Shown: one piece after another, positions 1-43,888 of the stretch
How the letters are laid out: each line of letters starts with the position of its first letter
Position numbering within the stretch: position 1 is the stretch's first letter
Assembly (NCBI GenBank): GCA_947464415.1
Contig: CANHWU010000005.1
Coordinates: forward strand, 1 to 43,888
DNA length: 43,888 nt
Direction: 5' to 3'
Source: Flavobacteriales bacterium
GTDB taxonomy: Bacteria > Bacteroidota > Bacteroidia > Flavobacteriales_D > Sanyastnellaceae
Position numbers and translations under genes: made by a program
The notes under the pieces: generated by a model
The model's input: only the letters and a program-made list of their open reading frames with translations
Database searches by the model: none
What the model was told of the DNA's origin: nothing

Positions 1-1797
1 AATGGCATGGGGCAACAGGATTCAATATCAATGCTGCTAGAAAATCAGAATCTAGAAATTGTTTTTGACGACCCTGTATGGGTGAAAAAGGTTTGTTTGA
101 ATGATAGAGACTTGTCTGCTTTGTTAAAAATAGAGGGTATTTCCCAAAAGGAAATTACGATCATCAATGATTATAAGAAGGTGAATGGAGATTTCGCTCA
201 TCCACTGGAATTGTATCAAATTCAAGGACTTCCCATAGAGATAATTCATAAGATGCTCCCTTTTGTAGAGGTGGAAGATGGTCATTCTGTTCACGGCAGA
301 AGGCAATTTTCTCATTCATTAATGGTAAGATTTCGGCAATCGAATGGGTCAAACAACGTTCCGCTAAATCACAATATGGGGAATCAATTATTAAGATACT
401 CTGGAGGTAGGGGAAATTTTAAATGGGGTGGAATGATTACTAAAGACTCAGGTGAAAGTTGGGGCGAGCATTATTTGTTCAAAAGTGGATATGTCAAGTG
501 GACTTCCGCTAATAATCGTGCGTCTGTAATACTGGGGGATTATACTTTTCAATGGGGACAAGGACTATTGGGCAGTAGCAGCTTTTTGACCGTTCCCTCT
601 TGGCGAATTCAGACATTTATCCAGCCTCCCCCTGATATCAGGCCCTTCACTTCCAGTATGGAGGTTTTGTCGAAAAGAGGGGTCATCAGTAAATTCTCCT
701 TTAAAAAAGGGTTGTTGATTATAGGAATCAATGAAAAAAAGTTGCATGGCGCGTGGGTTTCGGAAAGTTCATTCATTCCTTCCACGAATAGCGTTTTCAG
801 CGATTCTACTTCGATCTCAAAATTTGAAGCGGCGAGGAGAAATGGCTTCTTTTTATTTCAACAATGGCGTTTTAAATCAAATCAATTGGGAATAGGTTGT
901 ATCAATGACACGATCAGGAGAATCAATGATCGCGGTTTATGGGGTAATTCGAAGTGGACGATTTCATGGAATAGACAAAGGGGTAATCATCATCTTTTTT
1001 CTGAATTCGCTTTTTTCGAAATGAAATTTAAGTGTGTAATGGGAGGGCTTTTCTCTCTGCACCCATCCGTCCGATTAGGTCTCTTTTTTGCTAAGTCTCA
1101 ATTTAATCAAATGCCTTCGGGGTTTTCACATTCGTTTCGGCAGCAATTGGAATGGCAGGTCAATACGGTATTAACTATTTATGGGGGTGTTTCTTTACAA
1201 AAAAAATGGTCTCAAGAAATTCCTGTGGATTTTATCAAACGGAATTTTTTTCTGGAGTGGGAGTGGAAACCGAAGCGACATCATCAATTCTATTATCGAT
1301 TGGTCAGGGAGCATCAGTGGGTTTTACGGCCATTAGGAAACACCTACGATGCAGCTTGCATATCGGACCTGACCCACCGTTTTGATGTTGTCATTTCAAT
1401 CGGAAGTGAGCTGAAATTTCATACAAGATTTGAATTTTCTTTGAAAGAGAGGCTCAAAGAGCGAGCGCAGTATTATTTTTTTGAATGGGATTATCATCCT
1501 TTTGACATCCCTTTCTCCTGTGTATTTCGTTACACAAGTTTTGACGCAGACGATTGGGAGATGAGACGATTTACCATGGAAAGAGGGGTTTCGGGTTCTT
1601 ATAATATGCTTGCTTTATACGGTACGGGGGAGCGATTGTGCTTTTTGGTAAAATGGAATCCAGGAAGGTTCAATATCCAATGCAAAGTACATGGTCAAGG
1701 TCAATTACAGCGAACACGCTCTAATCGATGGGCGTTTGGTAACTTTGGCGCTCGGAGTGTTGGAGTAGAGTTGTTATTGGCCTTTGATGTAGGTTGA
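1..1797 (+). CDS. Helix-hairpin-helix domain envelope protein, 5' end missing
   Basis: The frame is open from the first base of the window (codons for Asn-Gly precede the first Met at base 7), and no signal peptide is visible, so the true start probably lies upstream. Roughly residues 35-90 look like two helix-hairpin-helix elements (LLKIEGISQKE, then ELYQIQGLPIE), as in ComEA-like proteins. The remaining ~500 residues are rich in aromatic and alternating polar/hydrophobic stretches (for example GDYTFQWGQGLLG), suggesting an outer-membrane beta-barrel-like part. Large proteins with this layout are common in Bacteroidota and their role is unknown to me. It ends 84 bases before aspS. DNA uptake is only a guess from the HhH domain. 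Confidence 0.7.
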   Translation, partial: NGMGQQDSISMLLENQNLEIVFDDPVWVKKVCLNDRDLSALLKIEGISQKEITIINDYKKVNGDFAHPLELYQIQGLPIEIIHKMLPFVEVEDGHSVHGRRQFSHSLMVRFRQSNGSNNVPLNHNMGNQLLRYSGGRGNFKWGGMITKDSGESWGEHYLFKSGYVKWTSANNRASVILGDYTFQWGQGLLGSSSFLTVPSWRIQTFIQPPPDIRPFTSSMEVLSKRGVISKFSFKKGLLIIGINEKKLHGAWVSESSFIPSTNSVFSDSTSISKFEAARRNGFFLFQQWRFKSNQLGIGCINDTIRRINDRGLWGNSKWTISWNRQRGNHHLFSEFAFFEMKFKCVMGGLFSLHPSVRLGLFFAKSQFNQMPSGFSHSFRQQLEWQVNTVLTIYGGVSLQKKWSQEIPVDFIKRNFFLEWEWKPKRHHQFYYRLVREHQWVLRPLGNTYDAACISDLTHRFDVVISIGSELKFHTRFEFSLKERLKERAQYYFFEWDYHPFDIPFSCVFRYTSFDADDWEMRRFTMERGVSGSYNMLALYGTGERLCFLVKWNPGRFNIQCKVHGQGQLQRTRSNRWAFGNFGARSVGVELLLAFDVG

Positions 1798-1855
1798 TAT
1801 CTTCTATTGTATTTTGCATTACTTGGTTTGTCCTTATGATAATCGATCAATTGAT

Positions 1856-1863
1856 TATCTTTG
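1856..1863 (+). promoter_or_regulatory. Possible -7 box (TATCTTTG) of the aspS operon
   Basis: TATCTTTG matches the Bacteroidota sigma-A -7 consensus TAnnTTTG and ends 18 bases before the aspS ATG. A TTTG lies upstream at 1827-1830, but the 25-base spacing is longer than the usual 19-21, so the -33 element is doubtful. Confidence 0.35.
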
Positions 1864-1881
1864 TTCCTCAAATTTTTTATC

Positions 1882-3633
1882 ATGTATCGTACTCATACTT
1901 GCGGCGAACTAAGAGCTGCACACATTGGAAAAGAAGTAACGCTCAGTGGTTGGGTGCAACGCAGCAGGGATTTAGGAGGAATGACCTTTGTGGACTTACG
2001 AGATCGATATGGCATCACACAACTGGCCTTCAATATGGAGACCCACGAGGCATTGTGCTCTGAAGCAAGAAAGTGGGGCAGAGAATTTGTGATACAAGCT
2101 ACCGGTAAAGTGATTGAACGTCATAGTAAAAACCATCAAATTCCAACCGGAGAAATTGAAATTTTAGTGGAAAATTGCGCAGTTTTGAATCCTTCTAAAA
2201 CACCTCCGTTTACTATAGAAGAAGAGAGTGATGGAGGAGATGACCTGCGCATGCAATGGCGATTTTTAGATTTGAGAAGAAATCCCTTGAAAAATAATTT
2301 GATGTTGCGTCACCGCATGGGAATCGTAGCACGAAACTTCTTGGATCAACAAGGTTTTTTAGAAATTGAGACGCCTTACCTCATTAAATCTACACCCGAA
2401 GGAGCCAGAGATTTTGTGGTGCCAAGCAGAATGAATCCGGGTCAATTTTATGCCCTGCCGCAATCTCCGCAAACATTCAAGCAATTGCTAATGGTCAGTG
2501 GATATGATCGCTATTATCAGATTGTGCGCTGTTTCAGAGATGAGGATTTGCGCGCAGATCGTCAGCCAGAATTTACCCAAATCGATTGTGAGATGGCTTT
2601 TGTGGAGCAAGAGGATATTCTTAACACTTTTGAATCTATGGTGCGCACGCTTTTTAAGGAGGTGAAAGGAATCGATTTAGCCGCTGTTCCGAGAATGACC
2701 TATGCTGATGCCATGCGTTATTATGGATCTGATAAGCCTGATATTCGCTTTGATATGAAGTTTCAGGATTTTTCAGATAAAATGAAGAACAAGGGCTTTG
2801 TCATATTTGACAACGCGGAGGTTGTATTGGGAATTGTAGCGAAGGGAGCTGGAAATTATACACGCAAGCAATTGGATGAACTCACGGAGTGGGTGAAAAG
2901 ACCACAAATAGGAGCCAAAGGATTGGTGTATTGTCTTTGTCAAGAAGGTGGAACATTCAAATCATCGGTAGACAAGTTTTATTCGCAAGAGCAGTGGAAA
3001 GAGATCGCGGCGCAAGGGGATGCGCAGCAGGGTGATTTAATTTTGATTTTGTCGGGCGAACTACACGCCACTCGTAAGCAATTAGGGGAGTTGCGTTTGC
3101 ATTTGGGCAATCAATTGGGACTGCGTAATCCGGAAGAGTTCAAGTCACTTTGGGTGATGGATTTTCCTTTGGTGGAATGGAATGAGGAGGCGCAGCGATG
3201 GTTCGCGATGCATCACCCTTTTACCTCTCCTAAACCCGAGCATATTGCCTTATTGGATACGGAGCCAGGCGCAGTAAATGCCAATGCTTATGATTTTGTT
3301 ATCAATGGTGTGGAAGTGGGCGGTGGTTCTATCCGAATCCATGATCGTCAAGTACAAAGCAGAATGTTTGAGCTGCTGGGCTTTACCCCAGAAGAGGCTC
3401 AAGAACAATTCGGCTTTTTGTTGAATGCTTTTGAATATGGAGCTCCCCCTCATGGTGGTATTGCTTTTGGATTTGATCGTCTTTGCTCTCTTTTTGGTGG
3501 TGCAGATAATATTCGTGATTTCATTGCATTTCCGAAGAATAATAGTGGTAGGGATGTGATGATAGATGCGCCATCCGTGATTGAAAAGAAACAACTTGAC
3601 GAGCTTTTCATTGATGTGAAAACAGTGGATTGA
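1882..3633 (+). CDS. aspS: Aspartate--tRNA ligase
   Basis: A class II aminoacyl-tRNA synthetase that charges tRNA with aspartate in the cytoplasm. The 583 residues fit the bacterial-type enzyme: N-terminal OB-fold anticodon domain ([17 protein letters not shown]), then the catalytic core with motif 2 ([16 protein letters not shown], from residue 218), an inserted GAD domain around residues 280-400, and motif 3 ([10 protein letters not shown]) near the C-terminus. The ATG chosen starts the family-typical [10 protein letters not shown]; an in-frame TTG seven codons upstream adds nothing recognisable. The stop codon shares one base with the start of the acyltransferase, so the two are probably translationally coupled. 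Sequence alone does not show whether the enzyme is discriminating or also charges tRNA-Asn. Confidence 0.97.
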
Positions 3634-4379
3634 TGAAAGTAATAGCCGCTCCAATTTATTTCCTTTACAAACTTTGGATCGGCCTTGTTTTCTGGTTGTC
3701 TTTGATGATGTTGTATCCTTTTTTTTGGCTTTTATTACAACGAAGAACCACTTTTCCTCTCGCTTTTCAATTAAAACGATGGTGGGCGAGAATTTTAACC
3801 ACCTTGATGTTTTGTCCCGTTGTAAAAGAGTACAAAGGAAATATACCTAACGGGCCTTTTGTCATTGCCAGCAACCATCAGAGTTATTTGGATACGGTTT
3901 TTATGTATCTCGTATTCTCCGATTATTTTGTTTTCATAGGAAAGGCGGAGTTGATGAAATGGCCATTGTTTTCTATTTTTTTCAAAAAGGGTCAAGACAT
4001 TCCTATCCACAGAGGAAGTGCGGTACAAGCGAAGAATTCCATGTTAAGGGCTTTACGAGTCATTAAGCGGGGAGAGAGCATCGCTATCTTCCCAGAAGGG
4101 ACCGTTCCGGAAGAAGCCCCTAAAATGCGACCTTTCAAGAATGGAGCATTCAAGTTAGCGATCGATGCACAAGTTCCCATCATTCCCGTCACTTGGCATA
4201 GGAATCACAAAGTAATGCTGGATCCTGCTAAGTTTTGGCAATTTTCTTTACCGCAAGTGGTCAAGGTGGTGGTACATCCCGCTGTGAATACAACAGGATT
4301 GGGCGTGCAAGATATTGTATCTTTGCGGAACCATGTGTTTAATATTATCCAAGCACCTTTAAGTCATGAAGATAGATAA
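3633..4379 (+). CDS. plsC: 1-acyl-sn-glycerol-3-phosphate acyltransferase family protein
   Basis: Likely transfers an acyl chain to lysophosphatidic acid in the inner membrane, the second acylation of phospholipid synthesis. The 248-residue protein has hydrophobic N-terminal helices (about residues 5-37), the catalytic HX4D motif (H82-QSYL-D87) and the substrate-binding FPEGT motif (residues 153-157), in the usual order and spacing of the PlsC/LPLAT family. Start: the ATG overlaps the aspS stop by one base. Its 3' end overlaps gatC by 14 bases, so the three genes are probably one transcript. Substrate choice within the family (lysophosphatidate versus another lipid) cannot be read from the motifs. 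Confidence 0.88.
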   Translation: MKVIAAPIYFLYKLWIGLVFWLSLMMLYPFFWLLLQRRTTFPLAFQLKRWWARILTTLMFCPVVKEYKGNIPNGPFVIASNHQSYLDTVFMYLVFSDYFVFIGKAELMKWPLFSIFFKKGQDIPIHRGSAVQAKNSMLRALRVIKRGESIAIFPEGTVPEEAPKMRPFKNGAFKLAIDAQVPIIPVTWHRNHKVMLDPAKFWQFSLPQVVKVVVHPAVNTTGLGVQDIVSLRNHVFNIIQAPLSHEDR

Positions 4380-4659
4380 GAATACTGTCCATCGGTTAGC
4401 GGAACTAGCGAAATTGGAATTCGATGAGGCGGCTACCATCGAGATGGAAATGGATTTAAACAATATGCTCAACTTTGTGGAACAGTTGGAATCTGTCAAT
4501 ATTGAAAATGTGGAGCCTTTGATTTTCGTCAATGAGTCCAATGTCAATCAATTGCGGGATGATGTTGCGATAACCTCTTCCACGCAAGCCGATGCACTGA
4601 AGAATGCGCCTCAAAAAGACATGTATTACTTCCGAGTTCCAAAAGTAATTTCCCAATAG
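4366..4659 (+). CDS. gatC: Asp-tRNA(Asn)/Glu-tRNA(Gln) amidotransferase subunit C
   Basis: The small stabilising subunit of the GatCAB amidotransferase, which converts mischarged Glu-tRNA(Gln) or Asp-tRNA(Asn) to the amidated form. At 97 residues it is the normal family length. It shows the typical start (VHRLAELAKLEFDE), an amphipathic helical N-terminal half, a middle NFVEQLESVNIENVEPL segment, and the C-terminal FRVPKVI that wraps GatA in known structures. It overlaps plsC by 14 bases. gatA and gatB are not in the window. Confidence 0.9.
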   Translation: MKIDKNTVHRLAELAKLEFDEAATIEMEMDLNNMLNFVEQLESVNIENVEPLIFVNESNVNQLRDDVAITSSTQADALKNAPQKDMYYFRVPKVISQ

Positions 4660-4721
4660 TTATGTGACGACAGGTATATTGTTGAGTGGAAGAAATACCG
4701 AAATTTGTAAAAAGTAAAAAT

Positions 4722-5135
4722 ATGTATCCTCTAGAATTAGTAGCACCAATGCGTGCTGAATTAGACCAAGTAGGTTTTGAACAAACCACTACTGCCGACG
4801 CAGTGGATGCTGCTGTGAGTGCTTCGGGCACTGTGTTGATGGTATTGAATTCCGTGTGTGGATGCGCCGCGGGAAGCATGAGACCCGGCGTAAAAAAGTC
4901 ATTGCAGCTTTCAGAGAAGGTTCCTGCGAAATTGGTTTCTTCTTTTGCAGGAGTAGATCAAGAGGCAGTAGCACGAGCGCGTCAGTACATGTTGCCTTAT
5001 CCACCCTCTTCACCTTGCGTGGCTTTGTTCAAGGATGGTAAGTTGATGCACATGGTAGAAAGACACCATATTGAAGGTCGCACGGCGGACATGATCGCAG
5101 AACATTTAAAGATGGTGTATCAAGAATTTTGTTGA
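4722..5135 (+). CDS. BrxA/BrxB-family bacilliredoxin
   Basis: A cytoplasmic thioredoxin-fold protein of the YphP/YqiW (BrxA/BrxB) family, which in Bacillus removes bacillithiol from protein cysteines. The 137-residue product begins MYPLELVAPMRAEL as the family does and carries the diagnostic CGC motif at residues 46-48, followed by RPGV and a C-terminal half with PPSSPCVALF and the MVERHHIEG segment. The ATG is preferred over an in-frame GTG 12 codons upstream because homologues start at MYP. It is the last gene before a terminator. Family membership is clear; whether this organism makes bacillithiol is not shown here. Confidence 0.9.
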   Translation: MYPLELVAPMRAELDQVGFEQTTTADAVDAAVSASGTVLMVLNSVCGCAAGSMRPGVKKSLQLSEKVPAKLVSSFAGVDQEAVARARQYMLPYPPSSPCVALFKDGKLMHMVERHHIEGRTADMIAEHLKMVYQEFC

Positions 5136-5170
5136 AAGATTCATAGAGGCGTCTTCTACAACATCAATGA

Positions 5171-5194
5171 AAATCGGCATTTGCCGATTTTTTT
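5171..5194 (+). terminator. Rho-independent terminator after the bacilliredoxin gene
   Basis: Perfect 8-bp stem (AAATCGGC / GCCGATTT) with an ATTT loop, running straight into a T tract, 35 bases after the stop codon. Confidence 0.85.
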
Positions 5195-5326
5195 ATTATT
5201 TATCAACAATTAGAGCGTATATTCGCGCCGAATTTGTACGGCTACGATTTCTTTTTTTCGTTTTTCCGAGTGGAACATTGGAGTGAATCAGAGAGGTTGT
5301 TATAACTCGGACAGTAAACGAACATA

Positions 5327-6718
5327 ATGAAAAATTTTGAAGAACTAGGATTAGTGCCTCCTATCTTAAAGGCACTATTGGACGCAGGGTATGAAAATCC
5401 AACCCCTGTGCAGGAAGGAACCATTGAATGGGCCATTGAAGGACATGATGTTTTGGGATGTGCTCAGACAGGAACAGGAAAAACAGCGGCTTTTACGCTG
5501 CCTATTTTAAATCGAATTGCGGATCAAAAAGAAAAGGGAATCAAGGCCCTTATTTTGGCTCCTACACGTGAGTTGGCGATGCAGATTGCCAATTCATTGC
5601 GGGATTATTCGAAGTATATGCGCGTCCATCACGCTGTCGTCTATGGTGGTGTTTCTGCTTATGAGCAGATCAGAACTTTGAGAAGAGGGGTGGATGTATT
5701 GGTTGCAACACCAGGGAGGTTGTTAGACCTATATGATCAAGGGCATATCAATTTGAGTAAAGTTCAATTCTTGGTACTAGACGAGGCAGACAGAATGTTG
5801 GACATGGGATTTATCCATGATATCAAACATGTGGTTTCTTTGACTCCAGAAAATCGCCAAACTTTGTTTTTCTCAGCTACCATGCCCGCGGATGTGCGCA
5901 AACTGGCCATGGGAATCTTAAGAGATCCGAAGCAACTGGATATCGCACCTACGCAAGCTACAGCAGAACGCATTGAGCAAGAGATGATCATGGTGCGTCG
6001 CGATCGCAAACGCTCTATGTTGGCGCATTGGTTGACAGAGCACGAGGAAGGACAAATTTTATTGTTCACCAAAACCAAGCGCGGAGCAGATAGAGTGGAA
6101 GAGGATTTGAGAGAAGCTGGTTTTCATGCGGTGGCCATTCATGGGGATAAAAGTCAGGGGGCTAGAACCAGGGCGTTGAATGACTTTAAACGCAATAAAT
6201 CAAGAATTTTGGTGGCAACCGATGTCGCTTCAAGGGGTATAGATGTGGATCAATTGCCCTATGTAATCAATTTTGATATGCCCGAAAATGCCGAGACCTA
6301 TGTTCATAGAATCGGCAGAACGGGCCGTGCGGGGGCAACAGGTAAGGCGATTTCATTCTGCTGTGAGGACGATAGAGACATATTGAGAGAAATTGAGAAG
6401 CATCTTAAGATGACTTTGAACAAGAATACAGATCATCCATTTGTCTTGACACCTGAGCAGTTGAGCATGATGGAGGAGCAACCAGGAAGAGGCGGGAGCT
6501 CTCAGAACAAGGGGCGTTCAGGAGGGAGAGGAAAGTTTGGAAAAGGAGGTTTTAAAAGTGGAGGGTTTAAAAGTGGTGGAAATTCTTCGCCAAGAAATGG
6601 CGATAAAAAGAAAAGTTCAAGTACTTTTAGCCAATCAGGCGAAAGAAATAAATCTGGTGGGAATTCAAGAGGTCCTGCTAAGTTTTTCAAAGGGTCTGCA
6701 AAAAGTAAAAATGCATAA
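5327..6718 (+). CDS. DEAD-box ATP-dependent RNA helicase (RhlE-like)
   Basis: Unwinds RNA duplexes using ATP; relatives act in ribosome assembly, RNA decay and cold adaptation. All core motifs are present: Q motif (NPTPVQ), motif I AQTGTGKT (46-53), PTREL, DEAD (152-155), SAT (183-185), ATDVASRGID, and HRIGRTGR (motif VI). Residues about 385-463 form a low-complexity basic tail rich in Gly, Ser, Lys and Arg with repeats such as GGFKSGGFKSGG, a typical RNA-binding extension. The ATG directly precedes the KNFEELGL family start. It has an unusually long 5' gap of about 190 bases containing the previous terminator and possibly a leader. It is followed after 11 bases by the desaturase gene. Confidence 0.93.
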   Translation: MKNFEELGLVPPILKALLDAGYENPTPVQEGTIEWAIEGHDVLGCAQTGTGKTAAFTLPILNRIADQKEKGIKALILAPTRELAMQIANSLRDYSKYMRVHHAVVYGGVSAYEQIRTLRRGVDVLVATPGRLLDLYDQGHINLSKVQFLVLDEADRMLDMGFIHDIKHVVSLTPENRQTLFFSATMPADVRKLAMGILRDPKQLDIAPTQATAERIEQEMIMVRRDRKRSMLAHWLTEHEEGQILLFTKTKRGADRVEEDLREAGFHAVAIHGDKSQGARTRALNDFKRNKSRILVATDVASRGIDVDQLPYVINFDMPENAETYVHRIGRTGRAGATGKAISFCCEDDRDILREIEKHLKMTLNKNTDHPFVLTPEQLSMMEEQPGRGGSSQNKGRSGGRGKFGKGGFKSGGFKSGGNSSPRNGDKKKSSSTFSQSGERNKSGGNSRGPAKFFKGSAKSKNA

Positions 6719-6729
6719 AAAAGAAAGAC

Positions 6730-7791
6730 ATGAGTCAATTCAGTTACAACAAAACACAGCATCCTTTTTTTGACACGCTTCAACAAAGAGTGTATTCTTA
6801 TTTTGAGGAAAAGCAGTTGGATATGACAGGAGGGGGAAAGTTGATGTTTAAAGCGGCGTTATATATTGCCGCCGCCGTTGTAAACTATTGTCTCTTGTTG
6901 TTTGTGGTTCCTGTGGGTTGGTGGAGTGTTTTGTTGTGCATGGCGATGGGATTCTTGCTAGCGGCAATTGGATTCAACATCATGCACGATGGTGCTCATG
7001 GTTCTTTCTCCAAATACAATTGGTTGAACAATTTGATGGGAATGAGTTTGAATGTAATGGGCGGCGATGTCAATTTGTGGAAGATTAAACACAATTTAAT
7101 CCATCACAGTTTTACCAATGTCAACGGAATGGATGATGATATCAATATAGAGCCCTATGTGCGCACCAACAAGTTTCAAAAGAAATATGCCGCTCATCGA
7201 TTTCAACATTGGTATGTCACCTTTTTATATGCCTTGACCTATTTGAATTGGATCGGTTATGCGGATTTTGAAAAGTATTTTACCAACAAAGTGGGGGATG
7301 TTAAGTTTAGAAAACTGAACTGGCAGTCTCATATTTCTTTTTGGGTTGGAAAATTGGGTTTTTTGACCATCGCTTTTGTCATTCCATTGTTCATGTTTGG
7401 TTTTCTAAAAACATTAGTGGGCTTTATCATTATCACCTTTACTTGTGGAATTTTATTGGCACTGGTTTTTCAGGTGGCACATGTGGTGGAAGAAACGAGC
7501 TTCCTCTCAGGAGAGGACAAAAAGACAGAAGATGAGTGGGCGGTTACTCAATTGAAAGGAACGGCTAATTTCTCTACTCACAATCCAATCATGTTGTTTT
7601 TGACTGGAGGATTGAATCACCAAATTGAGCATCATTTGTTTCCAAGAATCTCGCATGTACATTATCCTGAAATCAGCAAAATCGTAAAAAGTACAGCTAA
7701 AGAGTTTGGTATTCAATACCACGAATACAGAACGTTTTTCCGCGCTGTTGCGTCGCATTATGCCCATTTAAAAACAATGGGAGTGGCATAA
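6730..7791 (+). CDS. Membrane fatty acid desaturase (acyl-CoA/linoleoyl-CoA desaturase-like)
   Basis: A di-iron membrane enzyme that probably introduces a double bond into fatty acyl chains, adjusting membrane fluidity. Of 353 residues, two hydrophobic blocks (about 40-85 and 205-250) flank the three histidine boxes: H86-DGA-H90, H121-NLI-HH126 and QIEHH (298-302). The QIEHH form is that of front-end/acyl-lipid desaturases, but there is no fused cytochrome b5 domain, so electrons must come from a separate ferredoxin or cytochrome. It lies 11 bases after the RNA helicase, so the two may be co-transcribed; both functions would suit a cold response, which is inference. Regiospecificity cannot be told. 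Confidence 0.9.
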   Translation: MSQFSYNKTQHPFFDTLQQRVYSYFEEKQLDMTGGGKLMFKAALYIAAAVVNYCLLLFVVPVGWWSVLLCMAMGFLLAAIGFNIMHDGAHGSFSKYNWLNNLMGMSLNVMGGDVNLWKIKHNLIHHSFTNVNGMDDDINIEPYVRTNKFQKKYAAHRFQHWYVTFLYALTYLNWIGYADFEKYFTNKVGDVKFRKLNWQSHISFWVGKLGFLTIAFVIPLFMFGFLKTLVGFIIITFTCGILLALVFQVAHVVEETSFLSGEDKKTEDEWAVTQLKGTANFSTHNPIMLFLTGGLNHQIEHHLFPRISHVHYPEISKIVKSTAKEFGIQYHEYRTFFRAVASHYAHLKTMGVA

Positions 7792-7818
7792 AATCGTAAA
7801 TTTCAAAAACTCTATATA

Positions 7819-9156
7819 ATGAAGAAGTTATTATTAATGTTCGCACTTTGTAGCGTTTACTTGCTATCCGTTTCTCAAAAAACGCATCAAGTGTTTGGTA
7901 AAAAATGGGCAACCGCTCCATCGCAGATGGGAGTCAACAAGAATACGATGAGCAATATCATGCAGCGCTTGGACAGTGTGCACAATACCATGGGTTCCGA
8001 GGTGATTTATTCAGAAGGATTTTGGTATGATGTCAATCAGGTTTCTTTGGGTTATTACAGCATGGAATGGAACGCGGGTACTAATACAATGGATACGATC
8101 TCCAAAGAAATGTTCTCGTACAATGCCAACAACCAGATTCAGCAAATTTTGGTTTGGAATTTTGATGGAGCAGCGCTCTCATTATTTTCAAGAACCCAAA
8201 TGTCATATGATGCTAATGGTAATGTGACACAGGAGACGGAGGATTTATGGGACATGAATATAAATAATTGGTCTCCGAATCAGCAAGTGCAACGCACTTT
8301 CAATGGTCAAGATCAAGCCATAACTGAAATTACGCAGTATTGGGATTTTGGTAATAATCAATGGGTCGATGGGACTAGGATAACCAATAGCTACAGCACT
8401 TCGGGTATTGTGAACTCGTTGTCTGAATACTATGATGCCACGGCAAATACTTGGATTCCTTCTTCTCAAACGCAATACACGTACAGTCCAGAAGGTTGGT
8501 TGGTGATGGATGTCAGTCAATACTTTGATGATGTGATGGGCATTTGGGTACCCAATGCAATGGTGGAATATACTTACACTAGCAGTGGTCAGCAAGAATC
8601 AGCTTTGTCATCATATTATGATACGGGTTTTGAAGTATTTACACCCATCTCATTGGTCAATTTTATTTATGATGGGGCGGGCAATAACATTCAACAGGTT
8701 GTAACGGATCCTAATGATCCTTTCAATCCTCAGTATCGTCAAAATTTCGTTTACGATAACACCTATGCTTATGGTGATTTGATTTTACCCTATTATTTGA
8801 TTCAAGACATCCCAGAGTATTTTACGCACAAGTTATTGAACCTGAGTATTGAGACATGGGATGGAGTGCAATGGGTTTTGGAGAATAATGCAGATTTGTT
8901 TTATTCTCAACAAACGGTGGTAGGGATTTCTGAAAACCCTGATCGTCATGAGGTGATGTTGTTTCCCAATCCTGCCGTTTCTCATTTGACCATAAAAACC
9001 AATGGTGTCAATCAATCCGCTTTATTATTGGATGCCCAAGGGCGTTGTATTCAAAGACAAAATATCACCGGTACAGAACAAGTAGATATTTCTCTCTTGT
9101 CAAATGGTGTTTATCATTGGATCATCAATGGTAAATCCTACACTTTTGTCAAGTAA
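7819..9156 (+). CDS. T9SS-exported repeat protein with C-terminal sorting domain
   Basis: An exported protein of unknown function, 445 residues. A signal peptide covers about residues 1-19 (MKKLLLMFALCSVYLLSVSQ). Residues ~75-290 contain about seven aromatic-rich repeats of 30-31 residues (see the separate repeat entry). The last ~75 residues look like a type A T9SS sorting domain: FPNPAVSHLTI, a middle VDISLLSNGVYHW, and a basic end SYTFVK. Passage across the outer membrane and cleavage or anchoring at the surface are therefore expected, and the repeats would be displayed or released. It starts 27 bases after the desaturase and is followed by a strong bidirectional terminator. No enzymatic domain is recognisable. 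Confidence 0.85.
   Translation: MKKLLLMFALCSVYLLSVSQKTHQVFGKKWATAPSQMGVNKNTMSNIMQRLDSVHNTMGSEVIYSEGFWYDVNQVSLGYYSMEWNAGTNTMDTISKEMFSYNANNQIQQILVWNFDGAALSLFSRTQMSYDANGNVTQETEDLWDMNINNWSPNQQVQRTFNGQDQAITEITQYWDFGNNQWVDGTRITNSYSTSGIVNSLSEYYDATANTWIPSSQTQYTYSPEGWLVMDVSQYFDDVMGIWVPNAMVEYTYTSSGQQESALSSYYDTGFEVFTPISLVNFIYDGAGNNIQQVVTDPNDPFNPQYRQNFVYDNTYAYGDLILPYYLIQDIPEYFTHKLLNLSIETWDGVQWVLENNADLFYSQQTVVGISENPDRHEVMLFPNPAVSHLTIKTNGVNQSALLLDAQGRCIQRQNITGTEQVDISLLSNGVYHWIINGKSYTFVK
8044..8689 (+). repeat. About seven degenerate 30-31-residue protein repeats
   Basis: Within the T9SS protein a pattern like YD-x-x-G ... WD-x-x-x-N-x-W-x-P ... Y recurs. The second Trp falls at residues 151, 182, 212 and 243 (Phe at 273-274), and the (Y/F)(D/S)xxG element at about 100, 130, 161, 192, 222, 253 and 284. 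The period is therefore about 93 bases at DNA level, with strong divergence between copies. It is faintly reminiscent of YD/RHS-type repeats but I do not assign it to a family. Confidence 0.7.
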
Positions 9157-9176
9157 GGAGAAAAATAGAGATCAAT

Positions 9177-9205
9177 AAAAAAAGGGCCTCGAGCCCTTTT
9201 TTTTT
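9177..9205. terminator. Bidirectional terminator between converging genes
   Basis: An A7 tract, then GGGC, a 5-base loop (CTCGA), GCCC and a T9 tract. Read from either strand it is a GC-rich hairpin followed by a U tract. It serves the T9SS protein gene on the plus strand and the 4-hydroxyphenylpyruvate dioxygenase gene on the minus strand, which converge here. Confidence 0.92.
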
Positions 9206-9221
9206 ACGATCTTCTACAATT

Positions 9222-10355
9222 TTATAGAGTGCCTCTTAGCTCTTGTTCTCTCTCTATCGATTCAAATAAGGCTTTGAAGTTTCCTTTACCAAAACTCTTG
9301 GCTCCTTTCCTCTGAATGATTTCAAAGAACATGGTAGGTCGGTCTAAAACAGGCTTGGTGAACAACTGAAGCAAATAACCTTCATCGTCACGATCGATGA
9401 GAATTCCCAACTCTTTCAAGGGAGCGAGATCTTCATCTATTTTTCCAACACGATCTAACACATCATCGTAATATGTGGGCGGCACATACAGAAACTCTAC
9501 CCCTCCTGCTTTTAATGCTTTCACGGTTTCAATAATGTTATCGGTTGCCACGGCAATGTGCTGCACGCCTGCACCGTTATAAAAATCAATATACTCTTCT
9601 ATTTGGCTTTTCTTTCTCCCACTGGCAGGTTCATTGATGGGGAATTTGATTCTCCCATTGCCATTGGACATTACTTTACTCATCAGGGCAGTGTACTCCG
9701 TGCTGATGTCTTTGTCATCAAAACTCACCAATTGAGTAAAGCCCATCACTTTAGCATAAAACTCACACCATTTATTCATTTCATTCCAACCCACATTGCC
9801 CACCATGTGGTCGATGAATTTTAATCCCACTTCTTGGGTTTTGAAAGTTGGGTGCCATGGTTGGTAACCTGGCATAAATGCTCCGTTATAATTTTTTCTT
9901 TCTACGAAGTAATGAAGGGTTTCACCATAGGTTTTGATGGCGGAAATCACCACTTCTCCATCTTTGTCTTTTAGTACAACGGGTTCAAGAGCGGATTCCG
10001 CTCCTCTTTGGGTGGTTTGTTGGTAGCTGTATTTTGCATCATCTACCCAAAGCGCTACTACTTTAACTCCATCACCATGATCATTGATGTGTTGATTGAT
10101 AGGTCCTCCAGCCACGAGCGGAGAGGTCAATACCAACCTAATTTTATCTTGTTGTAAAACATAGGAAACGCGATCTCTGGAACCCGTCTCTAATCCCGCA
10201 TAGGCAAGTGGTTGGAATCCCCACGCGCTCATATAATAATGGGCTGCCTGTTTGGCATTGCCAACATATAATTCCACGAAGTCAGTTCCCAAAAGGGGAA
10301 GAAAATCTTGCTCTTCGGTCAATGCCTTTTCTGATTTTTCTGTTGTTGTACTCAT
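9222..10355 (-). CDS. hppD: 4-hydroxyphenylpyruvate dioxygenase
   Basis: A non-haem Fe(II) enzyme that converts 4-hydroxyphenylpyruvate and oxygen to homogentisate, the second step of tyrosine breakdown. The 377 residues form two vicinal-oxygen-chelate halves. The iron ligands can be placed at H183 (FIDHMVGNV), H266 (GVQHIAVAT) and E345 (MFFEIIQRK), and the C-terminal helix GNFKALFESIEREQ that caps the active site is present. The start ATG is 3 bases from the end of hmgA, so the genes form a tight operon in which product and next enzyme are made together. Length and motifs are ordinary for the family. Confidence 0.97.
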   Translation of the reverse strand: MSTTTEKSEKALTEEQDFLPLLGTDFVELYVGNAKQAAHYYMSAWGFQPLAYAGLETGSRDRVSYVLQQDKIRLVLTSPLVAGGPINQHINDHGDGVKVVALWVDDAKYSYQQTTQRGAESALEPVVLKDKDGEVVISAIKTYGETLHYFVERKNYNGAFMPGYQPWHPTFKTQEVGLKFIDHMVGNVGWNEMNKWCEFYAKVMGFTQLVSFDDKDISTEYTALMSKVMSNGNGRIKFPINEPASGRKKSQIEEYIDFYNGAGVQHIAVATDNIIETVKALKAGGVEFLYVPPTYYDDVLDRVGKIDEDLAPLKELGILIDRDDEGYLLQLFTKPVLDRPTMFFEIIQRKGAKSFGKGNFKALFESIEREQELRGTL

Positions 10356-10358
10356 TTT

Positions 10359-11522
10359 TTATTTTTTATCTATCCACGAATATGCATAATCTACATCACT
10401 TAAATCCACTGCTGTTTGCGTAAGCATAAGGGGTTTAAAAGTGTCCACCATAACGGCTAATTCAAGCGTCTCTTTTTGACCGATGCTTCTCTCATAAGCT
10501 CCTGGGTGAGGTCCATGAGGAATTCCTCCAGGATGAAGTGAAATGTATCCTTTTTCGACATGATTACGGCTCATAAAATCACCATCTACATAATAAAGCA
10601 CTTCATCAGAATCAATGTTGCTATGGTTATAGGGAGCCGGAATCGATTTGGGATGGTAATCATAAAGTCTGGGGCAAAATGAACATATCACAAAGTTGTG
10701 TGCTTCAAAAGTTTGATGTACTGGAGGGGGTTGGTGCACGCGTCCTGTAATGGGTTCAAAATCATGAATAGAAAAGGCATAGGGATAATTATATCCGTCC
10801 CAGCCAGCAACATCAAAAGGATGCGCAGCATAATGCACCTCGTGAAGGACTCCTTGCTTTTTAATTTTGATCAAGAAGTCCCCTTTTTCGTCATGACATT
10901 CTAATGCATACGGTTTTCTGATATCTCTTTCGCAATAAGGAGAGTGCTCCAATAATTGTCCAAATTCATTTCGATAACGTTGTGGTGTTACCACGGGACT
11001 GAAGCTGTCAATAATGAAGAGCCTATTTTCAGTGGTGTTGAATTCTATTTGGTAAATCATGCCTCTTGGGATCACTAAATAGTCTCCATAAGCAAAATCA
11101 AGGTTACCTAATAAAGTTCGTAATTTACCACTTCCCTGATGAACAAAAATTACTTCGTCCGCGTCTGCATTTTTATAAAAGTATTCTGTCATACTTTTAG
11201 AAGGTGCGGAAAGCGATATGTGCAGATCGTTGTTAAATAATACAACCTTTCTGCTTTCTAAAAAATCTTCTATGCTTGGGATTTCAAATCCTTTCAGCAT
11301 GTACGGCTGGATATTCTTTTGAATGGCTGCCTTTGGGCTCATATCCATAGAATTTCCCACTCTTTGTATCATGGTGGGACGATTCACATGATAAAGTAAC
11401 GAGGACATTCCGCTGAAACCTTCCGTGCCAAAAAGTTGCTCATAATGAATTCCACCGTTTGGTTTTTCGAAAACGGTATGTCTTTTATGCGGAATATTTC
11501 CTAGTTGATGATAGATTGGCAT
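10359..11522 (-). CDS. hmgA: Homogentisate 1,2-dioxygenase
   Basis: Opens the aromatic ring of homogentisate to maleylacetoacetate, the step after HppD. The 387-residue cupin-fold protein shows the family start (MPIYHQLGNIPHKRHT), the metal-site region YNHSNIDSDEVLYY (H300 with D306 or E307 as the acidic ligand) and SLHPGGIPHGPHPG (H336). It is shorter than the ~440-residue animal enzyme, as usual for Bacteroidota members. It lies 12 bases after the SPOR-domain gene and 3 before hppD. Genes for the later steps (maleylacetoacetate isomerase, fumarylacetoacetase) are not in the window. Confidence 0.93.
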   Translation of the reverse strand: MPIYHQLGNIPHKRHTVFEKPNGGIHYEQLFGTEGFSGMSSLLYHVNRPTMIQRVGNSMDMSPKAAIQKNIQPYMLKGFEIPSIEDFLESRKVVLFNNDLHISLSAPSKSMTEYFYKNADADEVIFVHQGSGKLRTLLGNLDFAYGDYLVIPRGMIYQIEFNTTENRLFIIDSFSPVVTPQRYRNEFGQLLEHSPYCERDIRKPYALECHDEKGDFLIKIKKQGVLHEVHYAAHPFDVAGWDGYNYPYAFSIHDFEPITGRVHQPPPVHQTFEAHNFVICSFCPRLYDYHPKSIPAPYNHSNIDSDEVLYYVDGDFMSRNHVEKGYISLHPGGIPHGPHPGAYERSIGQKETLELAVMVDTFKPLMLTQTAVDLSDVDYAYSWIDKK

Positions 11523-11534
11523 ATTGTAAATTTT

Positions 11535-11945
11535 TTAGTCTTTTAAGTCAATTCGAGGTGGTTCTACCATATCGTCCACGATAATGGCAGAGGGGATTTC
11601 TTTTCTGATTTCTTTGAGTGCAACACGAGCTTCATTTTTGGAAAGAAAATTACCATATCTCAACACATAGTCGGGGATGTTTTGGCTGATATATATCATT
11701 GCATTGGGGTGCTGCAAAATGTATTGCTGACGGAATCGCTTAGCGTCTTCTAAACTCCCCAAGAAAATTTGAATGCGGTAACCGCTCTGAAGCGAGGGTC
11801 GTCGGGTGGATTTTTCGAGCTCTGCCACATCTTGAGAAACATGCCAAGAAATTTTCCCCCTTTTGGGTGGATGTCCCTGCCCAGAAAGGCAATGAGTGAG
11901 ACAACACCCAAAAACAAACAAAAAAATAGGCCTCTTCAAATCCAT
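11535..11945 (-). CDS. SPOR-like domain secreted protein
   Basis: A small exported protein of 136 residues. An N-terminal hydrophobic stretch (RPIFLFVFGCCL) acts as signal peptide or possibly lipoprotein signal. Residues ~60-136 look like a SPOR/sporulation-related repeat fold: YRIQIFLGSLEDAKRF, then PDYVLRYGNFLSKNEARVAL, then ending IPSAIIVDD. SPOR domains bind peptidoglycan glycan strands lacking stem peptides at division sites. The ATG encoding MDLKRP is preferred over an in-frame GTG eight codons upstream, since it places the signal peptide at the N-terminus. A TAnnTTTG box sits only 4 bases before this ATG, so promoter and start are not fully settled. It is first in the hmgA-hppD operon, with no obvious functional link to tyrosine catabolism. 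Confidence 0.7.
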   Translation of the reverse strand: MDLKRPIFLFVFGCCLTHCLSGQGHPPKRGKISWHVSQDVAELEKSTRRPSLQSGYRIQIFLGSLEDAKRFRQQYILQHPNAMIYISQNIPDYVLRYGNFLSKNEARVALKEIRKEIPSAIIVDDMVEPPRIDLKD

Positions 11946-12049
11946 TGTCCAAAAGTAATTTTTTTTCACTTTCTATCGTGAATATTGTTGATCTAAATTC
12001 ACAATCACCACATTTTCAAGGTACTGCATTTTCTCAAAGGATGTTAATT

Positions 12050-12068
12050 ATTTAGAATTATTCTAAAT
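12050..12068. promoter_or_regulatory. Perfect 19-bp palindrome, candidate Fur-family operator
   Basis: ATTTAGAAT-T-ATTCTAAAT has perfect 9-base arms around one central base. The inner TTAGAAT-T-ATTCTAA has the 7-1-7 layout typical of Fur/PerR-family boxes. It lies between the divergent SPOR-hmgA-hppD operon and the act-cox operon, 46 bases upstream of the actA -7-like box. Identity of the binding protein is inference. Confidence 0.55.
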
Positions 12069-12113
12069 TACAAAACAAATGCTCATGACAGTTCTGTGAT
12101 AAACGTCTGTACT

Positions 12114-12121
12114 TATTTTTG
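12114..12121 (+). promoter_or_regulatory. Possible -7 box (TATTTTTG) of the act-cox operon
   Basis: Exact match to TAnnTTTG, ending 39 bases before the actA ATG, within the AT-rich divergent region. No good TTTG is seen at the expected -33 distance, so activation by an upstream factor is possible. Confidence 0.4.
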
Positions 12122-12160
12122 CGCAACGTTCCAAAGTGGATAAACAGTAAAAACCTAGCA

Positions 12161-13546
12161 ATGACAGGCTTTTCAATAAGATTAAGAAAAATGCTGTTGG
12201 GTGTAATCCTAGCGGTATCAACGAGCGCTCAAGTTTTTGGCGCTTCCATTCATGAAGGTGGCGATGTCGCCAGTGGAGAAAAATTGTTCAAGGCCAATTG
12301 TGCTTCTTGTCATAAAGTGACGGATGAAGTGCTGGCGGCCCCTGGATTAAAGGGAATTGATCAAAGATGGGCAGGAAAAGATGCTCTGATTGTGAAGTGG
12401 ATTCAGAATCCACAAGCCGCTGCCGCAACTGGTGATCCCTACATCAAAGGCTTAGTAGCGAAGTATGTTGGGCAGTTTGGTTGGATGGCGGCACAAGCGG
12501 TTTCTGAAGCCGAGATAAAGGACATATTGACCTATGTGAAGTCAGGTAGTGGTGCATCAGCCGCTCCTGCAGCTGCAGGCAATGCGTGTCCGACAATCAT
12601 GGAAGAAATCAATGCTGAGTACGCTGACAGTGGAAGCAGTGAGAATATGATTTGGTTCATTATCATTGGTGTTATTTTGGCCATCATCGGTGCTTCAGCA
12701 GCAAATATTTCAAAATCACTTAAAACGGCGGTGAATGAGCGTGAAGGCCTCGCTCCTGTTGAGGACAAGACCTATTGGGAAGTGGTGAAATCTTGGATGT
12801 GGAAGTATCGTGTTTGGGTGGGTGTTAGCGGATTTTTGATCTTCGTTTACTTTTTTGTAGTGGGTTATGAGAAATTGTATCGCATTGGCATCAATCAAGG
12901 ATACATGCCCGATCAGCCCATTTGGTTTTCGCATGCCCGTCACGTATGTGAAAATGAAATAGATTGTCAATATTGTCACTCCAGTGCAGCGAAGTCTAAG
13001 CATGCAGGAATTCCTTCGGTGAATATTTGTATGAATTGCCACAAGGGTATTAAGAAAGGTCCTCAAAGTGGGGAAAAAGAGATTGCTAAGATTTATGCTG
13101 CCATCGGTTTTGATCCTGCTACCGGACAGTATATTGAGAATTATGAGCAACAACCAATTCAATGGAATAAAGTACATAACCTTCCGGATCATGTGAACTT
13201 TAATCATAGTTTGCACGTAACGGGAGCAAAGTTGGATTGTAAGCAGTGTCATGGCCCTGTGCAAACCTACACTGTGGGTAGATTGGCTCCGATTGAAGAA
13301 ATCAACGCTCAAGAAGATGTGGAGGGTTTAATCAAGTTGACCAAGCCTACTCTCACAATGGGTTGGTGTATTGAGTGTCACAACAAAGCGGAAATCGATT
13401 TGAAGAGCTCAGATTACTATGTAGAAATGCACAAGCGTTTCCAGACCTCTGATTTAGGTAAAAAGACATTCGAAGAAATCATGAAGGACAACGCTGTCAC
13501 CGTCAAAGAGATGGGCGGATGGGAATGCGGTAAATGTCACTATTAA
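12161..13546 (+). CDS. actA: Alternative complex III subunit ActA, multihaem cytochrome c
   Basis: The multihaem electron-transfer subunit of alternative complex III, which oxidises menaquinol and reduces cytochrome c. The 461-residue protein has a signal peptide, then a monohaem cytochrome c domain (CASCH at residues 47-51, EIKDILTYVKSG). Two membrane helices follow (IWFIIIGVILAIIG and VGVSGFLIFVYFFVVG), then a pentahaem domain with CQYCH, CMNCH, CKQCH, CIECH and CGKCH, making six CXXCH motifs in total. Start: the ATG giving MTGFSIRLRK, since an in-frame TTG 14 codons earlier overlaps the promoter-like box. It is the first gene of the respiratory operon, 18 bases before actB. Confidence 0.93.
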   Translation: MTGFSIRLRKMLLGVILAVSTSAQVFGASIHEGGDVASGEKLFKANCASCHKVTDEVLAAPGLKGIDQRWAGKDALIVKWIQNPQAAAATGDPYIKGLVAKYVGQFGWMAAQAVSEAEIKDILTYVKSGSGASAAPAAAGNACPTIMEEINAEYADSGSSENMIWFIIIGVILAIIGASAANISKSLKTAVNEREGLAPVEDKTYWEVVKSWMWKYRVWVGVSGFLIFVYFFVVGYEKLYRIGINQGYMPDQPIWFSHARHVCENEIDCQYCHSSAAKSKHAGIPSVNICMNCHKGIKKGPQSGEKEIAKIYAAIGFDPATGQYIENYEQQPIQWNKVHNLPDHVNFNHSLHVTGAKLDCKQCHGPVQTYTVGRLAPIEEINAQEDVEGLIKLTKPTLTMGWCIECHNKAEIDLKSSDYYVEMHKRFQTSDLGKKTFEEIMKDNAVTVKEMGGWECGKCHY

Positions 13547-13564
13547 TTTAAGGCCAATAATAGC

Positions 13565-16500
13565 ATGAGTAATAATAAAAAATATTGGACCAGTCTAGAG
13601 GAGTTCAACAATCGTGAATCCTTCCAAGACGCTATCACCAATGAGTTTCAAGGTGAAAATAACGCCTTGTCAGCATTTGCCGACGAAAAATTATCCAAGG
13701 CAAATACGGGACGACGTGACTTTTTAAAATTCATGGGATTCAGTGTTGCGGCGGCAACACTAGCAGCTTGCGAGGCTCCTGTGGTGAAAAGCATTCCGTA
13801 TGTAGTGAAGCCAGAGGATTTAACTCCCGGTATCGCTAATTTTTATGCCTCCACCTATTACGATGGAATGGATTATGCCAATATCTTGGTAAAGACCAGA
13901 GAGGGTCGTCCCATTTTCATTAAAGGAAATAAAACGCATGGTTTAGGCCATGGAGCAGTAAACGCGCGTATCAACGGCTCGGTGCTTGAATTATATGATG
14001 AAGAGCGATTAAAAGGTCCTCAGGCGAAGGGTGCTGAGTTAGATTGGGTAAGTGTAGACAACACTATGTCGGAAGCTTTATCTACAGCGAACTCCGTGAG
14101 AATCCTCTCCTCTACTATTATTAGCACTACAACAAAGAATGCGATTGCGGCGTTTTCAGCCAAGTATTCTGGGAAAGTGAAACACATCCAGTATGATGCA
14201 GTTTCTTATTTTGGTTTGACCTCCGCTCATGGCGAAGCATTCGGTAAAGCCGTAGTACCTCATTACCATTTTGATAAAGCGCAAGTGGTGGTGAGTATTG
14301 GAGCTGATTTCTTGGGTTCATGGTTGACCTCTAACCTATACCAGGGAGACTACGCGGCGGCACGTCGTCCAGAGAGTGGAAAGATGAGCAAGCACTACCA
14401 ATTTGAGTCCAATATGAGTTTGACGGGATCTAATGCAGATGTTAGAATTCCCATCAAACCCTCTCAAGAAGGCAAGGTGGTGGCGGCTCTTTTTGGTGCG
14501 CTTTCAGGACAATCCGTAAGTGCTGATGGCATTGACGCTGCTATGATTGCGAAAATAGCCGATGAGCTAAAAGCTAATGCTGGTGCTTCATTGGTGGTGA
14601 GTGGAAGCAATGATACCAACATTCAACGAGTAGTTTTGGCCATCAACAAAATGTTGAATAATTATGGCGCAACCATCAATATGGATGCCCATTTGAATTT
14701 ATTTGCTGGGAATGATACAGCGGTGGGTGAATTGGTGAGTGAAATGAACGCCGGAACTGTGGATGTTTTGATTATTCATCAAGCCAATCCAGTTTATGAT
14801 TTGGCCAATTTGAACTTTGCAGATGCATTGTCTAAAGTAAAGACCTCCATCAGTTTCGCCTTGTACAATGATGAAACCGCAAGCCGTTGTTCAATGGTGG
14901 CGCCCACTCATCATATGTTGGAATCTTGGGATGATGTAAGCGCTGTGAATGGTAGAATGGATTTGGTTCAACCCACCATATCTCCATTGTATAATACGCG
15001 TCCTGCAGGTCAAAACTATATGATTTGGTCAGGAAATAACGCGAGTTATTATGATTATTTGAGAACTACTTTCAACGCTGGGTATTCACCAGATATGATG
15101 AATAGTGATCAAAATTGGTATATGGCGGTGCACAATGGTACTTTTGCTGTAAATACGGCACCAGCAGTATTGAATGAGTCTGGAGAAAAGACGATAATCG
15201 CAAGTCCTGCTCCTGTTGCAATGTCTAGCGCTCCTGATGTAAGTGCAGCCTTATCAGCCATTACCAGTGCCACAGGTGGCGCATGGGAAATGTCCTTATA
15301 TACTTCTGTCAATTTAGGTTGGGGTAATCATGCCAACAATCCTATGTTGCAAGAGACTCCGGATCCGATCACTAAGGTAACTTGGGACAACTATGTTGCC
15401 ATGGCGCCAAAGGATATGGAAGAGATGGGATTGAATATGTACATTGGTGAGCAAGAACCATCCTCATTGGTGAAAGTTTCGGCGAACGGAAAGACATTAA
15501 TTTTACCAGCAGTGGCGACACCTGGTCAGAAGAGAGGTACCTTCAGCATTGCGCTAGGATATGGAAGAGGGGAAGGAAATGAGGCTATCGGTAAGGCGGC
15601 CTATCAAGTGGATGGGGATGGTGAGTTTATCATGGAGAATGATAAAAGAACACCGATTGGTAAAAACGCTTACGCTTTGGTAAGTGGTGGTTTATATGCT
15701 TCATACAATGCAACCTTGGAGGTTACGGGTGAAACATATGCCATGGCTTCAACACAGTTGCACAGTACGGTAATGGGTCGTGACTCTGTGGTGAAAGAGA
15801 CCACGTTTGCCGCTTTTTTAAATGAAAAGGATAAAGCGAAAGGAAAGGCATCTTGGAATTTTGCCAACACATTGCCCGTTCATCATGATGTGAATGGTGA
15901 TGGCGAAATCACGGCTAAAGGAGATCGCGTTCCTGTTCGTGATATGGATTTATGGGCGGCACATCCTGTAGAGAATGTGGGTCACAGATGGGGTATGACC
16001 ATCGATTTGACCTCTTGTATCGGTTGCGGTTCATGTATTACGGCTTGTCACACAGAGAACAATGTTCCAGTGGTAGGAAAAGATGAAGTGAGAAGACACC
16101 GCGATATGCATTGGATGCGCATCGATCGTTACTTCTCTTCTGATTTTGCGACATTGGAAGAAACCAAGGAGCAAAAGCAATTAGGTACCATCGCAGCATA
16201 CGGCGATATGGAGGTTCCTACCGAAAATCCTCAGACCGTTCACATGCCGATGATGTGTCAGCATTGTAATCACGCTCCATGTGAGACGGTTTGCCCAGTG
16301 GCAGCTACCGCTCACAGCAACGAGGGATTGAACAATATGGCTTATAATCGTTGTATTGGAACGCGTTATTGCGCCAACAACTGTCCTTACAAAGTGCGTC
16401 GTTTCAATTGGTTCAACTATGTAACCAATGACAAATTCGCGAAGTTTAATCCATCTCAGGACGAGACGATGCGTATGGTATTGAATCCAGATGTTACAGT

Positions 16501-16789
16501 GCGTACCCGTGGAGTAATGGAGAAGTGCAGCATGTGTCAACAGCGCATTCAAGCAGGTAAGATTGAGGCGAAGAAGAAAGGAGAAGTAGTGAGTGATGGC
16601 GCCATTGTTACCGCTTGTGCAGAAGCTTGCCCAACACACGCTATCGTATTTGGAGATTTGAATGATACAGCAAGTGAAAATACAGGCAGAGCAAATAACA
16701 ACCGTTCGTATCATGCACTTGAAGAAGTAGGTATTCAACCCAATATCTACTACATGACAAAAGTTAGAAACATAGAAACTGAAGCCTAA
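13565..16789 (+). CDS. actB: Alternative complex III subunit ActB, Mo-oxidoreductase-like and FeS
   Basis: The large periplasmic iron-sulfur subunit of alternative complex III. Of 1074 residues, an unusually placed Tat signal (R50-R51-DFLKFMG) ends at a lipobox-like LAAC with C69. The middle (about 80-730) resembles a molybdopterin oxidoreductase domain, which in characterised ActB lacks the cofactor. The C-terminal part resembles a four-cluster ferredoxin subunit, with CIGCGSCITAC (from C818), CQHCNHAPCETVC (from C898), CIGTRYCANNCP and CSMC with CAEACP. Tat export and lipid anchoring fit its location beside ActA and ActC. The genes either side are spaced 18 and 9 bases away. Confidence 0.95.
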   Translation: MSNNKKYWTSLEEFNNRESFQDAITNEFQGENNALSAFADEKLSKANTGRRDFLKFMGFSVAAATLAACEAPVVKSIPYVVKPEDLTPGIANFYASTYYDGMDYANILVKTREGRPIFIKGNKTHGLGHGAVNARINGSVLELYDEERLKGPQAKGAELDWVSVDNTMSEALSTANSVRILSSTIISTTTKNAIAAFSAKYSGKVKHIQYDAVSYFGLTSAHGEAFGKAVVPHYHFDKAQVVVSIGADFLGSWLTSNLYQGDYAAARRPESGKMSKHYQFESNMSLTGSNADVRIPIKPSQEGKVVAALFGALSGQSVSADGIDAAMIAKIADELKANAGASLVVSGSNDTNIQRVVLAINKMLNNYGATINMDAHLNLFAGNDTAVGELVSEMNAGTVDVLIIHQANPVYDLANLNFADALSKVKTSISFALYNDETASRCSMVAPTHHMLESWDDVSAVNGRMDLVQPTISPLYNTRPAGQNYMIWSGNNASYYDYLRTTFNAGYSPDMMNSDQNWYMAVHNGTFAVNTAPAVLNESGEKTIIASPAPVAMSSAPDVSAALSAITSATGGAWEMSLYTSVNLGWGNHANNPMLQETPDPITKVTWDNYVAMAPKDMEEMGLNMYIGEQEPSSLVKVSANGKTLILPAVATPGQKRGTFSIALGYGRGEGNEAIGKAAYQVDGDGEFIMENDKRTPIGKNAYALVSGGLYASYNATLEVTGETYAMASTQLHSTVMGRDSVVKETTFAAFLNEKDKAKGKASWNFANTLPVHHDVNGDGEITAKGDRVPVRDMDLWAAHPVENVGHRWGMTIDLTSCIGCGSCITACHTENNVPVVGKDEVRRHRDMHWMRIDRYFSSDFATLEETKEQKQLGTIAAYGDMEVPTENPQTVHMPMMCQHCNHAPCETVCPVAATAHSNEGLNNMAYNRCIGTRYCANNCPYKVRRFNWFNYVTNDKFAKFNPSQDETMRMVLNPDVTVRTRGVMEKCSMCQQRIQAGKIEAKKKGEVVSDGAIVTACAEACPTHAIVFGDLNDTASENTGRANNNRSYHALEEVGIQPNIYYMTKVRNIETEA

Positions 16790-16798
16790 TCAAATCAT

Positions 16799-18178
16799 AT
16801 GCAAAAAGAAGCTTCCATTCGTCAGCCCCTCATTTTAGGTCACAAGACTTATCATGACATTACCAATGACATCGTAAGTCCTATTGAAGGTGCTGCTCCA
16901 CGTCAGTGGAAAATTGCTATCACCATTGCCGCCATTATTGCCTTGTACGGCGTGGGCTGTATAGCTTATTTGGTGGGTACCGGTATCGGTGCTTGGGGAT
17001 TAAATAAAACAGTAGGTTGGGCTTGGGACATTACCAACTTCGTTTGGTGGGTAGGTATTGGACACGCGGGAACTTTGATTTCAGCGGTTTTGTTGTTATT
17101 CCGTCAGCGCTGGAGAATGGCGATCAATCGCTCTGCAGAAGCGATGACCATCTTCGCTGTAATGATGGCGGCTGTGTTCCCTGTATTCCACATGGGACGC
17201 GTTTGGATGGCGTATTGGACGCTACCATTGCCCAACCAATTTGGTTCATTATGGCCTAATTTCAACTCTGCGTTGATGTGGGATGTATTTGCGATCTCTA
17301 CTTATTTCTCTGTTTCTTTGGTTTTCTGGTACATCGGTTTGATTCCAGATTTCGCTACCATTCGTGATCGCATGGTGAAGCCAGGCATGAAGAAGTTTTA
17401 CAGCATTTTGAGCTTTGGTTGGTCAGGTAGAGCTAAGAACTGGACTCGATTTGAAGAGGTGTCATTGGTTTTGGCGGGTATCGCAACTCCCTTGGTATTC
17501 TCGGTTCACTCGATTGTATCCATGGACTTTGCTACTTCAGTAGTACCAGGATGGCACACGACGATCTTCCCTCCTTATTTCGTATCCGGAGCTATTTTCT
17601 CTGGATTTGCCATGGTATTAACATTGTTGTTGATCATGCGTAAAACCATGAAATTGGAGGCCTATATCCATGTGAAACACGTGGAATATATGAATATCGT
17701 AATCATCGTAACAGGTTCAATTGTAGGGGTAGCTTACTTGACAGAGCTTTTCATCTCCTGGTATAGTGGGGTGGAATATGAGGCCTATGCGTTCATCAAT
17801 CGTTTCTCTGGACCCTACAGTTGGTCTTATTGGATGATGATGACTTGTAATGTAATCAGCCCTCAGTTGTTCTGGTTCAAAAAGATTAGAACCAATCTTG
17901 CCGCCACATTCGTACTCTCTATTGTGGTGAACATAGGTATGTGGTTTGAGCGTTTTGTGATCATTGTAACTTCCATACACCGAGATTATACTCCAGGTGC
18001 TTGGGGAGAGTTCCACCCATCAGGAATTGATGTGGGAATGTTCATCGGAACCATAGGAATATTCTTTACCCTTTTCTTGTTGTTTGCTCGTTATTTCCCA
18101 GTATTGGCGTTGAATGAGTTGAAGACCATTTTGAAGATGAGTGGTGAGAGTTATAAAAAAGAAGCAGAAAAACATTAA
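16799..18178 (+). CDS. actC: Alternative complex III subunit ActC, NrfD-like quinol-site protein
   Basis: An integral membrane subunit of the NrfD/PsrC family, 459 residues with about ten hydrophobic helices. In solved alternative complex III structures ActC holds the menaquinol-binding site near the FeS subunit. The conserved loop WWVGIGHAGTLISA (His probably at the quinol site), HMGRVWMAYW and the SIVSMDFATSVVPGWH segment are visible. ActC and ActF are distant paralogues within the cluster. It is spaced 9 bases after actB and 18 before actD. Confidence 0.94.
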   Translation: MQKEASIRQPLILGHKTYHDITNDIVSPIEGAAPRQWKIAITIAAIIALYGVGCIAYLVGTGIGAWGLNKTVGWAWDITNFVWWVGIGHAGTLISAVLLLFRQRWRMAINRSAEAMTIFAVMMAAVFPVFHMGRVWMAYWTLPLPNQFGSLWPNFNSALMWDVFAISTYFSVSLVFWYIGLIPDFATIRDRMVKPGMKKFYSILSFGWSGRAKNWTRFEEVSLVLAGIATPLVFSVHSIVSMDFATSVVPGWHTTIFPPYFVSGAIFSGFAMVLTLLLIMRKTMKLEAYIHVKHVEYMNIVIIVTGSIVGVAYLTELFISWYSGVEYEAYAFINRFSGPYSWSYWMMMTCNVISPQLFWFKKIRTNLAATFVLSIVVNIGMWFERFVIIVTSIHRDYTPGAWGEFHPSGIDVGMFIGTIGIFFTLFLLFARYFPVLALNELKTILKMSGESYKKEAEKH

Positions 18179-18196
18179 TTGTTGAAATAAAAGATC

Positions 18197-18730
18197 ATGG
18201 CGAACAAAGTATTTCATGTCATGTACGATGATGACCAAAAGCTGATGACAGCTGCGCAAGCATTGGTATCAAAGGGCATTCGCGTTAAAGATGTATTCTC
18301 TCCATTCCCAGTGCATGGGTTGGATCCAGTGATTGGTGTTAAGCGCACCAGACTGGCCATCGCCTCTTTCATGTACGCTACAACAGGAACATTGTTGGCG
18401 ATCATAGGAACATGGTATTTCATGATTCATGATTGGCCGATGAATATAGGTGGAAAGCCAAGTTTTTCATGGGTAGAAAATGCACCTGCGTTTGTACCGG
18501 TTATATTTGAATTTTCTGTTTTTTGTGGTGCGCACGGTATGGTCATTACCTATTTGCTGAGAAATGGTTTGCTACCGGGAATGCCAGCTAGCAATCCGGA
18601 TCCAAGAACAACGGATGATAAGTTTGTAATGGAAATCGTTACCGATCAAAACTCGTCCATGTCGGCCTCAGAATTGGAGGCTTTGATCAAGACAACTGAA
18701 GTGTATGAACTTAGCATCAAGGAGTACTAA
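18197..18730 (+). CDS. actD: Alternative complex III subunit ActD (DUF3341)
   Basis: A small membrane subunit of 177 residues. The N-terminal ~55 residues are soluble and cytoplasmic, including the VKDVFSPFPVHGLD segment typical of DUF3341. Two membrane helices follow, about residues 55-78 (FMYATTGTLLAIIGTWYF) and 98-125. A short C-terminal tail ends KTTEVYELSIKEY. It has no cofactor motif; in known complexes ActD packs beside ActC. One base separates it from actE. Confidence 0.92.
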   Translation: MANKVFHVMYDDDQKLMTAAQALVSKGIRVKDVFSPFPVHGLDPVIGVKRTRLAIASFMYATTGTLLAIIGTWYFMIHDWPMNIGGKPSFSWVENAPAFVPVIFEFSVFCGAHGMVITYLLRNGLLPGMPASNPDPRTTDDKFVMEIVTDQNSSMSASELEALIKTTEVYELSIKEY

Positions 18731-18731
18731 T

Positions 18732-19466
18732 ATGAAACGTCCGATTATTAAAGTAACTGGATTTTTGGCTGTGGTATTGGCCTTAACATCTTGTCGTGTA
18801 GATCCCAATTCAGCGGGATATGAGTATATGCCAGACATGTATCGTTCACCAGCTTTAGAGGCTTATGTGGATTACGGTTCCAATAAACACATGGATTGGA
18901 CTCTTCAACAAAAGGAGGCCGCTGGGGTAAAGATGAAATTATCTAGAAAGCCTGTTGCTGGTACAGTTCCATACATGGAGTCTGACATGAAAAGGGCAAG
19001 TGCACTTTGTGTTACGGACGCAAATTGGATGGTGATGCCCTATGCATTGAGAAATACTCCAGAAGATTATGAGCGATCAGCGGGAGAAATCAAGTCTCCT
19101 TTGATGGCCAATAAGACCAACATTGAGAAAGGGGCAGCTTTGTATCAGCAAATGTGTGCACATTGTCATGGTAAGGAGGGGAAGGGAGATGGAAAGATTT
19201 CAGCCGATGGAAAGATTGTAGCTCCTGACTATCCTGGTAAATTGAAAGACTTATCGGAAGGAAAAATGTATCACTCCATTACTTATGGTAAAGGATTGAT
19301 GGGGTCTCACGCTTCTCAATTATCAAAATTGGAGCGTTGGCAGGTGATTGAGTTTGTGAAGTGTTTGCAAAAAGGCATCACGGCACCAGAGTTTGACAAG
19401 GAAGGTAAATTGGTGATAGCTGCAGCTACTGCTGAAGCTCCAGCTGCTGAACCTGCAAAACCATAA
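18732..19466 (+). CDS. actE: Alternative complex III subunit ActE, monohaem cytochrome c lipoprotein
   Basis: A periplasmic monohaem cytochrome c, 244 residues, likely the exit point of electrons to cytochrome c or directly to the oxidase. The N-terminal signal ends at a lipobox (LALTSC), predicting a lipid anchor. The haem motif is CAHCH, followed by GKEGKGDG, and the axial Met is probably in KGLMGSHASQL. The tail is Ala/Pro/Glu-rich (EAPAAEPAKP). Start: the ATG one base after the actD stop, preferred over an in-frame upstream ATG inside actD because it begins the signal sequence. Confidence 0.93.
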   Translation: MKRPIIKVTGFLAVVLALTSCRVDPNSAGYEYMPDMYRSPALEAYVDYGSNKHMDWTLQQKEAAGVKMKLSRKPVAGTVPYMESDMKRASALCVTDANWMVMPYALRNTPEDYERSAGEIKSPLMANKTNIEKGAALYQQMCAHCHGKEGKGDGKISADGKIVAPDYPGKLKDLSEGKMYHSITYGKGLMGSHASQLSKLERWQVIEFVKCLQKGITAPEFDKEGKLVIAAATAEAPAAEPAKP

Positions 19467-19485
19467 TTCCAAATCGAGAAAGATT

Positions 19486-20697
19486 ATGAAACAAGATAAA
19501 TTGCAATTTGAAATTCCTGCGGGTGTGCAGAAGTGGTCAACCATCTGTATGGCCATTGGTTTGGTGGCTGCAGTGGGTGGTTGGATCGTGGATCACACAG
19601 ATCATCATCAGTATTGGTGGGCTAATTTATTGATCAATGGTTTCTTTTATTTTGCGGTGGCTTTAGGAGCGTTGTTTTTCTACGCATTGCAATATGCCAC
19701 CGAAGCCGCATGGTCAGCCCAGCTGAAAAGAATTTTTGAGGCGATGTATGGTTACATTCCAGTAGGAGTAGGGGTCATTATCGTGGTGTTATTGGCAGGC
19801 CAATTCCACATTCATCATTTATATCATTGGATGGATCCAGATGTTCATGACGTGAACAGCCCTGCTTATGATGAGATCATCGCCAATAAAAAGCCTTATT
19901 TGTCCGCTTGGTTCTTTTGGTTGAGAATGATTGCTTACGCCGGTGTTTTCATTTATTTTGCTAGAAAATTCCGTGAGTGGTCCTTACAAGAGGACGCAGT
20001 TGGTGGAACTGAATTACATTATCTACAATATCGTAAAGGGGCGGTTTTCTTGGTGTTTTTTGCAGTATTCTCCTCCACGATGGCTTGGGATGTTTTGATG
20101 AGCATTGATACCCATTGGTACTCTACCATGTACGGTTGGTATATATTCGCTGGAATGTGGGTCACTACGATGATTTTTGCTACGTTGGCCTTGATTTGGT
20201 TGAAAGGTTTGGGTTATTTCGGAAGCGTCAACGATTCTCATATTCATGACATGGGTAAATGGGTATTTGCTATTTCAATGTTGTGGAGTTATTTGTGGTT
20301 TTGCCAATATATGTTGATTTGGTATTCAGATATCCCGGAAGAGGTAACCTACTTCCAAACGCGTTATGAGCATTACATGGGATTGATGTGGGGTATTTTC
20401 TTTACCAATTTTGCATTGCCTTTTTATGTATTGATTGCCAGGGATGCCAAGAGAAACAAGAAGTTTTTGATGAGGGTGGGTGCTATATTGTTTGTTTCGC
20501 ACTTCTTTGATTTGTATTTGGCGGTAATACCAGGAACCAATCATGCACATGAAACTTTCACAGGTTGGTTTGAATTAGGTTTGTTTATCGGATTTTTGGG
20601 TTTATTTGTACGCATGTTTGTTACAGCATTAAGTAAGGCCAATTTGATTCCGGTGAATCATCCATTTTTAAATGAGAGTGAGCATCATAGTATTTAA
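19486..20697 (+). CDS. actF: Alternative complex III subunit ActF, membrane subunit
   Basis: An integral membrane protein of 403 residues with about ten predicted helices, distantly related to ActC. It is annotated in homologues as quinol:cytochrome c oxidoreductase quinone-binding subunit 2. Visible family features are HHLYHWMDPD after the third helix, the WSLQEDA loop, TMAWDVLMSIDTHWYSTMYGW, and the late NHAHETFTGWFELG segment. In structures ActF lies on the side that contacts the terminal oxidase. It is spaced 19 bases after actE and 28 before coxB. Confidence 0.93.
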   Translation: MKQDKLQFEIPAGVQKWSTICMAIGLVAAVGGWIVDHTDHHQYWWANLLINGFFYFAVALGALFFYALQYATEAAWSAQLKRIFEAMYGYIPVGVGVIIVVLLAGQFHIHHLYHWMDPDVHDVNSPAYDEIIANKKPYLSAWFFWLRMIAYAGVFIYFARKFREWSLQEDAVGGTELHYLQYRKGAVFLVFFAVFSSTMAWDVLMSIDTHWYSTMYGWYIFAGMWVTTMIFATLALIWLKGLGYFGSVNDSHIHDMGKWVFAISMLWSYLWFCQYMLIWYSDIPEEVTYFQTRYEHYMGLMWGIFFTNFALPFYVLIARDAKRNKKFLMRVGAILFVSHFFDLYLAVIPGTNHAHETFTGWFELGLFIGFLGLFVRMFVTALSKANLIPVNHPFLNESEHHSI

Positions 20698-20725
20698 AGT
20701 AAGTAGGAAAGAAAAATAAAAGAAA

Positions 20726-22045
20726 ATGAACCTTATAATTGTTCTATTAGTAGTATTAGCCATCATTGCGATTGCTCAATTGACCAAGGTGTATGATTTG
20801 TCGCGCACTTTAAGGAATTCTAGAGAAGAGGAAATAACTCCTGCTGACAACAGACTTAATGCTAATGCTTGGGTAATTTGGATGTATGTGTTTTTTGCAT
20901 CTACACTCTATTTATACGGGAAATATGGGGATTATTTGCCTGAATCTGCTTCAGAGCATGGCGTATCAGTGGATCGCTTGATGTCGATCAATATTTGGAT
21001 GATCACCATCGTGTTTTTTATTGTGAATTATTTACTTTTCACGTTTGCGAAGAAGTATCAATATAATCCAGGAAGAAAGGCAAAGTTCTTTACCCATGAC
21101 AATCGCTTAGAGATGTTGTGGACTTTGATTCCAGGTGTTTCAATGGCCTTTATTATCGTGTATGGATTGATTACATGGAATAACATCACAGGCCCCGCTT
21201 CTGCTGACGCTATGCAAATTGAATTGTATTCAAAGCAATTTGATTGGACGGCACGTTATCCTGGAGATAACAAAGTTTTTGGAGCTGCCGATTTCAATTT
21301 GATTGGTACCACCAACGGTTTAGGTATTGTCACCAAAGAAGGTATTCAATCGAAGATGGAGGAGTTAGATACAGAGATGGAAAATGTGAAGGCGGCTATC
21401 GAGTTAGTGAAAAAAGAAAATGGTAATTTAATACAACACCGTCAGCATTCCAATAGTATACTGTCCAATATGTTGAATGGTTTAATGCCTAATTTCTTTC
21501 CGAGTGAAGGTAGCGCAACAGTGGATTATGTGGCCGCTTTGGAGGACGAGCTATACCGATTACAGCGTCACAAGCAAAGAATTTTAGATTTGTCTGAGAA
21601 TGAATTGAATGGTTTGAGTCAATGGGAGGCTGGAAATGATGATAGAATTGTAAAGGGCGAGTTTCATATTCCAGTGGGACAAGAAGTGGAGTTTGTATTT
21701 CGTTCTCAAGATGTAATTCACTCTGCTTACATGCCTCATTTCCGTGCGCAGATGAATACTGTGCCAGGAATGCCTACTCGATTTAAAATGAAGCCAACCA
21801 TCACCACGGCAGAAATGAGAAAGAAGATGGGTAATGACAAATTTGATTATATCTTGTTGTGTAACAAGGTATGTGGTGCGGCGCATTTCAACATGAAGAT
21901 GACGGTAATCGTTGACACGCCAGAGGATTATGCGGTTTGGTTGGCGCAGCAAAAAACATTCGGTGGTTCAAAAGAAGCCCCATCAGATTCAACAGGAGTG
22001 GAAACTCCTAAGGCGGATACATTGACCATGGCAGCAAATCATTAA
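20726..22045 (+). CDS. coxB: Cytochrome c oxidase subunit II with long insertion in the CuA domain
   Basis: Receives electrons at the CuA centre of an aa3-type oxidase. The protein has 439 residues, longer than the ~250-350 usual for the subunit. Membrane helices lie at about residues 2-18, 48-65, 86-107 and 131-150, so there are extra N-terminal helices beyond the canonical two. CuA ligands can be placed at H332 (DVIHSAYMPHF), C379, C383, H387 and M390 (CNKVCGAAHFNM). The usual Glu of CxExC is Lys, whose backbone could still serve. Residues ~197-305 form an insertion rich in Glu, Lys, Gln and Leu that looks helical. The last ~30 residues are low-complexity. It is co-operonic with actF and coxA. 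Confidence 0.94.
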   Translation: MNLIIVLLVVLAIIAIAQLTKVYDLSRTLRNSREEEITPADNRLNANAWVIWMYVFFASTLYLYGKYGDYLPESASEHGVSVDRLMSINIWMITIVFFIVNYLLFTFAKKYQYNPGRKAKFFTHDNRLEMLWTLIPGVSMAFIIVYGLITWNNITGPASADAMQIELYSKQFDWTARYPGDNKVFGAADFNLIGTTNGLGIVTKEGIQSKMEELDTEMENVKAAIELVKKENGNLIQHRQHSNSILSNMLNGLMPNFFPSEGSATVDYVAALEDELYRLQRHKQRILDLSENELNGLSQWEAGNDDRIVKGEFHIPVGQEVEFVFRSQDVIHSAYMPHFRAQMNTVPGMPTRFKMKPTITTAEMRKKMGNDKFDYILLCNKVCGAAHFNMKMTVIVDTPEDYAVWLAQQKTFGGSKEAPSDSTGVETPKADTLTMAANH

Positions 22046-22072
22046 TAAGGAAAGGTAGTAAAAAAAGATATT

Positions 22073-23842
22073 ATGGGAGCACACGGACACGACCACGGAC
22101 ATCATGAGGAAAGCTTCATTTCTAAGTATGTTTTTTCTCAGGATCACAAGATGATCTCCAAGCAGTTTTTGATCACTGCTATTTTTATGGGAGTGATAGC
22201 TGTAATGCTATCAATATTCTTCCGATTACAATTGGGTTGGCCAGGAGAGAAATTTGCCTTACTCAATACCTTTTTAGGAGATAAATGGGCGCCAGATGGA
22301 ATTCTGGATAAAAATGCCTATTTAGCGATGGTGACCATTCACGGTACCATTATGGTATTCTTTGTACTCACCGGAGGATTATCGGGAACATTTGCCAACC
22401 TTTTGATTCCATTGCAAATTGGAGCCCGTGATATGGCTTCAGGATTTTTGAATATGTTGTCGTATTGGTTCTTCTTGTTTTCCAGCATTATCATGGTGGC
22501 CTCATTATTCGTTGAAGGCGGAGCAGCTTCCGGAGGTTGGACAGTATACCCTCCCTTATCTGCGTTGCCACAAGCCATGCCAGGTTCAGGAACAGGTATG
22601 ACGCTCTGGTTAATTTCAATGGTTTTATTTGTGGTCTCTTCTCTATTGGGTGGTTTGAATTATATCGTCACCATCATTAATTTAAGAACCAAAGGAATGA
22701 AGATGACCCGCATGCCTTTGACAATGTGGGCGATTTTAGTGACCGCCATTTTAGGTGTTCTGTCCTTCCCGGTTTTGGTTTCTTGTGTGGTGCTATTGGT
22801 GATGGATAGAACCATGGGAACGGCTTTCTATCTCTCCGATATTTTTATTCAAGGGGAGGCGTTGGATGTAACAGGAGGTTCTCCGATATTATTCCAGCAT
22901 TTGTTTTGGTTTTTAGGTCACCCTGAAGTGTATATCGTACTTCTACCAGCCCTAGGAATTTCTTCTGAAGTCATAGCTACCAATTCGCGCAAGCCTATCT
23001 TTGGTTACAAGGCAATGGTGGGTTCTATATTAGCTATTGGTTTCTTGTCTTTCATTGTTTGGGGTCACCACATGTATGTGACAGGAATGAATCCATTCAT
23101 CGGTTCTGTGTTTGTTTTCACTACTTTATTGATCGCTATCCCCTCTGCTGTTAAAGCATTCAACTATATTACCACATTGTGGAAGGGAAATATCAAATTC
23201 ACTCCTGCCATGATGTTCTCGGTAGGTTTAGTGAGCACTTTCGTGACAGGAGGTTTGACAGGGATTATTTTGGCGGATTCAGCTCTTGATGTGAATGTAC
23301 ATGACACTTACTTCGTTGTAGCTCACTTCCATATCGTAATGGGTATGTCTGCTATCTTTGGAATGCTTGCGGGGGTTTATCATTGGTTCCCCAAAATGTT
23401 CGGTAAGATGCTAAATTCCAAATTGGGTTATGCCCATTTCTGGTTGACGATGATTTGTGGATTTGGGGTATTTTTCCCAATGCACTTCGTGGGTATAGCA
23501 GGTGCTCCTAGAAGGTATTATGATTATTCTGAGTTTGAATATTTGAATGCAGTATTAGATCTAAATCCGATGATTTCCATCTTTGCCATCATCGGTGGTT
23601 CCGCTCAAATATTATTCCTCATCAATTTTTTCCATAGTATTTTTTACGGACAAGCGGCAACTCAGAACCCTTGGAATTCTAATACCTTGGAATGGACAAC
23701 GCCCGTTAAGCATATCCACGGTAACTGGCCCGGTGCTTTACCCGAGGTGCATCGTTGGGCTTATGACTACTCCAATCCTGAGCATGAGGAAGATTTTGTA
23801 CCCCAAATCGTTCCTTTGAAAGCAGGTGAACACAGTCACTAA
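22073..23842 (+). CDS. coxA: Cytochrome c oxidase subunit I
   Basis: The catalytic subunit that reduces oxygen to water and pumps protons. The 589 residues make about 12 helices after a His-rich start (GAHGHDHGHHEE). Haem a ligand region HGTIMVFFVLTGG, the active-site H283-PEV-Y287 (His-Tyr cross-link and the proton-channel Glu), CuB histidines WGHHMYVTG, the K-channel lysine in IPSAVKAFNY, and haem ligands VHDTYFVVAHFH are all present. The Glu in HPEVY marks an A-family (A1-like) enzyme. It is the last gene of the act-cox operon and a hairpin terminator follows. Subunits III and IV and haem a synthesis genes are not in the window. Confidence 0.97.
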   Translation: MGAHGHDHGHHEESFISKYVFSQDHKMISKQFLITAIFMGVIAVMLSIFFRLQLGWPGEKFALLNTFLGDKWAPDGILDKNAYLAMVTIHGTIMVFFVLTGGLSGTFANLLIPLQIGARDMASGFLNMLSYWFFLFSSIIMVASLFVEGGAASGGWTVYPPLSALPQAMPGSGTGMTLWLISMVLFVVSSLLGGLNYIVTIINLRTKGMKMTRMPLTMWAILVTAILGVLSFPVLVSCVVLLVMDRTMGTAFYLSDIFIQGEALDVTGGSPILFQHLFWFLGHPEVYIVLLPALGISSEVIATNSRKPIFGYKAMVGSILAIGFLSFIVWGHHMYVTGMNPFIGSVFVFTTLLIAIPSAVKAFNYITTLWKGNIKFTPAMMFSVGLVSTFVTGGLTGIILADSALDVNVHDTYFVVAHFHIVMGMSAIFGMLAGVYHWFPKMFGKMLNSKLGYAHFWLTMICGFGVFFPMHFVGIAGAPRRYYDYSEFEYLNAVLDLNPMISIFAIIGGSAQILFLINFFHSIFYGQAATQNPWNSNTLEWTTPVKHIHGNWPGALPEVHRWAYDYSNPEHEEDFVPQIVPLKAGEHSH

Positions 23843-23861
23843 AAAATATTTGTACTTTGAT

Positions 23862-23889
23862 AAAATCCGCGGCTTGCTGCGGATTTTTT
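23862..23889 (+). terminator. Rho-independent terminator of the act-cox operon
   Basis: A perfect 9-bp stem (AAAATCCGC / GCGGATTTT) with an 8-base loop and a T tract, 20 bases after the coxA stop. It lies within the possible start region of the following gene. Confidence 0.8.
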
Positions 23890-24503
23890 GTTTGTTGTTA
23901 TTTACAACAACCAAAGTGTTTTCGCAAACGGTATCGTTGACGGACTCGTTGAAAAAACATTTCCATTCACCCTCCAATTTTACCGGTAAGTGGGATACTC
24001 AAAATTCATTCATCACAGGAAAGAGTATTCAAATCCAATCACTCAAAATGGGATTGATTTTTAATCAAAGCATAACAGTAGGTCTGGGTTTTCATTGGAT
24101 CAATTCAAAGAATTTTCAAGACTATGTTTTGGACGGATTCAAGGATTCTTCTCCAATCAGAATGCATTACTTTTCCATTTTCACAGAATATGTTTTTTTT
24201 AAAAGAAATAATTGGATGGGGATAATTCCCGTTCAATTGGGCATAGGAAAATCTTTCTTGAGAAAGGGAGAAGATAGAATTTTTGAGCGCATGGTTTGCT
24301 TGTATGAGCCTAGCATTAGTATTGAATATAAATTCAGCCCTTGGTTGGCTTTAGGAGCGGGTTATGGTTATCGAATCATGTTGAAGAATAATCGACTCAT
24401 CGATCAGAATTTCTATGCCCCTATTTATGTGTTCCGAGCCAGGATTTTGTTTGATGAGATATATAGTCGCTATATTTTAGCGTGGAGAGAGCAAAGGGAT
24501 TAA
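23874..24503 (+). CDS. Small exported protein, probably outer-membrane beta-barrel; start uncertain
   Basis: No function recognised. About 209 residues if it starts at the TTG that gives MLRIFCLLLFTTTKVFSQ, a convincing signal peptide. In-frame alternatives are TTG at 23850 and GTG at 23826, the latter overlapping coxA; there is no in-frame ATG before the signal peptide. The mature part has alternating hydrophobic and aromatic stretches typical of a small beta-barrel (IPVQLGIGKSFL, WLALGAGYGYR, YAPIYVFRARILF). The stop is 9 bases before the ruvB ATG, suggesting co-transcription with ruvB. The coxA terminator stem overlaps its beginning, so its expression is unclear. Confidence 0.6.
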   Translation: MLRIFCLLLFTTTKVFSQTVSLTDSLKKHFHSPSNFTGKWDTQNSFITGKSIQIQSLKMGLIFNQSITVGLGFHWINSKNFQDYVLDGFKDSSPIRMHYFSIFTEYVFFKRNNWMGIIPVQLGIGKSFLRKGEDRIFERMVCLYEPSISIEYKFSPWLALGAGYGYRIMLKNNRLIDQNFYAPIYVFRARILFDEIYSRYILAWREQRD

Positions 24504-24512
24504 ATTTGTGAT

Positions 24513-25532
24513 ATGTCTGAGTTTGATATCCGGGAGCAAGCCGAGCAAAATGGTGATAAAGATTATGAGAGAGCCCTGCGCCCCAAGGCTTTTGATGATT
24601 TTACTGGACAGAGACAAGTTTTGGAGAATCTGCAGATTTTTGTTTCCGCTGCTAGGTTGCGAGGAGAAAGTTTGGACCACGTGTTGTTACATGGCCCACC
24701 GGGATTAGGTAAAACCACTTTAGCCAATATCATTGCCAATGAAATGGGGGTGGGAATCAAGACTACATCAGGCCCTGTGTTGGATAAGCCAGCAGATTTG
24801 GCGGGTTTATTGACGAATCTGGAGGTCAATGATATTTTATTCATTGATGAAATTCATCGTTTAAGTCCTGTTGTCGAGGAGTATTTGTATTCTGCGATGG
24901 AAGATTATACCATTGATTTAGTGATTGATACTGGTCCGAGTGCGCGATCAGTACAAATTACTCTTAATCCCTTTACTTTAGTAGGAGCTACCACTCGCTC
25001 TGGGTTGTTGACCTCTCCCTTAAGAGCAAGGTTTGGAATCAATGCTCGATTGTCCTATTATGATGCAAAGCTCTTGACTGATATTGTATGCAGAAGTGCA
25101 GGAATATTGAACATTCCGATTCATGAAGATGCGGCATTTGAAATAGCTCGACGGAGCAGAGGTACTCCTAGGATTGCCAATGCGTTGTTGCGAAGGGTTC
25201 GAGATTTTGCACAAATAAAGGGAGATGGTACCATTGAGATTTCCATTACGAAAAGTGCTTTGAATGCATTAAATGTGGATACCTTGGGGTTAGATGAAAT
25301 GGATAATAAGATTCTATTGACCTTGTTGGATAAATTCAATGGGGGTCCTGTGGGACTTACCACCATTGCTACCGCCGTAGGTGAGGATGCGGGAACCATT
25401 GAAGAAGTGTATGAGCCATTTTTGATCCAAGAAGGTTTTTTAATGAGGACGCCGAGAGGAAGGCAAATAACGGATAAGGCGTATCAGCATTTGGGTAGAA
25501 ATCCCAAAATGGATTCAGGACGGTTGTTTTAA
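24513..25532 (+). CDS. ruvB: Holliday junction branch migration helicase RuvB
   Basis: The AAA+ motor that, with RuvA and RuvC, moves and resolves Holliday junctions in recombination repair. Its 339 residues match the family. The start region contains [13 protein letters not shown]; Walker A is GPPGLGKT (61-68), Walker B is [10 protein letters not shown], the sensor segment is [18 protein letters not shown], and the C-terminal winged-helix domain has [25 protein letters not shown]. The stop TAA shares its last base with the queG ATG, indicating translational coupling. A TAAATTTG stretch 4 bases before the ATG overlaps the preceding stop and is probably not a promoter. Confidence 0.98.
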
Positions 25533-26464
25533 TGAATTTGATTGAGCATACCCGGGCCAAACAAATCAAGCAATGGAGCATTGATTTGGGATTTGATCAA
25601 TGTGGTATTAGTAAGGCAGCGTATCTAGAGGAAGAGTCGGCTCGCCTGGAAGATTGGCTAAAACAAGGGCGACATGGTGCTATGACCTACATGGAGAATT
25701 ATTTTGATTTACGCTTGGATCCTCGGAAATTGATGCCCGGTACTCAGTCAGTGGTTACACTCACGTATAACTATTTTCCTAGAAATGAAATTCAAACGGA
25801 CGGCTATAAAATTTCTAAATATGCCTATGGAGAGGATTATCATGTTGTCATAAAAGACAAATTGAAAATATTAATGCGTCAAGTAAATCATGCATGGGGA
25901 GATGTTCAAATGCGTTCTTTTGTGGATAGCGCTCCTATTCTGGAAAAAGCATGGGCTGTAAAATCAGGTGTGGGTTGGATTGGAAAAAATGGAAATATAC
26001 TATCAAAGAAGCGAGGCTCCTTTTTCTTCCTAGCCGAAATATTGATGGATGTAAAATTGGAAACTGACCATGAGGTGAAGGATCATTGTGGCAGTTGCAC
26101 CAAGTGCATAGATGCATGTCCCACACAGGCCATTTACGCTCCTATGCAAGTGGACGGAAGTAAGTGTATCTCTTATTTCACTATTGAATTGAAAGAGCAG
26201 ATTCCCTCCGATTGGAAAGGGAAATGGGAGGATTGGGCTTTCGGTTGTGATATCTGTCAAGATGTTTGCCCATGGAATCGATTTTCTAAACCCACCCACG
26301 AAATTCGATTTGCTCCCAAAGAGCACTGGCAACAAAATAGCAAGGAGCAATGGTTGAGCATCGAGGAAGAAGTTTTTAAAAAAATGGTGAAAGGAACCCC
26401 ATTGGAGCGGTCTAAATGGAAAGGTTTTTTAAATAATTTGCGGCATTTAGAGGGTGATTTATAG
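25532..26464 (+). CDS. queG: Epoxyqueuosine reductase
   Basis: A cobalamin- and FeS-dependent enzyme that reduces epoxyqueuosine to queuosine in the wobble position of GUN tRNAs. The 310-residue product has the N-terminal cobalamin-binding region (VVTLTYNYFP, AYGEDYHVVIKDKL, SFVDSAPILEKAWA, GWIGKNGN) and two 4Fe-4S motifs, CGSCTKCIDACP and CDICQDVCPWN. It lacks the C-terminal HEAT-repeat extension of longer QueG proteins, as is usual in Bacteroidota. One-base overlap with ruvB. Confidence 0.95.
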   Translation: MNLIEHTRAKQIKQWSIDLGFDQCGISKAAYLEEESARLEDWLKQGRHGAMTYMENYFDLRLDPRKLMPGTQSVVTLTYNYFPRNEIQTDGYKISKYAYGEDYHVVIKDKLKILMRQVNHAWGDVQMRSFVDSAPILEKAWAVKSGVGWIGKNGNILSKKRGSFFFLAEILMDVKLETDHEVKDHCGSCTKCIDACPTQAIYAPMQVDGSKCISYFTIELKEQIPSDWKGKWEDWAFGCDICQDVCPWNRFSKPTHEIRFAPKEHWQQNSKEQWLSIEEEVFKKMVKGTPLERSKWKGFLNNLRHLEGDL

Positions 26465-26472
26465 AAAAAGCA

Positions 26473-26501
26473 TTGAAATTGCTGAAACTATTTTATCTTT
26501 A
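26473..26501 (+). promoter_or_regulatory. Weak promoter candidate for the lipoprotein pair
   Basis: TTG (26473-26475), an 18-base gap, then TATCTTTA (26494-26501), one base off TAnnTTTG, 37 bases before the next ATG. The match is approximate. Confidence 0.3.
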
Positions 26502-26538
26502 TGACGTTAAAATTAGCCACAAATAAAATCAATAGCAG

Positions 26539-27441
26539 ATGAAGACAAAAATTTTGAGTGTTTTGATGGTCGTGGTGATCTTGGCCGGGTATATGAATTT
26601 AACTTCATGTTCCGGTTGTCAAAAGACCAAGCAGGATCAGCCCGCTATGGACAATAAAAAAGATTCGATGGATCAAGCGAGAGTGGAGCAATTGAAGAAA
26701 ATTTTCTTTAACATTCCTTCTCCTGTGGAAATGGCGTCTTTGATAAAGAAGGAAGGTTTTTCATATGATAAAAAGCTTTTGAATAAAGTGGAGAGTGTGG
26801 ATACCTACATGGGAGAAGCAAAGCAAGCGGTGAATCTAGGGATATATGGCGCTGATTTGAGTTATGCATCCATTTTTGATCAAAAGCAGGAGTGCATGAA
26901 GTATTTTGCTGCCGCTAAGAAACTCGCAACGGCCATGTCTATCGATGGTGGAATCAACGATTCAATAGTGGCCAAATTGGCAGAGCAACAAGAAAATAGA
27001 GATAGCATTTTAAAAATCGTTACCAGTGCTTACGCTGATTTGAACGGTTATTTAAAAGAAAATAACCGAGTGGAGGTGTCGGCCTTGGTTATTTCAGGCG
27101 GTTGGCTAGAGGCATTATATCTGAGTTTGACATATGCTGAAAAGTCAAATGGTTCGGCTATTAAAACAAGAGTAGCGGAGCAGAAAATGGTGCTTGAAAA
27201 TTTATTGAACTATTATTCTAGTTTTGCCGATCGCCCAGTATTGAATGAGATGAAGAGTGATTTATTGGCGATCCAAAAAGTATTGAATCAAGTGGAGATT
27301 ACAGCCCAAAAGACCACTGTAACCAAAGCCGACGACGGAGTGATGGTAATTGGTAATGGAGGAAAGGCTGAAATGAAAGATGATACCATGAAAGCCTTAA
27401 TGGATGTGGTCAAACAAATCAGAACAAAGTATATCTCTTAA
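26539..27441 (+). CDS. Uncharacterised Bacteroidota lipoprotein, all-helical
   Basis: A 300-residue lipoprotein of unknown function. The signal peptide ends at a lipobox (LTSC), then a short linker rich in Lys, Asp and Gln. The mature part appears largely alpha-helical, with a distinctive segment IPSPVEMASLIKKEGFSYDK, then NLGIYGADLSYASIFD and ISGGWLEALYLSL. The C-terminal end is KALMDVVKQIRTKYIS. I recognise this sequence type as recurrent in Bacteroidota, without an assigned role. It is followed after 11 bases by another small exported protein, so the two probably form an operon. No enzyme motif is visible. Confidence 0.75.
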   Translation: MKTKILSVLMVVVILAGYMNLTSCSGCQKTKQDQPAMDNKKDSMDQARVEQLKKIFFNIPSPVEMASLIKKEGFSYDKKLLNKVESVDTYMGEAKQAVNLGIYGADLSYASIFDQKQECMKYFAAAKKLATAMSIDGGINDSIVAKLAEQQENRDSILKIVTSAYADLNGYLKENNRVEVSALVISGGWLEALYLSLTYAEKSNGSAIKTRVAEQKMVLENLLNYYSSFADRPVLNEMKSDLLAIQKVLNQVEITAQKTTVTKADDGVMVIGNGGKAEMKDDTMKALMDVVKQIRTKYIS

Positions 27442-27452
27442 ACAAGGTCGAA

Positions 27453-27875
27453 ATGAAAAAAATTGCAATCGTAATACTCGCTCTTTTAGCCATAGGAACA
27501 ATTACCCAAGCGCAGTGCAGAGCTTTTACCAAAAATAGGGTGCTTCCCAATCTATTAGGCTATATCCAAAATGAAAATTATAACGCTGCTCTTTTCATGG
27601 AGGGTGATGAGTCAGAGGTTTTAATGACTTTTTATGGAGGAAAAAACTACCGTTTGGTAGTAATGGGACACCCCGTTTTACCAGATGTTGAATTTGAAGT
27701 ACTGGATACCAATGATGAATTGCTTTATTCTAATAAAAATGCAGAAAATAAAACTGTTTTTGATTTTAGAATGGCCAATACCCAACAATTAAAGGTGAGG
27801 GTAAAAGTTCCCGATACGGGAGGGACATTGGTTCATCAAGGATGTGTCACCATTGTGGCAGGCCATAAAGAATAA
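27453..27875 (+). CDS. Uncharacterised small secreted protein, partner of the lipoprotein
   Basis: 140 residues with a clear signal peptide (MKKIAIVILALLAIGTITQAQ). The mature ~119 residues look like a beta-sandwich: ALFMEGDESEVLMTFYGG, YRLVVMGHPVLPDVEFEVLD, LKVRVKVPDTGG, VHQGCVTIVAGHKE. Two cysteines, one right after the signal peptide (QCRAF) and one near the end (HQGC), could form a disulfide in the periplasm. It starts 11 bases after the lipoprotein gene and is followed by a terminator, so the pair forms a closed unit. Function unknown. Confidence 0.75.
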   Translation: MKKIAIVILALLAIGTITQAQCRAFTKNRVLPNLLGYIQNENYNAALFMEGDESEVLMTFYGGKNYRLVVMGHPVLPDVEFEVLDTNDELLYSNKNAENKTVFDFRMANTQQLKVRVKVPDTGGTLVHQGCVTIVAGHKE

Positions 27876-27876
27876 G

Positions 27877-27899
27877 AAAATCCCGAAAGGGATTTTTTT
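27877..27899. terminator. Terminator with GAAA tetraloop
   Basis: 8-bp stem AAAATCCC / GGGATTTT closed by a GAAA tetraloop and followed by a T tract. It terminates the secreted-protein gene and, read from the minus strand, could also serve birA, which ends a few bases away. Confidence 0.88.
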
Positions 27900-27902
27900 C
27901 TT

Positions 27903-28634
27903 TTAGGGGTATTGAATGACGATTTCACCGTGCAGAAAAGCGTTTTTTCCATCCTTTGATCGAAGAATGATTCTACCCCATTCATCTACCCCTTGAATAG
28001 TTCCGCTGAATTGACGGCCATTCATTGTAAATGAAACCAGTTCATTTTTCTTAAGTAAATGTTGATGGTAGTATTCATCAATGAGTTGGAAATTGAATTG
28101 CTCTAATAACCCGAACTGGTCTTTGATTTGTGATTGGAGCTGATCCAAGATGAATTCGATTTCGAAATGTTCATTGGTTATAGAATACATTGAGCACCAT
28201 GGATCATCGGAAGGGAAGATTTGGTTGATATTGATTCCGATGCCAATAATGGAATGTTGTAATGATTGAGATCTCCAGTTGTTTTCTATCAAAATACCTG
28301 CAATTTTTTTTCCATTTATCCAAATATCATTAGGCCACTTGATATCCATTTTGGAAGAAATGAAATTCGTCAACGTTCTGTGCAGAGCATTGGCAACCGC
28401 TTTATTGAGAAAACCTAGTTTCTCCAATTTTATGTGTTGGGGAAATACAATGAAGGAGCAAGTGAGGTTTTTATTTTTCTCACTCAACCAATGATTTTGT
28501 CTTTGCCCCCTGCCGTAGCGTTGATGTCGTGCCGTAATGACAGCTGGATGAATAGATTTTGTCATATTCAACCAATTGGCCGCATAGTTGTTAGTGGAGT
28601 CTACCTCATCCAGATGTATTCTGCAAAATTCCAT
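27903..28634 (-). CDS. birA: Biotin--[acetyl-CoA-carboxylase] ligase
   Basis: Attaches biotin to the biotin carboxyl carrier domain of acetyl-CoA carboxylase and similar enzymes. The 243 residues form a class I ligase without the N-terminal DNA-binding domain of E. coli BirA, so it is probably not a repressor. Motifs: EVDSTNNYAANWL, the biotinyl-AMP loop GRGQRQNHW, KWPNDIWINGKKIAGILIE with the catalytic Lys, and IGIGININQ. The small C-terminal beta domain ends HGEIVIQYP. It diverges from rsfS across 67 bases. Confidence 0.95.
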   Translation of the reverse strand: MEFCRIHLDEVDSTNNYAANWLNMTKSIHPAVITARHQRYGRGQRQNHWLSEKNKNLTCSFIVFPQHIKLEKLGFLNKAVANALHRTLTNFISSKMDIKWPNDIWINGKKIAGILIENNWRSQSLQHSIIGIGININQIFPSDDPWCSMYSITNEHFEIEFILDQLQSQIKDQFGLLEQFNFQLIDEYYHQHLLKKNELVSFTMNGRQFSGTIQGVDEWGRIILRSKDGKNAFLHGEIVIQYP

Positions 28635-28677
28635 TTTTTTGGGATCGTTGTTACATTTATATGATAAGGGTTAGTAG

Positions 28678-28685
28678 TACATTTG
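28678..28685 (+). promoter_or_regulatory. Possible -7 box (TACATTTG) of the rsfS-ftsH operon
   Basis: Exact match to TAnnTTTG ending 16 bases before the rsfS ATG, in the short divergent region with birA. No -33 TTTG is seen at normal spacing. Confidence 0.4.
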
Positions 28686-28701
28686 CAGGAATACATAACG
28701 A

Positions 28702-29073
28702 ATGGCAAAGAAAATCAAAAAAGCAGAAGAAAAAGATCTTTTGGATGTAATCATCGAGGGAATGCAAGAGCTCAAAGCAAAAAATATTGTGGTGATGGAT
28801 TTGAGAGAAATCCCGAGCAGTGTTGCTGATTATTTTGTCATTGCAACGGGCAATAGCTCTACGCAGGTTGAAGGTATTTGCAATTCCGTGGATAAATTCA
28901 CTGAGGAGTTATTGATGGAAAATCCGAGACGAATAGAGGGTAAAAGAAATGCCAAGTGGATTTTGATGGATTATTTTAATATCATCGTTCATATTTTCGA
29001 CGAAGAGACGCGTGCTTTTTATGCTATTGAGCAGTTATGGGGAGACGCTAAAATCAAAGAAATTCAAGATTAA
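28702..29073 (+). CDS. rsfS: Ribosome silencing factor RsfS
   Basis: Binds ribosomal protein uL14 and blocks joining of the 30S and 50S subunits when nutrients are scarce. The 123-residue protein contains the family core: LLDVIIEGMQELKAKNIVVMDLR, ADYFVIATGNSSTQVEGI, and the C-terminal AKWILMDYFNIIVHIFDEETRAFY followed by LWGDA. The Lys-rich start (AKKIKKAEEKD) is a modest extension. It is followed after 16 bases by ftsH; this pairing is common in Bacteroidota. Confidence 0.96.
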   Translation: MAKKIKKAEEKDLLDVIIEGMQELKAKNIVVMDLREIPSSVADYFVIATGNSSTQVEGICNSVDKFTEELLMENPRRIEGKRNAKWILMDYFNIIVHIFDEETRAFYAIEQLWGDAKIKEIQD

Positions 29074-29089
29074 TCAATAAGTAGTTTAC

Positions 29090-31114
29090 ATGTCAAATCA
29101 AACGCCCAATCAGGGAAAACCAAAGATGCCAGAGGTGCCAAAAGGATTCAATTTTTATTGGATATACGGTATTATAGCGGCCATTTTAATTGGTATGATG
29201 TTCTTCAATAGTTCTGGCGACGGTAAAGAAACAGATTATGCTCGTTTCAAGCAGTTCTCTGAAAGAAGAATGATTGAAAAACTGGAGTATGATGGAAGCG
29301 TAGCGCTCATTTATCTCAATCAGTTTGGATTGGATTCATTGAAAGAGGAAATAGGACAAGGGGGAGGTAAAAGAGGTTTTTCTAGAAGCGCTGAATTCTG
29401 GTTCAATATTCCACCCGGAGATGATTTCATCAAAGAGATTCAGGCGGCTGGAGTAGCGAATGGTTATCCAACGCGATACCAACCACCCAACGAGACTGCG
29501 CAGGGATTGATTTGGTGGATTGTGATGTTGGGGGTGATGATATTGGGCTGGATGTTGATCATGCGCAGAATGGGCGGCGGCAGTGGCGGTGGTGGTCAAA
29601 TTTTTAATATCGGAAAGTCAAGGGCCACTTTGTTTGAAAAGGGCAAGGGGACGCAGGTGACATTCAATGATGTTGCGGGTTTGGAAGGAGCGAAAGAAGA
29701 GGTGCAAGAGATTGTTGATTTTTTGAAGAATCCGAAGAAATATACTGAGCTTGGAGCAAAAATTCCAAAAGGTGCTTTGCTAGTAGGGCCTCCGGGTACG
29801 GGCAAAACGCTTTTGGCGAAAGCCGTCGCCGGGGAGGCGCAAGTACCCTTCTTCTCTTTATCAGGATCAGACTTTGTGGAGATGTTTGTGGGTGTGGGCG
29901 CGAGCCGCGTGAGGGATTTATTCCGCCAGGCCAAGGAAAAGGCGCCGGCCATTATTTTTATTGACGAGATCGATGCCATTGGTCGCGCAAGAAGTAAAAA
30001 TTTGAATTTTGGTAGCAATGATGAAAGAGAAAACACGTTGAATCAGTTGCTCACGGAGATGGATGGCTTTGGAACAAACTCTGGTGTTATCATTTTGGCG
30101 GCCACTAATCGTGCGGACATTCTGGATAAAGCGTTATTGCGAGCTGGACGATTTGATCGTCAGATTTATGTGGATATGCCAGATGTCAAGGAGCGCATGC
30201 AAATTTTCAATGTGCATTTAGCCAAAGTGAAGAAGGACGATAGCTTGGATATTGACTTTTTGGCGAGACAAACTCCCGGATTCAGCGGTGCGGATATTGC
30301 CAATGTTTGTAATGAGGCAGCTTTGATTGCCGCTAGGAAGGGACATGCTTCTGTGATAAAGCAAGACTTTTTAGATGCGGTGGATAGGATTGTGGGTGGC
30401 TTGGAGAAGAAAAATAAGATCATCACGGTTCAAGAGAAAAAGACCATTGCCTACCATGAAAGTGGTCATGCCATTGTCAGTTGGTTATCACAATATGCCT
30501 CTCCTTTAGTAAAAGTGACGATTGTTCCGAGAGGTCGTTCTTTGGGTGCTGCATGGTACCTTCCTGAGGAAAGGCAAATCACCACCACAGAACAGATATT
30601 AGATGAGATGTGTTCTGCATTGGGTGGAAGAGCGGCAGAGGAAGTGGCTTTTGGAAAAATTTCTACCGGGGCCCTTTCTGATTTGGAAAAGGTAACCAAG
30701 CAAGCCTACGCGATGGTAACGGTGTATGGATTGAATGAAAAGATTGGAAACCGAAGCTATTATGATAGCTCAGGAGAATCTCAATTTCAAAAGCCGTATA
30801 GCGATGAAACGGCCCGAATTATTGATGAAGAAACAAGTAAGATCATCGAAACTTCTTATGCGCGAGCCAAAGAAATGCTATCCACGCACAGAGAACAACT
30901 TGATCAGTTGGCGGCCATTTTGTTGGAGAAAGAAGTGATTTTTAAAGATGATTTAGAGGCGATTCTGGGTCCAAGGCAATGGGGAGAAGAGCTAAAAGTA
31001 GAAAACGCAACCCCTTCCGTTGTGATAGACTCATCTTCCTCGTCTTCTTTGGAGTCGCCGGCGTCAGACCAACCAGAGAACGATATCAATCACGAGGGTA
31101 ATTCCAATGAGTAA
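29090..31114 (+). CDS. ftsH: ATP-dependent zinc metalloprotease FtsH
   Basis: A membrane-anchored AAA+ protease that degrades misassembled membrane proteins and some short-lived regulators. Layout over 674 residues: helix 1 (about 22-38), a periplasmic region, helix 2 (about 144-160, [18 protein letters not shown]), then a Gly-rich linker. The AAA domain has Walker A GPPGTGKT (233-240) and Walker [12 protein letters not shown], with the second region of homology [17 protein letters not shown]. The zinc site is H456-ESG-H460 (HESGH rather than the commoner HEAGH). The tail is low-complexity, with a run of six Ser. Its end overlaps cdsA by 8 bases. Confidence 0.98.
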
Positions 31115-31934
31115 TTTGGTCGTAAGATCACTCACAGGCCTCATTTTTGGAGGATTAATGATAGGGGCTTTTTTCTGGGGCCCAACGGCCACAGCTTTGT
31201 TATTTTTCCTTTGGACTTTTGTGGGTTCTTACGAATTCTATCAGCTCACAGGCGCTTCCCCGCATAGAGCTTGGTGGGGGATTGGTTTGGGTGCGGGTTT
31301 GTATATTTTCTTTTTCTTGATCAGTGTAGATATCTTAAATTTCTCTCATTTGGTGTATTTGCTGCCTGTAATGGTGTTATTGTTGTCGATGGAATTGATA
31401 GTCCTTCGTCCACACTTCGCATTGGATTTTGCAAGGGTATTGATGGGTTGGGTTTATGTGGTCTTGCCGATGGCGTTGATCACAACGTTTTCTTTTATTC
31501 CAGGGATCTACACACCTTGGCTGCCCTTGGGATTTTTCTTGTTTTTGTGGATCAATGATTCTGGCGCTTATTTCGTTGGAAGGACTTTTGGTAGGCATAA
31601 ATTATTTGAAAGAGTGTCTCCCAAAAAAACATGGGAAGGTATGATTGGCGGTACCATAGCCACATTAGTGGCAGCATACTTTTTTTCTAAAATATCCTTG
31701 GTAAAGCAAGATTTGGTGATGTTAAGTACGGTGCATTGGCTGATCATTGGATTACTAGTGGCGGTTTTTGGAACTTTGGGTGATTTGGTGGAATCGCATT
31801 TAAAAAGAACAGCCAATGTAAAAGACTCAGGAATTTTAATACCAGGACATGGAGGAGTGTTGGACCGGTTTGATGGTTATTTGCTCGCTTTGCCAATGGT
31901 TTATACCTTTGTCTACTTAATACATCAAATATGA
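31107..31934 (+). CDS. cdsA: Phosphatidate cytidylyltransferase
   Basis: Makes CDP-diacylglycerol from phosphatidate and CTP in the inner membrane, the branch point for phospholipid head groups. The 275-residue protein has about seven membrane helices and the family signatures SGAYFVGRTFGRHKL, SPKKTWEGMIGG and, near the C-terminus, GDLVESHLKR with KDSGILIPGHGGVLDRFDG. It overlaps ftsH by 8 bases upstream and psd by 4 (ATGA) downstream. This arrangement places phospholipid synthesis under the same transcript as the membrane protease. Confidence 0.96.
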   Translation: MSNLVVRSLTGLIFGGLMIGAFFWGPTATALLFFLWTFVGSYEFYQLTGASPHRAWWGIGLGAGLYIFFFLISVDILNFSHLVYLLPVMVLLLSMELIVLRPHFALDFARVLMGWVYVVLPMALITTFSFIPGIYTPWLPLGFFLFLWINDSGAYFVGRTFGRHKLFERVSPKKTWEGMIGGTIATLVAAYFFSKISLVKQDLVMLSTVHWLIIGLLVAVFGTLGDLVESHLKRTANVKDSGILIPGHGGVLDRFDGYLLALPMVYTFVYLIHQI

Positions 31935-32587
31935 CCATTCACAAAGAGGGACGTTCCTTGATTTTAATTACCACACTGTTGGTTGGAGTTTTACTTTTTA
32001 TTGCTGATCAATACGCAACTCAATATCCTTGGATTTTTTGGTTGGTATTGCTGATAGGAGGTTTTTTTTGGATGGCTTTCGTTCAGTTCTTTCGATTGCC
32101 TTCAAGGAAAAACACGGCTGAACCTCATCAATGGGTGGCACCTTGTGATGGAAAAGTAGTGGTCATTGAAGAGGTGGAAGAACCAGAGTATTTTAAAGAC
32201 AAAAGAATACAAGTCTCTATATTTATGTCTCCTTTGAATGTTCACGCCAATTGGACGCCCTGTGCAGGACAAGTGAAATATGCGGAATATCACCCGGGGA
32301 AGTATTTAGTGGCCTGGCATCCCAAGAGTTCAACAGAGAATGAGCGTACTTCAATCGTAGTAGAAAGAGGGGATGGAAAGCAAGTTTTGTTTCGTCAGAT
32401 AGCGGGGGCGTTGGCTAGAAGGATTTGCTATTATGTCCAAAAGGAGGATGTGCTTCAACAAGGACAGGAGTTTGGCTTTATCAAATTTGGGAGTCGAGTG
32501 GATTTATATTTTCCATTAGGCACGGAAATCATCTGCAAGATTGGAGATAAGACGGTAGGTAACGAGACCGTCATCGCGAGCGCATAA
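31931..32587 (+). CDS. psd: Phosphatidylserine decarboxylase proenzyme, short form
   Basis: Converts phosphatidylserine to phosphatidylethanolamine. The 218-residue protein is the short Psd type with two N-terminal membrane helices (about 8-27 and 34-52), VAPCDGKVV, IFMSPLNVHANW and H-PGK, and the self-cleavage site FGSR. Cleavage between G187 and S188 would generate the pyruvoyl cofactor on a small alpha chain. In this type the site is GSR-like rather than the LGST of E. coli Psd. It overlaps cdsA by 4 bases. The phosphatidylserine synthase gene is not in the window. Confidence 0.94.
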   Translation: MTIHKEGRSLILITTLLVGVLLFIADQYATQYPWIFWLVLLIGGFFWMAFVQFFRLPSRKNTAEPHQWVAPCDGKVVVIEEVEEPEYFKDKRIQVSIFMSPLNVHANWTPCAGQVKYAEYHPGKYLVAWHPKSSTENERTSIVVERGDGKQVLFRQIAGALARRICYYVQKEDVLQQGQEFGFIKFGSRVDLYFPLGTEIICKIGDKTVGNETVIASA

Positions 32588-32610
32588 AAAAAGGGATGAC
32601 ACTCATCCCT
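32586..32610 (-). terminator. Terminator of the pdxJ-hydrolase-usp operon
   Basis: 8-bp stem AGGGATGA / TCATCCCT with a 3-base loop. Read on the minus strand the hairpin is followed by a U tract (A7 on plus), just past the universal stress gene. On the plus strand no T tract follows, so it may serve psd only weakly. Confidence 0.78.
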
Positions 32611-32632
32611 CATTATTGTTATATATTGTTTT

Positions 32633-33448
32633 TCACGGGATGTCAGGTATAGTAGTGGCCACAGCGTTCACACACAAGACTGGGATTTGCGCATCATTAT
32701 TGATAACTTGTTGTTCTTCCGATGAACTGAACATTCCCATGAAGCCGCTATCATGCGAATTCACGATACAAACTAAATCTGCTTCAATGGCCGCAGCATA
32801 CTTGAGCATGGATTTTACAAAATCACTCTTGGCAGGAATGATTTCCATTTCATAATCAATCCCTCTTCCCTCTAAATATTCTGTGGCAAAGGCAAGGTTT
32901 CTTTCTAATTGATTTTTCAAAAATTCATCTTTCTCATCCGGTGAAACCAAATACACTTTTGAATTAAAATATTTAGCCATATTACCTACCGAAGCGAGCT
33001 TTTGTTTAGTTTCCTTGTGAAGGTCCATAGGAACTACTAGTTTGTGATATCCTTGTGGACGGATAGTTCTCTCTTGTGTAACAATAAAAGGAACTAAACT
33101 TTCTGTCACAATTTTCAAAGCTCGGCTTCCTGTTAAAAATTGCATACCTCTTATACCATGGGTTCCCATGATAATCAAGTCGGCTTCCATTTCTGAGGAA
33201 ACTTTGTCTATATCTTCAAAAATATTTCCAATTCTCACAATGGTTTCGATATCAATTCCCTTTTCTGATTTTACCCAATCTTTTAGTGATTGTAGCTTAC
33301 GTTTGGCTTCAACTACTTGAAATTTGTTATCAATGATATGGGTTACGAATACGGTTGCTTTGATGGTTTTTCCCATAACAAGTGCGTGCTCTAAAGCAAT
33401 TTCACTCACCTTTGTAAAATCGTATGGGGTGATGATTTTCTTTTCCAT
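32633..33448 (-). CDS. Universal stress protein, tandem UspA domains
   Basis: A cytoplasmic protein of 271 residues with two UspA-type domains, each about 130 residues. Domain 1 begins KKIITPYDFTKVSEIALEHAL and has the nucleotide-loop motif IMGTHGIRGMQFLTGSRALKIV, matching the G-x2-G-x9-GS pattern of ATP-binding Usp proteins. Domain 2 begins YHKLVVPMDLHKETKQKLA and has the degenerate NSHDSGFMGMFSSSEEQ, which may not bind ATP. Tandem-domain Usp proteins are widespread in Bacteroidota. It is the last gene of the minus-strand unit, 32 bases after the hydrolase. Confidence 0.92.
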   Translation of the reverse strand: MEKKIITPYDFTKVSEIALEHALVMGKTIKATVFVTHIIDNKFQVVEAKRKLQSLKDWVKSEKGIDIETIVRIGNIFEDIDKVSSEMEADLIIMGTHGIRGMQFLTGSRALKIVTESLVPFIVTQERTIRPQGYHKLVVPMDLHKETKQKLASVGNMAKYFNSKVYLVSPDEKDEFLKNQLERNLAFATEYLEGRGIDYEMEIIPAKSDFVKSMLKYAAAIEADLVCIVNSHDSGFMGMFSSSEEQQVINNDAQIPVLCVNAVATTIPDIP

Positions 33449-33480
33449 TTCAAAAGTTTTGTCAAAAATACGCGGAAATT

Positions 33481-34266
33481 CTAATAAGTGGATGATTCTT
33501 CTCTGTTAACCAGGAAATTTAAAACAGCTTGACTAAATAAATCAGGAGCCTCTGCATGCACCCAATGTCCCGCACTCTCGATACACTCAAAGGTGCTATT
33601 AGGGAAAAGCTGGCTAATATTTTCATGATCGGCAGGTAATACGTAATTCGATTTTCCTCCATATAAAAATAAGGTCGGGACGGTGCTGCTAATGGATGGA
33701 AGAGCCGTCAAGATGTGATGAATATTGTTTTTTAAGCTTTCCAAATTAAATCTCCAGGCAAGCTGTTGTTCCGTTTTCCAAAACAAATTTTTAAGAAGGA
33801 ACTGTTGGGTGGAAATGTCAGTCACAAAAGAGCTCAATCTCTTTTCGGCCTCCTTCCGAGAAGGGCATTCCAAAACGCGCACAGCTTCTAGTCCATTGAA
33901 GATTATTTGATGGTGTGGAGGGTATTCTTTAATGCCCATGTCCACCACCAACATTTTTTCAATGCAATGAGGGTGAAGCTGCGCAAATCGCATCGCCATT
34001 TTACCCCCCATACTATGCCCGAGCAGGTAAATTTTGGTTAGTCCTAAATGGTCTAAAGTTTCTTTTAAATCGTTGGCCATGACATCATAATTCATCTCAT
34101 TGTGATGGGAACTATGTCCGTGATTACGATTGTCCATCATGAATACCTGAAAAGTAGAGCTCCAATTTTTAGCGTGTGTTTGCCAATTGTCGCCAGAACC
34201 AAATAAGCCATGTAAAATGACCAACGCCTTTCCATTTTCCCCAATTTGTCGATGAAATAAGATCAT
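33481..34266 (-). CDS. Alpha/beta hydrolase, YbfF-like esterase
   Basis: A 261-residue alpha/beta-fold hydrolase. It has the oxyanion segment [18 protein letters not shown], the nucleophile elbow [10 protein letters not shown] (Ser nucleophile), an acid in the [12 protein letters not shown] region, and the catalytic His in [11 protein letters not shown]. The pattern matches the YbfF family of acyl esterases; the natural substrate is unknown. It overlaps pdxJ by 4 bases (ATGA), so the two are translationally coupled. Confidence 0.88.
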
Positions 34267-34979
34267 TTTTGAAGTTGATGTAAATACATTTTCACCGTAT
34301 TTTCAAGTCCAAAATACAAAGCATCACAGATCAAGGCGTGGCCAATGGATACCTCTTGAAGGGGTGAGACCTGTTGCTTGAAAAAAGCGAGATTTTCTAG
34401 CGATAAATCATGACCCGCGTTCACTCCAAGTCCCAATTGATGAGCTGTTTCAGCTGATTTCCTATAAGGTGCTATGGCAGCGTTCCGATCTCCAAGAAAT
34501 TGTTTTGCGTAGTTTTCTGTGTACAATTCCACTCGGTCTACTCCAGTATCAACAGCTGCTTTGATTTGAGTCTCGTCAGGATCAATGAAAATGCTCGTGC
34601 GAATACCTTTCTTTTTTAAAATTTCCACGAGAGATCTTAACTGAAGATGATGTTCGTTAACTTTCCAACCGGCATTAGAAGTAAGAGCTTCTGGAGCATC
34701 TGGCACCAAAGTAACTTGGTGCGGCTTAACTTCCAAAACCATTTGGATGAAATCATCAGAAGGATACCCTTCTACATTTAATTCGGTAGTAATGTTGTCT
34801 TTTAAATCAAAAACATCTGAATAACGAATGTGCCGACCATCTGGACGAGGATGCACCGTTATGCCTTGCGCTCCAAATGATTCAATATCCAAGGCGGCTT
34901 GGAGAACATTGGGTATATTTCCTCCTCTTGCATTTCTAAGAGTGGCAATTTTATTGATGTTGACGCTGAGTATTGACAT
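34263..34979 (-). CDS. pdxJ: Pyridoxine 5'-phosphate synthase
   Basis: Condenses 3-amino-2-oxopropyl phosphate with 1-deoxyxylulose 5-phosphate to give pyridoxine 5'-phosphate, the ring-closing step of DXP-dependent vitamin B6 synthesis. The 238-residue TIM barrel shows the family markers [50 protein letters not shown], and the C-terminal [15 protein letters not shown] with [13 protein letters not shown]. It is first of the minus-strand trio and divergent from the CBS-domain gene across 108 bases. Confidence 0.97.
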
Positions 34980-35087
34980 ATTGCAGTTGCAAAAATGAGT
35001 GTAAAATCGCTTGCTTATTGAACTTTGTTATTTTTAATATCAAAATAGATGTGAGGAACAGAACTTTTCCTTTCTTTGCATCGAAAC

Positions 35088-35744
35088 ATGGTAACGGCAA
35101 AACAAATATTGGATGCGCAATTCCCCTACTTAAAGGAGGATTTTACCATTCAGCAGGCGTTAGATTGGATGAACGAAAATCGAGTAAATGAATTGCCTGT
35201 GTTGGTCAATGATCATTTTAAAGGTTTGGTCAGCGAAAATCAGCTTTTAGATATTGAAGATATAGAGCCGTTTATTATGCCCGTGTTGGCTGAGTGGAGT
35301 ATTCGTCCGGACGATCATTTTTTTACGATGATCCATAAATTGGCCGAGTTTCAGTCGAGCATTGCCGTCGTTTTGGATGATGAGGGTCGATATTTAGGAT
35401 GCGTTACCCGTGAAGATTTGTTAGACGCAGTGAGCGCGATGACGGTGGCACATGTAGATGGGGGTATTTTGTTGATGGAAATGCATCCGAGAGACTATAC
35501 CCTTCAGCAAATCGTTAGAATCATTGAAGAGAATAACGCAAAAGTGATGACGCTCTTCTCTTATCAAAACGAAAGAGGATTGATGGAAATTTGCATCAAA
35601 GTGGACAACAAAGACATTAATGCTATAGTGCAAAGTTTGGAGCGTTTTAATTACCGCATCAGAGCAACTTTTCAGCACAAGGATTCCAATATTGATCTAA
35701 TGGATCGGTATGATACATTGATGCGTTTTTTGGATGAAGATTAG
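35088..35744 (+). CDS. CBS-domain protein with C-terminal ACT-like region
   Basis: A soluble 218-residue protein, probably a ligand-sensing regulator. Residues ~1-130 form a tandem CBS pair (FTIQQALDWMNENRVNELPVL and RYLGCVTREDLLDAV), which in other proteins binds adenine nucleotides. The last ~80 residues (GGILLMEMHPRDYTLQQI, VDNKDINAIVQSLE) resemble an ACT domain fold. The ATG giving MVTAKQILDAQ is preferred over an in-frame TTG four codons earlier. It is 10 bases before nadK, so a regulatory link to NAD(P) metabolism is plausible but unproven. Confidence 0.85.
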   Translation: MVTAKQILDAQFPYLKEDFTIQQALDWMNENRVNELPVLVNDHFKGLVSENQLLDIEDIEPFIMPVLAEWSIRPDDHFFTMIHKLAEFQSSIAVVLDDEGRYLGCVTREDLLDAVSAMTVAHVDGGILLMEMHPRDYTLQQIVRIIEENNAKVMTLFSYQNERGLMEICIKVDNKDINAIVQSLERFNYRIRATFQHKDSNIDLMDRYDTLMRFLDED

Positions 35745-35754
35745 CCAGTAGCCT

Positions 35755-36627
35755 ATGAACGTATTTATCTACTCTAGGAAAGTTGAATCGGATCAACAAG
35801 AGGCTTTAGGAGATTTGCTATACCATTTGCTCAGAAGAGGAGTAAAGCTGTTTGTTCAAGATCGATTTCTACCTTATGTTTCCAATCGTTTCGAATGGCG
35901 TGGGCAACTTGTCGTTTTGCAAGACCTTTCAGAATTGTCCCAAATGGATTTTGTGTTAAGTGTGGGCGGTGATGGAACCATACTAGAAGTGGCTCGACTG
36001 TTGAGTGGCACTAAAGTCCCCGTTTTGGGTTTGAATTCAGGTAGGTTGGGATTTCTTTCTCAATTGTCATTTATTGAATTCGAAAAGGTTATAGAAGATA
36101 TTGTTAACCGTAATTTTGAAATTGAACATCGATCTAAAATTCATGTGAGCATTCTCGAACAAGAGGCACAATTTCCCAATGCCTTGAATGAAGTAGCGTT
36201 ATTGGGGCATCCTCACAATACGATGATTGCGGTGCATGCTTTTGTCAATGATATTTTTTTAGCTACCTATTGGGCAGATGGCCTCATGCTTGCTACGCCA
36301 ACAGGCTCTACAGCATACTCAATGAGTTGTGGGGGTCCAATCGTTTCACCTGATACAGGAAGTTTTATTATCACGCCTATAGCACCTCACAATCTCAATG
36401 TTCGTCCTTTGATTATTCCTCAATCCTCAAGGGTTACTTTCATTCCAGAAAGCAGAGAAGGACAATTCATGATGGCTATTGACGGCCAGAGTCATTTTTT
36501 AGACCACGAAGTGAAAATCACGTTAACCAAATCCGATGTAGATTTAAGGTTGGTAAGGTTGCAAAATGAGCATTTCTTCAAGTCTATCCGAACCAAGTTG
36601 AATTGGGGTTTTGATAAACGCAATTAG
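35755..36627 (+). CDS. nadK: NAD kinase
   Basis: Phosphorylates NAD to NADP in the cytoplasm. The 290-residue protein has the catalytic GGDGT motif (71-75, with D73), GLNSGRLGFLSQL, the NE/D nucleotide segment ALNEVALLGH, the WADGLMLATPTGSTAYSMSCGGPI signature, and a C-terminal beta domain. Start: the ATG giving MNVFIYSRKV, as in Bacteroidota homologues. It is spaced 10 bases after the CBS gene and 29 before the DUF6089-type gene. Confidence 0.97.
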   Translation: MNVFIYSRKVESDQQEALGDLLYHLLRRGVKLFVQDRFLPYVSNRFEWRGQLVVLQDLSELSQMDFVLSVGGDGTILEVARLLSGTKVPVLGLNSGRLGFLSQLSFIEFEKVIEDIVNRNFEIEHRSKIHVSILEQEAQFPNALNEVALLGHPHNTMIAVHAFVNDIFLATYWADGLMLATPTGSTAYSMSCGGPIVSPDTGSFIITPIAPHNLNVRPLIIPQSSRVTFIPESREGQFMMAIDGQSHFLDHEVKITLTKSDVDLRLVRLQNEHFFKSIRTKLNWGFDKRN

Positions 36628-36656
36628 TGAAATAAAATTTTCTTATCTTCGTTAAA

Positions 36657-37526
36657 ATGGAGATGCTCAGATTTTTAATGATTCTGCCTTTGATTCTATG
36701 GTTCAATGTATTTGAAGTATTCGGACAGCTGCATAAAAAAAATAAAAGTCATGAGTTGAGCCTAGTTTCTGGTGGATGTTACTACATCGGAGAACTTAAT
36801 CCGAATAAGCATCTAGGAAACAATGCCAAGCTTTCCGGAGGCCTCACCTATCGCAATAATATTTCAAGGAGAATAGGGTTTCGAGCAGGAGTCATGTACG
36901 GTTCGGCGGAGTATTGGGACAAGAATAGCAATGATCCATGGCGGGCCAATCGAAATTTAAATTTTCGAAATGATTTTTATGAATTTTCATTTATTACGGA
37001 GGTCAATTACTTTGATTATCAATTGAATAGTAAAGATAAAATTTCCCCCTATTTGTTCTCAGGTATATGTTATTACCGAATGGATCCACAAGGTTTCACC
37101 CAAGGAAATTGGATTTCATTGCAGACCCTTGGTACTGAGGGGCAATGGAGTAATTCTGGAGATCAATATAAGTTGGCGGGCTTTTCTATCCCATTTGGTT
37201 TTGGTTTGAAAATGAATATGTTCGGTTTTGCTGGGATTTCATTTGAATGGGGGATTAGAAAAACTTGGACGGATTATTTTGATGATGCGAGTACAGTTTA
37301 TACCAATCCTAAAGATCAAGTGCATAATCAGGGTCAATTGAGTTTGACTTTGTCGGACCCCTCTATCGATCAGTTTCGGCTGGATTCGAATAATCCTGGT
37401 GATATTAATAAGAAAAATAGTGAGGGCATGATGCGAGGAGATCCCTCTAATAATGATTTGTATGGTTTTGCTCTGATTTCACTCAATTTTCGATTGGATA
37501 GACCCGCTACAAATTGCTTTAAATAG
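36657..37526 (+). CDS. DUF6089-type outer-membrane beta-barrel protein
   Basis: An exported protein of 289 residues, probably an outer-membrane beta-barrel. The N-terminal signal is LRFLMILPLILWFNVFEVFGQ. Family hallmarks visible: HELSLVSGGCYYIGELNPN, the FRNDFYEFSFITEVNYFDY strand pair, ISPYLFSGICYYR, LGTEGQ, IPFGFGLKMN, and FEWGIRKTWTDYFDD. These match the DUF6089 family that sits beside nadK, uppS and bamA in many Bacteroidota. ATGs at 36657 and 36663 are both possible starts. Its function is unknown; location suggests a role with outer-membrane assembly. Confidence 0.82.
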   Translation: MEMLRFLMILPLILWFNVFEVFGQLHKKNKSHELSLVSGGCYYIGELNPNKHLGNNAKLSGGLTYRNNISRRIGFRAGVMYGSAEYWDKNSNDPWRANRNLNFRNDFYEFSFITEVNYFDYQLNSKDKISPYLFSGICYYRMDPQGFTQGNWISLQTLGTEGQWSNSGDQYKLAGFSIPFGFGLKMNMFGFAGISFEWGIRKTWTDYFDDASTVYTNPKDQVHNQGQLSLTLSDPSIDQFRLDSNNPGDINKKNSEGMMRGDPSNNDLYGFALISLNFRLDRPATNCFK

Positions 37527-37541
37527 TTGGCAAATAATCGT

Positions 37542-37549
37542 TATTTTTG
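37542..37549 (+). promoter_or_regulatory. Possible -7 box (TATTTTTG) before uppS
   Basis: Exact match to TAnnTTTG ending 16 bases before the uppS GTG start, in the 39-base gap after the DUF6089-type gene. It could give uppS-bamA-skp-murI their own promoter. No -33 element at normal spacing. Confidence 0.35.
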
Positions 37550-37565
37550 CCGTTCTTAAAAAAAT

Positions 37566-38303
37566 GTGGTGATCGAAAATTGGCCTGAAAATATCATTCC
37601 TGAGCGTGTGCCTCGGCATGTTGCGATCATCATGGATGGAAATGGCCGTTGGGCGAGACAACAGGGTAAGGAGAGAATTTTCGGTCATTTTCAGGGTGTT
37701 GAGTCAGTTAGGGAGTCGGTCCAAGCGAGTATTGAATTGGGTATTGAGTATTTGACACTTTACGCGTTTTCCACAGAAAATTGGAATCGTCCTCAAGACG
37801 AGGTCAATGCGCTAATGGAGTTATTGGTAGATACTATTTTGGCAGAGGTGCCGTCTCTCAATGAAAGGAGAATCAGAATTCGATTTATTGGAGATCGTCA
37901 TCTTTTACCTCAAAAATGTATTCAAACCATTGAAGAAGCCGAGCGTCTGACTATGCCCAATCAGCAATTGCAATTGATTCTGGCCTTGAGTTACAGCGGT
38001 AGGTGGGAAATTGCAAAGGCGGTCAGAAGAATAACGGAGGCGGGAATGAGTGCTCAAGAGATAACCGAGGAGTTGATTTCTAATTTTCTGGAGACTTCGG
38101 ATATTCCAGATCCAGAGCTGTTGATCAGAACCAGTGGTGAACAGCGAATTAGCAATTTTTTGCTTTGGCAGATTGCGTATGCTGAGCTATTTTTCACCGA
38201 TCAATTATGGCCAGACTTTAACAAAGAGTTGTTTTTCGAGGCCATCAGAAATTATCAAGGAAGAGAGAGACGGTTTGGTAAAACATCAGAGCAAATACAA
38301 TAA
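37566..38303 (+). CDS. uppS: Isoprenyl transferase (undecaprenyl diphosphate synthase)
   Basis: Makes the C55 cis-prenyl lipid carrier used for peptidoglycan and O-antigen synthesis. The 245-residue protein contains the catalytic IIMDGNGRWA (D24), the ENWNRP substrate segment, LSYSGRWEI, and the dimer/magnesium motif RTSGEQRISNFLLWQ with AELFF and LWPDF. No ATG fits: the frame can start only at GTG 37566 or the adjacent GTG 37569. An out-of-frame ATG-TGG-TGA overlaps these. It is 6 bases before bamA. Confidence 0.95.
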   Translation: MVIENWPENIIPERVPRHVAIIMDGNGRWARQQGKERIFGHFQGVESVRESVQASIELGIEYLTLYAFSTENWNRPQDEVNALMELLVDTILAEVPSLNERRIRIRFIGDRHLLPQKCIQTIEEAERLTMPNQQLQLILALSYSGRWEIAKAVRRITEAGMSAQEITEELISNFLETSDIPDPELLIRTSGEQRISNFLLWQIAYAELFFTDQLWPDFNKELFFEAIRNYQGRERRFGKTSEQIQ

Positions 38304-38309
38304 GCATAC

Positions 38310-40844
38310 ATGACAAGAAGTTGGTTTTTAGTTTTAATATTTCTCGTCATTGAGGTGGCTGGCTTGAACGCCCAAAAAACCATAGGGGGTGAAATCAGTT
38401 ACAAAGATCCATTGAAATACAAAGTTGCTGGAATTACTGTTTTGGGCACCCAATTTACAGATGCTCAGGCGATCAAACTTTTTAGTGGTTTAGTGGAGGG
38501 AAAGGAAATTCTCATTCCTGGTGAAGATATAACGGAGGCAGTAAGAAAATTATGGAAGCAACATCTTTTCAAAGACGTAGAAATCCAAATAGCCGAGATT
38601 AGAGGTGCAGATGTTTTTTTGGTTATTCAAGTAAAAGAAATGGAGCGTTTAGGAACTTTCCGATTTGAGGGGATAAAAAAAGGAGAGGCAGATAATATTC
38701 GGGAGAAATTGGATTTAAGATCGGGTAGAGTTTGCGATGAAAATCTTAAAATGACGGCAAAAAATGCGATTTTGGATTATTATGTAGAGAAAGGTTTTTT
38801 CAATGCGGATGTTAAAATCAGAGAGATTCCTGACCCTATTGTGAATAATGCATTGCAGCTGACCTTCGAGGTCAAGAAAGGCAGTCGAGTAAAAATTGAA
38901 TGGATTGATATTCAAGGAAATGATCAATTAACGGATCAAAAGTTAAAAAGAACCTTAAAAAATACCAAGCAAAAGACTTGGTGGAGATTTTGGAAGGCCT
39001 CGAAATACATAGCAGAGGAATATGAAGAAGATTTGGCGGGAGTTGTTGCAAAATACAACAAGGAAGGTTTTAGAAATGCCAAGGTGGTGAAGGATAGTAT
39101 TTGCCATTTGTCTGAAAACAGAATTGGATTAGTAATCAAAGTAGAGGAGGACAAAAGGTTTTATTTTGGAGATGTTACTTTTGTAGGTAATACCAAATAC
39201 CAAAGGAGTACGCTGGATAGTGTTTTGAATTTAAAGCGGGGGGATCTTTATAATTTGGAGCTGCTGAATAGCCGACTTAATTATAATCCCAATGGGCGTG
39301 ACTTAAGTTCATTGTACACGGATGATGGTTATCTGAATTTTTATTCTTACCCTGTCGAGACTTTGGTTTTACCCGATACCATTGATGTGGAGATCAGAAT
39401 GGGAGAGGGTAAGCAATTTAGGATTGGAGAGGTGGGAGTGAGTGGAAATTCAAAGACCAATGACCATGTGATTTATCGCGAAATCAGAACGCGTCCAGGA
39501 GATTTGTTCAATCGGTCGGATTTGATGCGTTCACAAAGAGAGTTGAATGCCTTGGGATTTTTTAATCCGGAAGCTTTTGACATCAGAACCAATCCGAATC
39601 CAGACAAGGGAACTGTAGATTTGGAATATGTTGTGGAAGAGAAGCCGAGTGATCAAATTCAGCTCAGTGGGGGTTGGGGCGGTGGCCGGGTAGTAGGTTC
39701 ACTTTCCTTAACCTTTAACAACTTTTCGATTCGCAATATTGGAAAACGGGATGCATGGACGCCGCTTCCTTCAGGAGATGGTCAGCGGTTTTCTATCAGC
39801 GCAATGTCCAACGGGGTTTTCTTTCAATCTTATAATTTATCTTTCACAGAGCCTTGGCTGGGAGGTAAAAAACCCAATTCACTTACTTATTCCGTTTATC
39901 ATTCAGTGCAAACCAATGGTCAGAAAAAATATGTGAATGATGCATTGAATCCGCTCAGACAGTCATTGGAAATCACAGGGGCTTCGTTCTCATTTGGTCA
40001 GAAATGGCAAAAGCCAGACGACTGGTTTTATTTTTACTCTGGTATTTCCTATCAGCATTTTAACCTCGATCGTTATGGATCATTCTTCAGTTTTACGCAG
40101 GGATATTCCAACAACCTTGCCGGTAACTTTACCATTGAAAGGAACTCAGTCTCTGACCCCATTTACCCTACCTGGGGATCAAAAATAACATTGTCCTCTA
40201 AGTTTACTTTTCCTTATTCATTGTGGGGGGAGAAAGTGCAAGGTAAAAAGTATGATTACGCGGGCATGACAGACCAGCAGAGATTTGATTGGGTGGAATA
40301 TTACAAGATCAAGTTCACAGCGCATTGGTATACGGCCCTCAACAAGCACAAGACGAATAAGTTTGTATTAAATACCAATGTAGGTTTAGGATTTTTGGGA
40401 ACCTATAATAAGAACTTAGGTCAATCGCCATTTGAGCGATTTTATCTTGGAGGTGTTTTCTTGAGTGGATTCCTTTTGGATGGTCGGGAGATTGTCAATT
40501 TAAGAGGATATGATGATTTGTCACTGACAACGCCTTCTGATCGTGTAGGAGCTCCTGTCATTAGTAAATATAGCGTTGAATTGCGATATCCCTTGACCAC
40601 CAATCCGAGCGCTACAATTTATGCGCTGACATTCTTAGAGGCCGGAAGAACTTGGGCTGATTTTTCTAACTATGATCCCTTTAATTTGTACAAATCTGGG
40701 GGTGTTGGAGTGCGAATATTTTTACCCATGTTTGGTTTGTTGGGGTTTGATTACGGTTGGAGATTTGATGATGTGCAACGCGCACCCAATATGGCCAAAG
40801 GACAATTTCACTTCTCTATTGGCATGAATTTAGGAGAACTATAA
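38310..40844 (+). CDS. bamA: Outer membrane protein assembly factor BamA
   Basis: The central subunit of the BAM machine that folds beta-barrels into the outer membrane. The 844-residue protein has a signal peptide (about 1-22), a periplasmic region to about residue 440 consistent with five POTRA domains (for example ITVLGTQFTDAQAIK, VTFVGNTKYQRSTLDSVL, VGVSGNSKTNDHVIYREI), and a C-terminal barrel. The loop-6 motif appears as NLRGYDDLSL, equivalent to the VRGF motif. The C-terminus ends GMNLGEL, not on an aromatic residue. Its stop shares one base with an ATG upstream of the first Skp-like gene. Confidence 0.96.
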   Translation: MTRSWFLVLIFLVIEVAGLNAQKTIGGEISYKDPLKYKVAGITVLGTQFTDAQAIKLFSGLVEGKEILIPGEDITEAVRKLWKQHLFKDVEIQIAEIRGADVFLVIQVKEMERLGTFRFEGIKKGEADNIREKLDLRSGRVCDENLKMTAKNAILDYYVEKGFFNADVKIREIPDPIVNNALQLTFEVKKGSRVKIEWIDIQGNDQLTDQKLKRTLKNTKQKTWWRFWKASKYIAEEYEEDLAGVVAKYNKEGFRNAKVVKDSICHLSENRIGLVIKVEEDKRFYFGDVTFVGNTKYQRSTLDSVLNLKRGDLYNLELLNSRLNYNPNGRDLSSLYTDDGYLNFYSYPVETLVLPDTIDVEIRMGEGKQFRIGEVGVSGNSKTNDHVIYREIRTRPGDLFNRSDLMRSQRELNALGFFNPEAFDIRTNPNPDKGTVDLEYVVEEKPSDQIQLSGGWGGGRVVGSLSLTFNNFSIRNIGKRDAWTPLPSGDGQRFSISAMSNGVFFQSYNLSFTEPWLGGKKPNSLTYSVYHSVQTNGQKKYVNDALNPLRQSLEITGASFSFGQKWQKPDDWFYFYSGISYQHFNLDRYGSFFSFTQGYSNNLAGNFTIERNSVSDPIYPTWGSKITLSSKFTFPYSLWGEKVQGKKYDYAGMTDQQRFDWVEYYKIKFTAHWYTALNKHKTNKFVLNTNVGLGFLGTYNKNLGQSPFERFYLGGVFLSGFLLDGREIVNLRGYDDLSLTTPSDRVGAPVISKYSVELRYPLTTNPSATIYALTFLEAGRTWADFSNYDPFNLYKSGGVGVRIFLPMFGLLGFDYGWRFDDVQRAPNMAKGQFHFSIGMNLGEL

Positions 40845-40870
40845 TGAACTTTTATTACTTTCGAATTTCA

Positions 40871-41530
40871 ATGAAAATGAAACAGCAGTTCCTTCTTATT
40901 GCCATCATCTTTGGTATGATGTCATTTTCTTTGGCTGGACTTTCTCAGAAATTTGGTTATGTGGATTCTAAGTACATTCTGAATCATGTACAAGCCTATG
41001 CCGATGCTCAGGCCGAGATAGACAAAGCAAGTGCTGATTGGCAAAAAGAAATTGAATCAAAGTATGAGTCAGTAGAAAAGATGGAAAAAGCCTACCAGGC
41101 GGAAAAAATTTTGTTGACGGAGGAAATGAAGCGCAACAGAGAGGCGGAGATTGAGCAGAAAAGAAAAGAGGCCAGAGAATTACAGAAGAAACGTTTTGGT
41201 GTAGAAGGAGATTTATTCAAGAAAAGAGAGGAATTGGTGAAGCCGATTCAGGATGAAATTTACGCGGCCATCCAAGAAGTGGCTTCTCAAGGGCAATTGA
41301 TGGTGGTCTTTGATAAGGCCACAAACAGTAATATTCTCTACTCAAATCCCAAGCATGATATCAGTGATAAAGTGCTCAAGAAAATGGGCTTGAAACCAGG
41401 AGATACCAATGAAGGTGGAGAAGAGGAAGAGGAGGAAGAAAAAAAGCCAACGGATAAGCCGGGAAGCAAGCCAGGAAGTAACACAGGAAAGGGAGGAAGT
41501 GGAAAATCAGCTCCCAAAAGAAATCCATAA
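40871..41530 (+). CDS. Skp/OmpH-family periplasmic chaperone (first copy)
   Basis: A periplasmic holding chaperone for unfolded outer-membrane proteins on their way to BamA. From the chosen ATG the product is 219 residues: signal peptide to LAGLSQ, then the small body start KFGYVDSKYIL. A long charged coiled coil follows (about 45-120, rich in Glu, Lys, Gln, Arg), then a return strand LMVVFDKATNSNILYSNP. An unusual low-complexity tail of acidic (GGEEEEEEEKKP) and then basic Gly/Ser/Lys stretches ends the protein. An ATG at 40844, overlapping the bamA stop, would add nine residues before the signal peptide and is less likely. Confidence 0.88.
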   Translation: MKMKQQFLLIAIIFGMMSFSLAGLSQKFGYVDSKYILNHVQAYADAQAEIDKASADWQKEIESKYESVEKMEKAYQAEKILLTEEMKRNREAEIEQKRKEARELQKKRFGVEGDLFKKREELVKPIQDEIYAAIQEVASQGQLMVVFDKATNSNILYSNPKHDISDKVLKKMGLKPGDTNEGGEEEEEEEKKPTDKPGSKPGSNTGKGGSGKSAPKRNP

Positions 41531-41550
41531 AATTGATAAATAATACAACT

Positions 41551-42093
41551 ATGAAAAAGATGATGATGGCGGTGATGATGATCACCCTTACAACAATGAT
41601 GAATGCACAAAAAATTGGACATACAGACGGTCAAGTGTTGCTTTTCTCGATGCCTGAAATTACCAAGGTGAATACGGACTTAGAAAAAATCTCACAGGAT
41701 TTCACCAATACCATGAATGAGATGCAAAAGGATTATCAAGCCAAAGCTACTGAGTTTGAATCTAACCAAGCGACATGGCCGGATGCAATCAAGCAAAGCA
41801 AGTACAAGGCCATCATGGATTTGGAAAAGAACATGTCTGATTTTGAGCAAACTGCTAATACGGAGTTAGAGAAAAGCAGAAATGATATGTTACAACCCTT
41901 GATTGATAAAATTGGAAAAGCAATTGAAGATGTTGCAAAGGAGAATGGATACGCATATATCATCGATGCAAGCACAGGTGTGCTTTTATATCGCGGTGGA
42001 GATGATGTTACAGATCTTATCAAAACCAAGTTGGGCATTCCATTGACGCCTCCCACAGAGACACCCGCTCCTACTCCTGCTCCCAAGAAGTAA
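41551..42093 (+). CDS. Skp/OmpH-family periplasmic chaperone (second copy)
   Basis: A second Skp-like protein of 180 residues directly after the first. Signal peptide MKKMMMAVMMITLTTMMNAQ, then KIGHTDGQVLL, a helical middle (about 35-125) and the return strand YAYIIDASTGVLLYRGG. The tail is Pro/Thr-rich (PPTETPAPTPAPKK), unlike the acidic/basic tail of its neighbour. The ATG starts the signal peptide; an in-frame TTG six codons earlier is unlikely. Tandem Skp copies after bamA are common in Bacteroidota. The murI ATG follows after 8 bases. Confidence 0.88.
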   Translation: MKKMMMAVMMITLTTMMNAQKIGHTDGQVLLFSMPEITKVNTDLEKISQDFTNTMNEMQKDYQAKATEFESNQATWPDAIKQSKYKAIMDLEKNMSDFEQTANTELEKSRNDMLQPLIDKIGKAIEDVAKENGYAYIIDASTGVLLYRGGDDVTDLIKTKLGIPLTPPTETPAPTPAPKK

Positions 42094-42101
42094 TACCATT
42101 C

Positions 42102-42908
42102 ATGTCGCAGCAACCCATCGGAATATTTGATTCGGGAATTGGGGGCATGACAGTGGCGCATGCCATTAAGAAGGCTTTGCCCAATGAACAATTCATTTAT
42201 TTTGGAGATACTGCTCATTTGCCTTATGGTGATAAATCACCTGAAAGCATTCGACACTATGCCGCGCGCATAACACAATTTCTGATAGAGAAAAAGTGCA
42301 AGGCAATTGTGATTGCTTGCAATACCGCTTCAGCGCATGCGTTTAAAATTGTCCAAGACATTGCTGGCCCATCAGTTCCTGTGATCAATGTGATTGACCC
42401 AGTGGCTGAATATGTCAGCCAGCAATTCAATAGGAAACGTATTGGAGTAATTGGCACGAAAGGAACCATTGCCTCTAGGGTGTATGTAACGAGAATAGAG
42501 AAAAGAAACAAGACACTGAAGGTTATTTCCAATGCCACGCCATTACTGGCATCCATGATTGAGGAGGGCTTTTATAACAACAAAATTTCGCAAACCATCA
42601 TCAATAGTTATTTATCCAAGCCGACTTTTAAAAACATTGATGCTTTGATTCTGGCCTGCACGCACTATCCGCTTATCCGCAAGGAAGTGGATTCTTATTA
42701 CAAGAAGAGAATCCCCATCATTGATAATGGGGAGGTAGCGGCCAACGCGCTGAAAGAGATATTGGAAAAAAAATCTCTGCTTAGCAAAGGTAAAACTTCC
42801 AAAAAAGATCTATTCGTGGTGTCAGATTATACAGAAGCTTTTAATCACTCTACCAAAATATTTTTCGGTGAGGAGGTACAGTTGAAACGCGCGCGAATCT
42901 GGGATTGA
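42102..42908 (+). CDS. murI: Glutamate racemase
   Basis: Provides D-glutamate for peptidoglycan precursors. The 268 residues have IGIFDSGIGGMTV, GDTAHLPYGDKS, the first catalytic cysteine C73 in ACNTASA, and the second C186 in LACTHYPLI, the two residues that remove and return the alpha proton. It ends the plus-strand cluster; its stop codon abuts the stop of the converging dehydrogenase gene with no bases between (TGA followed by TCA). Confidence 0.97.
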   Translation: MSQQPIGIFDSGIGGMTVAHAIKKALPNEQFIYFGDTAHLPYGDKSPESIRHYAARITQFLIEKKCKAIVIACNTASAHAFKIVQDIAGPSVPVINVIDPVAEYVSQQFNRKRIGVIGTKGTIASRVYVTRIEKRNKTLKVISNATPLLASMIEEGFYNNKISQTIINSYLSKPTFKNIDALILACTHYPLIRKEVDSYYKKRIPIIDNGEVAANALKEILEKKSLLSKGKTSKKDLFVVSDYTEAFNHSTKIFFGEEVQLKRARIWD

Positions 42909-43888
42909 TCAGCCTTTGGCGTAATCTTCTAAATACTGATAAAGGGGAGTGAGGGCTCCATCACGGGCTTCTGTAGCGTTGTTTAAAATTTCACTTTGCT
43001 CTTTCATTAATTCAGGCAGCACATGTTTGATGAACTCATTCCCAAAATCTTCTGAAGCATCTCTGGGCAGTTCACAAGGAAGATTATCAATGGACATCAC
43101 CATGATGGCATTTTCTTCTTTCCAATCGATTTCCTCTTGCGCGATGGGATCATACCCATAAAATGGATGTTCAATGGTGGTGGCACGAATGGTGGAAGCA
43201 ATAGGGCCTTTGATATCACAACTAATATCCGCAATTACTTGGCAGCGATTTTCGGGATGAGACAAATCTTCAGCGGTCAATAATACCGGATTATTGGACT
43301 TCCACAAATGACAGGCGAAGTAAATATCACACTGCTGAACAATGTCTCCTAATACGGACGTGTATTTTTCAGGAAATTCATAAAATTCTTTTTTGTCAAA
43401 ACCTCCATTGGATTGATTGACATAATAGTCAGCGGAGTCTAAATGAACATAAACAGAGTGATCAAAAGTGTTTTCCAAAAAAGCTTTCAATTCTACTCTT
43501 TTAAAACCAAAAAACTGCATCATCTCTTCTGCCCCATGTCCCACTCTGCCCCATCCGGTTACAACGGCTTTGATGGGTGCGCCAAATTGAATTTTTGCTC
43601 CCTCCAACTCCATTTCTTTTCTATCATGAAAAGTAATGGGGGAAGGCAATGTAAACCAATTCTTTTTCAATCCTAGCGCTCTGATACCCTCAAAAACTCC
43701 CACAATTCCAGCATATCTGCCAAATCCTATGAGGCGCTTACCGCTGTCATCTTTGATTACTTCATAATCCATCAAGGTAATCCTCTTGTCCAAAATGGCT
43801 TTGAGCAATTTAGCATTGTAAGGTTGTTTCTTGATGGTATGAGAGAAAAAGAAATATTTCTTATTGGGGATAAGCTGATCAATAGGCA
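42909..43888 (-). CDS. Saccharopine dehydrogenase / lysine-ketoglutarate reductase-like protein, N-terminus outside window
   Basis: An NAD(P)-dependent dehydrogenase of the alanine dehydrogenase/saccharopine dehydrogenase (Lys1/LKR) superfamily. The frame stays open to the right edge: the last bases encode IPNKKYFFFSHTIKKQPYN ahead of LLKAILDKRITLMDYE, the family's SHT-K-QPYN substrate loop, so a TTG at 43808 is not the start. Next come GKRLIGFGRYAGIVG, a Rossmann segment VVTGWGRVGHGAEEMMQFFG in which the dinucleotide loop reads GWGRVG, and ADISCDIKGPIAST. About 326 residues are visible. The reaction could be lysine degradation or another imine reduction; the missing N-terminus should help decide. 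Confidence 0.8.
   Translation of the reverse strand, partial: PIDQLIPNKKYFFFSHTIKKQPYNAKLLKAILDKRITLMDYEVIKDDSGKRLIGFGRYAGIVGVFEGIRALGLKKNWFTLPSPITFHDRKEMELEGAKIQFGAPIKAVVTGWGRVGHGAEEMMQFFGFKRVELKAFLENTFDHSVYVHLDSADYYVNQSNGGFDKKEFYEFPEKYTSVLGDIVQQCDIYFACHLWKSNNPVLLTAEDLSHPENRCQVIADISCDIKGPIASTIRATTIEHPFYGYDPIAQEEIDWKEENAIMVMSIDNLPCELPRDASEDFGNEFIKHVLPELMKEQSEILNNATEARDGALTPLYQYLEDYAKG

Follow-up and report, generated by a model that had tools for sequence, protein, structure and literature searches.

A conserved Fur box upstream of alternative complex III in Bacteroidota is a predicted, helically phased operator of the actA promoter

The 43,888-bp stretch of DNA analysed here (the window) carries a respiratory operon on its plus strand. 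The operon begins with actA (12161..13546, +), which encodes a multihaem cytochrome c of alternative complex III with six CxxCH motifs, and continues with actB (13565..16789, +), an FeS subunit with Fer4 domains, the NrfD-like subunit actC (16799..18178, +), actD (18197..18730, +; PF11821), actE (18705..19466, +), a monohaem cytochrome c with one CxxCH, and a probable actF (19486..20697, +), named from its position only and without a Pfam match. Genes for cytochrome oxidase subunit II (20726..22045, +; COX2_TM) and subunit I (22073..23842, +; COX1) follow. A sequence-only reading of the window had described seven haem c sites, FeS clusters and haem a and copper centres downstream, and the operon indeed holds seven CxxCH motifs, FeS domains and COX1/COX2. 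It had also described two iron dioxygenases on the divergent side. Both are encoded there, a homogentisate 1,2-dioxygenase-like gene (10359..11522, −) and a 4-hydroxyphenylpyruvate dioxygenase-like gene (9222..10355, −), but the first divergent gene is a different one, encoding a SPOR-domain protein (11535..11945, −; longest frame to 11969). The control region between the two sides is the widest divergent gap in the window's ORF list, in agreement with the same reading.

This gap contains a perfect 9-1-9 palindrome, ATTTAGAATTATTCTAAAT (12050..12068, no strand), a predicted Fur operator by its identity to a Fur box. Its arms, ATTTAGAAT and ATTCTAAAT, flank a central T with 0 mismatches, as originally described, and its 17-bp core TTTAGAANNNTTCTAAA (12051-12067) forms the heptads TTAGAAT-T-ATTCTAA. 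Between the palindrome and actA lie a TGACA-N6-TGATA direct repeat (12086..12101, +), a possible second-regulator site, and the −7 box of the actA promoter, TATTTTTG (TAnnTTTG; 12114..12121, +), which has no good −33 TTTG. The 46 bases previously counted to this box are exact when measured from the end of the 17-bp core at 12067. With −7 boxes placed at −12 to −5, as start-site mapping in F. psychrophilum does (PMC9723704), actA transcription is predicted to start near 12126, and the centre of the palindrome then falls at about −67.

Palindromicity by itself is only modest evidence for an operator. No other perfect 9-1-9 palindrome occurs in the window, and dinucleotide shuffles (n = 60) yielded a mean of 0.18 per window, with at least one in 8 of the 60. 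Because the bare palindrome is only mildly unusual, the case for an operator rests on its identity to a published box and on its conservation. The shuffle expectation is what a chance palindrome, or an RNA hairpin with no operator role, has in its favour; set against the published-box identity and a site conserved with fixed spacing in 40 genomes, such an origin is extremely improbable.

The palindrome is identical to a Fur box described in another member of the phylum. A full-text search with its letters returned one relevant paper, the top result, a study of Fur in R. anatipestifer YM (PMC5609570). The Fur-binding consensus predicted there, 5'-ATTTAGAATTATTCTAAAT-3', agrees with the window palindrome at 19 of 19 letters. 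All four target promoters that the study tested by EMSA (hmuR, sprT, RAYM_01847 and RAYM_09824) bound purified Fur, and a box upstream of rhuB with one mismatch was likewise bound (PMC10986502). Another report gives the E. coli-type GATAATGATAATCATTATC as the YM Fur box (PMC7976709), disagreeing with the ATTTAGAATTATTCTAAAT of PMC5609570; it saw binding by R. anatipestifer Fur only with Mn2+. The palindrome is very probably an authentic Bacteroidota Fur operator, of a type already known.

A single Fur-family protein was detected that could read this box. In the source genome (2.49 Mb in 196 contigs; 92.66% complete) a single FUR-family match lies on contig C30, flanked by spoT-like and purA-like frames (spoT-fur-purA). 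A Fur-family tree built from 41 of 60 retrieved proteins groups the C30 protein with those of Chryseobacterium, Lutibacter and Sinomicrobium in the Bacteroidota Fur clade. It shares 67–68% identity with Lutibacter and Sinomicrobium Fur and 51% with that of Chryseobacterium, which we take to belong to the same family as R. anatipestifer and which served as a stand-in sequence; by this route the R. anatipestifer regulator would be orthologous to C30 Fur. A search for Rrf2-family genes gave no match in the 92.66%-complete genome, and an Rrf2-family (IscR/RirA) operator was marked down. CxxC zinc motifs are absent from C30 Fur (L029/L187), and several such cysteines are kept in Emticicia, Pedobacter and Algoriphagus Fur; the C30 lineage seems to have lost its structural zinc.

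Two diagnostic residues of C30 Fur point to PerR-like DNA reading combined with iron sensing. An Arg/Asn position in helix H4 distinguishes Fur from PerR in DNA specificity, and a Glu/Asp position does so in peroxide sensitivity (PMC8638851). C30 Fur has the PerR-type Asn in H4 (RATLYNTIE aligned with Streptococcus ATVYNN) and Glu, not Asp, at the peroxide position (VIEF versus Streptococcus IADF). With this pairing it would be expected to recognise a PerR-like box while responding to iron, and the box and its targets suggest just such a protein. Of the Fur/PerR-family operator proposed in the sequence-only reading, the Fur part therefore stands, by the identity of the 19-mer to the R. anatipestifer box, its conservation and its iron, FeS and haem genes, and the PerR part, with the peroxide-responsive control it implied, gives way to the Fur-type Glu, PerR-type Asn notwithstanding. 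A peroxide-responsive regulator of PerR type would account for the 7-1-7 layout, for the recognition-helix Asn and for the occurrence of the same 19-mer in two Streptococcus genomes, each with a single FUR-family protein that aligns as PerR-like. It is nonetheless quite unlikely, given Glu instead of Asp in the sole detected Fur-family protein and sites before suf, hemA, actA, nqrA, TonB and feoB genes that fit iron. We consider C30 Fur very probably the protein that binds the palindrome.

The box recurs upstream of iron-related genes throughout the family. Among 61 same-family genomes the exact core TTTAGAANNNTTCTAAA occurs at 27 sites in 19 genomes, versus 2 for the reversed pattern, and the stricter TTTAGAATNATTCTAAA occurs at 22 sites in 18 of 296 phylum genomes, versus 0 reversed. 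The 27 family sites precede sufA (11), actA (4), TonB receptors (4), nqrA with a T9SS plug gene next to it (4, of which G053 was identified directly through the plug neighbour alone), hemA beside an AraC gene (2), and one DUF4856 and one DUF6607 gene, both in G057. In genera g18 and g12, exact sites lie between divergent hemA/AraC genes and between divergent nqrA/type 9 secretion plug genes (L054, L055, L050, L062). sufA was matched in 52 of the 61 family genomes and its upstream region scanned in all 52: 47 had a site with at most 3 of 14 mismatches and 34 one with at most 1, against 1/52 for the reversed motif. actA was matched in 58 of 61, of which 53 upstream stretches were retrieved (G013, G021, G022, G030 and G044 were left out) and 52 scanned, G007 being dropped without upstream sequence and G057 kept with 175 bp only. 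Here 45 of 52 genomes had a site with at most 3 mismatches and 29 one with at most 1, versus 3/52 in the reversed control. The seven genomes with no recognisable actA site belong to g10 (4 of 4 examined) and g4 (3 of 5, one with only 175 bp upstream). Conservation in relatives and enrichment upstream of iron, FeS and haem genes, both put forward as checks with the original observation, are thus seen.

Only the exact core stands out within the source genome. It occurs twice, before actA and before sufA, versus 0 times reversed. Weaker sites immediately precede the genes of a TonB-plug protein and of a ZIP transporter. Allowing two mismatches gave 26 matches versus 43 for the reversed pattern, and the relaxed core with one mismatch gave 13 versus 19, so mismatch-tolerant searches add no statistical weight. 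Two one-mismatch sites in coding frames (C11, ftsZ-like; C5:2183, a 590-aa frame) were read as chance. The weak site TTTAGAGGTGTTCGAAA repeats near contig ends (G000 C46:38-54, C50:18-34, C158:3720-3736), and its copies probably belong to a single repeat at which the assembly broke.

The actA operator stands at one of two fixed distances from its promoter. A perfect TAnnTTTG box follows 40 of 45 actA sites, at a gap of 46–47 bp in 22 genomes or 56–59 bp in 18 and nowhere else. These two spacing classes are one helical turn apart, and the palindrome centre is predicted to lie near −67 or, in relatives, −78. Site and −7 box are near-invariant, the sequence between them is poorly conserved, and the left flank holds 0.15 bit per column. 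In 40 of 40 cases the actA site thus has the position of a class I-like activator site, helically phased and ahead of the core promoter. TTTG occupies the −33 place in 1 of these 40 promoters versus 19 of the 41 sufA promoters with a box. In 16 of these 41 sufA promoters the palindrome begins 21–26 bp beyond the first base of the −7 box; in 20 it ends 5–16 bp before the box, and in 5 it ends 28–29 bp before. The sufA operator is therefore on or beside the core promoter, a promoter-blocking geometry, in most genomes. Kinship may explain some of the spacing pattern seen within the family. Taken together, these patterns make it highly probable that actA is the target of the palindrome in the window.

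Many, though not all, family actA promoters also carry, in either orientation, a TGACA-N6-TGACA direct repeat of 11-bp period within the interval from Fur box to −7 box. The position of this element shifts relative to both. It may bind a second activator, OmpR/PhoB-like or other.

The data do not support Fur control on the divergent tyrosine side. In many genera of the family actA has the SPOR-domain gene as its divergent neighbour, a persistent pairing although this gene has no known link to complex III, and hmgA lies behind the SPOR gene in g1, g7, g8, g11, g19 and g20. An operator that also, or mainly, controls the SPOR-hmgA-hppD side would make sense of this pairing. It would likewise fit g10, where the SPOR homologue is co-directional with actA and the palindrome is not recognisable, an arrangement that is the one hint of a role on the divergent side. 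Such control is unlikely all the same, since the left flank is unconserved beside the near-invariant site and −7 box, the distance from site to SPOR gene is highly variable, and the closest −7-like box on the minus strand, TACTTTTG (11950..11957, −), is 93 bp from the core palindrome. The SPOR gene is probably not a target, and the control of both sides envisaged in the sequence-only reading yields to an operator whose distance to the actA promoter alone is fixed across genera.

The exact 19-mer extends far beyond the family. Across 84,980 named species genomes it occurs in at least 119 stretches; those listed comprise 64 from Bacteroidota, 29 from Alphaproteobacteria, 9 from Verrucomicrobia and 17 other, with phyla assigned from record titles and 2 Balneolales/Balneolaceae counted as other. 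The 68 proteins next to the listed Bacteroidota sites include TonB plug (9), cytochrome c7 domain (6), glutamyl-tRNA reductase (4) and FeoB (3) proteins. In Bacteroidetes bacterium 4572_117 the fur gene itself (L072:5803-6261) begins 63 bp after an exact 19-mer, which suggests autoregulation. Exact 19-mers also precede DUF2249/DUF1858-like proteins and oxidoreductases labelled NDH-2-like from the sequence start only (L081, L169, L103, L152), with a −7 box touching the site or 13 bp past it.

The promoter spacing recurs among these distant sites. Among the matches listed, six Bacteroidota ActA relatives follow an exact site: a −7 box stands at 45, 45, 46 and 56 bp in four, and none was found after the site in the other two. 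Of seven hemA genes just downstream of an exact site among the matches listed, two have the box at 46 and 47 bp and the others at 32 or 89 (twice) or not at all; hemA spacing is not uniform. This tally left out the verrucomicrobial ActA-like L140 and the far matches HemA L142, SufA L121 and plug L146. An unselected count over 130 Bacteroidota site orientations from the matches listed, made without the family member L073, found 7 boxes at 44–47 bp versus 1.1 expected, 3 at 56–58 bp and 0 at 48–55 bp, and an alphaproteobacterial control of this count, again among the matches listed, gave none. The neighbours with a box at 44–47 bp are ActA (3), HemA (2), CcmE (1, read from the protein start) and a small secreted protein (1).

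The alphaproteobacterial copies bring a haem-responsive regulator into consideration. Among the 30 proteins that neighbour the listed alphaproteobacterial sites, VIT1 domains occur in 7 and rubrerythrin domains in 6, together presumably the make-up of mbfA. mbfA is a target of Irr (PMC3413700). A regulator of Irr type, working through an iron control element as it does in Rhizobiales, would explain the 29 listed alphaproteobacterial loci and a regulon that looks alike, but it is very unlikely in the source genome: C30 Fur is only 26% identical to Rhizobium Irr-like proteins (over 82 residues), which form another clade, it falls within the Bacteroidota Fur clade, and a search of the genome found no second Fur-family gene. 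Bacteroidota Fur and Irr-type alphaproteobacterial loci have one palindrome in common, in line with the H4 Asn rule.

The explanation we favour, and consider rather likely as a whole, is that the palindrome is the operator of the single detected Fur, serves the actA promoter and mediates activation by Fe-Fur. Fe-Fur at about −67 (−78 in relatives), on a constant helix face, would assist RNA polymerase where the promoter lacks a good −33 element, and the iron-rich respiratory complex would thereby be produced under plentiful iron. On boxes covering the core promoters of sufA and probably also of uptake genes, this same protein would repress. A drop in iron would then raise uptake and FeS assembly and lower complex III. 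Activation as the direction of control at actA is probable, judged from promoter position.

The same operator could work with the opposite sign. Fur at −67 would then repress actA, for instance if it dislodged an activator bound to the TGACA-N6-TGACA element, or apo-Fur would repress at low iron; we give repression as a whole a minor but real chance. The repeat found in many actA promoters on the stretch from site to −7 box would suit the first route, and apo-Fur repression is known in Helicobacter (PMC7976709). Against them, R. anatipestifer Fur bound with Mn2+ only (PMC7976709), the intervening element moves relative to site and box, the actA site is clear of the core promoter, unlike that of sufA, and shutting off an iron-rich complex at plentiful iron makes little physiological sense. 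Mutant data from R. anatipestifer are ambiguous: in the fur mutant an ACIII subunit is down (−2.23) under iron restriction only, with no iron-rich value listed, and iron-rich medium is where activation by Fe-Fur should show. Because suf genes still rise under iron limitation in that mutant (PMC5609570), suf is not under Fur alone in R. anatipestifer. A search of the Bacteroidota literature on Fur and complex III, with subscription journals mostly outside its reach, returned no report of Fur activating complex III.

Activation by Fe-Fur may be a wider pattern. We put at about even the chances that, across Bacteroidota, Fur directly activates an iron-consuming branch (alternative complex III, HemA and CcmE) from helically phased sites and, where the same box lies at the core promoter, represses suf and uptake genes. 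If so, one protein and one box would run an iron-sparing switch in which promoter position sets the sign. The turn-down of iron-rich respiration under iron scarcity has so far been poorly described in Bacteroidota, and a conserved, one-turn-phased Fur box before complex III and some hemA genes offers a directly testable model.

The operator shares features with several known systems. It has the 7-1-7 heptads of a PerR box, typically TTATAATNATTATAA, and its presumed regulator has the H4 Asn of PerR, which differs in carrying Asp where C30 Fur has Glu. The iron control element of Rhizobiales has suf, haem and iron-use targets that resemble the sites here. It also shares the palindrome, with exact 19-mers in Rhizobium and Ancylobacter genomes, but is read by Irr, which binds haem and represses at low iron (PMC3413700), and the C30 protein is not Irr. 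Closest are the R. anatipestifer Fur boxes (PMC5609570, PMC10986502), with the same 19 letters, in the same phylum and with TonB receptor targets; these differ in lying mainly before uptake genes, at most 100 bp from the start codon, as repressor sites, and Table 5 of PMC5609570 lists no complex III, suf or hemA box. In Neisseria and Helicobacter, repressed genes have the Fur box across the polymerase site and activated genes have it farther upstream (PMC3788343). The latter is the arrangement of Neisseria norB, aniA and nuoA and Helicobacter oorB, whose boxes precede the transcription start by about 100 bp or more. The actA box, in another phylum and before complex III and hemA genes, is instead predicted at −67 or −78 with strict one-turn phasing, and it is this phased geometry before complex III that appears to be new.
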